From Sacculina carcini (taxonomy: Eukaryota; Arthropoda; Thecostraca; Sacculinidae): 64,000 nt of DNA. The notes beneath the pieces were generated by a model that was given only the letters and a program-made list of their open reading frames with translations, made no database searches and was not told the DNA's origin. Position 1 is the first letter of the stretch. Every line of letters begins with the position of its first letter. Positions 1 to 64,000 of the stretch are shown piece by piece. The stretch is taken from NCBI GenBank assembly GCA_916048095.2, contig OU696571.1, positions 7,262,001 through 7,326,000 on the forward strand, read 5' to 3'. The translations under genes and the position numbers were made by a program.

Positions 1-154
1 ACAGGAAACACACACAAACAGGACCGCACTGAAGCAACTGATCATGCTGAATAGTGACAAAAACTGTCTTAAATCATCTATAAGCCCCGCTCCTAATCGT
101 CTGAATATGAATTTCGCTTCTTCAGCCTTACATGTCGCATGCAGAGGCGTCGTA

Positions 155-230
155 AGTTCGTGGCAACTACAGTTGCCACGAACTAGTCGAACGAACAGTT
201 CGTTCGAACTACACGAACGAACCGTTCGTG
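155..230. repeat. Cluster of three adjacent short palindromes
   Basis: Three back-to-back inverted repeats are visible. The first, 155-184, has perfect 14-bp arms (AGTTCGTGGCAACT and its reverse complement) around AC. The second has 9-bp arms TCGAACGAA at 187-195 and its complement at 199-207. The third has 8-bp arms CACGAACG at 212-219 and its complement at 223-230. A further self-complementary CAACTATAGTTG lies near 262-273. No gene overlaps. It could be the terminus of a small DNA transposon; no family is recognised. Confidence 0.75.
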
Positions 231-300
231 GCAACAATAGTTGCTCATTAACGCCGAGTGGCAACTATAGTTGGAAGGGATTGTTTTGTTTATATCGGTG

Positions 301-360
301 ATGGGTGTTTTGTGAAGTTCTGTGTATGGGTGTTTTGTGAAGTTCTGTGTATGGCTGTTT
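301..360. repeat. 25-bp tandem repeat, about 2.4 copies
   Basis: A 25-bp unit beginning ATGGGTGTTTTGTGAAG is repeated exactly at 301-325 and 326-350, with a partial third copy. It lies in the intron upstream of the first visible exon. No function is inferred. Confidence 0.8.
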
Positions 361-556
361 AGTGTCATGTGTGAATTGTGTCCAATTGGATTCTGTGTAG
401 TTTGTGTAAGTGCGTCTCTCTGTGTGCGTGTGTGTGTGTGTGTTTAGTGCAGTTATAATTTTAGTGGTGATGATGATTGGAAGGTGGTCGGAGTAGTAGT
501 TATCATTCTTATCTATCCTTCCAAGTAGTAGTTATCATTGTTGTTCCCGTTGTCAG

Positions 557-722
557 GTCAGCGGAGATCGGGTGACGTTGCTAGCAGCGTTCAGTGACGG
601 ATGTGTACGAGTGTTGCGTGTGTGCAGCGACCGCCGACGACGAGACTGCGTCGAACTGGTGCTGGTGCAAGTATTGAAACCTCACGCGGCGGCCGTCACC
701 GTCATGGCGCTCACACCGTCCG
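557..722 (+). CDS. CFAP44: CFAP44-like gene, exon 1 of window (WD40 repeat)
   Basis: The exon opens after the acceptor TTGTCAG at 556 in phase 0 and ends in phase 1 before a GT donor at 723. It encodes a WD40 blade with LLAAFSDGCVRVLRV followed by VLKPHAAAVTVMALTPSG. In the CFAP44 family this is the segment reading roughly LLAVGFEDGVVRIL, then KPHTAPVTAIAY. The split codon joins exactly to the exon at 1408 (TCC-G/GT-CGC). CFAP44 is an axonemal WD-repeat protein of motile cilia and flagella. The GC-rich, arginine-rich coding sequence contrasts with the surrounding AT-rich repeats. Earlier WD repeats must lie upstream of the window. Identification is from remembered family motifs and exon colinearity. 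Confidence 0.8.
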
Positions 723-1041
723 GTGCTGACACTGACATATTGACACACTGCTACACTGACATATTGGCACACTGACATATTGACTCATTGTTATATTGAC
801 ACCCGGATACACTGACCCGTTGACACACTGCCATATTGACACATTGACACATTGACACACCAATACACTGCCACGTTGGCACACTGACATATTTAGACAC
901 TGATATATTGACACACTGTTACACTGACACTGACACATTGATATATTGACACACTGACACTGGTCCTCCGACGATACACTGACACGTTAGTGTCAGTGAC
1001 ATCGACGATACAGTGACACGTTAATGTCAGTGTATCGTCGG
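723..1041. repeat. Degenerate ACACTGACATATTG minisatellite with terminal hairpin
   Basis: Directly after the donor of the first exon, the intron carries irregular repeats of ACACTGACATATTG-like units up to about 960. They end in a hairpin whose 17-bp arms, CCGACGATACACTGACA at 968-984 and its exact complement at 1025-1041, enclose further ACTGACAC/GTGTCAGT complementarity. The donor itself lies at the edge of the array. No coding content is inferred. Confidence 0.8.
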
Positions 1042-1407
1042 AAAACCAAGAAATTCCGAAAAACGAAGTGCCCTCACTTTTCACGGCACGGTTTTTCTCA
1101 CTTACTTTCATCACATATGAAGTACAAACGTATACGGAATTTACTGAAAACTTCAAACCTAGGAAATTTTCACAGCCTATTACGGCTCACAACACCCCTG
1201 CTACAACAGGGTCGCGTGCAAGGTCACACTCCACGATGACCCCGGAAATCCCACACACACCGCAACCATCAAAATTCAAAAACCTTCCAAAAATCACACA
1301 AAACTCGGAGTTAAGCTAAACACTTTCACTCGCAACAACGCGCAACGCTCATCTACATGTATCATGTGTGTCTGTGTATATATATGTATGTGTGCTTGTG
1401 TGTGCAG
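1042..1407. other. Intron remainder, nothing recognised
   Basis: AT-rich intronic sequence with no ORF or repeat I recognise. It ends in a TG-rich tract leading to the acceptor TGTGTGCAG at 1407, used by the next CFAP44 exon. Confidence 0.6.
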
Positions 1408-1616
1408 GTCGCACGCTGATTTCAGCTGGACATGACGGCACCGTGTGGTTTTTCTCGCTGAGCCGGTCGACTGACGCCCGCTTCTTGGTGGTACCGCTCG
1501 GATTCTGTCGCTTTATCGATGCAGACGCGGCCGCTGTCGACATCGATGATGTGGCGACATGGGACTACCAGCATGCAGAGACGGCGACCAGCATTGAGTT
1601 TGTTCCCAAAAGCGAG
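1408..1616 (+). CDS. CFAP44: CFAP44-like gene, exon 2 of window (WD40 repeat)
   Basis: The acceptor is TGTGTGCAG/G and the donor GAG/GTTAAC. The exon enters in phase 1 (two bases complete a Gly codon) and leaves in phase 0. It encodes RTLISAGHDGTVWFFSLS, a canonical WD40 strand pattern, followed by an acidic stretch and TSIEFVPKSE. The family counterpart is the blade with a TGSTDKTVFFF-like motif. It joins in frame to the exon at 6429. The 3' splice site has a TG-repeat instead of a normal pyrimidine tract. Confidence 0.82.
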
Positions 1617-1654
1617 GTTAACTATCGCTTGTTGCTTGTCATCATGCGAGATTG

Positions 1655-2145
1655 ATGTGATTCAATCCTACTACTTGCTCCTGTTTTTACTCACCATGTC
1701 AATTCTTCATTCCTGCATGACACTTTATTTGTCTCCAATAATATTATTACTCCCACTCTTAAGAAGCCAAACCTCGATCCTACCCATCTTTGTAATTATC
1801 GTCCAATTTATATCCTTCCTCTGCCAGCTAAACCTCTTGAATGTGCTATCCATAATCAGCTCGTCCTATTATACTATTGTACTACTTGCTCTCTACACGA
1901 ATCAATCCGGTTTTGTTCCTCACGATTCCACTGAGACTCGCCTTGATTCCTTAATGAATGATATCTTATCTAACTTCTCTAACTCTATTCTTCTCCAGGA
2001 TCTCTCATATCGGTATCTCATCTAGTACTCTCTCACTAGTTGCCTCATACCTCTGTAATCGTTCTTGCTCTGCCCGCTGTGAATATGTATGCTCTTCTCG
2101 CTTTCCGCTAAATTCTGGTGCCCCTCAAGGATCTCTTCTTGGAAG
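1655..2145 (+). pseudogene. LINE (L2/CR1-like) reverse transcriptase fragment
   Basis: Broken frames on the + strand resemble the thumb-proximal part of the L2-like ORF2 intact at 54109-57015: a segment like LKKPNLDPTHLCNYRPI near 1760-1810, and a degraded palm region ending near 2145 with a GAPQGSLLG-like motif. Many stops and frameshifts make it a dead relic. It lies in the intron just 3' of exon 2. Confidence 0.6.
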
Positions 2146-2289
2146 AGAAGGCGACCCAAACATGGTATAATTAAGGTTTTTAGAAAAAATGCATCCTTTT
2201 TCTCGACAATGGGCTATACCTGAACATTTAACATTATACAAATGAACTTTCACGCAAATAAAGAAGCAGACAAAACAGCAAAAACTTAC

Positions 2290-3085
2290 CACATTGCAGC
2301 GATTAATCAGCGAGCCGGGTCTTGTGTAAAGAACTAAAGATAAAACCTGTATTTTTCTGCTGGTCTTTCTCTAAATTATGAAGTTCATTCAGGAGAACAT
2401 TTGCCAGACGACGAAACATGCTGGACATCTAATGTAAACCCGTTGAAACTACATATACCTATCAAAGTATACAGTCGTTTATGGCAGCAGGAGCGGTGAC
2501 GGTCTTCCTTGATGAAACTTTCCACCTTTTACGATATAAAATTAGGCTGTAGTTTTGTACAGGCTGCCCTTCTTATATCTTCCATTTACCCAAACGTTCA
2601 CATGCACTTCAGGTGATAATGGTTGTTAAGACTTGAAACCAAACGCGCTCTTTGTCAATGCGATGCTTGGCTGTCAAGGGGCAATTATTTGGAAAATGGA
2701 ATATCTTACAGTAGTGCTAGTTGATTTTGTGGTTGTCTGTGATGGATACAATGATAAGACCACCAGCATTCTCAACAACAGCGACCGCCTACTTTACACA
2801 TGCAAGTAACCGTGGTATGTGACCGTGTGCTTTGAGTGCCTCATAAATCATGATGCCAGGTCCTCTATGCAGCGACATATTGATAATACCCAAAGAAATG
2901 GCCCTTCAGTATGACTTGTTCAGTGCCGTGCCATACACTCCTACCAAAAATACAGCACTTCAAAATCTTTACTTCATCTATCGAGGGAAAACACATTCGT
3001 CTGTTGTAGTCTTCACTTTGACAAGCGGTTCTCTTATCACCTCATCTTTTTTAATAATTGGAGTGATGTCCTGCAGCTTGCGTTT
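2290..3085 (-). pseudogene. Possible P-element/THAP9-like transposase relic
   Basis: On the minus strand, scattered open stretches include GGLIIVSITDNHKIN near 2710-2765, which resembles the conserved SLITDNHKIN-type motif of P-element/THAP9-like transposases. Nearby segments (near 2880-2960, reading LKGHFFGYYQYVAA) could belong to the same protein. Stops and frameshifts interrupt it throughout. The assignment rests on one short motif, so alternatives, including chance, remain open. Confidence 0.3.
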
Positions 3086-3096
3086 GCTTGACGTCA

Positions 3097-3100
<4 letters not shown>

Positions 3101-3130
<30 letters not shown>
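3101..3130. repeat. (TA)n microsatellite
   Basis: A pure TA tract immediately abuts the CTAG-bearing end of the fold-back composite that follows. Confidence 0.95.
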
Positions 3131-3131
<1 letters not shown>

Positions 3132-3264
3132 TAGCGACAAGTTCCGCACTTCGTGCGGTTATGGTCGCTAGTAGATCCGCGCTACGTGCGTCTCGTAGCT
3201 TCGTTTGTAGTATTGTAAGTGATGCGGTCGCCTTGAGTTTTGTCTGGGATAGCAATGCAAATAT

Positions 3265-3465
3265 GATGATAATGCACTTGAAGCAAACGTCAAGGCCAAT
3301 GCAAACAAATGGTGTCGCAAGGATGTTGCAACACCACAGCAAGCGGCGAATAGCGATAGACGTCTGATTAAAATTATGCAAGAACAGTTCGCAGAAAAGA
3401 TGTGGTGGCAATCTGGCAGGGAAGTTTCTAGCAATCGCTCAACTGAATTCAATTCAATGTATTGA
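3265..3465 (+). pseudogene. Short coding-like fragment of unknown origin in fold-back arm
   Basis: One frame stays open for about 60 codons (KYDDNALEANVKANANKW and onward, ending MWWQSGREVSSNRSTEFN). The last third recurs on the minus strand at 5766-5850 in the opposite arm. I do not recognise the family. It may be a captured piece of a transposon protein. Confidence 0.35.
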
Positions 3466-3480
3466 GCCTCCAACAGGCTA

Positions 3481-3578
3481 TATATATACATAAACATATA
3501 CATATACACACGCACATATATATATATATATACACACACATACACATATATATATACACACACATACACATATATACA
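3481..3578. repeat. TA/CA-rich simple repeat
   Basis: Alternating ATATAT and ACACACATACACATAT tracts. Apparent reading frames across them (repetitive Tyr-Ile and His-Thr) are composition artefacts. Confidence 0.9.
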
Positions 3579-3659
3579 TTTAAAAAAACAAAAAAACAAA
3601 CACATACAAGCCATCAAATTGCACAGCAGCATTCAAATAGTTCAATACATGCAATATGT

Positions 3660-4580
3660 TTAATTCAACTGTGAAAGAAGGTGAGAATGTAGCTGTTTCG
3701 AGAAGGATTTAAGCGAGGGAGAGGACAGTAGGTGAGATGGGAGGCTATTGTATATGCGAGGAGCAGCGTGTTGGAAGGAGCGTGTAAACCAAGAAGATTC
3801 ACAGTGACAACGAGGTTCAAGAAGGATTTTAGTTTGTCTTGTATCACGAGGACACGGATGTGGAGAAAGAAGTTCAAGTAAATACTGTGGAGAGTCAGGA
3901 GAATGCAAGAGTTTATAGGTGAGTGTGCAGATTTTGTGTTGAACGCGATAAGGAATAGGAAGAATACCAAGATCACGTAGATTGGATGATGTGGGATGAT
4001 GCGGAGGAAGGCGAAGAATGAAGCGGCAGGCTTGATTAAGGATATATTGTAAAATGTTGAGTGACTTCTGTGGAAGATGAAGAAACAGTGAATTACAGTA
4101 GTCAATACGAGGAATGATGAGAGCAGATACCAGAGATTGTGCAATTGATGAATCAATGTAGGGACGGATGAGGTAAAGGTTTCGAAGGATTAGACGGCAG
4201 GTGCCAGCTGTAGAAGTAAAATGTTTTTGAAATGACAAATGAGGATCTAGTAAGACACCGAGGTCACGTACTGATGAGGAAAGAGGAAAGTCAGATAGAG
4301 GAGGATGGATCTTTGGCGGGTGAAGTACGATGTATTGAGTTTTTGAGGAATTTATTATGAGCGAACGAGAAGAAGCCCACGCTGAGATATTATTCATGAT
4401 ATGAGGAATATAGTTTTGCTCAGACAGAGGAAGGAAGAACTGAACGTCATCTGCGTATATGTGAAAAGGAATAGATAAATTTCGTAGTATTGGACATAGA
4501 GATGTCATGTAAACGTTGAAAAGGATAGGACCAAGTGATGAGCCCTGGGGGACACCTGATGAAAGAGGGAAATTTTGAGA
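3660..4580 (-). pseudogene. LINE (L2/CR1-like) ORF2 C-terminal fragment
   Basis: About 300 codons are open on the minus strand. They start at the RT motif SSGVPQGSSLGPILFNVYM, continue through the catalytic box YADDVQF, then DYCNSLFLHLPQKSL (the thumb motif of L2/CR1 LINEs), and end at a stop near 3660. The layout matches the C-terminal half of the intact ORF2 at 54109-57015 but the sequence is diverged. The APE domain and N-terminal RT are absent (5' truncation). Upstream codons in the same frame belong to an unrelated repeat at 4620-4880 and are not part of the protein. Confidence 0.75.
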
Positions 4581-4619
4581 CCGAATAAAGACAAAAGTGA
4601 TGTAGAAGAGAATGACAAA

Positions 4620-4880
4620 AGTGTGTAGAATAAAGGTAAAAAACAAACACCAATAGAAAAATATATGATAATTACAATTACAATATTGGTAAGCTACACA
4701 TATCCACTCGAAAAACGCCTGTGGAACACGCACATGCACGACAATGTACTTATTTAAACACTCTGTTTTACTACGCACTCTGCACGCAACTGGACATTTG
4801 CAAACGCTCGCTGCAAACGCTCGCTGCAATGCACGTGAGTCATGGCATATCGACACACAGACACACACACCAATATACAC
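4620..4880 (+). repeat. 250-bp repeat, copy A
   Basis: This unit recurs in direct orientation at 5003-5270 and inverted at 5521-5764. It contains an AATTACAATTACAATATTGG block and ends in (CA)n-rich sequence. It lies inside the fold-back composite. Probably non-coding. Confidence 0.8.
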
Positions 4881-5002
4881 CAATTTGCCGTTCTGCACAC
4901 ACACACGTACGTTGAGCTTTATTATTATAGATATATAGATATATGCCTGAGGTGGCAATCTCGCATGGGCGTTTCTAGCAATCGCTCAACTGAATGGCGC
5001 AG

Positions 5003-5270
5003 TGTGTAGGATAATGGTGAAAAACAAACACCAGTATAAAAATAAATGTTAATTACAATTACAATATTGGTAAGCTACACATATCCACTCGAAAAACGCC
5101 TGTGGAACACGCACATGCACGACAATGTACTTATTTAAACACTCTGTTTTACTACGCACTCTGCACGCCACTGGGCATTTGCCAACGCTCGCTGCAAACG
5201 CTCGCTGCAATGCACGTGAGTCATGGCATATCGACACACAGACACACACACCAATATATATACACCAATG
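5003..5270 (+). repeat. 250-bp repeat, copy B (direct)
   Basis: A close copy of 4620-4880 in the same orientation, followed by (CA)n-rich microsatellite to about 5500. Confidence 0.8.
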
Positions 5271-5520
5271 TGCCGTTCTGCACACACACTCACACACGTA
5301 CGTTGAACTTTATTATTATCAGATCAGATATTATAGAAACGCCCATGCGAGATTGCCACCTCAGGCACACACACACTCACATACACACTGACATACATGC
5401 ACACACACACACACACATACACACTGACATAGATGCACACACACACACATACACATACAGGTACACGTACACACACACACACATACATACACAGTGTACA
5501 GAACGGCACACTGATGTATA

Positions 5521-5764
5521 TATTGGTGTGTGTGTCTGAGTGTCGATATACCATGACTCACGTGCATTGCAGCGAGCGTTTGCAAATGCACAGTGGCGTG
5601 CAGAGTGCGTAGTAAAACGGAGTGTTTAATTAAGTACATCGTTGTGCATGTGCGTGTTCCAGAAGCGTTTTTCAAGTGTATATGTGTAGCTTACCAATAT
5701 TGTAATTGTAATTATCATATATTTTTCTATTGGTGTTTGTTTTTTACCTTTATTCTACACACTT
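5521..5764 (-). repeat. 250-bp repeat, copy C (inverted)
   Basis: The reverse complement of the unit at 4620-4880. With copy B it can form a long hairpin in RNA, with the (CA)n/(TG)-rich stretch in the loop. Confidence 0.8.
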
Positions 5765-6428
5765 TTGTCATTCAGTTGAGCGATTGCTAGAAACTTCCCT
5801 GCCAGATTGCCACCACATCTTTTCTGCGAACTGTTCTTGCATAATTTTGCAATTCTTCCCAGGAATTGCACACACGATACCGTTTTGCATTTTGTATTGG
5901 TATGTGTGTCCGTGTGCCGAAATTCTATGAACGAACACGTGTGCAGCCAGTGTTTGTGTGCGTGTGCGTCTGTATGTACGATGCGAACTTATATAATGTC
6001 GTGCACACGGATTGTGCAACATTTTGATGATCAGACGGCGATTCTGTCGCAGGCTGGTTAAACATACCAGAACCATAATACCAATATTCGCGTGCCTTTG
6101 GCACTAATAGTTGAAGCGCGTAACCGACTCAATGTGAGTATGAACACTTGAATTTTATATGCCTACACTACTTATCGAATTATATGTGGTTACACTTGTA
6201 ACCACATATAATTACCATATTATATATATACCAAACTGTACACATTATCATCATATTTGCATTGCTATCCCAGACAAAACTCAAGGCGACCGCATCACTT
6301 ACAATACTACAAACGAAGCTACGAGACGCACGTAGTGCGGATCTACTAGCGACCATAACCGCACGAAGTGCGGAACTTGTCGCTAGTATATATATATATA
6401 TATATATATTCGCGTGTGTGTGTTGCAG

Positions 6429-6593
6429 CGCAAGTTTGTGCTCCTAACCAGTTGTGGCAGAGTGTTAGAGGTGCATGTGCCGTCTGCTGACGAGCTGGGT
6501 GGTCGTCGCAACATGGATAGCGACGCGGCAGCTTCTGAGGCTGACTCGTATTTCGTCGACGGACTGATCGATCGCTGCTGGACGTTCTACAGT
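6429..6593 (+). CDS. CFAP44: CFAP44-like gene, exon 3 of window (end of WD40 blade)
   Basis: The exon starts after GTGTGTGTTGCAG and ends before donor GTCAGT, both in phase 0. It encodes RKFVLLTSCGRVLEVHVP, then an acidic linker and LIDRCWTFYS. In CFAP44 the corresponding blade reads RLLICCENGFVLEVIAP followed by a short linker and RYFRFSSIKSKI; the last motif is completed by the exon at 16098. The exon is flanked by a GT-rich acceptor and, 36 bp downstream, a long (CA)n tract. Confidence 0.82.
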
Positions 6594-6621
6594 GTCAGTA
6601 GTTCTGCAGTGTGGCGGCTGA

Positions 6622-6626
<5 letters not shown>

Positions 6627-6701
<75 letters not shown>
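6627..6701. repeat. (CA)n microsatellite split by an LTR element
   Basis: About 36 CA units. The same tract resumes at 11059-11088 on the other side of the LTR retrotransposon, so the element inserted into the microsatellite. Confidence 0.95.
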
Positions 6702-6705
<4 letters not shown>

Positions 6706-6706
6706 A

Positions 6707-7381
6707 TATAACAAAGTTATAATCAGACCAGTTTTCTATCTGTCAGTTTACTCAGTTTTCTTTCTCTCTCTTTCTCAGTTTACTTTCGCGTTCTTTAGCG
6801 GCCTGCTTGTGCAGCTGTCGTTAGGCTAATTTATGTGTTAGGGTGGCGTCAGTAGTACACTGCCCCTGATATGCTTGGCAACGTGTTACCGTTGCTTAAT
6901 TATCTTTTTTGTGTGTCTGACTTGGCTGAGCATCTCATTGCAACACGCCTGTGTACTGTCAAATCGCGTTTAGAAGTAGCTTGTGTCCCGGTTGTGTGGT
7001 TCGAGCGGTTTGGCCAGTTGGCAATTGCTTGCGGAATATGGTGCCAACGACGTGTGTTCGTAGGTATATAAACTGGGGCTTACTAAGAATAGGGGGACTT
7101 TGGCTGTGCTTGTTGGTGGGTCAGTTAGTTTGGCTTGGACTAGCGACTTGCGATGTAGGACCCACCATTATTAAGTCGTCATTAGAGCATTAGGTTCAGG
7201 AATTTATTAAGTGTTAAGAGTAGATTTGACTGGTTGCCCTGAATATACAATTCAACTTCGACTGGGTGATCATTATTTGTTATCGCGGAACACAACATCA
7301 AGAGGAACTATCAAGACTTCACGATCAGCCAAACGAAGATCAACATAATAACAACATATTATTTTTATCATCATCGTTACA
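6707..7381 (+). repeat. 5' LTR of retrotransposon 6707-11058
   Basis: A 675-bp direct repeat, by eye identical to 10384-11058. It starts TATAAC and ends GTTACA, an imperfect terminal inverted repeat (TG is mutated to TA at the 5' edge of all three copies seen). ACACA flanks both sides as a possible 5-bp target duplication, although the CA tract makes this ambiguous. Confidence 0.9.
7065..7072 (+). promoter_or_regulatory. LTR TATA box
   Basis: TATATAAA within the LTR, followed about 25-30 bp later by a G-rich segment. It is repeated at 10742-10749 and, in the diverged copy, at 18492-18499. This is the likely core promoter of this LTR family. Confidence 0.55.
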
Positions 7382-7383
7382 TT

Positions 7384-7402
7384 TGGTGCCGTGACCCGGA
7401 TC
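7384..7402 (+). promoter_or_regulatory. Primer binding site, tRNA-His type
   Basis: TGGTGCCGTGACCCGGAT begins two bases after the LTR. It is complementary to the 3' end of animal tRNA-His (ending CACGGCACCA) apart from about one mismatch. It marks the start of minus-strand DNA synthesis and confirms + orientation. Confidence 0.75.
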
Positions 7403-7759
7403 TTTAATTGTGGTTATCTTCTCGGCATAGTCGAAACTCGGTCACTTCCACCGGTGGCTCAATGAACTGTGAGGTGAGTTTTATCTCAATTTTCCTTAAG
7501 CCGTGTCAGAATCCAGAGCCTTACTCAGAATAAAATTAGGAAATATATAAAAATATATGGATAAAGTATGTATTTTAACCATAGGTATTATAGTTAATGG
7601 TACAACCAAAGCAAATATAGATAAGAAAATTCCGTAAGAAACAAGAATGAAAAAATTTACGAAAACCACTATTGAATAAGGTCAGTATGTGTTTCAGAAA
7701 GCAAAACCCAGAACTAATTTTGAAGCTAATGTTAGAAATCAATATGTTATGTAAATATA

Positions 7760-7855
7760 GGAGGACCTCCAATCAATATTTTAGTAGATGCTGGGTGTGA
7801 TGTATGAATAATATCGAAATATTGCGTGAAGAAACTAAGTTGCATGTCTTGTAGG
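7760..7855 (+). pseudogene. Retroviral-type aspartic protease relic
   Basis: One frame reads GGPPINILVDAGCDV, stop, IISKYCVKKLSC. The pattern hydrophobic-D-(T/S/A)-G is the active-site loop of retropepsins, here with Ala and an in-frame stop. It is the only recognisable coding remnant of the element's interior. Confidence 0.5.
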
Positions 7856-9049
7856 ATGCGTTTGACTAGTATAAAGGGGACAAGATTAAACAATATTGCA
7901 CTTATTAAATGATCGGTGTCTTTTGTGAATTTTGACACTAAGTATTATATTAGAGGACACGAAATTAAATATTAGGCTAATGTTGGATATTAGGCTGGGA
8001 TCTGTTTAATTATTTGTATAATTATTATGGTGTACAATTCGACTTTGATATTTTAATTTTTATGTCAAAACATGTACTATATACGACTGAGAAATATGAG
8101 AAGACAATCACTGACAAATACTTTTTTTTAATCAAGACGAGATGTTGAAATATTTGAAATGAAATGAAAAACTATCTGTCAAAAGTGACAGATGTTTAAG
8201 AGCATACATTTAAAGTATGTATAGCAACGCATATAAGATGCATTGGAACGTCAGGGCACGATACGCCGCAGATGACTAAATAACTAAATGACTGATGAAT
8301 ATATGACTAAATGACTAGATTAAGTAGATGTTGGTGTAGACACTGTGTATCTCATACCAGAAAATGAGAGTGTAAGAGGTGTTATAAAATAGGAAACGGA
8401 TATCGAGGAAAGTCCCATAGACTTAACTGATGGATATATGAATGCGTTAAATATTTAGCAAAAAAAAGAAAAATAATGTACGAGGCACACATGGTGTCAA
8501 AAGAGAAGAGGCTTGTGTCAACCGTCTAACGGTGAAAATACAGAAGACATTTAGTTGAAAGCATTTAACATGCTACTTAATAAACAAGCGGAGTTATTGA
8601 AGCAATTACTTTGTTGACTAAGTCGGTTAGTTGAAACTTGAGGCATACACAGAAGTATGCTACGACATCAATTAACGACCAATATAGTATATTGTAATTA
8701 TCATGGAGAATATACACAGAAGTATGTGTGCAATCAAAGTTACAACAGACGAAACAACATTAATCTGTAGGTGTTAGAAATATATTCTTAAAACTAGAAA
8801 AATATATGTTAACTTAACAATAATAAAGTGAAATTGGGTTTAGCCAGAATATATAAATACAATAATATTTCATAATGATTAAAAGTAAAACGGCTCTGGA
8901 TATTGCTCCTATTAATTGTATCCTATTTATTGTCTCCAATTAATTGTCTATTTTCCTCTCATGATGCAGCCCCTGTTTTCCTACCTCGTGGTAAATTAGT
9001 TTCATATTTCCAAGTGTACATTGCATGCGTTTTCATTCAATTCCCTGTC

Positions 9050-9570
9050 TCAATCCTGCTACCACACCGACACAGAACAATGAGTCACTGGCGAGAATTG
9101 TCCGTTTTTCGGTCTGAAGAGGCCAGATTGAGTCAACAGTGTGCTGAACCCCCTGATCAACCGTGTGCTGAACTGACAGTCTACTAACAACAAGAACGAA
9201 AACAATTAGCGGACTAAGATGAGTCATTGCCGAAATCATCATCAACACGAGCCGAGACAACACCAGCGGTTCACCTAGCAAACTCAAAAACAACTGCGAT
9301 AAAAGATGGGGACGAGTAATCATGGAAGACGGTCGGATATTAATCAACGTTATTGACAACGAAGTGCTGCAGATGTTTGAACACAACGACGACAGCAGCT
9401 GGATGACTGGTGAAGCAGCGCGTGGACTACGAGTCGACACAGTATACCCCGCCGGTATACGACCTCTGCCTGATGTGGTTCAAGATCAACACCGCCTGCT
9501 TGGATCGAGCCGTGGACGCGTTCGTGGTCGGCGACAAATGGTTTTATTAACACGATATATCGCCCATTTT
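9050..9570 (+). other. GC-richer patch in LARD interior, unknown
   Basis: Within an AT-rich interior, this segment has balanced base composition and several short open stretches, for example MEDGRILINVIDNEVLQMFE at 9322 and, in another frame up to 9550, VYDLCLMWFKINTACLDRAV. No family is recognised. It could be captured foreign sequence or a decayed retroelement gene. Confidence 0.3.
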
Positions 9571-10383
9571 ATATGTATAATGTGTTGAGCTAGTTAGAAT
9601 TAATAGTGTTAATTTAGTAGTCAGATAACCGTAACCTTATGTCCATAAACGTGTGTTATTTACAACTAAGTTAGTTTCTCATGTATATTTGTGAGATATA
9701 GACTCGTGTTGTTCTAGATTTTAAGTTACTGTGTTAGTTGCGATTAATGTATGCGATAGACATAGACATGCGCTAATCTAGAATTTTGTTTCATTGTATA
9801 ATTGTGTTTAAGTACTTTGATATACACACTTGAATATTTAGGTGAAAGGGATTGTAATGACTAGTTAGGGCTATAGCTAATAAATTTTAATGGAAATGTA
9901 AAGATTACTGGTCTGAATAATTTTAAAAACCTCACTTGTAATCAAGCTGTCGAGTATTTTGGGCTAATACGGAACGCTGGAGCTGTCAGTTATTGATGCT
10001 GCCGGAATACCACAAAACTATTGGGATGAGGCAAACATCGACAAAAGACAGTTAATGTGCCAGAATTCACCAGCAATTGACTGGTGACACAGGATGTTCC
10101 TGTGTTTTATGTACGGCCCTGTCGACTCGATGTGACAGTTGATTATTACAGACGCACAATGCTGCATGCACTTACTCATGGAGTATGTGTGTATGGTGAG
10201 AAATGGCGCTGTATAATCACTGATCAGAATTATGCCTCAGTCCTACCCTGAAGTGGAAACTCTGCAAATAGTGACTGGCAGTCTGCTATAATGGCAACTA
10301 TCACGATTCAGTAGAGCCGTTGGCTTTGATGGCCGTGATTGTGTCTAGTGTTCACATTCGTTTAAAAGACCTCGCAGCTGTGA

Positions 10384-11057
10384 TATAACAAAGTTATAAT
10401 CAGACCAGTTTTCTATCTGTCAGTTTACTCAGTTTTCTTTCTCTCTCTTTCTCAGTTTACTTTCGCGTTCTTTAGCGGCCTGCTTGTGCAGCTGTCGTTA
10501 GGCTAATTTATGTGTTAGGGTGGCGTCAGTAGTACACTGCCCCTGATATGCTTGGCAACGTGTTACCGTTGCTTAATTATCTTTTTTGTGTGTCTGACTT
10601 GGCTGAGCATCTCATTGCAACACGCCTGTGTACTGTCAAATCGCGTTTAGAAGTAGCTTGTGTCCCGGTTGTGTGGTTCGAGCGGTTTGGCCAGTTGGCA
10701 ATTGCTTGCGGAATATGGTGCCAACGACGTGTGTTCGTAGGTATATAAACTGGGGCTTACTAAGAATAGGGGGACTTTGGCTGTGCTTGTTGGTGGGTCA
10801 GTTAGTTTGGCTTGGACTAGCGACTTGCGATGTAGGACCCACCATTATTAAGTCGTCATTAGAGCATTAGGTTCAGGAATTTATTAAGTGTTAAGAGTAG
10901 ATTTGACTGGTTGCCCTGAATATACAATTCAACTTCGACTGGGTGATCATTATTTGTTATCGCGGAACACAACATCAAGAGGAACTATCAAGACTTCACG
11001 ATCAGCCAAACGAAGATCAACATAATAACAACATATTATTTTTATCATCATCGTTAC

Positions 11058-11058
<1 letters not shown>
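10384..11058 (+). repeat. 3' LTR of retrotransposon 6707-11058
   Basis: Apparently identical to 6707-7381. It is followed directly by the resumed (CA)n tract. Confidence 0.9.
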
Positions 11059-11106
<48 letters not shown>

Positions 11107-11124
11107 CTATATATATAAAAGAGA

Positions 11125-11127
11125 TCC

Positions 11128-11160
<33 letters not shown>

Positions 11161-14100
11161 TTGTCTGTCCCACCCTCCTTGGTCACATTTTCAGCAAGCT
11201 GCTACTCGGTAACCACTGTAGTATATATGTATGTAGTATGGTGTACCCGCCAACAATTTATACCATTACGTTGGAAATTTACTTGTCTGCACGATAGGAT
11301 AAATTTCAAATTTTAAAAATAAAACCAAAAAAAGTTATCGCGGTGAAAAGACAAAATGAACCCTGAAAAATGCGAAAATTTTGGTCAATATTCCTGCATC
11401 TACTCCTCATAAACCAGAAATGGTACAGCCAAACAGATTATACCACTGTGTAGAGAATATTCTGTTCTACTCGGTAGGCTATAATTCATATCCAAAAATT
11501 AAATATAAAATATGTAAAAATGAAAAAATTTCAGTCTACATTCAAAATTATATTTGCTAAGCTAATAATATTATATAATAATAATATTTTATAAGCTCGA
11601 CGCGTCCGATTTTCTGTACTTTTTTCTCTATTTCTCAGCAACTAACTATGACACATCTAAATAAATATTACCATCATGCTGGGAATTTTGTTTTCTACAG
11701 CACGGTATAATTTTTAATTTTCCAGAGTGTATTAAAAAAAAGTTACGGCGGTGTGAAGTCAAAATGACAAAGTCAAAAAGGCAAAATTAGCACTGGAAAC
11801 CGTGAATATTTTGGTAAATATTCCGCTATCTATTTCTCATAAACCAGCAGAGTTACAGCTATAAAAATTATACTATTGTGTAGAGAATTTTGTGTTATAC
11901 AAGAAAAGTTATAATTTATACCCACAAATGATACAAAAAAACGTGTAAAATTGGCGAAATTCTCAAATACATCCAAAATTTCACTTGAACACCGGGCGAC
12001 TAAAATTTATTCATTTTTTACGTATTTCTCAGTAACTATTTGTCACATTTGTTTAAATTATACCATCGTGCTATAAATCTTGTTTTCTACAAACGGTATA
12101 ATTTGTAATTTTCCAAAGTGTATCTGAAGGAAGTTACGGCGGTGTAAAGTCAAAAGGACATATTGCCAATTTGACAGATATTATGCGCACTTGCGATTAC
12201 ACAGGAATATACTACTGTGTAGATAATTTTGTGTTCTACAAGATAAGCTATAATTTATACCCACAAATGATACAAAAAAACGTGTAAAATTGGCAAAATT
12301 CTCAAATACATCCAAAATTGCACTTGAACACCGGGCGACTAAAATTTATTCATTTTTTTTACGTATTTCTCAGTAACTATTTGTCACACGTTAAAACAAA
12401 ATATACCATCGTGCTAGAAATTTTGTTTTCTACAATACGGTATAATTTTTAATTTTCCAAAGTGTATCTGAAGGAAATTACGCCGGTGTAAAGTCAAAAT
12501 GTCATGTTGCCAATTTGACAGCTATTATGCGCACTTGCGATTACACATGAATATACACTGATTTAATTTCACTGTAGTCCAATCACAATTTATAATGCAT
12601 CATATTAGCTCCAAGCATGGATGGTGTGGTTTTATTGCGTACAGTATACTGAATATAAAGGCTTTATTGTCCTCAATATTTACACATGAATTGTTCCGCC
12701 CGACGGGCGGGTAAAATACTACTGGGAACAAAGTTAACTACTGAATTTTACTGTATAATTTAATTGGTTTAATTTCAAGTTGCATAAGCTTAAGTTGCAT
12801 AAGGATATGGGTTGAAATATCATGCAATGCCAACTATATGCATATGCTGTTTTAGCGGAAGCATTAATCTGGAATTATAGAGATGACAGAAAGTTTCATT
12901 GTTTTGATAGTGTTACACTTCTGAATTACTAAACACGAAGGACGGGTGTGAATTTGAGCAGTGTTGAGGGAAAACACTTCGTCAATAATTAAAACAAGAA
13001 TTTACAAATTTACATTTTTCTGTTGGATAAGCTTTTTGCTTTTTGATTCATTATATTTTATTAATCGTTCCGCACGACGGGCGGGTTTAAATACGAGGCT
13101 GTTCGAGGGAAAATATTGTGCCACATCTAAAATAAACACATTCATATTTAGACTTTTCTATTGGTTAATACTTTTTATTGGTTTACTTTTTTATTTTTAA
13201 ATTTGTATTCGTATTCTTTTATGAATTCAATATTTATTTTACTTTATTAATTGTTCTGCAAAACGGGAGGGTTTCCATGCTAGATGATGCTAATTTATAA
13301 ATATATTTTGTAAACATTATGATAAAAAAAGTTAAGTAAATTTTCATTATTTCGTATCTGAATTTTGAATTATTCCGCACGACGGGCGGTTTTAAATATG
13401 AGGCTGGTTGAGGATAATATTTTATGAAAATAATGTAAAAATATAGAAATTTGGATTTTTATGGGTTTACTCTTTTATTTTTTAATTCATATTCCTTTTC
13501 TCTTATGAATTGAATACAAATTTAATAGTATGAACCGTTCCGCACGACGGGCGGGTTTACATGCTAGAACTTTCATTGTTTGTTACGTATTTGTGTTCTG
13601 AATTATTCCGCACGACGGGCAGGTTCAAATATGAGGCGGATTGAGGGATAATATTTTGTCAAAGTAAAAACATAAATATTCACATTTACAGTTTTTATTG
13701 GTGAACGTATTTACAGGTTGAACTTTTTGCGGATCGTATTCGAGCTCTGAATTATTCCGTACGACGGGCGAGTTTCAATATGAGGCGGGTTGAGGAATCA
13801 TATTTTGTCAAAATAAACATAAAAAATGAAATTTAGAATTTTCATTTGATTAGGATATATATGGATTTAATATAATATTTTTTAATTTGATTTTTTTATA
13901 TTAATATAATATGAATTTTATTTCATGAATTGCTCCGCACAACTGGCGGGTTTTAATGCTATATATATATAAATATATATGTCTTTCAGTGTGTATGTAT
14001 GCTTGAATATGAGGTGATATAATTGCGCGGGCTCAATGGTATAGATCAGGGGCTTCAAACGTAAACGAAGCGATGGATCATGTGTATGAAATAAAAATGT

Positions 14101-14429
14101 CCCGCGGGCAGCAACTATAGACAATATGACGTTCAATTTCACCGTGTAGAATGAATTAATATACAAAACTAACGGATTTGACTTCAAGATCTACAATGGA
14201 TCGTGTTTGACTTATAAATTATTTCGCACGACGGGCGGGTTTAATTATGAGGCAGATTGATGGAAAATATTCTGTCAAAAAAAGAAAAAAAGATTAAACT
14301 TAGACTTTTCAATTGATTACAATTTTATGACTGTGCCCTTTTTCTTATTTAATTTTCAATTTTTTTATGGATTAAACATGAATTTCATTTTGAGAGTTGT
14401 TCCGCACAACGGGCTGGTTTTAATGCTAG
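11125..14429 (+). mobile_element. Modular Helitron-like repeat, copy 1 (longest + copy)
   Basis: It starts TCCTCTGTCTGTCTGTC after (TA)n-A and ends in a hairpin CCGCAC-AAC-GGGCTGG, 9 nt, then CTAG next to T and (TA)n, matching the Helitron rule (5' TC, 3' hairpin plus CTRR, A/T target). The first half has four diverged modules of about 345-410 bp, each centred on GTTACGGCGGTG-like sequence (11334, 11742, 12133, 12477). The second half is AT-rich with repeated hairpins CCGCACGACGGGCGG (12697, 13066, 13371, 13537, 13603, 13753, 14220 and variants). No ORF, so non-autonomous. Related copies: 19937-26205, 26204-27265, 27284-31783, 34149-36363, 57588-61262. Confidence 0.65.
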
Positions 14430-14586
14430 TATATATATATATATATATATATATAAACATACATACACACAAAAACACACACACACACATACAGACAGAC
14501 AGTGACGCAGACGCGAATATAGTAATTGTATTGGAGGATGTCGATTTTCTATAGTGGTTTTACATTCATGCTTCGTTTTGTGTGTA

Positions 14587-14890
14587 CTAGCCCGCCTCGT
14601 AGCCGAGTGGCTAAGACGCACGCTCTGTGCACGAGAGTCCCAGGGTTCGATTCCCTGGCGAGGTGAAACGTTTGGGTTCGTTTCTGGAAGGGTAGCCCAA
14701 TTGTCGCACTGCGGGTTTTGTGTGCGCGCAGCCGTGCAGTTTCTGTACTGGCGGTGACTGCAAAGCCCGTGCGGCCGGACCTGCGGTGTGCCAGCCGGTG
14801 CCGTGAGGCTTTGCCCATGCATAAACTCACGCGAACATTAGCCTTTCCATTGCTGTGCTCAAATGCGTAAATATATTATTATTATTATAT
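14587..14890 (+). mobile_element. tRNA-derived SINE with (ATT)n tail
   Basis: The head (14587-14662) has a pol III A box TAGCCGAGTGGC and a perfect B box GGTTCGATTCC, an acceptor stem GCCTCGT/GCGAGGT and a T stem CAGGG/CCCTG. The anticodon arm is imperfect, so it is not a functional tRNA gene. A roughly 210-bp GC-rich body follows, then a TTATTATTATTA tail. Length and layout are typical of a tRNA SINE mobilised by a LINE that recognises the 3' repeat tail. Confidence 0.75.
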
Positions 14891-15489
14891 AGTACTGGGG
14901 AAGTATTCATGCTGAATGTATTTGAAATTACATTGATGCTTTATATTAAATACAATTTTCTATTATTAAATATGTATGTACAATGGGGCTGCTAGAAATT
15001 CGGATGATATGGACGTTCTGCTCCTAGATTCTCGCCTGTACACACGTACACATATAAAACACATATACACGTGTATACACATAGTCACCCACAAGTACGT
15101 ACACACTCAATAGCAGAGTAACGCCGCTATGTGTTTTAGGCGATGGAGCTTCGTCACAGAAGTCTTCACTCACGCCTTGCTCACTCAGTCAAACCAAGAC
15201 TGCATTTGAATTTATTATATCACTGGGGGTATCTTCAATTCACAACTTCAGAAGTGGGAACTTACGAAATACAGAACTTATGAATCGAAATATAGCCCGA
15301 AGGTCTTCGAAATATAGTCTCCTTTGAGCCGTTAATGTGAAATTCGGAAACTTATGGATTTGCTTCAGAAAAATTGTGAAGTACTTCCGGGGTAGTTCTG
15401 AAATGTCAATCAAATGCGTAGATGTACCTCCGAATTTCTTATGAATTTTTTCGAAATTTACCTGGCTGTAGTCGTATTCGTGTTGCTGG
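14891..15489. other. Intron, nothing recognised
   Basis: AT-rich intronic sequence without ORF, tRNA-like head or repeat matching the rest of the window. Confidence 0.55.
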
Positions 15490-15830
15490 CTAAAGGTTAA
15501 AGGTCTAAGTGACAGCTGCTACACGGGAAGAAGCCGAAGCTTATGAACACACAGGTGTGCCCCGTGCAGCTCGCTGCCACCGCAGAGCCGACCATCTTAA
15601 CTCTATCGCGCCACAAGGACGAAATACGCATTAGAGAGAAATATGTATTAGGGTCACTTGCCCAGAATGCATGACACAACACATGACTGATATCTGGTAC
15701 CATTGACTGCTGGGTGGATAGGGGCTGTTGGATTATAGAATTCGCTCAAGAAATTCTGCTCCGCCGTGTTTTGAACCACGGATCTCCCGCTTGTGAGGCG
15801 GGTGTGCTAACCACTACACCACGGAGTCCA
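15490..15830 (-). mobile_element. tRNA-Val-derived SINE, full-length copy
   Basis: On the minus strand the head at 15830-15758 has an A box (TGGTGTAGTGGTTAGC), an anticodon stem-loop CCCGC-CTCACAA-GCGGG (anticodon CAC, Val) and a B-box-like GTGGTTCAAAAC. The body contains a segment read on the minus strand as GTGCAGCTCGC-like and ends in a (TTTAACC)n-type tail at 15490-15505. Copies: 46195-46425 (+, head missing) and a diverged one at 61650-61795 (+). The B box lacks one base, so the head is decayed. Confidence 0.78.
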
Positions 15831-16097
15831 CACTTTATTTTAGAACTATTGGTGCTTGCATCTTCACTGTTGTTCCAGAATAAAGACTATGTTGTCTTAT
15901 AAAAAGATTCAATGTGCTCTCGTCTTCTGAATCAGAGGAATTGTCACTTTTTGTGTAGTATTGGTGTGATGTCGTTTTACTTGATAACATTTTGGTTTTA
16001 ATTTTCGTTGTCAATGCCGTCGGTTGTTGTTTGTTGTATTATATCCATTTAAGAGACGCACAATCTCACACATACACACTGAATGGTGTCCTGACAG

Positions 16098-16233
16098 GTC
16101 AAGTCTGAGATTCTGCGCCAGGAGGCAGAGCGGCGACGCAATCAACAGAAAGATAAAGAGCGAGGGTCATTGAGGAAGAGCATAGATCAGCGGCGTGAAC
16201 AGGGCATGGAGTTTGACGCCGATCTCGAGTGGA
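16098..16233 (+). CDS. CFAP44: CFAP44-like gene, exon 4 of window (charged linker/coiled coil)
   Basis: The acceptor is CCTGACAG/GTC and the donor A/GTCAGT, with phase 0 in and phase 1 out. It encodes VKSEILRQEAERRRNQQKDK and a further charged stretch ending DADLEW. CFAP44 has the matching SSIKSKILREEEIERRRQE segment at this point, between the two WD40 propeller parts. The arginine/glutamate-rich helix is predicted coiled coil. The intron before it is 9.5 kb and holds an LTR element, a Helitron-like copy and two SINEs. Confidence 0.82.
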
Positions 16234-16909
16234 GTCAGTGTAGAGCATTTGTTACTCACATTAGACTCTTGTTCGATTCGTATCTGTGTGTACATTTGCG
16301 TGTGTGTGCTTTTTTTCTCTTGCAGTTGATTTTGCTTCATTCTTGTTCTGTTTCCCATTTTTCCCGTCACCAGTTTCCCATTCTCCTGTTCTGTTTTTCT
16401 TTGATCTCTCGATTGTGAGTCTTTTCGTCTACATGTATAGGTCTAGTGTTACTCGTGTTATTTAGTATGCGAGAAATTGTTGATATTTATCTTCTGGTTT
16501 TTCTCTTATATGCATATACATGTATGTGTTAACGTATATCTACGTTAGTGTACGTGTAGTGTTTGAACGTACATGCTTGAGAGTGCGTATGTGTGTGTAT
16601 CTGAGTGTGTGTCATGCTTTTTGCGGTGGAAAAACAAAACAAAACAGAAAAAAGAAATACATTGAAGAATAAACAAAAACTGCATATTTCATTATTTTTA
16701 TATTTGCTTGTAATCATTGAATTTATGCTGGTGTTTTCTTGTCTTATATATAATATAGCATCTGCTCATCTTTTTTTGTGTATCTGTGTGTATGTGTGTT
16801 TGAGAGGTTTACTCATGTCACGAGTTATCGGTTTATTTTCTTGCTGATATACTTGCTTGTTTTTTGCATATTTATGACGTATGTATATGTGTGTGCGTGC
16901 GTGTGTCAG
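16234..16909. other. Intron, T/TG-rich, nothing recognised
   Basis: Pyrimidine- and TG-rich intronic sequence ending in GTGTGTGCGTGCGTGTGTCAG, the acceptor of the next exon. No gene or transposon was recognised. Confidence 0.6.
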
Positions 16910-17231
16910 TGCGTCTGGAGCAACGCTTGGCGGCCGAGGACCGGCAGTTTCACGAGGTGCCGCTGGTGCTGCCTGACCCGCCATCACCGGCGCTCATCAT
17001 TACCGTCGAGCCAGCATCCGGCGGCGGCAGTGGCGGCGGCGGCAGATTTCAGCTACTGATGGACGGCTGGGATGGCGGGTGGCTGTACACGGCCAATCTG
17101 CGCGACGCACAGCCGTTCCCGGCCGGGCGGCAGCGGCCGGTGACACGACCTCGCGTCGTGCCGCGCGCCAGACGCATTCCAGCCGCCGCCGACTGTGATC
17201 CTCCCACGACCGCCACTGTAAGACGTGTCAG
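16910..17231 (+). CDS. CFAP44: CFAP44-like gene, exon 5 of window
   Basis: It starts in phase 1 after GTGTGTCAG; A/TG makes a Met codon across the junction. It encodes LEQRLAAEDRQFHEVPLVLP, DPPSPALI, a Gly-rich insert and the motif MDGWDGGWLYTANL, equivalent to the family motif LGGYDAGFLYHC. I place the end at AG/GTGCGA because this leaves two bases that join the exon at 43389 (AG/T, Ser) to give the expected VSGNGRMM. An earlier donor GTAAGA at 17218 would break the phase with the next exon found. The next intron is 26.2 kb. Confidence 0.78.
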
Positions 17232-17869
17232 GTGCGACGGTCTGCTGTCTCGCCAGCTCTTTTTCCTTCCGTTTCTCTATCCTTCGCTCAATGAGTAGAC
17301 GTCCGATTTGTATTGATTGAACGTTTGTTGAGCAGCTTCCACGTGCGCAAATAATGTGGAGTAAGCACTACGTAACTGCATGTACTGAAGAGAAAGCTAC
17401 ACCTTTCAAGGGTGATAAGCAAGCTGGATTTGAGTCAATGATTTAATAATTTATCTGATCTGGTTCAATCCAGGATGTCTTCTGAATCAGAATGGCGCAA
17501 ATAGTGTCTCCAGTATGATGTACGAATATTATCAATGTTTGTCCAGTATTGTGTTGATGCCATTTATTTGGTTTCAATGTGTGTATGTGTGTGAAGTGTT
17601 AAGCTTTTATGTCACAATAACATGTACTTGACTAGTGGTAATATTGAAGGCCTTTCGTATGTCAGTATCATATGGTGTTATTATGTTCATGGCTCATAAT
17701 TCAGCCTGAAATTTGAGGCATCCAGGCGACTCTTCACTAGTTGTCCGTCACGCTTGCATGTACGCATTATCTTTCTATCTCACACACGCATACACACACA
17801 CATGAATGTCCTGAATGTAGACTGGGATCTATGGGCTCCCTGGATCAGAAGTCTCTTTGAACGAAGTTA
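17232..17869. other. Intron, nothing recognised
   Basis: AT-rich intronic sequence with short CA repeats near 17785. No supported gene or repeat. Confidence 0.55.
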
Positions 17870-18005
17870 CGGTCCACTTTCGTATCAGATGTCGCAGCTG
17901 GTCGTATAGAGTTGCTCTCCGCCGCTATATGGTAGCCGTCCAGTGTAGGTTGGTCCGGGATGTTCATGAAGAACTTATCAAGTTGTCGTTTAAAATAATA
18001 TGTGT
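17870..18005 (-). pseudogene. LINE ORF2 extreme C-terminal fragment
   Basis: The minus strand reads FKRQLDKFFMNIPDQPTLDG then YHIAAESNSI. This matches the C-terminal signature of CR1-like LINE ORF2 proteins (F-K-x2-LD, IPDxP, GY, SNSL). Only about 30-40 codons remain. It may belong to the same family as the RT scraps at 37740-37930 and 57388-57445. Confidence 0.55.
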
Positions 18006-18106
18006 TCACTCCGGAAATAATACGTTTGTACTTCGGCAGATAATTTTACAGGCTCGGGCCTATCACTGATATGCTGTGTTGTCGTATATTTGTGATCCGA
18101 CCAGCT

Positions 18107-18790
18107 TATAACAAAGTTATAATCAGACCAGTTTTCTATCTGTCAGTTTACTCAGTTTTCTATCTAGATATTTACTCAGTTGTCTCTCTCTCTCTCTGTT
18201 TACTCTGGCGTTCTTTTCGCGGCTTGCTTGTGCAGCTGTCGTTAGGATAATTTATGTGGTAGGGTGGCGTCAGTAGTACACTGCACCTGATATGCTTGGC
18301 AATGTGCGAAGTAGCTTGACAGTTAATTTGACCTTTTTTGTACGTCTGACTTGGCTGAGCATCTCGTGGTAACACGCGTGTGTACTGTCAGATCATGTTT
18401 ATAAATAGCTTGTGTCCCGGTTGTGTAGTCGCGCTGTTTGGCCAACTCGCATTGCTTGTGGTGTATGGTGCCAACGACATGTGGTCATGGGTATATAAAC
18501 CGGGGTTACTAAGAATAGGGGGCTGACTTGCGACGTAGGACTTACCACTCACTCAGGCAAGCAGTTATTTATTCATCATTAGGGTATTAGGTTCTGGACT
18601 TCATTAAGATTAAAGAATAGCTTTAAGGTAGTAGATTTGACTGGCTGCTGAAAATACACAATTAAATTTCGACTGGGTGACTATTACTTGTTATCGCGGA
18701 ACACAACATCAAGAGGAACTCAGAAGACTTCACGATCAGCCGAACGACGAAGACCAACATTTAGCATCTCAACATATTGTTGTCATTACA
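18107..18790 (+). repeat. Diverged LTR of the tRNA-His-PBS family
   Basis: Similar over its whole length to the 675-bp LTRs at 6707 and 10384, with scattered substitutions and small indels. It starts TATAAC, contains TATATAAA at 18492 and ends CATTACA just before the primer site at 18793 (TGGTGCCTTGACCCGGAT). No partner 3' LTR is in the window. Confidence 0.85.
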
Positions 18791-19936
18791 TTTGGTGCCT
18801 TGACCCGGATCTTTAATTGTGGTTATCTTATCGGCATAGTCGAAACTCGGTCACTTCCACCGTTGGCTCAAAATTGTGAGGTGAGTGTTATCTTAATTTT
18901 CCTTAAACATTGCCTTTATCCAGAAGCATAATTACGGTAAAATAAAAATGGATGAGATATTTATTACAGTGGTAGGCAGTGGTAAGTGGTAGGCAGAATT
19001 GCTAATGAAATTACAACAGCGAATATAGTAAAGAATATCCATCAATTTTCTGGAGAAAATCCTAGTTGATTTTATCAGTGGGCAAACTGACATAGAGAGT
19101 CAGGCTTTAACTGCACCTAATCAAATGCTAGATATAGCTATAAACACCCTAGGAGGGTCGGCAGAAAGATTTGCGCGAAGATTAATAGCAGATAATGAAA
19201 ACATAACATGGTCATCACTCCGTACAGCCCTCAGGGATCGGTATAGTGATTATACCAGTAATACTTGTGCACGAGAGAAACTACGACATTGTCGACATCA
19301 AAAGGGTGCATTAATTCCTAACTACTCAGATAGATTATTGGAATTAGGTCTAGAAGCATTCGACGACATTAATTAATCAGTCATAACAATCTTTGGTTGA
19401 AGTGTTTGAGCGTGGAATATAAGACAATAGCATTGCACGAGCATTGATAAGACAAAATTTTGATTCTTTACAACAAGCTACGGAATTTGCAATTGAAGTA
19501 CAAAGAAACGAGCGAACATTTACTCTATTTAGAGGTAAACAAGTCGCAGAACCCGTGGAAATTGGAGCAGTCCAATGTGAACAATCTGAAATGAGTAAGG
19601 ATATTCAGAAGCTAACGCAGTGCGTAATCGAACTGAGCAGACAAGTAAAGAATATATATACTAGACCCGAGGATATCAGGGCGCATAGACGTAACTTACA
19701 GCAATATCCGCAGCGTGGACCACCACCACCACCGATCAATAGATATTGGAACCAACAACCAAAGCAAAGAACAATGCCTCGAAATGTCCAGGCTGCACAA
19801 AAATATTCATGGTCCCAGACGGACGACCAATATGCCAACACTGTGTTAGAATCGGTCACACTAGACAACATTGCAGGACTCCTATGATACCAGTAAGAAA
19901 TCAGCCGGAAAACTAAAGAAACCCGCTATTGAATAT
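18791..19936 (+). pseudogene. gag: Ty3-type gag, truncated (same LTR family)
   Basis: Downstream of the LTR and leader, two open pieces form a broken gag. Residues from 19125 include SAERFARRLI, SWSSLRTALRDRYSD, AREKLRHCRHQKG and YSDRLLELGLEAF, typical of the Ty3/gypsy capsid domain. A stop at about 19374 and a frame change precede 19444-19887 (EFAIEVQRNERTF, a Pro-rich stretch PQRGPPPPPINR). Nucleocapsid and pol are missing: the Helitron-like copy starts at about 19937. This copy shows what the LARD at 6707-11058 has lost. Confidence 0.7.
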
Positions 19937-20234
19937 ATTTTTCGTCCGATTTTCTTTACTTTTTTCTCTATTTCTCAAAAATTAATTATCACACATCTAA
20001 ATAAATAATACCATCATGCTGGGAATTTTGTTTTGTACAACACGGTATAATTTTTAATTTTCCAAAGTGTATTAAAAAATGTTACGGCGGTGTGAAGTCA
20101 AAATGACAAAGTCAAAAAGGCAAAATTAGCACTAAAAACGTGAATATTGTGCTCAATTTTCCGCTATCTATTCCTCATAAACCAGCAATGGTACAACTAT
20201 AAAAAGTATACTATTGTGTATAAAATTTTGTGTT

Positions 20235-20595
20235 TGTGGTTTTGAGATGTATTAGATGACCGAATAAGAATGAGGTTGAACAATGCGATGAGATTGAAAA
20301 CAAACAATAAATGCAATAAAAACGTCACCTGCAAATTATCACAATTCAACAGCTCAAACCGCTCCACGCTCGCAACAATAACCGCTCCACGCTCACGCCA
20401 CACACTCCACCACCGCACTGCCCCATTACTTCTTCTCGCACCTCTAAGCCCCGCCCATTGATCACATACATATAATCAGCTAACACACTGGTAACGCCAT
20501 CTAACGACAATATACACAAACAACGTGTCTCCTCATCACTCTATACATAAACACAAATAGTCATATAAACAAAGCGTCTACACGGCAAAACCACA
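20235..20595 (-). repeat. 3' LTR of Ty3-like element 20235-24601
   Basis: A 361-bp LTR bounded by TGTGGTTTTG and CAAAACCACA, a perfect 10-bp terminal inverted repeat. Its partner is 24243-24601, with only a few differences (one substitution near 20266, a 2-bp indel near 20540 and others). A polypurine tract AAGGGGAGG (minus strand, 20596-20604) lies directly upstream in element orientation. Confidence 0.92.
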
Positions 20596-20617
20596 CCTCC
20601 CCTTGATCTAAAGATCA

Positions 20618-23551
20618 CTACGCCGTGTAGTCGCTCATCCACTCAGGAGCCCGCCTTTCTCTTCCGGACCGACGAGGAAGTCGATCACTTCCCGGCTCAT
20701 GGTCAACCTGTTCACCTCCGACACCTTGATCTTCGTCTTCAGTTTCGCCGATCGACTCAACGACAACAGGACGTATATCCAGAACATGACGTGGAATACC
20801 ATCAACCGACACATTATTCCGCGAATGAACACCAGTCACGGTACCTCTGTTCCATTGTGAAGTGCACCGTCCGTCCGCCGGCTTCACCCAGACCTCTTCA
20901 CCAATTTCCACCGAACATCTCTCTTGGTTGCTCTCTGATGTAGTCTCTATGCATGGATGCCGCCACTCATAGTTATGCACATTACGATGAGGAATAGACG
21001 TGGGCTCCACACCAACTCTGGGTGACACATTGTACCAAAACACGGCCGTTGTTGGTGGTACCTGTGCTCTCTCAGCAAGCGCTTTTATGGTGCGGTGATG
21101 GCGCTCGACGATACCATTGCCGCTTGGGCGGTATGCAGCGCGATAAAATGGCATGATTTTCCACCGCCTCATCAGCTGCTTCATTTGTTGAGACCGAAAC
21201 ACACTGCTATTGTCCATGAGTAATTCACATACGGGTCCTCTCTCACGAAACACTTCATCAATATTCTTGCAAACCTGTTCAGCTGTGTCATTACGAAGTT
21301 CACGCCAGACTGCGAACCTGCCAGGACCGCAATCCACCATAGACAAATATTCACGGCCACGATAGTGTGTCACATCAATTGCCAATCTTCGGCAAGGCTC
21401 ACTTAGGTTCAGATGGCCTGGTGTATGAACCGCGGGTGCTGGGTCGATCGATTGGCAACGCTGACACCCTCGCACAACCCGCCGAACAACTTCTCGAGAT
21501 ACAGTGGGATCCACCTGTCGTGCCAAGAATAATGTGCGGTCAACTCCCATGTGATGCATGTTGTGCATTTCTCTCACGTCGTTCACAGATGTCATGCACA
21601 CATTCACGGTAGCTTCAGGACAGCGCGACGTATTTCTCGACCGCACCGCCGGCAATCCTAGCCACTGCTTTTTAACGCGAGTTAGTATATCCGCTTTATT
21701 TGCTGTCGTTGGAACACTGGTCACACTAACTCTCAATCCCAGCTCCGAAATCAAGTCACTCAGTATACTTAACCGTCGTTTCACGAGGATATCGGCTGCA
21801 CCCTTGGTCTTAACTCTTCTTTCTTTAGTGAACAGTATACCGACCCATCCAGCTACTGTAGCGGAATCTGTCCGAATCTCAATTTTCTCCAGCTTCCATT
21901 TCACTGCCAGATTCACTCCTTTCAACACAGCTTCTAATTCTGCAACATTGATGTGATGCACATCTTCCTTCTTCCTCTGCCACGATGCGTCCTCGACAAT
22001 AATTCCGTCAATTTCTATCGCTGCACCGATGGCAAGCATGCTGGCGTCACACCATACAATACCGTCATTAGTTTTTCGAACATGTCATGTTCCCCCCACT
22101 GGGTCATTCGCTATCACCCTCTCAACCATATCTTTTGTCATACGCAACACGTCATCCCCTACAACATCATCCCACTCGACACAATCAGCATGACGCTTGA
22201 GGTAGCTGCAAGCGGGCCTCAGCCATCCGGCGACGGGGTAGTGGCCGATCAACTTGCCACAAAGTGCGAACAATTGGCGTTTCGTCATATCGTCCGGTAC
22301 GGCAGGTACTACGTTCCCTCTGCGGTACACCAAATGCCCGTGCTCGCTCTTTTGCAGCTGCAACCCAAGAACAGCACTTTGCTCAATCGGCACCGGTGCT
22401 TTGGCTTTCAGCCCATACTTGGCTAGATGGTCAACTACCGCTGCACCTGACACTATCGACTCTCGCACAACGATATCGTCTATGTACGAATCCGTTGCTT
22501 CTTCAACCAGTGACGCTTGCTGTAGGACCGTACGCACAATTCAGGTCATGGCTTTAGGCGCAGAACACAACCCAAAACCCATTCTAGTCAGACAGTATAT
22601 ATTTCCATCATATTTCACTAATTGGTGTTTCCACAATTTTTCTGCTACGTGAACCTGGAGGTACGCAGCCTTCAAATCCACGATCGATACTGGTCCTTCA
22701 ATACGTCTCCATTATCTTAACTTTTCCCCGCATACATCAATAAATTCATCTCCAGTGTGACTGTGCAAAAAAGAGTTAAGCTCGCGGAAGTCCAATACTG
22801 GCCTAACTTTGTTCTTGGTAGGTTGAACGACCGCTAGCAATGGCAATACACCCATATTTTGCTTACCCGTCCAAGGCACCAAAATCTTCTCGTCAACCCA
22901 CCTACGCACCTCGGCCTCAAATTCTTCCCTCACAGCATCATCAAGTGTCCTCTCGTAACAACCAATTTTCCTTGTTAGTACCGGATTCTGCAATTTCGTT
23001 AACCATTCGACTTCCCACCTTTCACCATCAAACGACGCGCGAAAATCTGGATCCTCGATGCTCAGATTTCGCGGACCATCATTTCTACTGTTTTTCTCAC
23101 TCACATTTGGTACTGGCACGCTGTCACACTTCATCTCTATTGCACAACATGACTGTTGTCCGAATCGAACAGATTTCTCACTCACAGTCACTCCACCCAA
23201 ATGATTGATCAAATCCATTCCGACCACAATATCAATGTTGCTAACAAGCTCATCAACCACTATGGCCTTCACTTTCACATACCCATTCTGTACTCCCACT
23301 GTAATCCACGCTTCACCTCTACACTGCACTTGTCTACCATCAAACGCGAGCATCACACATTCACCGTCAATATATTTTACAAAGCTCGTTTTTACGACCA
23401 CAGCTGAACAACCAGTATCAATCAATGCCTTCGCCTTCATCTCATCTATCGTTACGTCAATAATTGGCAGACCTGACGATTGCGCCATTATTGGCTCATT
23501 GGAGTGACTGCTGGCGCACAAGCCACCCCACTCAAGTTTTCCGACTTGCAT
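20618..23551 (-). pseudogene. pol: pol of Ty3-like element (PR-RT-RH-IN), three stop codons
   Basis: One reading frame runs from 23551 to 20618 with no frameshift but three stops: TAA at 22712-22714, TGA at 22541-22543 and TGA at 22085-22087. In order: protease (ALIDTGCSAVVVK), RT (VRPVLDFRELNS, then YIDDIVV), RNase H (WCDAS, HINVAELEAV, TDSATV), integrase zinc finger (H-H then CQRC), and integrase core with Asp in AIDVTHYRG, Asp in LLMDNSSVF and Glu in GNGIVERHHRT. By comparison with the homologue at 58429-60817, the third stop replaces Trp. The basic, acidic-tailed C-terminus ends in RRAPEWMSDY. Confidence 0.85.
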
Positions 23552-24227
23552 TCAAATGACTTGTGTCCGTCTTTTCCGCACCGATAACACACGATTGGTT
23601 TACGTTTGCTACAGTAGCGTGCCATGTGAGGCCCTCTACACACGAAGCATCGTCCGGTGAATCTTCGCGGCGCAGCATTATCTCGCAGTGTGATTCCCTG
23701 GTCCCACTGACCGCTTCACCGGAGGCCACCACATTCACGGCTCTATTAGCAGCCAACACACGGGCATGGGCAATTAGCTCGCTGGTCGTCATCTTTAGAA
23801 CATTTGGTAAACGCTGAAGCGTGACTCTGATGTCGGCAGGAAATCCATTCACAAACGCAAGTCTCGTTGCATGCTCAACACCTGCATTATCGAAACTGGC
23901 CAGTCCAGCCAACCTTCTGATCTCATTGGCATATACATCAACAGATTCGCCGCTCCATCTTTTTTCACACAACTTTCTATGCGCCGTGAACGCATCATCC
24001 GTGAATGCTCCAATCAGCATTTGCTGAATCTGATCAGCATTGTCCTGGGCCTCTTCAGACAGCTCTAAATATAGCGCTAACGCATCCCCCTCAAGATACA
24101 GCGGAATGAAACTGGCTAGGTCAGATACACCTTGCAGCTTTGCTACCAACGTTGCTTTCTTCAACCACGCCACAACATCTCCATCGCCGGCAAACGCCCT
24201 GATCATATCGTGAGATATTTTTGGCAT
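23532..24227 (-). pseudogene. gag: gag of Ty3-like element, frameshifted before zinc knuckles
   Basis: A 231-aa frame opens at an ATG 15 nt inside the 5' LTR edge. The capsid-like part reads VVAWLKKATLVAKLQGVSDL, FIPLYLEGDALALYLEL and YANEIRRLAGLA. Two CCHC zinc knuckles (CFVCRGPHMARYC and CYRCGKDGHKSFEC) lie at about 23545-23630 in a different frame, so a 1-nt indel near 23650-23720 separates capsid from nucleocapsid. The protease frame starts in a third frame, overlapping the knuckles' end, which suggests normal gag-pol frameshifting in the ancestor. Confidence 0.75.
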
Positions 24228-24242
24228 TTTGGCCGGTTAGCT

Positions 24243-24601
24243 TGTGGTTTTGAGATGTATTAGATGACCGAATACGAATGAGGTTGAACAATGCGATGAG
24301 ATTGAAAACAAACAATAAATGCAATAAAAACGTCACCTGCAAATTATCACAATTCAACAGCTCAAACCGCTCCACGCTCGCAACAATAACCGCTCCACGC
24401 TCACGCCACACTCTCCACCACCGCACTGCCCCATTACTTCTTCTCGCACCTCTAAGCCCCGCCCATTGATCACATACATATAATCAGCTAACACACTGGT
24501 AACGCCATCTAACGACAATATACACAAACAACGTGTCTCCTCATCACTATACATAAACACAAATAGTCATATATACAAAGCGTCTACACGGCAAAACCAC
24601 A
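24243..24601 (-). repeat. 5' LTR of Ty3-like element 20235-24601
   Basis: A 359-bp partner of 20235-20595, followed by target duplication GTGTT at 24602-24606. Confidence 0.92.
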
Positions 24602-26203
24602 GTGTTCTACAAAATAAGCTATAATTTATACCCTCAAATGATACAAAAACATGTAAAATTGGCAAAATTCTCAAATACATCCAAAATTACACATGCACAC
24701 CGGGCGACTAAAATTTATTCGTTTTTCTTCTTTTTCTCAGTAACTTTTTGTTACGCATAAAAATAAATTATACCATCGTGCTGAAAATTTTGTTTTCTGC
24801 AATGCGGTATAATTTTTAATTTTCCAAAGTGTATTTGAAGGACGTTACGGCGGTGTAAAGTCAAAATGACATATTGCCAATTTCACAGCTATTATGCGCA
24901 CTTGCGACTACACAGGAGTATACACTGATTAAATTTCACTGAAGCCCAATCACAATTAAGAATGCATCATATTAACTCCAAGCATGGATGGTGTGGTTTT
25001 ATTGCGTACAGTTCAATTAATGATATACTGAATAGAAAGGCTTTATTGTCTCAATATTTACACATGAATGGTTCCGCACGACGGGCGGGTAAAATGCTAC
25101 TGGGAACAAACTAAACTACTGAATTTTGCTTTGTAATTTGATTGGTTTAATTTCAAGTTGCATTCGCTTAAGCTGCATAAGGATATGGGTTGTAATATCA
25201 TGCAATGCCAACTATATGCATATGCTGTTTTAGCGGAAGCATCAATCTGGAATTATAGAGATGACAGAAAGTTTCATTGTTTTGATAGTGTTACGATTCT
25301 GAATTACTACACACGAAGGACGGATTTGAATTTGAGCAGTGTTGAGGGAAAAAACTTCGTCAATAATTAAAAGAAGAATTTACAAATCTATATTTTTCTA
25401 TTGGATAAGCTTTTTGCTTTTTGATTCATTATATTTTATTAATAGTTCCGCACGACGGGCGGGTTTAAATACGAGGCTGTTGGAGGGAAAATAGTTTGCC
25501 ACATCTAAAATAAAAACATTCATATTTGACTTTTCTATTGGTTAAGACTTTTCATGGGTTTACTTATTCTTTTAAAATTTCTGATCGTTTCTTATTAATT
25601 CAATATTTATTTTACTTTATTTATTGTTCTGCACAGCGGGCGGGTTTTAATGCTAGATGGCGGTGTTAAGTTATAAATATATTTTGAAAACATTATGATA
25701 AAAAAATTGAGTCATTTCCATTGTTTTGTGTCTGAGTTCTGAATTATTCAGCACGACGGGCAGGTTTCAATATGAGGCGGTTTAGGCAAACTATTATGTC
25801 AAAATAATATAAAAATATCGAAATTTAGACTTTTTATGGGTTGACTCTTTTCTTTATTAATTCATATTTATTTTCTCTTATAAATTGAATACAAATTTAA
25901 TAGCATGAATTGTTCCGCACGACGGGCGGGTTTACATGCTATAATTTGCATTGTTTGTTACGTGTTTGTGTTCTGAATTATTCCGCACGACGGGCAGGTT
26001 CAAATATGAGGCGGATTGAGGGATCATATTTTGTCAAATTTATATTTAAAATTTCCACATTTAGAGTTTTTTTTATTGGTGAACGTATATACAGGTTAAA
26101 TTTTCTGCTTTTTAGTTTGTATTCAGCTCATTTTATGGATTGAATATGAATTTTACTTTATGAATTGTTGAGCACGACGGGCGGGTTCAAATCTATATCT
26201 ATA

Positions 26204-27265
26204 CTAGCATTAGAACCCGCCCGTTGTGCGAGCCATTCATGAAATAAAATTCATATTATATTTAAAAAAATCAAATTAATTTTTTATTATTAAATCCATA
26301 TAAATCCTAATCAAATGAAAATTCTAAATTTCATTTTTTATGTTTATTTTGACAAAATAAGATCCCTCAACCCGCCTCATATTGAAGCCCGCCCGTCGTA
26401 CGGAATAATTTAGAGCTCGAATACGATCCGTTCTGGACCTTGAAGTTGAATCAGTTAGTTTAGACTCGTTTTACACGGTGAAATTGAACGTTTTATTGTC
26501 TTTAGTTACTGCCCGCGGGACATTTTTATTTCATAAACATGATCCATTGCTTAGTTTACGTTTGAAGCCTCTGATTTATACCAGTGAGCCCGCACAATTA
26601 TGTCACCTCATATTTAAGCATACGGAATATTGACCAAAATATTCACGTTTTTTGTGCTAATTTTGCCTTTTTGCCTTTTTGTCATTTACACTTCACACCG
26701 CCGTAACTTTTTTCATACACTTTATAAATTATACCGTGTAAATTATAAATTATACCGTGTTGTAGAAAACAAAATTCTCAGCATGATGGTATTATTTATT
26801 TAGATGTGTGATAATTAGTTTTTGAGAAATAGAGAAAAAAGTATAGAAAATTGGACGCGTGGAGTTTAAATAAAATTTTGAATGTAGATTGATTTTTTTT
26901 CCATTTTACATGTTTTATATTCAATTTTTGGGTATGAATTATAGTTTGTTGAGTAGAACAGAAAATTTTATACACAGTGGTATAGTTTGTATAGTTGTAC
27001 CATTGCTGGTTTAGGAGGAGTAGTCTACAGAAAATAGACCAAAATTTTCGCATTTTTCAGGGTTCATTTTGTCTTTTCACCGCTATAACTTTTTTTGGTT
27101 TAATTTTTAAAATTTAAAATTTAGCATATCGTGTAGACAAGAACATTTCCAACGTAATGGTATAAATTGTTAGCGGGTAGGCCAAGTGGTTACTGAGTAG
27201 CAGCTTGCAGAATATGGACCAAGGAGGGTGGGACACACAGACACACATACACACAGAGGTTCTCT
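26204..27265 (-). mobile_element. Modular Helitron-like repeat, copy 3 (short, inverted)
   Basis: In minus orientation it begins at the CCTCTGTGTG-type 5' end near 27262, runs through two modules and jumps directly to the terminal hairpin region, ending with CTAG at 26204-26207. It lacks most of the middle of copy 1, so it is an internal-deletion derivative. Confidence 0.65.
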
Positions 27266-27283
27266 TTTATATATATATATCTA

Positions 27284-30200
27284 CTAGCATTAAACCCGCC
27301 CGTTGTGCGGATCAATTCATAACATGAAATTCATATTCAATTCATAAAAATATGGAAAATTAAAAATGAAATAGGGTACACTCATAAGAATATTAATTAA
27401 TTGAAAATTCTAAGTTTAATTATTTTTATTTCGACAAAATATTTCCTCTCAGTCCGCCTTAGTCATTTTTACACCCGCCCGTCGTGCTGAATAATTCAGA
27501 GCTCGAACACGATCCGTTCTGGATCTTGAAGTCAAATCCATTGGTGTTGTGTATGGATTAATTCTACAGGGGAAATTGAACATTCTATTGTCTATAGCTG
27601 CTGCCCGCGGAACATTTATATTTTAAAAAAAATTACCTTTTTTAAATGAACCATTTGAAAAAATGAACTAAAAACACTTTAAGCCCGCCCGTCGTGCGGA
27701 ACAATTCATGCAATAAAATTCATATTAAATCCATAAAATATAATGAATACAAATTGAAAAGCAAGAAATGTAACCTATAAATATCTTAACCAATAGAAAA
27801 GTCAAAATGTGAATATTTTTGTTTTTATTTTGACAAATATTATCCCTCAGCCCGCCTGATACATAAATCTGCCCGTCGTGTGGTATAATTCAGAACACAA
27901 ACACGAAACAAACAATGAAAGATGATGAAATCTTTTCATCAGAATGTTTCCAAACTATATTTATTACTTAACATCATTCCCCAACATCATTTGCTTAAGT
28001 ACTATTTCACTTTTACCGCTATAATATTTATTGCTAAAATTGATATATTTTCCGCTATCATTAAAACCCAATATAACCTGAGTCAAACCTACCCAACCCA
28101 ACCCAACCATTCAATCTTCACCGCACTCAGCCTAGTCTGAGGTGATTCAACTTATTAGTTTATTATCACAAAATATACTGATTCGATCATTATTTGTAAT
28201 CAGAAGACTGAGATTATCTACCCCAGGGGTCCCAAACACGCGGCCACCAATACTTTTCTCTCAACCCGCCAATATAGTACCGGAACCAAACTGTAAGGCA
28301 GCTAAATTCACATTTGTTGCATAATGCGATATATTTATACACCATTTAAGTCAAATTTACATCAGTGAGTCTGGATCTTGAAGTCAAGCCCGTGAGTTTT
28401 GTATATGGATTCATTCCACACGGTAAAATTGAATGTTTGAACCCTCCCTTCGTGCGGAACAATTAATAAAACAAAAGTAATACATATTTAAATGCAAACA
28501 ACCAGTCTAAAGAAAAACTCTAAATTGTAAAATCTATACCAACAGTAAATTCCTGTTCTTAATTTGCATATTCTTATTCTAATAATTGACGGCATATTAT
28601 TCAGTCAACCCGCCTGATACTTAAGCCCGCCCGTCGTCAGGAATATTTTCGAAATGTAAACACAAAATAACAATGATTTGTTTTAGTATATAAAGGATTT
28701 TTTTCCATAATATTATCTCATAATGCCCGGTTAATGCTTCCACTAATGCATCATTTTCATACCGTTGTTATTTTTTGGATTACACCGATATTACAGCCCT
28801 TGATATTACAGCCGATATTATATTATGCAATCTATATTCTGCTACGTAATATTCCTAATACATATATCATCAGATCACAAAATATATTTGAAGGTTCACA
28901 TCATTCTCCACCATCATTTGCTCAAGAGCTATTCTACTTTTATCGCTAGAATCTTTACTGCTAGCAAAATATCATATACCTCGCTATCAATTAAACCTAG
29001 CATTAAAACCCGCCCGTTGTGCGGAGGAATTAATAAAATGGAATTAATATTCATAAAAATTCATATTCCTAAAAAATATTCCAAATTAAAATAGAAAATG
29101 AAAACTCATAAGTGTCTTACTCAATAGAAAAGTCCAAGTGTGAATATTTTTATTTTTATTTTGACATAATATCCTCCCTCAACCCGCCTCATATATAAAC
29201 CCACCCATTGTGCGGAATAACTCAGTACACAAACACGTAACAAACAATGAAAATTCTAGCATGTAAACCCGCCCGTCGTGCGAAACAGTTCATACTATTA
29301 AATTTGTATTCAATTCATAAGAGAAAAGGAATATGAATTAAAAAAGAGTGGAGTAAACCCATAAAAAAGTCTAAATTTCTATATTTTCATATTTATTTTC
29401 ACAAAATAGTTTGCCTAAACCGGCTCATATTTTTACATTCCCGTCGTGCTGAATAATTCAGAACTCAGACACGAAACAATGAAAAATGACTTCACTTTTT
29501 TATCATAATGTTTCCAAAATATTTTTATAACTTAACGTCACCGTCTAGCATTGAAACCCGCCAGTTGTGCGGAACAGGTTAGGGGCTTAATACGTAAATA
29601 CGTATTAAGCGTATTATACGTACGCCTGTAAATACGTTCACCAATAAAAACTCTAAATGTGAATATTTTAATTATAAATTTGACAAAATATGATCCCTTA
29701 ATCCACCTCATATTTAAACCTACCCGTCGTGCGGAATATTTCAGAACACACACACACACACATAATAATACACAAACACGTACAAAACAATGAAAATTCT
29801 AGCATGTAAACCCGCCCGTCGTTCGAAACAGTTCATACTTTTAAATTTGTATTCAATTATTAAGATAAACTAAATATGAATTAATAAAGAAATGAGTAAA
29901 CCCCAAACAATCCTATTTAAACCTGCCCGTCGTGCTGAATAATTCAGAATTCTGACTCAAAACAATGAAAAATGACTAATTTTTTTATCATAATGGTTTC
30001 AAAATATATTTATAACTCAACATCACCTTCTAGCATTAAAACCCGCCCTTTGTGCAGAACAATAAATAAAGTAAAATGAGTATTGAATTAATAAAAAATG
30101 ATTAGAAATTAAAAAATAAAAAGTAAACCCATAAAAAGTCCTAACCAATAGAAAAGTCTAAATGTGAATGTTTTTATTTTAGATGTGGCAAAATATTTTC

Positions 30201-31783
30201 CCTCGAACTGCCTCGTATTAAAACCCCCCCGTCGTGCGGAACTATAAATAGAATATAATGAATCAAAAAGCAAAAAGCTTATCCAATAGAAAAATATAAA
30301 TTTGTAAATTCTTGTTTTAATTATTGACGAAGTTTTTTTTCCTCAACAGTGCTCAAGTTCACACCCATCCTTCGTGTATAGTAATTCAGAAGTGTAACAC
30401 TATCAAAACAATGAAACCTTCTGTCATCTCTATAATTCCAGATTTATGCGTCCGCTAAAACAGTATATTCATATAGTTGGCATTGCATGATATTACAACC
30501 CATATCCTTATGCAACTTAAGCTTATGCAACTTGAAATTAAACCAATAAAATTATACAGTAATATTCAGTAGTTAACTTTGTTCCCAGTAGTATTTTACA
30601 CGCCCGTCGGGCGGAACAATTCATGTGTAAATATTGAGGACAATAAAGCCTTTCTATTCAGTATAGTGTAGCATTAATTAAACTGTACCCAATAAAACCA
30701 CACCATCCATGCTTGGAGCTAATATGATGCATTCTTAATTGTGATTGGGCTTCAGTGAAATTTAATCGGTGTATATTCCTGTGTAATCGCAAGTGCGCAT
30801 AATAGCTGTCATATTGGCAATATGTCTTTTTGACTTTACACCGCCGTAACTTCCTTCAGATACACTTTGGAAAATTACAAATTATACCGTATTGTAGAAA
30901 ACAAAATTTCTAGCACGATGGTATAATTTATTTTAATGTGTGACAAATAGTTCCTGAGAAATAGGTAGAAAAATGAATTAATTTTAGTCACCCGGTGTTC
31001 AAGTTTAATTTGGGATGTATTTGATAATTTTGCCAATTTTACACGTTTTTTGTATCATTTGTGGGTATAAATTATAACTATTCTTGTAGAACACAACATT
31101 ATCTACACAATAATATATTTTTTATAGCGGTAACATTGCTGGTTTATGAGGAATAGGTAGCGAAATATTGACCAAAATATTCACGTTTTTTGTGCTAATT
31201 TTGCCTTTTTGACTTTGTCATTTACACTTCACACCGCCGTAACTTTTTTATAATACACTTTGGAAAATTACAAACTATACCGTGTTGTAGAAAACGAAAT
31301 TCCCAGCATGATGGGATTATTTATTTAGATGTGTGATAATTCGTTTTTGAGAAATAGAGAAAAAAGTATAGAAAATCGGACGCGTGGAGTATAAATAAAA
31401 TTTTGAATGTAGATTGAATTTTTTTCCATTTTACATGTTTTATATTCAATTTTTGGGTATGAATTATAGTTTGTTGAGTAGAACAGATAGGTTTCTACAC
31501 AGTGGTATAATATGTATAGTTGTACCATTGCTGGTTTAGGAGGAGTAGTCTACAGAAAATTTACCAAAATTTTCGCATTTTCAGGGTTCATTTTGTCTTT
31601 TCACCGCTATAACTTTTTTGGTTTCATTTTTAAAATTTAAAATTCAATCTAAACTGTAGACAAGAAAATTTCCAACGTGATGGTATATATTGTTAGCGGG
31701 TACGCCAAGTGGTGGCCGAGTATTAGCTGATAGAAAATGTACAAAGGAGGGTGGGACACACACACACACAGACACACAGAGGA
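27284..31783 (-). mobile_element. Modular Helitron-like repeat, copy 4 (long, inverted)
   Basis: The minus-strand 5' end TCCTCTGTGTGTC is at 31783 and the 3' CTAG at 27284-27287. The right 1.8 kb mirrors copy 5 (34149-36363) closely. They share variants absent from copy 1, for example a GGGTACAG-TTTAATTAATGC segment near 30690 and 35660. The left part (27284-30000) has many extra hairpin units in the reverse orientation (CCGCCCGTCGTGCGG and variants), giving an expanded array. A hAT-like CAGGGGTCCC terminus lies at 28225. No ORF. Confidence 0.65.
28223..28245 (+). repeat. hAT-like terminal sequence, single end
   Basis: CCCAGGGGTCCCAAACACGC resembles the CAGGGGTCCCCAAAC-type terminal repeats of hAT elements. 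No second terminus or 8-bp duplication was found nearby. Confidence 0.3.
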
Positions 31784-31800
31784 TATCTTTTATATATATA

Positions 31801-34129
31801 CAGTGATACCTCGGCTCACGAACATAATTGGTTCCCAGAAAGTGTGCGTAAGGCGAAAAGTTCGTCTTCCGAACATTTATTTCCCATAAGAAACCATTAA
31901 AATGATCCGTTCCCAGGTCCCCATAAAACATAATTTTTTACTAAATTTGTCTTCAATAAGACTACAAAAAATACCATATTTTATGTATAATAAATGTGTT
32001 ATTGTATTGTAATTAAAGAAATAAACGAAAATAATAAAATAAACGAATTGTAATAAAAGAATTGTATTGAACGAACGAATTGTAATAAGAGGGAGGGAGG
32101 GAGTTACTGTTTGGAAGGAGAGTCAGCTTCCATAAGCACTGTAGATTACTCAACCTCCGGTGTTGCTTCTCTTCTTTGCTTCTTAGAAGGAGACTCTTTA
32201 TCCTTTATGCTGACTAGAAACCTCTTAATTGACACCTGCTGCTTTCTGAGTTGTGCGGTCTTACGAAACTGAGGCATCACATTATCATTCATCATGTTGA
32301 CGATTCTCATAGCCACAGTCTTTTCAGAACGGTACTGCTCGATAAAAGCCTGCACATCACTCCACTTAGCTAGCATGGTCTTGATGCTTTCACTTGATGC
32401 TGCAGCCATCTCCTCGTCCTCAGATGACAAATCCTGAATGGCTTCCTTCTGCTTGTCCTCATGAAGTAAAATCAAATCTTCTGTGTTGAGGACCTCATTT
32501 TGGTCAGCATCAAGCTCCTCGACGTTATATACATCCACTTGGAGTCCCATGTTCCGTCCCATGGAAACAATGTCCTTCACAACAACAGAGTCTTGAGGAA
32601 CAAATCCTTCATAATCCATCTCAAGGATACATGCGGGCCACAACTTCTTCCATGCTGCTTTCAAAGTTCGAAAGATAACATCATGACAAGCCTTTTCTAT
32701 CAGTTGAACACAATGATACACATTGAAATGGGCCTTCCAATAATCCCTTAGTGATAGGTCGGTGTCATTGGTCACGTGAAAGCTCCCAGTAAATAAGGCC
32801 TTAGTATAAAGCTTCTTAAAGCTTGCGATCACTTGCTGGTCCATGGGCTGCAGCTGGGGGTTGTGTTGGGAGGGATAAATTTGACCTTGATAAATTCAAG
32901 ATCACCTTGAAGTTCCTCCTCCAAACTTGGTGGATGCGCCGGGGGCATTGTCAAGGAGAAGGAGACACTTGACAGGGAGTCCTTTCTCCTCGGGATATTT
33001 TCTCACTGAAGGAGCGAAGACATCATGCATCCAGTCCATAAACGAGATGAGTAACCCAAGCTTTGGTGTTGGACTTCCACATTACAGGAAGCCTGGATTT
33101 AACCACCTGGCTTTTCTTGAAGGCCCTTGGGTTTTCTGAGTGATAAACCAACATTAGTTCTATCTTACAGTCGCCTCTGGCATTGCCGCACATCAGGAGG
33201 GTTAGCCTATCTTTCATAGGCTTATGCCCAGGGACGGACTTCTCTTCATGTGTGATGAAAGTCCGGTTAGGCATATTTTTCCAAAAAAGACCGGTTTCAT
33301 CAGCATTAAACACTTGATGAGGAACGTAGCCTTCTTCTTCCACCATCTTGAGAAATAATTCCTTGTAAGCTTCGGCAGCTTTATCATCAGAACTGGCTGC
33401 CTCGACATGACGAATGACACTATGAATCCCTGTACGACGCTTAAACTTCTCGAACCATCCGTGGCTAGCCTTGAAGTCATCAATGGATGACGAACTTCCA
33501 GCTTGCATCTTGATGATATCCGAGTGAAGTTGCCGTGGTTTCTCGGCGATAATACCCTCACTCACACTGTCACCTACTATCTGATTTATGTTAATCCAAA
33601 TCAACAGAAGTTTTTCAACCTATTCTATTGCCTGAGACCGTTGCTTAGACAACACAGAAACACCCTTAGCCACACACGCACCCATATTAGCTTCCTTTTT
33701 CTTAAGGATGGTAGCAATGGTAGACTTAGCGTACTGGTACTGGGACGCTACGCCACACAAACGCACACCTCGTTTGTGTTTTTCAATGATCTCTTGCTCG
33801 ATCGTAATTTTCTTTAATCTTTTTTTAGTCTTAACCCTAGCCTGTGGTGGGGTCTTTTTCGGTCCCATAATAGCAAAAGTACACTCAATATGGTCCAAAA
33901 TATCTATCAAACACAAACCACGTCCGCACTCAACGAAAGGCGGTGACGAACTGGGACGCCGTGAGGGTGCATCAGCTTCTCGTGGTCGCCACCGTGGCGC
34001 TGTTCGACCGCTTGGTTTGGTTCGCCCGCCGAAAACTAGTTCGTCAGCCGAGACTATATGCTCGTGAATTTAATGTTCGTGAGGCGAAAAGTTCGTGAGC
34101 TGAAGCGTTCGTCAGCGGAGGTTTTACTG
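31801..34129 (-). mobile_element. Tigger/pogo DNA transposon
   Basis: 2,329 bp flanked by TA (31799-31800, 34130-34131). The ends start CAGTGATACCTCGGCTCACG on the left and, inverted, CAGTAAAACCTCCGCTGACG on the right, the usual Tigger terminal repeats. A minus-strand transposase fills most of it. It sits in (TA)n exactly between two head-to-head Helitron-like copies. Confidence 0.92.
32146..33916 (-). pseudogene. Tigger/pogo transposase (DDE), inactivated
   Basis: The N-terminus (ATG near 33870) has the pogo-type psq helix-turn-helix (KKRLKKITIEQEIIEKHKRG, GVASQYQYAKSTIATIL). A CENP-B-type HTH follows (HGWFEKFKRRTGIHS), then the DDE core with first Asp in FNADETGLFW and second in CLLLLDNAP, then MDQQVIASFKKLYTKALF and an acidic C-terminus. 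Breaks: TAG at 33620-33622 and frameshifts near 33040, 32940 and 32855. It cannot make a full transposase. Confidence 0.88.
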
Positions 34130-34148
34130 TAGATATATATATAAGAGA

Positions 34149-36363
34149 TCCTCTGTGTGTCTGTGTGTGTGTCTGTGTGTGTCCCACCCTCCTTGGTCCA
34201 TTTTCTATGAGCTGTTTCTCGGCCATCACTTGGCGTACCCGCTAAAAATTTATACCATCATGTTGGAAATTTTTTTGTATACACGATATGCTAAATTTGA
34301 AATTTTAAAACTGAAACCAAAAAAAGTTATAGCGGTGAAAAGACAAAATGAACCCTGAAAAATGCGAAAATTTTGGTCAATTTTCTGTAGACTACTCCTC
34401 CTAAACCAGCAATGGTACACTATACAAATTATACCAATGTGTAGAACATTTTTCTGTTCTACTCAACAAACTATAATTCATACCCAAAAATTGAATATAA
34501 AACATGTAAAATGGAAAAAAAGTCAATATACATTCAAAATTATATTTAAACTCCACGCGTCCGATTTTATATACTTTTTTCTCTATTTCTCAAAAACTAA
34601 TTATCACACATATAAATAAAAAATACCATCATGCTGGGAATTTCGTTTTCTACAACACGGTATAATTTTTAATTTTCCAAGTTGTATTATAAAAAAGTTA
34701 CGGCGGTGTGAAGTGTAAGTGACAAAAAGGCAAAAAGGCAAAATTAGCACAAGAAACGTGAATATTTTTGTCAATATTCCGCTATCTATTCCTCATAAAC
34801 CAGCAATGGTACAGCTATAAAAATTATACTATTGTGTAGATAATTTTGTGTTCTACAAGAAAAGTTATAATTTATACCCACAAATGATACAAAAAACGTG
34901 TAAAATTGGCAAAATTCTCAAATACATCCAAAATTACACTTGAACATCGGGTGACTAAAATTTATTCATTTTGCTACCTATTTCTCAGGAACTGTCGGTC
35001 ACACATTAAAATAAATTATACCATCGTGCTAGAAATTTTGTTTTTCTACAATACGGTATAATTTTTAATTTTCCAAAGTGTATCTGAAGGAAGTTACGGC
35101 GGTGTAAAGTCAAAATGTCATGTTGCCAATTTGACAGCTATTATGCGCACTTGCGATTACACATGAATATACACTGTTTTATTTTCACTGAAGTCCAGTC
35201 ACAATTTACGCACTTGCGATTACACATGAATATACTACTGTGTAGATAATTTCGTGTTCTACAAGATAAGCTATAATTTATACCCACAAATGATACAAAT
35301 AACGTGTAAAATTGGCAAAATTCTCAAATACATCCAAAATTACACTTGAACACCGGGCGACTAAAATTAAGTCATTTTTCTACTATTTCTCAGTAACTAT
35401 TTGTTACACATGAAAATAAATTATACTATCGTGCTAGAAATCTTGTTTTCTACAATACGGTATAATTTGTAATTTTCCAAAGTGTATCTGAAGGAAGTTA
35501 CGGCGGTGTAAAAACAAAAGGACATATTGCCAGTTTGACAGCTATTATGCGCATTTGCGATTACACAGGAATATACACCGATTAAATTTCACTGAAGCCC
35601 AATCACAATTAAGAATGCATCATATTAGCTCCAAGCATGGATGGTGTGGTTTTATTGGGTACAGTTTAATTAATGCTACACTATACTGAATAGAAAGGCT
35701 TTATTGTCCTCAACATTTACACATTAATTGTTCCGCTCGACGGGCGGGTAAAATACTACTGGGAACAAAGTTAACTACTGAATTTTACTGTATAATTTAT
35801 TTGGTTTAATTTCAAGCTGCATAAGCTCAAGTTGCATAAGGATATGGGTTGTAATATCATGCAATGCCAACTATATGAATATACTGTTTTAGCGGACGCA
35901 TAAATCTGGAATTATAGAGATGACAGAAGGTTTCATTGTTTTGATAGTGTTACACTTCTGAATTACTATACACGAAGGATGGGTGTGAACTTGAGCACTG
36001 TTGATGAAAAAAAACTTCGTCAATAATTAAAACAAGAATTTACAAATTTATATTTTTCTATTGGATAAGCTTTTTGCTTTTTGATTCATTATATTCTATT
36101 TATAGTTCCGCACGACGGGGGGGTTTTAATACGAGGCAGTTCGAGGGAAAATATTTTGCCACATCTAAAATATAAACATTCACATTTAGACTTTTCTATT
36201 GGTTAAGACTTTTTATGGGTTTACTTTTTATTTTTTTATTTCTAATCATATTTTATTAATTCAATATTCATTTTACTTTATTTATTGTTCTGCACAAAGG
36301 GCGGGTTTTAATGCTAGATGGTGATGTTGAGTTATAAATATATTTTGAAAACATTATGATAAT
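34149..36363 (+). mobile_element. Modular Helitron-like repeat, copy 5
   Basis: It starts TCCTCTGTGTGTCTGTG. Modules are centred at 34326, 34697, 35093 and 35497 (spacing 371-404 bp). It passes an internal CTAG at 36314 and stops at about 36363, where a LINE begins. It forms a roughly 2-kb inverted repeat with the right end of copy 4. No ORF. Confidence 0.68.
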
Positions 36364-37735
36364 TATTTTAAAATTTTAGAAAAATTATTTCATCGAAGAT
36401 TGATAAGTTTTATAAAAAAGCATAAAATCATACATGAAAATCAATATGGATTCCAAAGAGGCAAGAACACATCACAAGCCGTGCTTGATATGATCAACTA
36501 CATAACTGAGTCTTTTGAGCAGCGTCAAATAACTGTTGGATTATTCCTGGATCTGAAAAAGGCCTTTGACACTGTCGATCACAAAATATTGTTGAAAAAA
36601 CTAAACTTATACGGCATGAGAGGCACAACCCTACAATGGATCACAAGTTATTTAACACAGAGAACGCAATACACTGAAGTAAGTGGTTCAAAGTCTGAAC
36701 AATTACCCATAGAATGCGGGGTTCCAAAAGGTTCTACACTGGGACCGACACTATTCATACTCTACATCAACGATCTATTCAACATCATGAGGCACACAAA
36801 AACAATACCATTTGCGGATGACACCAACATATTCTACAAAGGCAAACACACGTATAAACTCTATGAACAAATAAACTCAGGCATAAAAATACTACAAGAC
36901 TGGTTCACGAGTAACAAATTATCGCTCAATGTAAATAAGTCTAATTACATTGTTTTCAGTAACAGTAATGACACCTCAAACAGCTGTATAAGCATAGGGG
37001 CAGACAAACTTGATAGGAAACAATCTACTAAATTTCTGGGAGTAATTATTGATAGCAAATTACATTGGAAAGAGCAAATATCCAATGTAACTGCCAAACT
37101 AAACATAGTGAATTTCCTTCTCAGCAAAGTAAAAGAAAGATTCGACACTAAAACGAAAACCACCCTTTATTATTCATTTTTTCAATCATATTTACAATAC
37201 TGCTGTGAAGAATGGGGAAATACTTATTACACTAACTTGCAAACTATAAGAATTGCACAAAAAAGAGCTATCAGAATCATAGACAATCTGAAAGCAAGGG
37301 AGCATACATCACCTTCATTCAAAAATGAAAATATTCTAAAATTTGATGATGTAGTAAAACTTAATAATTTAACTAAAATGTATGCAGCATATCATAAGAA
37401 ATTACCATCTAACATTCAAGCATACTTCATAATCAATACAAGGCATACAGACAAATTCCTCTTTCCCCACACACGAACCAAACTAAGAAGCTTATCATTT
37501 TTCTATGTAGGTATATCGCAGTGGAATGAATTGGAAAAAAACCAGAAACAAACTCCAACGTTGTCCAGCTACAAGAAAAACTTGAAAAAACAATACATTC
37601 AATCTTACTCTGAAGAATCTGACCAATGAAAATATAGGATATGGTCAAGTGCAATAAATCGTGATTGTGCTGTGTGTGTGGGTGTGTGTGTTCACACTGT
37701 GTTCTGTCAGTTAGAAATGAATATATAAATTTCCC
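36364..37735 (+). mobile_element. 5'-truncated CR1/Jockey-like LINE
   Basis: The element begins inside the RT domain and carries one intact ORF of 409 codons from the first Met (36400-37629), with the frame open from 36364. Motifs are GFQRGKNTSQAVLDMINYIT, LFLDLKKAFDTVDHKIL, GVPKGSTLGPTLFILYINDL, FADDTNIFY and KFLGVIID. No endonuclease or ORF1 is present. The lack of stops suggests a young insertion. A 3' UTR with TG repeats follows to about 37735. It differs from the L2-like family at 53-57 kb (FADD rather than YADD). Confidence 0.85.
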
Positions 37736-37739
37736 AATG

Positions 37740-37930
37740 ATCGACCTTGTCATATGCCTTCTCGAAATCCAAGTATATCACATCTACATTGCTTCCTTTT
37801 TCCTGCAGTTTCAGCGTACTGCCCTCGTGCTCGTTTAGCTGGGATATGCACGAGTATCCCGTCCAAAGCGAGTGGGTAAGACTCACTATTGCGACGGTGC
37901 GGGAATCTGCTGGTGCTAGGCCGGATTTAC
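37740..37930 (-). pseudogene. LINE RT fragment
   Basis: The minus strand reads SLTHSLWTGYSCISQLNEHE and GSNVDVIYLDFEKAYDKVD, the RT box A (first catalytic Asp) of a CR1-like LINE. About 60 codons remain, abutting the 3' end of the LINE at 36364-37735. Confidence 0.6.
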
Positions 37931-38589
37931 TGACACAAACATCGAATATATGGTGTATTTCTGTGTCTTAACTGTAAATCTAGAAACAAACAAAATAATG
38001 AACATATTATACAGAACGCATGATCCTACAAATTCGCGCCATATTACAAAATAACAAACTAATAGCGCAACTAAGAACATATAAACACCAACAATATTAC
38101 TACCTTGCCACGATATTCCCACCAACTCAGGATGCCGAATATAGCCGTGCCAACATAAGATAACCAATATATCCGTGCAACGCACAATAAGCCAACTCCT
38201 TTTGCAATGCGGTGTGCAATAGCCAACACAAGATCACATGCACACATACATGCATACATACACACAGCGCAGATACATTTCGTAAGTGACAATATGACAC
38301 CGGTTGCGATACAGCATCGCAGCGCGGCTCAGATGCGCAGCAGTCTTGCCCGAAATATCCAAGGAGCACACATTGACAGTTCAATCTGTGAAATATACAT
38401 TTTAACCCTTTAGTTACTAACATTCCCATTTTGGGAACATGAACTAGAGGAGTATAACTCAAATCCTATAACAGCTACAGTATAATTGAATACATCATTA
38501 TATAGCTCAAATCCTGTAGATGTTTTTGATATATAATAATTGTCTGATTTGCTTAGGTTAAAAAATTGCATTAAGTTTAATATAGGCGA
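37931..38589. other. Intron; possible piggyBac-like terminus only
   Basis: No gene was recognised. At 38402 TTAA is followed by CCCTTTAGTTACTAAC and a palindromic TTCCCATTTTGGGAA, reminiscent of a piggyBac end, but no partner end was found. Confidence 0.35.
38585..38589. repeat. Target duplication GGCGA (left)
   Basis: GGCGA lies directly outside the left LTR and is repeated at 42351-42355 outside the right LTR. Confidence 0.9.
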
Positions 38590-38782
38590 TGTGTTGTCAT
38601 ACACTGTTATAATAAAGACGGATGACAATACGGTGTTTATCTTCCACACGAAACATCAAAATAACCAGAACAAACAATTAGTCACCAACCCCGAAACATC
38701 CCAAAACACACTCCCCTTTCGTCTCCCCCTCGCCACCAACATCTACATCGTGGCAAATCACAGAGTTGCCAACCACCATACA
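38590..38782 (-). repeat. 3' LTR of gypsy element 38590-42350
   Basis: A 193-bp LTR with two visible differences from its partner. In element orientation it starts TGTATGGTG and ends GACAACACA. A polypurine tract AGGGGAAGG (minus strand, 38783-38791) lies next to it. Confidence 0.93.
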
Positions 38783-38995
38783 CCTTCCCCTAGTTTCTAA
38801 CTAATTAAGCACATAATCCCGTGAACGAGTCGGTGCGCGCCGTCGTCGTGTCGAGCGCCGCAACGGCGGGCAACCGTCCTATTCAGTCCGACGACATCGA
38901 TCGGCTTGCTGATGTGAGTCACTTGCTGGTTCACTGTTATCGAACACTGGTGGAGGACTGTTTGGCTGCGGTCGCTGTTGGTCACCACGCTCTAA

Positions 38996-41953
38996 CTAAC
39001 TTGCATCGGCTCTCATGTCCAACAGCAAGTGTCGACGATTCCTTCGCGTGATCCGTCCACTCGGCATGCGAAGAGTGTAGCTACGGTGTCCGTTGGAGCC
39101 GACAATCACGCCTCGTCGGTCCCAACGTTGAGACGTCTGGTCTTGGATGTACACCGAACTACCTACAGGAAGACGTGGCAGAGTACGCGCAGTCACGTTG
39201 TACCTCGTCTCCGCCTTACGCTGCTCCTCCTCCCCCACTGCGTCGTAGACATCAGCTTTGCGCTGCCACTCGGGGGCGTATGATGACGAGTGCGCCGGAA
39301 CAGACGATCGCATCGGGTGCCCTAAGACGATTTGGGCCGGCGACCGTCCATCTCGACCGGGCGAATTCCGCATCTCCAGAAGACCTTCTGTCACGGCATC
39401 ATCGTCCAGATTTCCGTTGGTCGACGCTTTTTGGAGCAGGCGTTTGATGCGCTTCACGGCAGACTCTGCATGTCCGTTACTTTGCGGGAACTCCGGACTG
39501 CTGACTGAATGTTCGACATGCCAGCGCTGCAAAAACATCTTTGTTCTGCGCGCCATAAACTGTGGTCCCCCATCGCTTCGCAGGCGATTTGGGACGCCAT
39601 ACAAAGCAAAAAGCTGTCGCAGAGTTCTAATCAGGTGCCGGAAGGTGGCGTCACTTCGGGGGCACTCCACACCGAGAGGCCAATTGGAGAGTCTGTCCAC
39701 ATGCACTAGGTACGTCCGGCCACCATACTGGAAATAGTCCGACGACACGCTTTCAAAAATTCTAGACGGCTTATCGTCGTTTCGCCAAGGTTCCTTTGGC
39801 AGACTATTGTGGTACTGCTTGCACATTTCACATGATGTTACGGCCATTTTAATGTCGTTTGCAATTGTCGGCCAGTACACTGATTGTCTAGCTCTCTGAG
39901 TTGTCTTCACTATTCCCTGGTGCGAGCTGTGGAGGCTCTTGATGATCGTGGCTCTCATTTCTCGTGGGATGACTAACCGGCAACCGTTCAGTATGATCGG
40001 ACCATCCAGTCTCAATTCATGGCGGGCGTTCCAATACGGAACGCCCGCCATGAATTGAGTCTGGATGTCAACGCTGTCTTCGCACATATGACGTTCTGCC
40101 GGGAATCCTTTGTGAATCGCCTCTCGCAGGTGTTGATACTCTTCGTCTCTTGCAGCTGCTTCCAGCACTGAGGACAGAAGTGCATCGCCAATGTTGGATT
40201 CCAGATTCGGTTGGTCATTGTTCACGACACAAGTAATTGTCAGGGAATGCTCGTGTAGGTCTTTTGATTCTTCCCCTGCCAGATTTTCATTGTCCACCGC
40301 GGGCAAAGGTGATCTTGATAAACTGTCGGCAACGATATGATCTTTCCCGGCTCTCCACATTTCATCGAATTGTAGGTGGGAAAGTTTGCCGCGAAGTCGT
40401 TGAAGACGTGGATTGTCGATGTCTGCAAGACTTTTCGAATTCAGTATCGGTAATAAGGGTTTATGGTCCGTTATGATTGTGAAGCGAGGAGCGGCGGCCA
40501 AATACACATTTGCCTTGTGGCATGCCCACACAACCGCTAACATTTCCTGTTCTATTGCGGCGTAACGAGATTCCGTATCGGTCAGTGCTCGTGAGCCGCA
40601 TTGCACCATGCGCCATATTTTGTTTCCATCTTGTTGTTTGACGACAAACCCTAGACCATGCAGGTGCGCTGCGTCCGTTTCCACGACTGTGGGACGTTTC
40701 GGATCGTATAAATCTAGAATCGGTGGCGATGTGAGAGCTTTCTTGGTTGCTTCGAACGCTTGCGTTTGCACCTCATCCCAATGCCACTCTACGTTTTTCT
40801 TCAACAGTTCGCGGATAGGCGCTGTGGCGTTGGCGATTTCTGTCGAGAAATTACTGAGCTGGTTAGCGAGACCTAAAAAAGATCTGACTCGTGACTGATT
40901 CGTCGGAATCGGAAAGTCGACTATTGTAGCAACTTTATTTCGGTCCACCGTGTAACCACTTTTATCTATGCGAAATCCACAGAAGAGTGCAGACGACCGC
41001 CCAAACGAGAACTTTTCTTCGTTCAGCGTGATACCGTTCTCCTCACATCGTTGCAGTACGCTCCACACGTCTTCTAAGTGGGAATCGTACTTTTCGTCGC
41101 TTATCAGCATATCGTCTACGACCTGCGAAAGACGGTTACACCCAGACAACGCCATGGAACAGCGGTGGTTAAACACATCGCCGCTGGATACGAGACCCAT
41201 GGGAGCGCGTTTCAGGCGATATCGCCCCCACGGTGGCATGAAGCAGGTCAGATCACGATCGTCCTCGTGAATCGGTATTTGAAAATACCCCTGCTTGGCG
41301 TCCATCGTAGTGAAATACTTGGAATGCGTTGGTATTTCAGACACCGCGTGCAACGGCACGGTGACTGGGTACGACGGTCGACGCACGTACTTGTTTAGTT
41401 TCGTCAAATCCACCGTCAGTCGACATCCTACCATCTTACCGGTGTTGTCACGCTTTGGCACTGGCACTATCGGGCTGCACCATTCGGTAGGATGGATCAC
41501 TTTTTCTACTATATCTTGACGCTCCAATTCGTCCAGACTGGTTTTGATGTGCCGACGATACGCGACCGGGATTTTCCTCGGCGCATGGATGCTGTGTGGC
41601 TTGGCTTCCTGCTCAAGCTCTATCCGCATGGGTGGACCTACCATACATGGAAGGGTCCCTTCAGGTCTGAACACTTTCAGGAATCTGTTTTTGAAGAGAA
41701 CAGCATGTTCATCCCGTTCATGAGCGGTCGGCTCTCTATTTGATGTCCAGCGCGGTCGTTCGCTGCGATTTTCTTCGTCTGCGCGACCGCAGGAACCTTC
41801 AGTACTCGCAGGACCACTGATGGAATCGCCCATTTTCTCATGTTTCACAGAAGCACGTGCCATTGTGAGCTGCTGTGGAAACGTTTTGTGTATGATGTCC
41901 AGATCCACAGCGTCGCACCACGAAAGCAGTGAGTCCGTAGCGGCTGGCACCAC
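38996..41953 (-). CDS. pol: Gypsy pol: RT-RNase H-integrase, intact 985 codons
   Basis: An uninterrupted frame. RT motifs: WCSPIVPVPKRDNTGK, CRLTVDLTKLNKYV, FTTMDAKQGYFQI, and the catalytic box VDDML in place of the usual YxDD. RNase H: VVETDAAHLHGLGFV, AIEQEMLAVVWACHK, ITDHKPLLPIL. Integrase: zinc-binding Cys pair in CEMCKQYH, core Asp in SSDYFQYGGRTYLVHVD, second Asp in LRSDGGPQFMA, Glu in SNGHAESAVKRIK. The N-terminus starts at the tail of the protease (VVPAATDSLLSWCDAVDLDI). The first in-frame codon is not ATG, and the region upstream holds one TGA. Translation of this copy as it stands is uncertain. Confidence 0.9.
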   Translation of the reverse strand: MVPAATDSLLSWCDAVDLDIIHKTFPQQLTMARASVKHEKMGDSISGPASTEGSCGRADEENRSERPRWTSNREPTAHERDEHAVLFKNRFLKVFRPEGTLPCMVGPPMRIELEQEAKPHSIHAPRKIPVAYRRHIKTSLDELERQDIVEKVIHPTEWCSPIVPVPKRDNTGKMVGCRLTVDLTKLNKYVRRPSYPVTVPLHAVSEIPTHSKYFTTMDAKQGYFQIPIHEDDRDLTCFMPPWGRYRLKRAPMGLVSSGDVFNHRCSMALSGCNRLSQVVDDMLISDEKYDSHLEDVWSVLQRCEENGITLNEEKFSFGRSSALFCGFRIDKSGYTVDRNKVATIVDFPIPTNQSRVRSFLGLANQLSNFSTEIANATAPIRELLKKNVEWHWDEVQTQAFEATKKALTSPPILDLYDPKRPTVVETDAAHLHGLGFVVKQQDGNKIWRMVQCGSRALTDTESRYAAIEQEMLAVVWACHKANVYLAAAPRFTIITDHKPLLPILNSKSLADIDNPRLQRLRGKLSHLQFDEMWRAGKDHIVADSLSRSPLPAVDNENLAGEESKDLHEHSLTITCVVNNDQPNLESNIGDALLSSVLEAAARDEEYQHLREAIHKGFPAERHMCEDSVDIQTQFMAGVPYWNARHELRLDGPIILNGCRLVIPREMRATIIKSLHSSHQGIVKTTQRARQSVYWPTIANDIKMAVTSCEMCKQYHNSLPKEPWRNDDKPSRIFESVSSDYFQYGGRTYLVHVDRLSNWPLGVECPRSDATFRHLIRTLRQLFALYGVPNRLRSDGGPQFMARRTKMFLQRWHVEHSVSSPEFPQSNGHAESAVKRIKRLLQKASTNGNLDDDAVTEGLLEMRNSPGRDGRSPAQIVLGHPMRSSVPAHSSSYAPEWQRKADVYDAVGEEEQRKAETRYNVTARTLPRLPVGSSVYIQDQTSQRWDRRGVIVGSNGHRSYTLRMPSGRITRRNRRHLLLDMRADAS

Positions 41954-42125
41954 ATAAAGTTTGGTGCGACATGAAGCATCTCACAGTGTGAGTACAGCAC
42001 TGCATGCGCCGAGGCAATTCAGACGGCTACCATTGGCAGAACAGAGGCGGTCCTGACACGCAGTCAACTTCTGACAATCCAGGCCAACCTTCCGAGCAGT
42101 GACCGCGTTGATGACGCTCACTTCC
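41954..42125 (-). pseudogene. Remnant of gypsy protease
   Basis: The minus strand reads GEVSVINAVTARKVGLDCQK and LCSANGSRLNCLGACSAVLTL, the part of a gypsy protease just after the missing D-T/S-G. It then reaches a TGA at about 41977 and continues into the long pol frame. The catalytic Asp-Thr-Gly lies in the deleted part. Confidence 0.65.
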
Positions 42126-42126
42126 C

Positions 42127-42157
42127 CGCACAGGTTCGAATCCTGTCGGCTGCGCCA
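42127..42157 (-). promoter_or_regulatory. Primer binding site, tRNA-Ser type, extended
   Basis: Immediately inside the 5' LTR (minus strand) is TGGCGCAGCCGACAGGAT, complementary to a tRNA-Ser 3' end. The match continues through the whole T arm and into the variable arm, about 31 bases in all. A normal primer site is about 18 bases, so a longer piece of tRNA sequence seems to have been incorporated. Confidence 0.75.
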
Positions 42158-42350
42158 TGTGTTGTCATACACTTTTATAATAAAGACGGATGACAATACG
42201 GTGTTTATCTTCCACACGAAACATCAAAATAACCAGAACAAACAATTAGTCACCAACCCCGAAACATCCCAAAACACACTCCCCTTTCGTCTCCCCCTCG
42301 CCACCAACATCTACATCGTGGCAAATCACAGAGTTGCCAAGCACCATACA
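42158..42350 (-). repeat. 5' LTR of gypsy element 38590-42350
   Basis: A 193-bp partner of 38590-38782, followed by GGCGA at 42351-42355. Confidence 0.93.
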
Positions 42351-42355
42351 GGCGA

Positions 42356-43388
42356 AAATCAACACCTGCAACTTAGTGGTTTTATATTATTTTATTTCCT
42401 TTTTTAAATGTAGACCTTCATTTGTCCTCGGCTCCCCCATTGTTCTGCAGTGATGAGGGTGGCTAGATACCCCACAGGAATACAAACAAAGCCTGTTTCA
42501 AGGGTGGTTGATCTGATAGTCAACGGCATCTAGCAAGCTCCCATGTTGCAAACACGTTTTCATTTTTCTATTTGTGCCTACTTCCTGGCCGCTACGATGT
42601 TTCTGTCAGTTATTTTTCTCGCGTCTGTGTATATATGTGTGCGCTATATCAAATATATGTTGTTGTTGACTTCAGACCGCGCTGAGTTATTCACTTTGTG
42701 TTACAGAAATGTCTTCTCCACAGCATAAGAAGTTGAAGAGCGTGTCATGAAAGACATACTCGACAAAAATGTCAAGGCCACTGACAAAAATGCCGATGTA
42801 AAATGTCGATGTGATTTACTTTATTTGTATACATGTTCAACATGGATTTGTAATCATCCTCGATTGGTTTTCATTTAATTTTTATTCATCTGACTATATC
42901 AACGTTCTCTCGATTTTCAAATGTTTTAAGTATTCAATGTGACCATGTTCGGTATATTTTGTTCGCGTGTTGATTCATATGGCTGTGTTGACTGATTCGC
43001 TTGTTCGGATTTTGTAGCTATATTTGGTCCCTTTTCCTTGTTATCATAACAATTGGCATTTAAGCGCTTGTTTTAGTTTAATGATGTGTATCAAAAGTAA
43101 GTGCATGTCTAAATAAATGCGCTAGTATTCATGTTTTCACTGATGGAAGATAACCTAAGGAGGTGCTTCAAATACGGTGTCTGATAATACAAAATTTATA
43201 ACAATTAACAGCCTGGGTGGGGGAACTTATTCAGATTTGAATGAAATTAATATGTTTTTGTGATAAGCATATTATTGCTCATTGAAATTCATAGCATGAT
43301 TTTTTTGTCATAACCCTAGTGGGCACCTTTGATACCTTCGGATGAAAAGCGCGATATAAATATATTGATGTAATGCATGTGTGTTCAG
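42356..43388. other. Intron, nothing recognised
   Basis: AT-rich intronic sequence with no transposon ORF. Near 43330-43375 a TTCGGATGAAAAGCGCGATATAAATA-like segment looks like the 3' tail of a CR1/L2-type LINE. The region ends in the acceptor ATGTGTGTTCAG. Confidence 0.5.
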
Positions 43389-43550
43389 TGGCAATGGCCG
43401 AATGATGGTGCTAGGCATGAGTGACGGCAGCGTGCGCGTGCACAACTGCAGCAGTGATGAACCGTGGCTGTTGGAGCAATACTGGTCGCTGCCTATGCAC
43501 GACAGTGAGAACGGCCGCGTCACCGATGTTCGCTTCACGACCGACGACAG
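43389..43550 (+). CDS. CFAP44: CFAP44-like gene, exon 6 of window (WD40 repeat)
   Basis: The acceptor is GTGTGTTCAG/T and the donor AG/GTCAGC, with phase 2 in and phase 2 out. It encodes SGNGRMMVLGMSDGSVRVHN, YWSLPMHDSENGRVTDVRFT and TDD, matching the CFAP44 segment with SNGQMLLCGMQNGAIRVY then YWLLSVHDNDYGQIQAL. It joins to the exon at 61879 as AG/G (Arg), giving DDRYLLSCGADGN. It stands alone between introns of 26.2 and 18.3 kb. Confidence 0.85.
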
Positions 43551-43639
43551 GTCAGCAGGTGCTGCCACGCTCATGTGTCAGTGTATTTGTCAATCTCCTC
43601 TCTGTGCGTGAGTGTGTGTGTGTGTGCGTAAACTAAAAT

Positions 43640-44135
43640 ATCCAACTGTTCCTCTACACCTAAAGTCCTCTGGAAACTCCTCAATTCACTCATTGGTAAA
43701 TGCATCAAAAACATTCTTCCGGATTCCAATGAGTCTAATCTTTCACCAAATTCCTTGATTTCTTCCGTAGCAAAATTGATTCTTTAGTGTCTACATTTCC
43801 CCCTATTCAATCCACTTGTATCGCTTTCGTGCCACTCTTCCACTCTTTCGTCCATTTCTGCCTCTGAGTGCTCTTCCATTTTCAAGCGAGTTCATTCATG
43901 CTCCAAAACTATTGACCCTATTAACTTACATCGTTTTCCTGATTCATTTTTCTTTATTACACACTCCATTTCCCTTTTTATCAATGTATGCTTGCAGTCT
44001 AGGGAATTTTTGGCTTCAAAATTGCCTGTATATTGCCTCTGCTTAAAAAGCAATTTTGATCCTAACATTCTTTCCAATTATGGTCCAATATCTCACTTAC
44101 CCTGCTTTCGAAAGTTGTTGAAATGGCTGCTTTCT
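43640..44135 (+). pseudogene. LINE (L2-like) RT fragment
   Basis: Broken + frames include FRATLPLFRPFLPLSALPF and, at 44050-44130, KSNFDPNILSNYGPISHLPC then FRKLLKW, equivalent to the KKPTLDPAALTNYRPISLL region of the intact ORF2 at 54109. It is heavily mutated and begins about 90 bp after exon 6. Confidence 0.6.
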
Positions 44136-44139
44136 CACA

Positions 44140-46160
44140 ATTATCGCCGCTACTGCGCAGTCGGCGCTAAGACACGACGAGAGGACATTCACAGCTTTGG
44201 AAGCTAATTGGCGTCTTTTTGGAGTTTACGCGGATATCGTTCGGTATCACAAACGGCGTTGCATGCTTTCAACAAATTCTGGATAACATAATTCAAAAGG
44301 AAGACTTGAAAGACACAGATATAGAGTATATTACCATCTCTGGACATCAAAAAAGAGCATGCCACCAATTTGCGACATTTCCTTTCAGCAGCAGTCAAGT
44401 ATGGTTTGACAATCAACCAAGAGAAAAGCAAGTATCTTATGACAAGCATCACAACAATTGGTCATGTTATTGAGAATCACAAAATTCGTCCTGGTCCAGA
44501 CCGCATGCGATCGCTTCTGGAAATGCCGGCACCTAAAAACAGCAAAGCTCAACAACGAGTCCTGGGACTCCTGTCACATTACTCGAAATGGATACCAAAT
44601 TTTTCAGAGAAGATCAGACCTGTTGTGAACAAGAATTCATTTCCTATGTAGAGCGCCGCGCTTCAGGCGATCCAAGGTCTCGAACATGAATATCACAAGC
44701 GGCTTTATGTGCCATCGATGACGACATTGCGTTGTTCGTTGAAACGGATGCGTCTTTAGAAGCTATATCAGCATCCCTGACATGAAACGACAAACAAGAT
44801 GCTTTTTTTCTAGAGATAGCTCACACCGTCGGAACACCATCATTCCTCAATCGAACGTGAAGCCTGCGCCGTGATAGAAGCAATACGCAACTGGCGGAAT
44901 TTGTTGATCGGCAAACGTTTTCAACTAGTCACGCACCAGCAGTCAGTTAGGTTTATATTCGACAACAAGAACCTAGGAAAAATTAAAAATGAGATAATTC
45001 TTCACTGGAGAATGGAACTAGTTTGTTTCAACTTTGACATTACATATCGTCCCCGCCCACAGAATCAGTCTGCAGACACATTGTCGCGTGCGCCTTCCAA
45101 GGTGTATGCAGCTATGGGGGAGATGAGATCATCTCTGAAATATCTTCACGATTTGTTATGCCATCCTGGAATAAAGCGATTATGGTATGTAGTGCGTACT
45201 CGAAACCTGCCATACTCACTAATAAGAGTAATGTCAGTGGCTAAGAGTTGTCATACCTGTGCCTAAATCAAAACCAATATTCGTCAATCAATCTGGAACT
45301 TTGATCAAAGCCCAGCGTCCGTTCGAGAGACTCTCTATTGATTTTAAAGCTCCACTGCCTGCCAAGCGGAGACGGAATGGATATATTTTGACGGTTGTGG
45401 ATGAATACAGCCGATTTATATTCGCTCATCCGACCGAGGACACTTCTTCAGAGTCGACTATGGAGTGTTTGTCACCGCTATTTTGCACTTTTGGAATACC
45501 AGAGTACATACATTCAGACCATGGTGCTGTATTCACCTCCTCGAAAAACCGACAATTTTTGCTGCAGCGAGGGGTTGCCACTAGTAATGCATCGGCCTAC
45601 AACCCACAAGCCAACGGACAGGCCGAGCGGTATGTTGGCACCCTGTGGCGTACGATTCGTCTTGCACTTCATTACATAAACTTACCTGTCGAGGAGTGGG
45701 AGATAGTACTGCCGGATGCTCTGCACACCATTCGTTCTTTGCTTTGCGTGTCAACGAATAAAACTCCACACGAACGCTTCTTGAATTTTCCGCGGAAAGC
45801 GACGTCCGGGAGTGCACTTCCGACGTGGCTATTGCCACAGTAGCAAGCGTTATTGAAGAGCTTGGTGTCTTCCAAGTATGAACCCTGAGTTGAGAAGGTG
45901 AAATTGCTGCACGTGAAGCCGCAGCATGCTCGATCACAACACACTGACGGAAGAGAAACAACAGTGCATCTTCGACATCTCCCGCCACCAGCAGAATGCG
46001 AGATAGCGGAAAACTTGTACGAGGAAACACCACTTGTGGACGTTGCTGTACTATTATCGAGGGATAACGGTGGTTTGGAGTCTCGCAAAACAGTCCGAAC
46101 TAGCACAGCCGAAGAGGGGCGTGAAGAGCACCCATTTGCAGAAAAGTTTTTCAAAGCGGA
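44140..46160 (+). pseudogene. pol: Ty3/gypsy pol relic (RT-RH-IN), + strand
   Basis: Several frames with stops. RT: FGITNGVACFQQILDNII at 44240, then YGLTINQEKSKYLM and ITTIGHVIENHKIRPGPDRM at 44400-44510. Tether: QQRVLGLLSHYSKWIPNFSE. RNase H: FDITYRPRPQNQSADTLSRA at 45030-45090. Integrase 45259-45843 is the best kept: RLSIDFKAPLPAKRRRNGYI, SDHGAVFTSSKN, NPQANGQAERYV. The C-terminal tail continues to about 46150 (VKLLHVKPQHARSQHTDGRE). LTRs were not found. An old, inactive copy. Confidence 0.75.
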
Positions 46161-46194
46161 ATCGTTCCTGTCATAGAGTGGAGGAAGTCCAGCC

Positions 46195-46425
46195 AGCAGA
46201 AAATGATGGTACCAGATATCAGTCATGAGTTGTGCCATGCATTCTGGGGAGGTGGCCCTCTCTAATACGTCTTACGTCCTTGTGGCGCCATAGCGTGGAG
46301 AGGGTCGGTTTTGCGGTGGCAGCGAGCTGCACGGGGCACGCCTGTGTGTTCATAAGCTTCGGCTTCCTCCCCGTGTAGCAGCTGCCACTTAGACATTTAA
46401 CCTTTTAACCTTTAACTTTAACTAG
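46195..46425 (+). mobile_element. tRNA-Val SINE, copy without head
   Basis: The body matches the minus-strand SINE at 15490-15760 (for example TACCAGATATCAGTCATGAG, GCTGCACGGGGCACGCCTGT). It ends in TTTAACCTTTTAACCTTTAAC. The tRNA head is absent, consistent with 5' truncation during target-primed insertion. Confidence 0.8.
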
Positions 46426-46740
46426 GGGTGCTTCCAATACTTAGAGGGGGTACTCCAATACTTAGAGATTACAATACTTAGTGAAACTTTGCAACTTCGT
46501 TAATGTATAATTGCTCGGCGGCTTTATGTTCTACGAGGGGCAAGTAAAAAATAAGGTTCCCAACGCTGTACACTCTCCACGCGAGATGCTAGATGAAATA
46601 TGTCTACATCGCCTTGATTGTCGCTCCGCTCACTCCATTCCCACTACCGGGAACGATCGCTGCCACACTCAGTGCCGGCCTAAAAGCCATCCGCGACGGA
46701 GCTTGCAATCACTGTCACCGTCAGGTGTGAAATCCGTTCA

Positions 46741-47390
46741 GTGATTCGATTTTTAAACGCACAGAAGCTAAAACACGTGGGAATTCATAGACAGTTGGAA
46801 GAAGTTTATGGCAAAGCTTGCAACAGCTTCCAACACGTCCACAAATGGTGCAGGGAGTTCTCCGAAGGACGCACAGACGTCCAAGACGAGCAAAGGAGCG
46901 TGAGGCCATCGGTGTCCGACGAAGTCGTGGCGAAGATTGAGCGCATTCTCCTCGAGGATCAGATAGTAACGCTTCGGGAGCTGGCTGACCAGGTTCCTGA
47001 GGTTTGTGAAAAACTCATCGACAACATTTTGACCGAAAAACGTTGTTATCACACGATGTGTGCGCGGTGGGTCCCGCACATGATTTCAGAAACCCACAAA
47101 GACAATCGCTTCAAGTGTGCCGAGGAGTTTCTTCGAGAATGTGCCGAGAATACGGAATATTTATAGTATTTATAATATTTATATATATATATATATATAT
47201 ATATAAATTTATAATATTTACTTCCACTTGTTTCCGAAATTGAAGCAACACTTGGGTGGACAACGCTTCAATACAGATGAAAATGTGAAGGAAGCGGTCA
47301 GCAAGTTCATCGACGGTCTAGCGGCGGAGTTCTTCGTAGAGGGGTTTCAGAGGTGGATAACTCGTCAGAAATAATGCGTAGAAAAATCTG
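46741..47390 (+). pseudogene. Mariner transposase, N- and C-terminal pieces only
   Basis: 46741-47157 encodes the paired HTH part: RFLNAQKLKHVGIHRQLEEV, VHKWCREFSEGRTDVQDEQR, LRELADQVPE, and linker CARWVPHMISETHKDNRFKC. 47225-47375 encodes the C-terminus (FPKLKQHLGGQRFNTDENVK, DGLAAEFFVEGFQRWITRQK). The region with the DD34D catalytic triad is missing between them, so the protein could at most bind DNA. Confidence 0.85.
47165..47216. repeat. AT-rich palindrome and (TA)n in mariner core
   Basis: TTTATAATATTTATATATA on the left is mirrored by TATAAATTTATAATATTTA on the right of a TA tract. It occupies the site of the deleted catalytic core. Confidence 0.8.
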
Positions 47391-47599
47391 GCGACTATGT
47401 ATAATAATAGTGTACAGTATTAGCTTTCAGATTGTATACTGATTTATGTCAATAAAAATGTCTTATACCTGCCAAAAAAATTGGGAACCTTATTTATTAC
47501 TTGCCCCTCGTATCTATTGTTTACGTTTCCAGCTTTGTTTGGTATATTTATTATTGGTGGAAGTTACGTTGATTAATAAAATATATATCCTTGTTATTG

Positions 47600-49715
47600 A
47601 GCTTCTCATTTCAGTCTCATAAATAGCGGGGCCACCGACTGGGTAGTCACCTCTGTCAGGGGCGCAGCCTCCAGCCACCACGTTGCACGATCTACACATG
47701 TCAGAAGAAACCTGTATGGCTGTGCGAACGGCTGACCAGATTGACACTGAGGCGGTAAATGACCAACTAAATCTATGTGTATCGTTTCAAACCTGGCTGC
47801 TGCAGGAACAAATTCACAAATTAGTGCTTTGGTGTGCCGGTGTATCTTGGAACGTTGACAGTTCACACATTCTTTGACCCATTGGTGAATGTCTTTGCTC
47901 ATACCTGGCCAGAAGAACCGTTGCTTCAGTAGCCTCACTGTTGAAAGACGACAGTGGTGGTGGGTGCGACGGTTGGTGAAGACTCTGATACACGCTGATA
48001 CGGCATGTGCGCGGAACATACGGCCTCGGAGTTGTGGTAGACATTTCGCACATAATTTTGTTCTTATCGGATAAAGTATACGCTTTTAGGACCATGATGA
48101 ATTTGCACTTCCTCATCGGTAGCTTGTGCTGCGGCAATTGCCGGAAGGTCACAGGCGTCGACGCAGATATTTGAGACCGAACGCGACACACAATCGGCAA
48201 CCACATTGTCAGCGCCGTACATATACTGTACATCTTCCACATATTCGACAATGAACGACCAGTGGCGCTGTTGACGGTCGGACACTGCTGGCTTCGTCAT
48301 CAGGAAGGCAGATACGAGTGGCTTATGATCTGAAAACAGCGTGACTTGCCGCCCTTCCAAGAAGCGTCGGAAGTGAGCCATCGTCAGGTACGCCGCGAGA
48401 AGCTCTCTGTCATATGTAGATTATTTCTGTTGTGGCCCAGTGAGTTTTCTTTAGAAAAATGACACTGGTTGCGCCTGACCGTTGATCATTTGATGTAAAG
48501 CTCCTCCCACGGCAAGTGACGAAGCGTCCGTGATGAGCAGCAAATGATCACTCCGCATATGGATGTGGCAAAGCACACGCCTCCGCCAGAATTGTTTTGC
48601 TCTTTTCAAAGCTGAGGTCGGCTTATTCGGTCCATTGCAGGCTTTCCGCCTTAGGTTGGTGCCGCATCAGCTCTGTCATTGGAAACACCTGCTTCGCGAA
48701 ACCAGGCAACGTTCTCCGATGGAAGCCAATCATGCCGAGGTAACGACCTTGACCTGCGGCATCCGTCGGCTTCGGCATCTGTGTTATTTCGCCAACCTTG
48801 TTTTAGGTGGTTTTACACCATCGGCTGTGACGTGGTGCCCGAGAAACACTACATCAGTTACGCAGAATGGACACTTTTCCAACGCCAGTCGGAGTCTATG
48901 TTCCTGCAGCACCTGAAACACACTGAAGGTGTCTGTGATGATCCTGCTCATTAGCTGAGAACACCAACAATTCGTCGAGGTACACGAACACATACGGAAG
49001 GGCCGTGAAGAAAATATTTATGAAACGCTGAAAGGTTGAAGCTGAATTTCGGAGACCCATTGGGAGGAAAAGATATTCAAACCATCTAAATGGAGTCGTC
49101 ACAGCAGTTTTTGGAATATCATTATCGGCCTTTGGAATATGGTAGAATGCTTTCAGAAGATCTCATTCAGAGTAAATACACGTACCACGTAATCTTGCTG
49201 ACAGATCGTGAATGTGTGTCAATGGATACCTGTCAGGAAGAGTCTTTGAATTTAGTGCACGATAATCCCCAGTAACGCGCCACTCACCACGCTCATTTTT
49301 CGCGACCAGATGGAGAGGCGACGCCCATGGAGATTTCGAAGGGCGAATCGCTCCCTGGTCAAGGAGAGACGTGGATGCCGCTTTAGAGGCCTTTTGGTTT
49401 TCAGGAGACAGTCGACGAGGTGAAGGAAATTTAGGCGCTGCACTGCCTGTATCGATAGTGTGACATAACACTTTGGGACGGTTATCGACGTCTTGCTGCT
49501 GGAGAAGTGCAGTAACAGCTGGATACTCACTCATCAGACGATTGATCGCTGGCGGGAGATCTTTGCGGTTTTCAACAACCAACGAATATGACTAGCTAAG
49601 TGGGATGCAACACCGTAGAACACTTGGTGGAGCTGTCTCGTAATGTGCTAGCCGCACAGTCCACGACGAGTCGGTGATGCGCCAAAAAAATTTGTGGTCG
49701 AGCAGGACCGGTATT
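47600..49715 (-). pseudogene. pol: Ty3/gypsy pol relic (PR tail-RT-RH-IN start), minus strand
   Basis: From right to left: the protease tail FLAHHRLVVDCAASTLRD (about 49640-49705), RT start SPWASPLHLVAKNERGEWRV and DYRALNSKTLPDRYPLTHIH (49200-49400), MTTPFRWFEYLFLPMGLRNS and VYLDELLVF (49000-49100; catalytic box YLDE instead of YLDD), HHVTADGVKPPKT, RNase H FSDHKPLVSAFLMTKPAVSD (about 48310), and integrase zinc finger plus start (CVNCQRSKIHRHT, IHIDLVGHLPP; 47606-48019). It is cut inside the integrase at about 47600. The style resembles CsRn1-type gypsy elements. Multiple frameshifts. Confidence 0.75.
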
Positions 49716-49785
49716 CATTTCAACATCGCCACACATCATCAGCAGAAACGACAAATCCACTGTGTGAAAAGGTACACAGGTACAA
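49704..49785 (-). pseudogene. 2A-like peptide fragment fused to gypsy protease tail
   Basis: The minus strand reads LSFLLMMCGDVEMNTGPARP directly before the protease tail. GDVExNPGP is the 2A ribosome-skipping motif found near the N-terminus of some LINE proteins; here the key Pro is Thr (NTGP). The preceding hydrophobic codons (49785-49967) are low-complexity CA/TG-derived sequence. Confidence 0.45.
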
Positions 49786-49967
49786 CGCAAAACAAACATA
49801 CAAATATAAACATAATGCACGACGCATGCAAACACAAATACACAACACATAACACATGCATACGAAATGTCCCTAAAAAAACAAGCATACAACACACACA
49901 ATACAAAGGAAACATACACACAAATACACACTACAAGAAAAACACTATAAAACACATGTGAGAACAA

Positions 49968-50844
49968 TTGATTGAGAGCTCATTGTTAAACACATATCGC
50001 AAAGCAAAATGTCCAATGGGCGACTTCAAAGACAGAGTATGAGAGTAGCACAGAATTAGTTGGCACCTCAGTGCGAGGAAAGGCCTGGGCGCTGACGGAA
50101 AACGGGAAAACCGGCCGTTAGCCATGGGGGCGGGGCTGAAATTTTCAGCCCGCCATATCAACAAAACAGACATGAAGCAGAAAATAGTACATATATCCAT
50201 GGACAGCACTTATATTTTTAGACAAAGTTAAATTACATAATATACAAACTGAACTGAAAATTGAAGAAAAAGAATGTGATGAGAGAATTCAGCAGGAAGA
50301 TTGCAAAGCAAATATGGCTGCGAACCCCGATTCTCTATCACATTCAGAAATAAAATATAAAAACTCAAATATATAACCTGAAACAAAAGAAAGATTAATT
50401 GACTTAAACAAAAAAAACAGTCTTAGAAGTAAATGAATGAGCTCGCAAAAAGAAAATATCCGCATTTAATAAGGCAAATATTATCAATGAACAAAACGAG
50501 TAATGGAAAATCAAAATAACGCTAAATCAAATATAATAATAAAACAACTGAAATATAACTCAATGAACACTCAGCGTTAGAAGAAAGCAGGATCTGTCGT
50601 CGGTGAGCATCAGCGAAGCGTAGACAGCCGGGCGCGAACGAGCGACGGTACACACATGCACACTCAGCGAGGGTAATTGAGAGACTGAGTTAGTCAGGGT
50701 TAGTCAGATATATGTACTTGTCTGTTTTGTGTGTGTGTATGTAGGTGAGTGTATGTGTTCGTGATTGTGTATGTGTATGACTCTTGTGCTTGAGTGTGTG
50801 TGTGTGTGTGTGTTTGTGTGTGTTTGTGTGTGTGGGCGTATTGT
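49968..50844. other. Intron, nothing recognised
   Basis: A-rich sequence without ORF. A GC-rich island at 50085-50160 contains the inverted repeat GGGCTGAAA/TTTCAGCCC. CT/TG repeats lie at 50720-50830. Confidence 0.5.
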
Positions 50845-51486
50845 ATTGTATTGTATCATTTATTGCCAAAAAAACAACATCACACAGGTAACACAAAATA
50901 ACGAAAACATCAGAGGCAATATAGTCTGTCAAACCATGGCTTGTTAGACAGACAATAAATATTTTTAATCAAGATTTGTGCAGTGCAACAAATTACTACA
51001 AAACATATGCTAAAACAAAACATGTAACAGAATAATGCAAAAACAAAATATATACAAAACAAACAATACATTCATACTGTATATGTACAAATTATGTGTT
51101 TGCCTGGAGGTGATACAAGTGGTGTTTAATTTTCGCTTTAAACGTATCTATAGACATAATGGTATATGCTGATTTAATACAAACCGGTAGACAGTTCCAA
51201 AGTTTAGGCCCAAGGTATAATATTGAATTTTTGAAGAGGCTGGTTCCGTGGGATGTACATACCAAATTCACATTATTTCTACGTGTTGTTAATGAGTGTC
51301 CTTGAATTTGGAATATGACATCATTATTTTTCATTGATCTGTATATGGTAAGATACAAGAAATACTTGTGCACATTCTCAAGTTTTAACATTTTCTGGTT
51401 GGCGAATATCTCGTCAGCGGAATACCTGCTTATCTTGAAAAAAATTAGTTTCAGGATGCGTTTCTGAACAGTGAAGAGACATTTTA
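50845..51486 (-). pseudogene. LINE 3' end (CR1-like ORF2 C-terminus)
   Basis: A minus-strand frame of about 130 codons (51486-51092) reads LFTVQKRILKLIFFKISRYS, LENVHKYFLYLTIYRSMKN and LGPKLWNCLPVCIKSAYT, the C-terminal signature of CR1-like ORF2. The 3' UTR runs to 50845 and ends in AATAAATGATACAATACAAT repeats. The 5' part is cut at the tandem duplication. Confidence 0.7.
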
Positions 51487-51886
51487 AAAATGATGGACAT
51501 GTGCAGCCCCAGACTGATATGCATGTGGGCGTGTGTGTGTGTGTACTCACCGAGTTGTACTCACCGAGTTGTATAATACAGGAGATGATCTAAGCTCGAG
51601 CTGTCCTGTCTCCCAGCCAACATTTATCTAACCTACGTTTATATTCTTTCACCCTGCTACATTGAACAATTTCCCTATCTAGGTTAAAAATGATGGCCAT
51701 GTGCAGCCCCAGACTGATATGCATGTGGGCGTGTGTGTGTGTGTGTACTCACCGAGTTGTACTCACCGAGTTGTATAATACAGGAGATGATCTAAGCTCG
51801 AGCTGTCCTGTCTCCCAGCCAACATTTATCTAACCTACGTTTATATTCTTTCACCCTGCTACATTGAACAATTTCCCTATCTAGGT
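51487..51886. repeat. 200-bp tandem duplication across two LINE 3' ends
   Basis: 51487-51686 and 51687-51886 are near-identical (one visible difference, GGACAT/GGCCAT). The unit joins the 5' edge of the LINE fragment to its left with the 3' end of the one to its right, including the ACTCACCGAGTTGT doublet. Confidence 0.9.
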
Positions 51887-52680
51887 TATTCCATGCATCT
51901 GCATTCCTATTCGGGAAACTATACTTCTTGATATCCCTAACTGATCTGGTTTTCCTAAGGGTTTTGGCGCGTTTCCTGTTGTTTCTTTCACTCCATACTA
52001 TCCAATCATCTCTATCTATTACTTCCATGCCTATATTATACCTAAAAGCAGCCATAAGATCCCCTCTGCGTCTTTTATTTTCCAGCGTCGGTAGCCCAGT
52101 TTTCTCTAACCTCCCTTCATAATCCAAATTTCTTAACTCCTGTAGTAATTTTGATATCTCTGTCGTAATGTTGATATTCTCTGTTGTAATGTAATGTTGA
52201 TACTCTTTTAATTTTTTCTATTTTCTCAATATGTTTTTCCCTATGCGGTGCCCATACTACTACAACATATTCTAGCCTAGGTCTCACCAAACTTGTTATC
52301 AAAATTTTCAGCATCTCCAGGTCCAAGTAGTGTAATGAGATCCTAAATGTAATGAGTGTAAATGTGTAATCCTGTGTAATGAGATTAAATTCTTTCACTG
52401 TCCTCATAATTGCCTTGAATATTTTCCTCTATGTTTATCCGGCGATAGGTCTTCACTCACGGTGACTCCTAAATCATTTTCTCATTAACCTTTTTCAATA
52501 TATGTCCTCCTAATTTATATGTTGCAGATGGTCTATTCCTACTCTTTCCTACCTCCATTACCCGACATTTTAAACTCATACCCCAGTCCACACTCCATTG
52601 AAAGACTCTGTCTATGTCTCGTTGAAGATCTTCACCACTGTGCTCATCTACAATTCTTTTCAACATTTTTGCATCTGTTA
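51747..52680 (-). pseudogene. LINE ORF2 C-terminal relic (second CR1-like family)
   Basis: Three minus-strand open pieces in order: HSGEDLQRDIDRVFQWSVDW and SATYKLGGHILKKVNEK (52470-52670), LITSLVRPRLEYVVVVWAPH and HIEKIEKIKRVST (52120-52310), and MDYEGRLEKTGLPTLENKRR, NADAWNNLDREIVQCSRVKE (51792-52127). This is the post-RT thumb and tail of a CR1/RTE-like ORF2 with frameshifts. The 3' end has the ACTCGGTGAGTACA doublet. Confidence 0.7.
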
Positions 52681-53040
52681 ATATACAGTATGCGCTGTGA
52701 CAGTTACAGTGCTACAGTTGGCGCTGTGACAGTTACAACCAAGGCTGTTTCTGCTGTGCCAAGGTGTCTGCACGTGTGTGTGTGTGTGTGTGTGTGTGTC
52801 AGTGTGTGTTTTTCAGTGTATAAAATATAACGACCCTCTTACCCTCATAATTGGGAAAACTCGCTATTGAAAAGCTCATATGTCCTGATTCAGGTTCAGT
52901 GTATTTGTTGTAGCGCCTGTCATACACGGGCGCGCAGCAGCTAAACATCGTTGCTGGTTTGAATTGATCTAAATTTCATTTTGAATCTCATTTTGTGCGC
53001 GCATACTCACTTCAAACCCGAATTTCGCATCGCCTACGCC

Positions 53041-54108
53041 ATGACCACGGACATCTGCGTCATATGCAAGACCGGCGGTGGTGACTCCACGAGATGTGTC
53101 ACATGTTCGCTCTGTGACTCATGGGCGCACACTAAGTGCGCGTCGTTGCAGGGGGTGAAACTGGACTCTCTTAAGTCCATCAATTGGATTTGCTCTCCAT
53201 GCATTGGTCGCGCCAAGCTGGCCATTGACATTGCCGGCAATGTGGGTGGTTTCGGTGCCCGGCTGTCCTCCATAGAGTCGAAAATTTCTTCGCTGGCGAC
53301 TGCCTCGGTCTCTCCTCCGCCGATTTCTGCATTTCCGTTGACTGGTACTGAGAGAGTCCCTGTGCGCTCCTATACTGTCGTTGTCAAGTCGCGTGGTTCT
53401 TCTCCTGTGGTCGCTGAGTCGGTGGCTCCGGCACTCGCGGATATCCCGGTTGCAAGTTCTCGCCCGACTGCCAGCGGTGGGCTTGTTCTGCGCTGCAATT
53501 CGTCTGCTGATGCTGTGCGTGCCGCTGATTGCGTTCGCTCGGCGCTGCCCGATACTGACGTCAGTGTTCCGGCGGACTCTCCTCGGCAACCTAGGATTAC
53601 GCTTGCGCATGTGCCTGTCGATATTTCAGCCGAAGATATAGTCGCCTCCCTCAAGAGGAAAAATTCATTTCTGTCGGCTGTTTCGTCCTCTGAACTTCAT
53701 CTGCTTTTCTTGACGAAACCCAAGACCTCAGGCGTTCATGCGGTGTTTTCTTTGTCACCGAAATGCCGCTCTTTGATCCGCTCTATGGGAGACCGGTTGT
53801 TCGTGGGCTTGCAGTCGTGTGCGGTGTACGACCGCTTCTGGGTAGCTCGCTGCTTCCGCTGTGCTGGTCTTGGCCACAAGGCCATCCACTGTAATCACCC
53901 TGAATCTTGTGGACATTGTGCAGGTCCTCATCGGTCCTCTCAATGTGATCGTACTGGGGCAGCTAAATGCCGCAACTGTGCTCAGGCAGGACGTCCTCAC
54001 TCCCACTCGTCTTTCAGCTCCTCTTGCCCTTCATTCATCGGTGTGCGTAATTCTCTTCGCCTCCGCACTGCGACTGATGATTCTCCTGTTGCTTCTCCCC
54101 AGGCTTGA
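53041..54108 (+). CDS. LINE ORF1: PHD-like finger and CCHC knuckles, 355 aa
   Basis: I choose the ATG at 53041 (context GCCATGA), directly before the zinc finger. Residues 5-55 form a PHD-like finger (CVICKTGGG, CVTCSLCDSWAHTKC, WICSPC). A middle Ser/Val-rich region precedes an RRM-like stretch (ITLAHVPVDISAEDIVASLK), then CCHC knuckles (CFRCAGLGHKAIHC, CGHCAGPHRSSQC, CRNCAQ). This is an RNA-binding ORF1p as in CR1/L2 LINEs. It ends with TGA in the context GCT-TGA-CTA-CTT and shares its frame with ORF2. Confidence 0.88.
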   Translation: MTTDICVICKTGGGDSTRCVTCSLCDSWAHTKCASLQGVKLDSLKSINWICSPCIGRAKLAIDIAGNVGGFGARLSSIESKISSLATASVSPPPISAFPLTGTERVPVRSYTVVVKSRGSSPVVAESVAPALADIPVASSRPTASGGLVLRCNSSADAVRAADCVRSALPDTDVSVPADSPRQPRITLAHVPVDISAEDIVASLKRKNSFLSAVSSSELHLLFLTKPKTSGVHAVFSLSPKCRSLIRSMGDRLFVGLQSCAVYDRFWVARCFRCAGLGHKAIHCNHPESCGHCAGPHRSSQCDRTGAAKCRNCAQAGRPHSHSSFSSSCPSFIGVRNSLRLRTATDDSPVASPQA

Positions 54109-54111
54109 CTA
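54106..54111 (+). promoter_or_regulatory. Candidate stop-codon readthrough signal UGA-CUA
   Basis: TGACTA at the ORF1/ORF2 boundary. UGA followed by CUA is the best-known leaky stop context in animal mRNAs. The downstream frame is open for 968 codons and has no ATG in roughly its first 460 codons, so readthrough would be the simplest way to make ORF2. Confidence 0.6.
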
Positions 54112-57015
54112 CTTCCCCTTTCTCACCACTCCTCTCACTCTACTGTTGCTACCCCTATTACTTTCCCTCCAACATCCCGTCCTTCTCATCTCTCCATTGG
54201 GCTTCTTAACATTCGTTCCTGCAGAAATAAAACTCTTCCGATCTGTAATTTAATCTCTTCATTCAATCTCTCTATTTTGTGTTTAACTGAAACCTGGCTT
54301 CTCGATTCTGATGTTTCTTCTTTCGCTGCAAATATTCCCTCCTCTTACAATTTCTTGCACAAATCTCGCTCACATTCTAAATCTTCTGGCGGTGGTGTTG
54401 GCTGTATATTTTCCAAGTCTTTCTCTGTTTCTCCTGTAAATGACCTGATTCCGGATTGCTCCTCATTTGAATTCCTTGCACTCTCCCTTGCTGTTCCTTC
54501 TTTCTCTAAATTTTGTTTTTTGATAGTCTACCGTCATAATCACCCTGGCTCATCTCCTCTTTTCCTTAACGAATTTCCTTACCTCATCGATGCTGTCTCC
54601 TCGCGTTTCTCCAGCGACTTCATCGTCGTAGGGGATTTCAATTTCTGGGTTGACTCCCCATCCAATAATCCTTACTGTCAAAACTTCATTTCTCTTCTTC
54701 AGGCACTCGGTCTATCAATTTTGAATTCTTCTCCTACTCACATATCTGGTCACTCTCTTGACCTATTTCTCTCTCCCGCTCCCGCTATCTCCTCAGACCG
54801 TCCTCCTCCTGATGTTTTCACATTGCCTTCTGATCCAAATATTTCTGACCATTGCCTCTTGATTTCTTCACTTCCTTTCTCCCGTGCTGCTTGTCCTCCA
54901 CCATGCTCATATCGCAATTACAAACAGTTTGATCCTGCTAAATTTACTTCACTTTTATCTTCCTTACTTCCTCTCGACCGCTTCTACTGGCTCCCTCTCC
55001 GCGATATTTTTCCAGCCATTTCAGATGTTCTCTCAGGTATAAATGATTTTTTGTTTCCTTTGGTCACTCGGTCTAAACCTCTCACTTCTTCTCCCCCTTG
55101 GTTCTCCTCTCATCTTCATTCTCTTAAACATACTCAGCGGCGTGCCGAAACTGTCTGGAGAAGAACTCGATCTTCACAGGATTGGGAACTACTTTGCTCT
55201 GCCCGGTCGTCTTATGTTTCTGCATTACATATTGCCAAACAGGATTTTTACAAATCCAAACTTGCTTCCCTTTCCCGTTCTTCTAAATCGCTTTGGTCCT
55301 CTCTCAATTCTCTCTGCGGTCTCCGATCTCCTTCTACCTCGTGTGATCTTACAGCCTCTCAGTTTGCGTCTTTTTTCTCTGCAAAAATTGATTCTGTTCT
55401 AAAGAATATCCCTCCTTTCCGATCCTCCCTCTGTCATACTCGCACTTCCGAAAATTTTCCTTCATTTTCTTTTGTCTCGCTTCCTGACATTCTCCACCTT
55501 TTGTCTTCAATCAAGATGTCCCACTCTCCCTCGGACTCAATTAATTTTCGAGCTATTTCTGTGTCTCTTCCTTCTCTTGTGCCTTACCTTCTCCACCTTA
55601 TCAACTCTTCTTTTCTGCATGGTGTTTTCTTGCCAGACAAACATGCTATTGTTCGACCCATTATAAAAAAACCTACTCTTGATCCCGCTGCTCTCACCAA
55701 TTACCGTCCTATATCTCTCCTCAGTCTTCCCTCCAAACTCCTTGAATCCGCTATTTCATTGCAACTCTCTCCTTACATCTCTAAATTCCTTGACCCGTGT
55801 CAATCTGGTTTCCGCTCTGCTCACTCTACTGAATCTGTACTTATTTCCTTGTGTAATGATACCCTTTCACACTTCTCCTACCGTCAATCTGTCCTCTTGG
55901 TATTACTTGATCTGTCCTCGGCTTTTGATCTTGTTAGTCACCCTATTATTATTCGTGATCTTTCCTGTTTGGGTCTATCTTCTTCCGCCCTTTCTCTTCT
56001 GAAATCTTACCTCACTGATCGTACTTACTCAGTTGACTTCAATTCCTCTACCTCTGCTCACTTCCCTCTTCGATCTGGTGTTCCCCAAGGTTCCGTCCTT
56101 GGCCCACTATTATTTAATCTTTATATGTCTTCTCTTTGCCCTGTTCTTCGAAAACATTCCATTACTTTCAAAATCTATGCCGATGACATCCAATTCCTCA
56201 TTCCTGTCACTCCTGATACTCCCTCCTTTCTCTCTGATATACTTTCTGAAATTTCCTCATGGGCCGCCTCTCGGCAGTTGTACTTGAATACTTCTAAGTC
56301 TGAGTTCATCGTCCTTCATCCACCTCGTATTTCACCTCCTCTTCTCCCATTTCCTATCTCAACTGCTGTTCGCAATCTCGGCTCTATCTTTGTCTCTTCG
56401 CTCTCCTGCTTTGACAATATCGTTTCTGTCGCCCGCACTTGTCGTCTTATTCTGCGCTCTCTCTACCCTATACGTCCCTATCTTGATAAAAATTCCGCCA
56501 TCACTCTTGTTCATACTCTCATTTTCCCCAGGTTAGACTACTGCAACTCGCTTTACTTTAGTGCTCCTCGTTCTCATCTCTTAATCCTTCAGCGTGTGAT
56601 CAACCAATCTTGTCGATTTGTCTTTCATCCTACCTTTTCTCGCCACACGTCTCACCTACTTTTTCAACTCCACTGGCTTCCTATCATCCCACGAATTCAT
56701 TTTCGCCTTTGCTGTCTCATTTACAAGCTTCTGCATGATCCTCACCAACCTTCTTATCTTGCTAATCTTTTGTCTCCCACTGACTCACACTCCTCTCGTC
56801 GCCCTCTTTCTCTCGCTTGTCCTCGTGCATCTAATGAATCTTCCTGGTCCTCTAAATCGTTCTTCTTTTACGCCCCTCGCTTGTATAATTCTCTTCCCTC
56901 TCATATCACCCGCGCCTCTTCATTTCGGTCATTCCGCCATCGGCTTCGCCTGTACCTTTTTGACATTTCATTTGATCCCGTCTCTCACTCTCTCTCTCCT
57001 TTCGCCTCTCTGTGA
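54109..57015 (+). CDS. LINE ORF2: APE endonuclease and reverse transcriptase
   Basis: 968 codons follow the ORF1 stop in the same frame. APE domain: GLLNIRSCRNK, CLTETWL, GGGVGCIF, VVGDFNFWVDSPSN, SDHCLLISS. RT: KKPTLDPAALTNYRPISLLS, LLDLSSAFDLVSHP, SGVPQGSVLGPLLFNLYM, IYADDIQFLIP, NLGSIF. Thumb: LDYCNSLYFSAPRSHLL; the C-terminus is CW-poor and ends FASL. The layout fits the L2/CR1 group. The frame lacks an early ATG, so it is probably translated as an ORF1-ORF2 fusion. Diverged relatives lie at 1655, 3660 and 43640. Confidence 0.9.
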   Translation, partial: LLPLSHHSSHSTVATPITFPPTSRPSHLSIGLLNIRSCRNKTLPICNLISSFNLSILCLTETWLLDSDVSSFAANIPSSYNFLHKSRSHSKSSGGGVGCIFSKSFSVSPVNDLIPDCSSFEFLALSLAVPSFSKFCFLIVYRHNHPGSSPLFLNEFPYLIDAVSSRFSSDFIVVGDFNFWVDSPSNNPYCQNFISLLQALGLSILNSSPTHISGHSLDLFLSPAPAISSDRPPPDVFTLPSDPNISDHCLLISSLPFSRAACPPPCSYRNYKQFDPAKFTSLLSSLLPLDRFYWLPLRDIFPAISDVLSGINDFLFPLVTRSKPLTSSPPWFSSHLHSLKHTQRRAETVWRRTRSSQDWELLCSARSSYVSALHIAKQDFYKSKLASLSRSSKSLWSSLNSLCGLRSPSTSCDLTASQFASFFSAKIDSVLKNIPPFRSSLCHTRTSENFPSFSFVSLPDILHLLSSIKMSHSPSDSINFRAISVSLPSLVPYLLHLINSSFLHGVFLPDKHAIVRPIIKKPTLDPAALTNYRPISLLSLPSKLLESAISLQLSPYISKFLDPCQSGFRSAHSTESVLISLCNDTLSHFSYRQSVLLVLLDLSSAFDLVSHPIIIRDLSCLGLSSSALSLLKSYLTDRTYSVDFNSSTSAHFPLRSGVPQGSVLGPLLFNLYMSSLCPVLRKHSITFKIYADDIQFLIPVTPDTPSFLSDILSEISSWAASRQLYLNTSKSEFIVLHPPRISPPLLPFPISTAVRNLGSIFVSSLSCFDNIVSVARTCRLILRSLYPIRPYLDKNSAITLVHTLIFPRLDYCNSLYFSAPRSHLLILQRVINQSCRFVFHPTFSRHTSHLLFQLHWLPIIPRIHFRLCCLIYKLLHDPHQPSYLANLLSPTDSHSSRRPLSLACPRASNESSWSSKSFFFYAPRLYNSLPSHITRASSFRSFRHRLRLYLFDISFDPVSHSLSPFASL

Positions 57016-57387
57016 TATTGTTTGAACTATTTCTCCGTTTCATGATTGTTTCAATTCTCGTTGTCTTATTTTTCCCTGTCTTGAGCACAGTTACTGCTTC
57101 CTTTCCTTCCTTGCTGCTTTATTTATTATATTGTGAATGTTCTCTGTAATAATTCTCTGTCGATTTTATTGTTTGAACATACCACTTGATTTTTTGGAAC
57201 TGTGCCCTTTGTGCTTGTGCTTGCTATTTAGCAATTTTGGTTGTTTTGTGACTTCTCTTTCTTTTACTTGCTCATTTCTCCCATATTCTTTACAATTGTC
57301 GTTTTATCTCAATTGATGTTTTCCCTTTTTCGCGCTTGTGTTTTACCGGCGCTATAGCAAATACACGTTGTTGTTGTTGTTGTTGTT

Positions 57388-57445
57388 GTATGAACATCAC
57401 CGGTCCAAGCACTGAGCCTTGGGGAACCCCACTTGTAACCACACC
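57388..57445 (-). pseudogene. LINE RT motif fragment
   Basis: The minus strand reads VTSGVPQGSVLGPVMF, the RT motif preceding the catalytic box of CR1-like LINEs. Only about 18 codons lie between the (TTG)n tail of the full-length LINE and a (GT)n tract. Confidence 0.6.
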
Positions 57446-57447
57446 CC

Positions 57448-57449
57448 AC

Positions 57450-57525
<76 letters not shown>

Positions 57526-57540
57526 ATATGTGTCAGTTTG
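57448..57540. repeat. (GT)n microsatellite
   Basis: About 30 or more GT units with minor interruptions. Confidence 0.95.
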
Positions 57541-58015
57541 TCTCAGTGTGTGTTTTAACACACATTTATCTATATATACAAAAGAGATCCTCTGTGTGTG
57601 TGTCTGTCTGTCTGTCTGTCCCACCCTCCTTGGTCCATTTTCTATCAGCTACTACTCTACCACCACTTGGCCTACCCGCTAACAATTTATACGATCATGT
57701 TTGAAATTTTCTTGTCTACACTGTAGGCTAAATTTTTAATTTTAAAAATAAAACCAAAAAAAGTTATAGCGGTGAAAAGACAAAATGAACCCTGAAAAAT
57801 GCGAAACTTTTGGTCAATATTCTGCAGGCTACTCCTCCTAAACCAGCAATGGTACAACTATACAAATTATACCACTGTGTAGAAAATTTTCTGTTCTACT
57901 GAACAAGTTATAATTTATACCCAAAAATTGAATATAAAACATGTAAAATGTAAAAAAAATCAATCTACATTCAAAATTTTATTTGAACTCCACGCGTCCG
58001 ATTTTCTATACTTAT

Positions 58016-58371
58016 TGTTAAGTAATCGGGCAAAGCCCTCTTACCTCTCGCGCAGGAAAAACCCGCGCACACGACGAGAATACGTCCACACAGCGAATAT
58101 CGTATCCAGACACGACAACGATGCTTACAACGCACAGGCCACCAACCGAATGACGCTCGACCGCTCGCAAAGTCAGCTTCACACACGCCAGCTGATACAC
58201 GCCTACGTCACTAGGCTCAAGTCGCGGCCAATCAGCGCGCAGTAACGTGCGACGTCATACCTCGCACCACTAGACTCAAGTGAACCGCTATGACGTCACA
58301 CCGCACGCCACTCGACAACAACGTCACTCGAACGTTCTAGAACGTTCAGTGGCGTCCAAACTAAAGCCACA
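58016..58371 (-). repeat. 3' LTR of deleted Ty3-like element
   Basis: A 356-bp LTR, on the + strand TGTTAAGTAA...GCCACA. It is next to target duplication CTTAT (58011-58015) and to a polypurine tract CTGGGGGAGA (minus strand, 58372-58381). Confidence 0.9.
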
Positions 58372-58428
58372 TCTCCCCCAGTTTTTCACCTGAAAGCTCA
58401 CAACAAACACGCTGGCACACACGCACGA

Positions 58429-60760
58429 TTAAACTTCATCATCGGATAGACGCACGTACTCGTTTAACCATGCCGGCGGTCGACGTCTCCTCGTTGACCG
58501 CCTCGGCTGCTCGACTGCAGCCTCATCCTTGACTCTCTCAGCCGCGACGCCCTCTCCGACATTCTCTCGAGCAGTATGTACACTCACGTCCTCTGAAGGC
58601 TCACCAGGCTCCTGCTCCACCGACGCACGGCCCGCATCCACGCCCTCGCAAATAGCCAGTCGCTCAGGTGGCAGGCTGTTAGGTGTTCTGTCACCGCCGG
58701 GACTATCGGCCGCCTCGTCCCGTCCGCCATTGCCGCTCAGGTCCAAGCTACACCGGGTGGCTCCGCCGGGTGGCTCCACATCTCCGCGATTGCCGGTCTC
58801 ATCCACATCCCAACCGCCGCTGGTCGGTTCCACGTCGCCATGAGTGCCGGTCTCGTGTATGGCTCCACTATGGCCGGCACAGCGACGCTTGCGCAGGTCG
58901 CGCACATGGCGCGGCATGCTATCTACGCACACAACGTGCTGTGAGACGACCCTGGTCACCTTGCCGAGGGTCCACGGCGTTGTACATGACGGGATCGGCG
59001 GTTTCACCCACACTTCGTCACCAACGGCAAACGCTGCTGTCTGGTCATCAGCGTCCCTGCGGCCGGTCTCAAATGGAAGACGCGACTCGTATCTGAAAAT
59101 ACACCTCGAGGGAATAGTGCTCACCTGAGTCTCTTTGCGCGGCGTAACTTTGTACCAGAACGTCGCCTCCTCCGGGGAAATATGTCCCCTCGCTGCGATC
59201 CTTTTGATCGTACGGTGATTTCGCTCCACGATCCCGTTACCGCCCGGGGCGTATGCGGCTCGGAATAGCAAAGAGATGCACCACTCGTCGGCGAACTGCT
59301 CCATCGCCGCCGAACTGCTCCATCGCCGCCGATCGGAACGCCGTCGAGTTGTCCAGTAACAGCTCCTCAAACGGCCCACGCCCAATCACAATCTGCCGCA
59401 ACTGAGCTATAATGCACAACGCCGTCTCATTCGGCAATCTGCGCCATACGGCAAGACGTGATGTACCACAATCCAGCATGGACAGGTAAACGCCGGCATC
59501 GTAATGAGTGACGTCCGCTGCCACTCGATACCAGTCCCTGTCCACGGCCAGACTACCCTGACCTACGAGGTTCTCCTCTCTCAACGCTGGATCAATACGT
59601 TGACAAGCCTCGCATCCAGCTAACTCCTCCTTCACATGGGCTCTCGTCAAGTCACTCCGCAATTGTTGACCCAGGTACAACGTCCTCTCGACACCTAAAT
59701 GATGGGGCAGATGAACCGCCCAAACGGTGTCCTTGATACTCTTCTTCTTCGTAGCAATAGCTGCTGATATTGCCACCTCCTCCTCACCAGCGTCACGATG
59801 AACAAGCCACTTCTTGGCCACCCTGGTCATCTGATCAGCTTTATTCTCCACCGTCGTGACGAACCGGAGAGAAACTGTCAGGCCATGCTCGGCGATCGTC
59901 TCCTTAATCACCGCCAGTCGGCGCTTCACCAGCATCTCGGCAGAACCTTTAGTGCGGACACGGTTGCGCCCCTCGACAGTGCTGTCCATCCAACTAAGCA
60001 CTGTCCTCGAGTCTGTCGCGACGGTAAACGTCTTGAACCCCCACGAAATCGCCATATTGATGCCACGACCGACTGCCTCCAGTTCGGAAACATTGATGTG
60101 TAGGACGTCGGTCTTCTTACGGAGCCAAGTAGCATCCTCAACGATGCAGCCGTCCACCTCGACCACCACGCCAAGCGCCAGCGTGCTCGCGTCAGTCCAT
60201 ACAGTGACGTCTCCAGCTGCGTTCACGTCCCATCGACCCTTTACCGGGTCCGCCTTCTGAACACGCTGCAACAGCTCAGACACGAGCACACACACAACAT
60301 TCTCCACCGGGTTATCCCACGTCCCGCCACACCCCAACCGTTTCAAAAATCTGCAATGGGGGCGTAACCACCCGTCAACGGGGTAATGGCCGACTAAGCG
60401 ACCACATACGGAGAACAACCCACGCTTGGTCAGCCCTGTCAATTCGGCTGCAGCATCACGAAGAGCTGTCCCTCTCGACATATTCAACCACCCATCGGTT
60501 CCCTTCCTCAGAGCAATTCCCAATAATCGACCCCCATCTAGTCCCTCCGGCTCCTTAGTCTCAAAGCCATACCTTCGCAGATGCTCCCGAAGCTGCTGCA
60601 CGCTCACATCGGACGTCCTCACGATGATATCGTCGACATAATGATCTGTCGCCTTTCGCACCTTCTCGTCCAATGACAGGACCTTTCGCAGAATCAGCGT
60701 CATTATTCTTGGTGCACATGACAGGCCGAAGCCCAGCCGCGTCAACGCATAATGCACACC
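58429..60760 (-). pseudogene. pol: RT(C-half)-RNase H-integrase of Ty3-like element, frameshifted
   Basis: RT from ALTRLGFGLSCAPRIMTLIL and YVDDIIVR. Connection: GRLVGHYPVDGWLRPHCRFL. RNase H: VTVWTDASTLALGVVVEVDG, HINVSELEAVGRGINMAI, ATDSRTVLSWM. Integrase: HHLGVERTLYLG, CEACQRIDP, core Asp in AADVTHYDAGVYLSMLD, Asp in LLLDNSTAFRSAAM, Glu in GNGIVERNHRTIKRI. A 19-bp tandem duplication (59293-59311 = 59312-59330) shifts the frame between second Asp and Glu. The open frame begins at 60817 within LTR-derived sequence. Confidence 0.85.
59293..59330. repeat. 19-bp tandem duplication in integrase
   Basis: GAACTGCTCCATCGCCGCC occurs twice in direct succession. Since 19 is not a multiple of 3 it breaks the integrase frame; without it the flanking frames would be continuous. 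Confidence 0.9.
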
Positions 60761-60988
60761 AACCGAATGACGCTCGACCGCTCGTAAAGCCAGCTTCACA
60801 CACGCCAGCTGATACACGCCTCCGGCACTAGTCTCAAGTCGCGGCCAATCAGCGCGCAGTAACGTGCGACGTCATACCTCGCACCACTCGACTCAAGTGA
60901 ACCTCTATGACGTCACACCGCACGCCACTCGACAACAACGTCACTCGAACGTTCTAGAACGTTCAGTGGCGTCCAAACTAACGCCACA
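60756..60988 (-). repeat. Truncated 5' LTR of Ty3-like element
   Basis: It matches 58138-58371 with a few substitutions. The first about 120 bp (+ strand left part) are missing at the deletion joint with RT. Confidence 0.88.
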
Positions 60989-61312
60989 CTTATTTCTCTC
61001 TTTCTCAAAACTAATTATCACGCATCTAAATGAATAATACCATCATGCTGGGAATTTTGTTTTCTACAACACGGTATAATTTTCAATTTCACAAAGTGTA
61101 TTAAAAAAAAGCTACGGCGGTGTGAAGTGTAAATAACAAAGTGAAAAAGGCAAAATTTGCAAAAAAACGTGAATATTTTGGTCAATATTCCGCTATCTAT
61201 TCCTCATAAACCAGCAATGGTACATCTATAAAAATTATACTATCGTGTAGATAATTTTGACAAACTCAACCAAAATCACACCAAACTCAACCAAACTCAA
61301 CCAACACATTTA

Positions 61313-61495
61313 TTATATATAAAACACAAACATATAACACCAAACATCTGCAGCATTGCATCGTACTTCTGCCAGGCTCACATGCTGTCGGTGCCAAGAG
61401 GTCCCCCGTGGCTTGCCGGAACGTTTAGCCGTGCGTCGACCGAATGCGGATAGTACCTCGCTTAATGCAGCCGCATGAACTCCACTAGCTTCCAC
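61313..61495 (-). pseudogene. Retroelement RT-protein C-terminal fragment, copy 1
   Basis: The minus strand reads MEASGVHAAALSEVLSAFGR then GKPRGTSWHRQHVSLAEVRC. It aligns with the fragment at 63654-63929 (SFDEIIKIIGRR, GEPRETAWLRQRVSLAVVRG). The pattern V-E-(T/A)-x-G, hydrophobic helix, R-x-G-x-P-R, W-x2-QR-(V/I)-S-(L/V)-A is familiar from C-termini of invertebrate retroelement RT proteins. The precise family was not identified. Confidence 0.4.
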
Positions 61496-61649
61496 AGGGA
61501 GGGGATTAATTCATAATCACGGCATAATTAGCGGTAGCTCCCGGACTGACGGCACACTCAGTCCACACTCAGTTCACGGCACCATATTTGCCCTTTGTAT
61601 ATGTATGTGTGTGTTTGTGTCTGTGTGCTTGTGTGATTATTCAATGAAT

Positions 61650-61795
61650 GACTCCTGATACCAGCCATGGGTTCCTGCTGTATGTCCAAGTGGCCCTGTC
61701 TAAAATGTTTTCCTGTTTGTCGCCATAATGACGTGGAGAGTGTTGGCTTTCACATGGTAGTGACACTTGGTGTCATTTGACACTGAGAAGTTTGC
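61650..61795 (+). mobile_element. tRNA-Val SINE, diverged third copy
   Basis: It aligns with 46215-46350 (GGTGGCCCTCTCTAA/AAGTGGCCCTGTCTAA, CGCCATAGCGTGGAGAG/CGCCATAATGACGTGGAGAG, GGTGGCAGCGAG/TGGTAGTGACAC). Head and tail are not preserved. Confidence 0.5.
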
Positions 61796-61878
61796 ACTAG
61801 CCTCTCTTGTGGCGGCTGTTTCTTGCATTCTGGTAACTATTGACATTGATGCGTAGTATGTTGTGTGATTGATTGCAG

Positions 61879-61984
61879 GTACTTGTTGAGTTGCGGTGCT
61901 GACGGAAATATTTTCATGTACGAGGTGACTGGCGGTGATTCATCTGGAGCTGTTCTTGCCTCGCATCTCGTCGTCGACGAAGCG
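61879..61984 (+). CDS. CFAP44: CFAP44-like gene, exon 7 of window (last WD40 repeat)
   Basis: The acceptor is GATTGCAG/G and the donor GCG/GTACTT, with phase 2 in and phase 0 out. With the last two bases of exon 6 it encodes RYLLSCGADGNIFMYEVTGG and a tail ending VVDEA. The motif is nearly invariant in CFAP44 (FLLTCGADGNIFVF). It marks the end of the WD40 region before the coiled-coil half. Confidence 0.88.
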
Positions 61985-62409
61985 GTACTTTTGCGTGTTT
62001 CACTTGTTCGTTGTTTTGTAGATGGTGAACTATCTGTGCTTCGACATATGTCGAGTTTTCGGTAATATGGGCTTCATTGTCTGTTTTGTCTTGCTTTGTC
62101 GGCTTTGCACGTGTTGGCAGGCCTACTGTACCTATGCTTGTATGCGCGTCTGCGTGGGCTGCATGCCAGCACTGTTGCAGTGTTGTACACTGTTGTGTCT
62201 GTTTTGTGTGATTGTTGTGATGTTGCATAACGGCTGGTCCTTCGCAAGGGTCCAGCGTTCATCGTCCATAACCAACGTTAAAGCACGATATTTTAAATAT
62301 ATTTCGCTTCGTACAACAGAATGTCATATCTATTGTTCACACTTTATCTTATCACTCACGCGCATTGTGTGCGTGCGTGTGTGTATGTTTGTGTGTGTTG
62401 CACGTGCAG
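61985..62409. other. Intron between exons 7 and 8, nothing recognised
   Basis: TG-rich intron ending GTGTGTGTTGCACGTGCAG. No repeat family was recognised. Confidence 0.6.
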
Positions 62410-62576
62410 CCGACTGTGCCTGTGGACGACATTGATGACGCGTATGCGGCGTGTCTGCAGCAGCAGCGCTATCGGGCGGCCCGTGTTTCGCGCCTTCAAC
62501 TGTCCGAGCGACGATGCGCCAACGTGCGCCTGCGAATTCACCAACTACGCCGCCAGTACAAGTCGGCGGCAGTCAC
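62410..62576 (+). CDS. CFAP44: CFAP44-like gene, exon 8 of window (start of coiled coil)
   Basis: The acceptor is CACGTGCAG and the donor is a consensus GTGAGT; phase 0 in, phase 2 out. It encodes VDDIDDAYAACLQQQRYRAA and SERRCANVRLRIHQLRRQYK. The family has EDIEDPxAYSIExAKxK then KKREELxxLRRQFKKLL here, so the IEDP/YSIE signature is recognisable though eroded (DP lost). The long charged helix is predicted coiled coil. The remaining C-terminal exons lie beyond the window. Confidence 0.8.
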
Positions 62577-63337
62577 GTGAGTGGCACAGTTTTGATGCGT
62601 TTCAGCAATGTTTTAGTGGTGTACACTGTTTTGTGTCTGCTTTGTGTGACGATCTTTATCGTGATGTTGCATGACGCCATTCCCAGTATATGACTTCAAT
62701 TTACTGCCAAACAGAGCAATTATACCGAGCAATTATATTCTAATGTTGCTTTCTACCGGCTACAGTGGGTGCTTGAAATGCGTTGAGTGATGATGTTTTC
62801 TCTCAGAACAATCTGAACAGTTTCAAGGTCAATTCTAATAATGCCACTGAAAGGGCGGATTTAATTGTTGTTTATTTTACTGCTATATTTGTTTGACTGT
62901 TATATTTATTTCTAGCTTTCGAATATAGTCCATCTACTAAATTGTATTTATTACTTTTTAGTCAATTGCTATGGAATAAATAGTGAATTGAAACGTATGT
63001 TTGTATATTTGTGTGCGTTTGTGTGTGTTGGTACGGTGATATGTGTTGTCCTAGTGAGTGTGTACTCTTGCATGTATATTTTACGCATGTTCGTGCGTTT
63101 ATATGTGCTACTTTTTGTATGTGTGTGCGCGGGTGTTTGTGAATGCTTGTCCGCTGCGAGCCAACATTTGGTTAGGCTAATCGTTGACCTGCTCAATCAT
63201 TGACCTGTGCCCGCGGCTAAATCACGAAGTTTACAATATATGTTTACCTTTGGGCCATTCTATCTAATTACATATTGGATTTAAATTATATATAATATAT
63301 TATATTATATGTATATATTTATTATGTTATATTTAAA

Positions 63338-63340
<3 letters not shown>
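62577..63340. other. Intron, nothing recognised
   Basis: AT- and TG-rich intron without ORF or recognised repeat. Confidence 0.55.

Positions 63341-63421
<81 letters not shown>
63341..63421. repeat. (TA)n microsatellite
   Basis: About 40 TA units. It is followed at 63443 by TATATAAGATATCCTCTC, which resembles the 5' edge of the Helitron-like family but does not continue into its modules, and then a (GT)n tract at 63470-63577. Confidence 0.9.
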
Positions 63422-63424
<3 letters not shown>

Positions 63425-63512
63425 TATTTATATTTATATTATATATATAAGATATCCTCTCTCTCTCTGTGTGTATATGTGTGTGTTTGTGAGGGTGTGT
63501 TTGTGTGTGTGC

Positions 63513-63563
<51 letters not shown>

Positions 63564-63653
63564 TGTGTGTGTGTGTATTGTGAAAATCAATCGATCATAC
63601 ACTCATTCAAAAACACGATATACAACTGACAAACACGCACACACACATAGACA

Positions 63654-63929
63654 TCAGTTCAGCGACCTGGTGATGACTGCCGCGTTGCCGCGCACGACCG
63701 CCAGACTGACCCGCTGTCTGAGCCAGGCCGTCTCGCGCGGCTCTCCCGAGCGCTCTGTTATTCGACGACCGATGATCTTGATGATTTCGTCGAATGTGGA
63801 CCCCAGCAGGCCGGTTGTTTCGACGGCCAGCGGCGCGAAGTCATACCGCTGGCTCAGGTCCATGTGGCGCCGTATTTTCGCCTCCTCGGCTGCCCGAGCC
63901 GCTGCCCCGGGAGCCACGGCACCCTCCAA
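63654..63929 (-). pseudogene. Retroelement RT-protein C-terminal fragment, copy 2
   Basis: A 91-codon minus-strand frame: EEAKIRRHMDLSQRYDFAPL, AVETTGLLGSTFDEIIKIIG, SGEPRETAWLRQRVSLAVVR, GNAA. It is better preserved than 61313-61495 and shares its order of motifs. GC-rich, no upstream RT domain within the window. It is presumably the 3' end of a 5'-truncated retroelement, inserted antisense to CFAP44. Confidence 0.45.
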
Positions 63930-64000
63930 CAGGTGTGATCCGCAGGTGAGCCGTCACACCGGCTCAGTTGACTGTGCATGCGCTTGCTGACGGCGTACAG

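What the first reader, a model, noticed from the sequence alone, without database searches (positions are those of the whole stretch)
54103..54300. LINE ORF1 and ORF2 separated by a single leaky-looking UGA-CUA stop
Seen: ORF1 (53041-54108) ends GCT-TGA, the next codon is CTA, and the same frame then stays open for 968 codons covering APE and RT. No ATG occurs in that frame for roughly the first 460 codons, while the conserved APE start (GLLNIRSCRNK) lies within 40 codons of the stop. Known: UGA CUA is a high-readthrough context in animals, and LINE ORF2s are usually reached by overlap, reinitiation or an IRES. Inference: this family makes an ORF1-ORF2 fusion by programmed readthrough, like MLV gag-pol but on UGA.
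Basis: partly seen in the sequence, partly recalled or inferred. Interest (0 to 1): 0.82.

Follow-up and report, generated by a model that had tools for sequence, protein, structure and literature searches.

The report
LINE polymerase behind a leaky stop
A family of jumping genes in what looks like an arthropod genome appears to keep a leaky stop signal between its two proteins, so that a few ribosomes run on and make a fused protein carrying the copying enzyme; some relatives appear to do the same job with a frameshift signal instead.

Summary
ORF1 (53041-54108) ends TGA, the next codon is CTA, and the same frame stays open for 968 codons (APE, RT) with no ATG until codon 470. It is not a point mutation: 36 of 36 focal junctions read (27 young, 9 more diverged copies) have TGACTA. 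From capped hit lists I found 18 LINE families of this genome with ORF2 in frame with ORF1: 18 of 18 have UGA-C, 16 of 18 UGA-CUA, in flanks that no longer align. Synonymous sites are saturated, and the APE upstream of the first ATG is under purifying selection. No conserved 3' RNA structure is predicted. Programmed UGA readthrough giving an ORF1-ORF2 fusion is the best explanation; I have no protein or ribosome data. ORF1 and APE trees disagree: g1044 has an x53-like ORF1 but a g950-like ORF2, as if an ORF1 had been swapped together with its decoding signal. Exceptions: family L has UGA-CUU/CUC, g950 UGA-CGU; three families have in-frame ATGs in the spacer.

The parts
53041..54108 (+). ORF1 (355 aa plus stop), Gag-like protein with PHD finger and a Cys/His cluster
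53056..53202 (+). PHD finger of ORF1 (residues 6-54)
   Evidence: Pfam PF00628, E 6.1e-6, above cut-off
53851..54027 (+). Zinc-knuckle-like Cys/His cluster near the end of ORF1
   Evidence: read by eye, ends approximate; no Pfam zf-CCHC match for this copy
54106..54111 (+). UGA stop plus CUA: proposed readthrough signal
   Evidence: 16 of 18 families UGA-CUA, 18 of 18 UGA-C
54109..54198 (+). 30-codon spacer between stop and APE, open in frame, no ATG in any frame
54109..57015 (+). ORF2 (968 aa plus stop), in frame with ORF1, no initiator ATG
54205..54852 (+). APE endonuclease domain (residues 33-248 of ORF2)
   Evidence: Pfam PF03372, E 1.9e-11
55663..56358 (+). Reverse transcriptase domain (residues 519-750 of ORF2)
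   Evidence: Pfam PF00078, E 7.8e-34

Best explanation
The element is an APE-type LINE whose ORF2 has no start codon of its own. Most ribosomes stop at the UGA and release the ORF1 protein; a minority decode UGA with a near-cognate tRNA, helped by the adjacent CUA, and continue in frame through a Ser/Pro-rich spacer into APE and RT, giving an ORF1-ORF2 fusion analogous to retroviral Gag-Pol. Shown: the stop, the shared frame, conservation of the hexamer, selection on the APE. Inferred: that readthrough happens, its rate (UGA-CUA alone supported 1.5% in human cells, PMC4132726 abstract), and that the fusion is the active form.
For: UGA in 18 of 18 in-frame families, C after it in 18 of 18, CTA in 16 of 18, while the neighbouring codons (-8 to -1, +2 to +8) take 10-16 different forms. 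CTA is only 0-2.3% of codons in eight ORFs of four families. Synonymous sites between these four families are saturated (pS 0.69-0.80, pN 0.22-0.49). APE codons 31-270, before the first focal ATG, are constrained (pN 0.22-0.28, pS 0.74-0.80). In 18 of 18 families the stop that ends ORF1 is also the only in-frame stop before the APE; 12-13 would be expected in the 619 spacer codons from base or dinucleotide composition, and the other two frames hold 10 and 33 in 601 each. Relatives reach the same fusion through A_AAA_AAC and the -1 frame.
Against: No expression, proteomic or ribosome data. No conserved 3' structure (pseudoknots not modelled). Two families lack CUA: L (UGA-CUU in 25, UGA-CUC in 8 of 33 copies) and g950 (UGA-CGU in 3 of 3); one old f58 copy reads UGA-CUG (L067). 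Families f64, E and C have in-frame ATGs in the spacer, in E directly after CTA. The families are related, come from one genome and from capped hit lists, so they are not independent trials and others may differ.
Confidence: 0.88

Rival explanations
1. Termination-reinitiation: ribosomes stop at UGA and restart nearby on a non-AUG codon (or on an AUG in the few families that have one), making a separate ORF2 protein, as in SART1.
For: SART1 couples ORF2 to a stop-start site, and an unconventional termination-reinitiation has been proposed for L1 (PMC5972666, passages). E has TGA-CTA-ATG; f64 and C have in-frame ATGs in the spacer.
Against: Reinitiation needs neither UGA, nor CUA, nor the same frame, yet UGA-C is in 18 of 18 and the frame is shared in 18 of 18; 15 of 18 have no in-frame ATG before the APE; the -1 families carry a slippery heptamer at the exact spot.
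Confidence: 0.07
2. Internal ribosome entry, or a separate transcript with non-AUG initiation near the APE.
For: No initiator AUG is seen, and a review considers an unknown, AUG-independent initiation likely for mammalian LINE ORF2 (PMC5009743 section 13).
Against: Does not explain UGA-CUA, the shared frame, or a spacer open right back to the stop. No conserved structure.
Confidence: 0.02
3. UGA is sense in this host (reassignment), or this UGA is edited to UGG or spliced out.
For: None found; in principle each removes the stop.
Against: Full-length ORF1 and ORF2 of four families hold no other TGA in 5361 codons against 11-13 TGG per element (a weak test, since the copies were chosen for open frames), and ORF2 itself ends in TGA in 3 of 4. 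No fold near the stop for A-to-I editing, and none of these predicts a conserved CUA after the stop.
Confidence: 0.02
4. A dead copy with a nonsense mutation.
For: Would be the default for one locus.
Against: TGACTA in 36 of 36 focal junctions examined and in 15 other families.
Confidence: 0.01

Closest known systems
Alphavirus UGA-CUA readthrough and UGA-CUAG mammalian readthrough genes such as OPRL1 (PMC4132726, abstract and passages)
   Same: UGA followed by CUA, same-frame extension; in alphaviruses the polymerase lies downstream of the stop (recalled)
   Different: LINE, not virus or host gene; the base after CUA is free and no conserved 3' structure is predicted
Murine leukaemia virus gag-pol (PMC5009743, passages)
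   Same: Gag-like protein and RT separated by one in-frame stop; fusion by readthrough
   Different: MLV uses UAG and a stimulatory pseudoknot; here UGA-CUA in an APE LINE
SART1 LINE, UAAUG stop-start (PMC5972666, passages and reference title)
   Same: LINE ORF2 translated by coupling to the ORF1 stop
   Different: SART1 restarts at an AUG overlapping the stop and needs a downstream structure; here no AUG and no structure seen
Candida Tca2 (LTR element; PMC2194720 start of abstract in a listing, PMC7175516 passages)
   Same: gag and pol separated by a UGA stop
   Different: LTR copia-type element; a study found no evidence of readthrough there, as PMC7175516 reports
2A (StopGo) LINEs of trypanosomes and sea urchin (PMC5972666 passages)
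   Same: A non-standard decoding step in LINE expression
   Different: 2A separates products without a stop codon; here a stop codon would limit a fusion
Jockey-superfamily LINEs with ORF1 type IC, PHD-RRM-CCHC (PMC4120745, passages)
   Same: PHD and zinc knuckles in ORF1, APE-RT in ORF2, known reticulate ORF1 history
   Different: 'stop codon' and 'same frame' do not occur in that text; decoding mode is not discussed in the passages seen
Retroviral A_AAA_AAC -1 frameshift sites, such as MMTV gag-pro (recalled, no call)
   Same: Heptamer identical in g1044 and x53, in the right register
   Different: LINE; the ORF1 stop abuts the heptamer; no nested 3' structure predicted

Membership tests
APE-type LINE, CR1/L2/Jockey superfamily | APE endonuclease and RT in one ORF | tested here: met
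   Pfam PF03372 and PF00078 above cut-off
APE-type LINE, CR1/L2/Jockey superfamily | Clade placement in an RT tree with named reference elements | not tested
   No named reference set was used
ORF1 type IC (PHD-RRM-CCHC) | PHD finger | tested here: met
   Above cut-off in the focal copy and f64; below cut-off in f58, no match in f63
ORF1 type IC (PHD-RRM-CCHC) | CCHC knuckles | tested here: inconclusive
   Motif seen by eye; Pfam zf-CCHC below cut-off in f58 and h974 and no match in the focal copy
ORF1 type IC (PHD-RRM-CCHC) | RRM domain | tested here: inconclusive
   No Pfam RRM match; the authors used HMM-HMM comparison, which I did not run
Programmed stop-codon readthrough, UGA-CUA class | UGA followed by CUA | tested here: met
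   Focal and 16 of 18 families
Programmed stop-codon readthrough, UGA-CUA class | Same-frame extension under protein-coding selection | tested here: met
Programmed stop-codon readthrough, UGA-CUA class | 3' stimulatory RNA structure (present in some members) | tested here: not met
   z-scores from -2.9 (f63, 120 nt; -0.4 at 180 nt) to 2.1, most within 1.3 of zero; none shared between families
Programmed stop-codon readthrough, UGA-CUA class | Measured readthrough product | not testable with these tools
   No expression data
-1 programmed frameshift (g1044, x53 only) | X_XXY_YYZ heptamer in the zero frame, downstream ORF in -1 | tested here: met
   A_AAA_AAC before TAA (g1044, 2 of 2 copies) or TGA (x53, 3 of 3 copies), ORF2 in -1
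-1 programmed frameshift (g1044, x53 only) | Downstream structure | tested here: not met
   z -0.8 to 1.3; pseudoknots not modelled
SART1-like stop-start reinitiation | AUG overlapping or touching the ORF1 stop | tested here: not met
   None in the focal family; of 18 families only E has an ATG close by, after CTA

The most novel reading that the evidence does not exclude
A whole radiation of LINEs makes its APE-RT only as an ORF1-ORF2 fusion through recoding, and what is conserved is the fusion while the decoding device is exchangeable: UGA-CUA readthrough in most families, -1 frameshift at A_AAA_AAC in others, the device travelling with the ORF1 module when ORF1 is swapped between lineages (g1044 = x53-type ORF1 on a g950-type ORF2). 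These LINEs would be Gag-Pol-like in expression.
Probability: 0.62. Interest if true: 0.86.

Novelty: new variant of a known kind. Interest (0 to 1): 0.78.

Why it matters
How LINE ORF2 is translated is a long-standing question; answers proposed so far include reinitiation, AUG-independent initiation and 2A. A conserved leaky stop gives a directly testable mechanism and a predicted fusion protein. A switch between readthrough and -1 frameshift among related elements in one genome would be a natural experiment on why retroelements keep a low ratio of enzyme to structural protein.

Tried and rejected
Rejected: nonsense mutation; an alphavirus-like 3' stem; UGA as a general sense codon (a weak test); ATG avoidance as evidence (4, 7 and 0 ATGs in the three spacer frames, about 4 expected in frame 0). 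That the spacer holds no in-frame stop is partly by definition (I measured back from the APE to the nearest stop); the real result is that this stop is also the one that ends ORF1. Led nowhere: COX1 search for the host (nothing); P0005 search (not completed); a first folding script crashed and was rerun; one search translated one base out of frame and was redone.

Panel: 41 loci of 18 families were given; 39 could be read (L118 has no stop, L111 ends before the APE): 32 TGA-CTA, 4 TGA-CTT/CTC (L), 3 TGA-CGT (g950). Fetched loci left out of that panel: L020, L022, L036, L051, L085 (no junction); L064-L069 (older f58 copies: 5 of 6 hold TGACTA, one of these out of frame; L067 TGACTG); L070-L078 (counted separately); L094 (frameshifted C copy); L090 and L091 (family B, decayed x53 relatives with AAAAAAC); further copies of f64 (8 of 8 TGACTA), f58 (5 of 5), f63 (5 of 7; L050 sense, L051 no junction), f59 (4 of 4). 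P and Q copies were merged into K, M and O into L, L095 into D60. J and K share 82% of their junction flanks, so 17 is the fairer number of separate lineages. Genome searches score only part of their candidates (for example 144 of 3161), so more families may exist. In the x53 pattern the heptamer was part of the pattern and every one of the 31 hits had already spent the one mismatch, so '31 of 31 keep AAAAAAC' is biased and is not used; 2 of the 31 have lost the stop. The L pattern fixed TGA, so mainly its next codon is informative. AU tests were chosen after seeing pairwise identities; the APE tree has 110 columns.
Full report
What is there. The window lies in a 264-Mb eukaryotic assembly. 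For the host's HSP70 (best 120 of 7993 hits listed), the closest named single-HSP70 proteins are from the barnacle Pollicipes (90% and 89%), followed by many insects and crustaceans, so the host is probably an arthropod, perhaps a crustacean; the species is unknown. At 53041-57015 sits a LINE with long open frames. ORF1 (355 aa) has a PHD finger and a Cys/His cluster read by eye. It ends GCT TGA; the next codon is CTA and the frame continues for 968 codons with APE and RT domains. The first in-frame ATG is codon 470, while the APE begins at codon 31.

It is a family trait. A 601-base junction query gave 40 scored copies (of 204 candidates) at 99-100%. Of 30 loci from the APE search, 27 carry the junction and 27 of 27 read TGACTA; of 9 further copies at 92-98% protein identity 9 of 9 do, one of them frameshifted. 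In the 63% family a pattern leaving the hexamer free found 61 copies: 58 TGACTA and 3 with one base of the UGA changed. One of these three (L050) and one J copy (L118) have one fused frame, so fused copies arise but are rare where counted.

It is conserved between families. Searches with APE, RT and ORF1 ends, whose hit lists are capped, and fetches gave 18 families with ORF2 in frame with ORF1. All 18 have UGA followed by C; 16 have CUA; L has CUU or CUC (25 and 8 of 33 copies) and g950 has CGU (3 of 3). Codons around this hexamer take 10-16 forms among 18 families, and each family's best flank identity to another is 0.38-0.56 except J/K at 0.82. Between the four families with full reading frames, ORF2 is 60-66% and ORF1 38-57% identical with saturated synonymous sites. 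CTA is 0-2.3% of codons. So one stop codon and one particular codon after it persist where the surroundings have changed beyond alignment.

ORF2 is translated from the junction on. APE codons 31-270, upstream of the first focal ATG, show pN 0.22-0.28 against pS 0.74-0.80. The spacer itself is unconstrained (pN 0.44-0.61) but in 18 of 18 families holds no further in-frame stop between the ORF1 stop and the APE, where 12-13 would be expected over 619 codons; the other frames hold 10 and 33 in 601 each. Fifteen of 18 have no in-frame ATG there; f64, E and C do, and E has one directly after CTA, which leaves reinitiation open for E.

No RNA structure. Folding 60-240 nt 3' of the stop gave z-scores from -2.9 to 2.1, most within 1.3 of zero; the lowest is f63 at 120 nt, not seen at 180 nt. 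Pseudoknots were not modelled. The signal seems to be the hexamer alone. In human cells UGA-CUA alone supported 1.5% readthrough and one UGA-CUAG gene (OPRL1) about 31% (PMC4132726, abstract and passages).

Relatives that seem to frameshift. In g1044 (2 copies read) and x53 (3 copies read) ORF2 lies in the -1 frame, and ORF1 ends TC A_AAA_AAC followed at once by TAA (g1044) or TGA (x53); x53 has no in-frame ATG in the 36 codons between heptamer and APE. That this is a classical -1 slippery heptamer is recalled knowledge. The end product would again be an ORF1-ORF2 fusion.

ORF1 and its signal appear to move as a module. g1044 and g950 are 82% identical over the APE start (98 positions) and about 79% over the RT query, but 35% in ORF1; g1044 and x53 are 53% in ORF1. 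In the ORF1 tree the two frameshifting families are one clade (100/99) and g1044+g950 is rejected (AU p 0.0004); in the APE tree g1044+g950 is a clade (99/98) and g1044+x53 is rejected (p 0.022, 110 columns only); the tests were chosen after seeing the identities. Decoding mode changes once on the ORF1 tree and twice on the APE tree. Reticulate ORF1 history in this superfamily is known (PMC4120745, passages); that a decoding signal travels with it I did not see described.

What is known. Ten searches of open-licence PMC papers were answered (lists capped, empty). None of the titles and abstract openings listed describes a LINE using stop-codon readthrough or a -1 slippery site between ORF1 and ORF2. 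A recoding review describes the expression of TART polyprotein as unknown and of mammalian LINE ORF2 as an unknown initiation (PMC5009743, section 13). Zorro3 depends on its first ORF2 ATG (PMC1965478, passages). Subscription papers and Repbase reports were not searchable, so earlier description there cannot be excluded.

Verdict. The wider finding, a group of LINE families with interchangeable recoding devices for one fusion, goes beyond it. All of it is sequence inference from a single genome.

Noticed in passing
window 3660-4985, minus strand: 5'-truncated copy of the related g950 LINE family (96-98% to copies with 950-codon frames); it led to the frameshifting families.
   Followed up: yes
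window 53041-57015 and L042, L047, L054: ORF2 coding strands are 68-71% pyrimidine while the ORF1s of the same elements are 57-59%; no explanation.
   Followed up: no
L126 (family N) and L047 (f63): N and f63 are sisters in the ORF1 tree (99/97) but N groups with f58/F/f59 in the APE tree (86/85), a possible second ORF1 swap.
   Followed up: partly
G000 contig C30, about 5.29-5.45 Mb: Six ORF1 hits and seven RT hits of g1044 type lie within about 155 kb, as if locally duplicated.
   Followed up: no
L050 and L118: Copies of families f63 and J with a sense codon in place of the stop and one fused ORF1-ORF2 frame; natural comparison for whether constant fusion harms spread.
   Followed up: partly
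window 20618-24236, 38996-41980 and 58429-60871, minus strand: Long frames resembling LTR-retrotransposon polyproteins (judged by eye from the translation, no family search run); the window looks very rich in transposons.
   Followed up: no
P0005 (unnamed database protein, 42% identical): A more distant relative whose predicted protein starts with Met shortly before the APE; it may initiate ORF2 differently, DNA not available.
   Followed up: no
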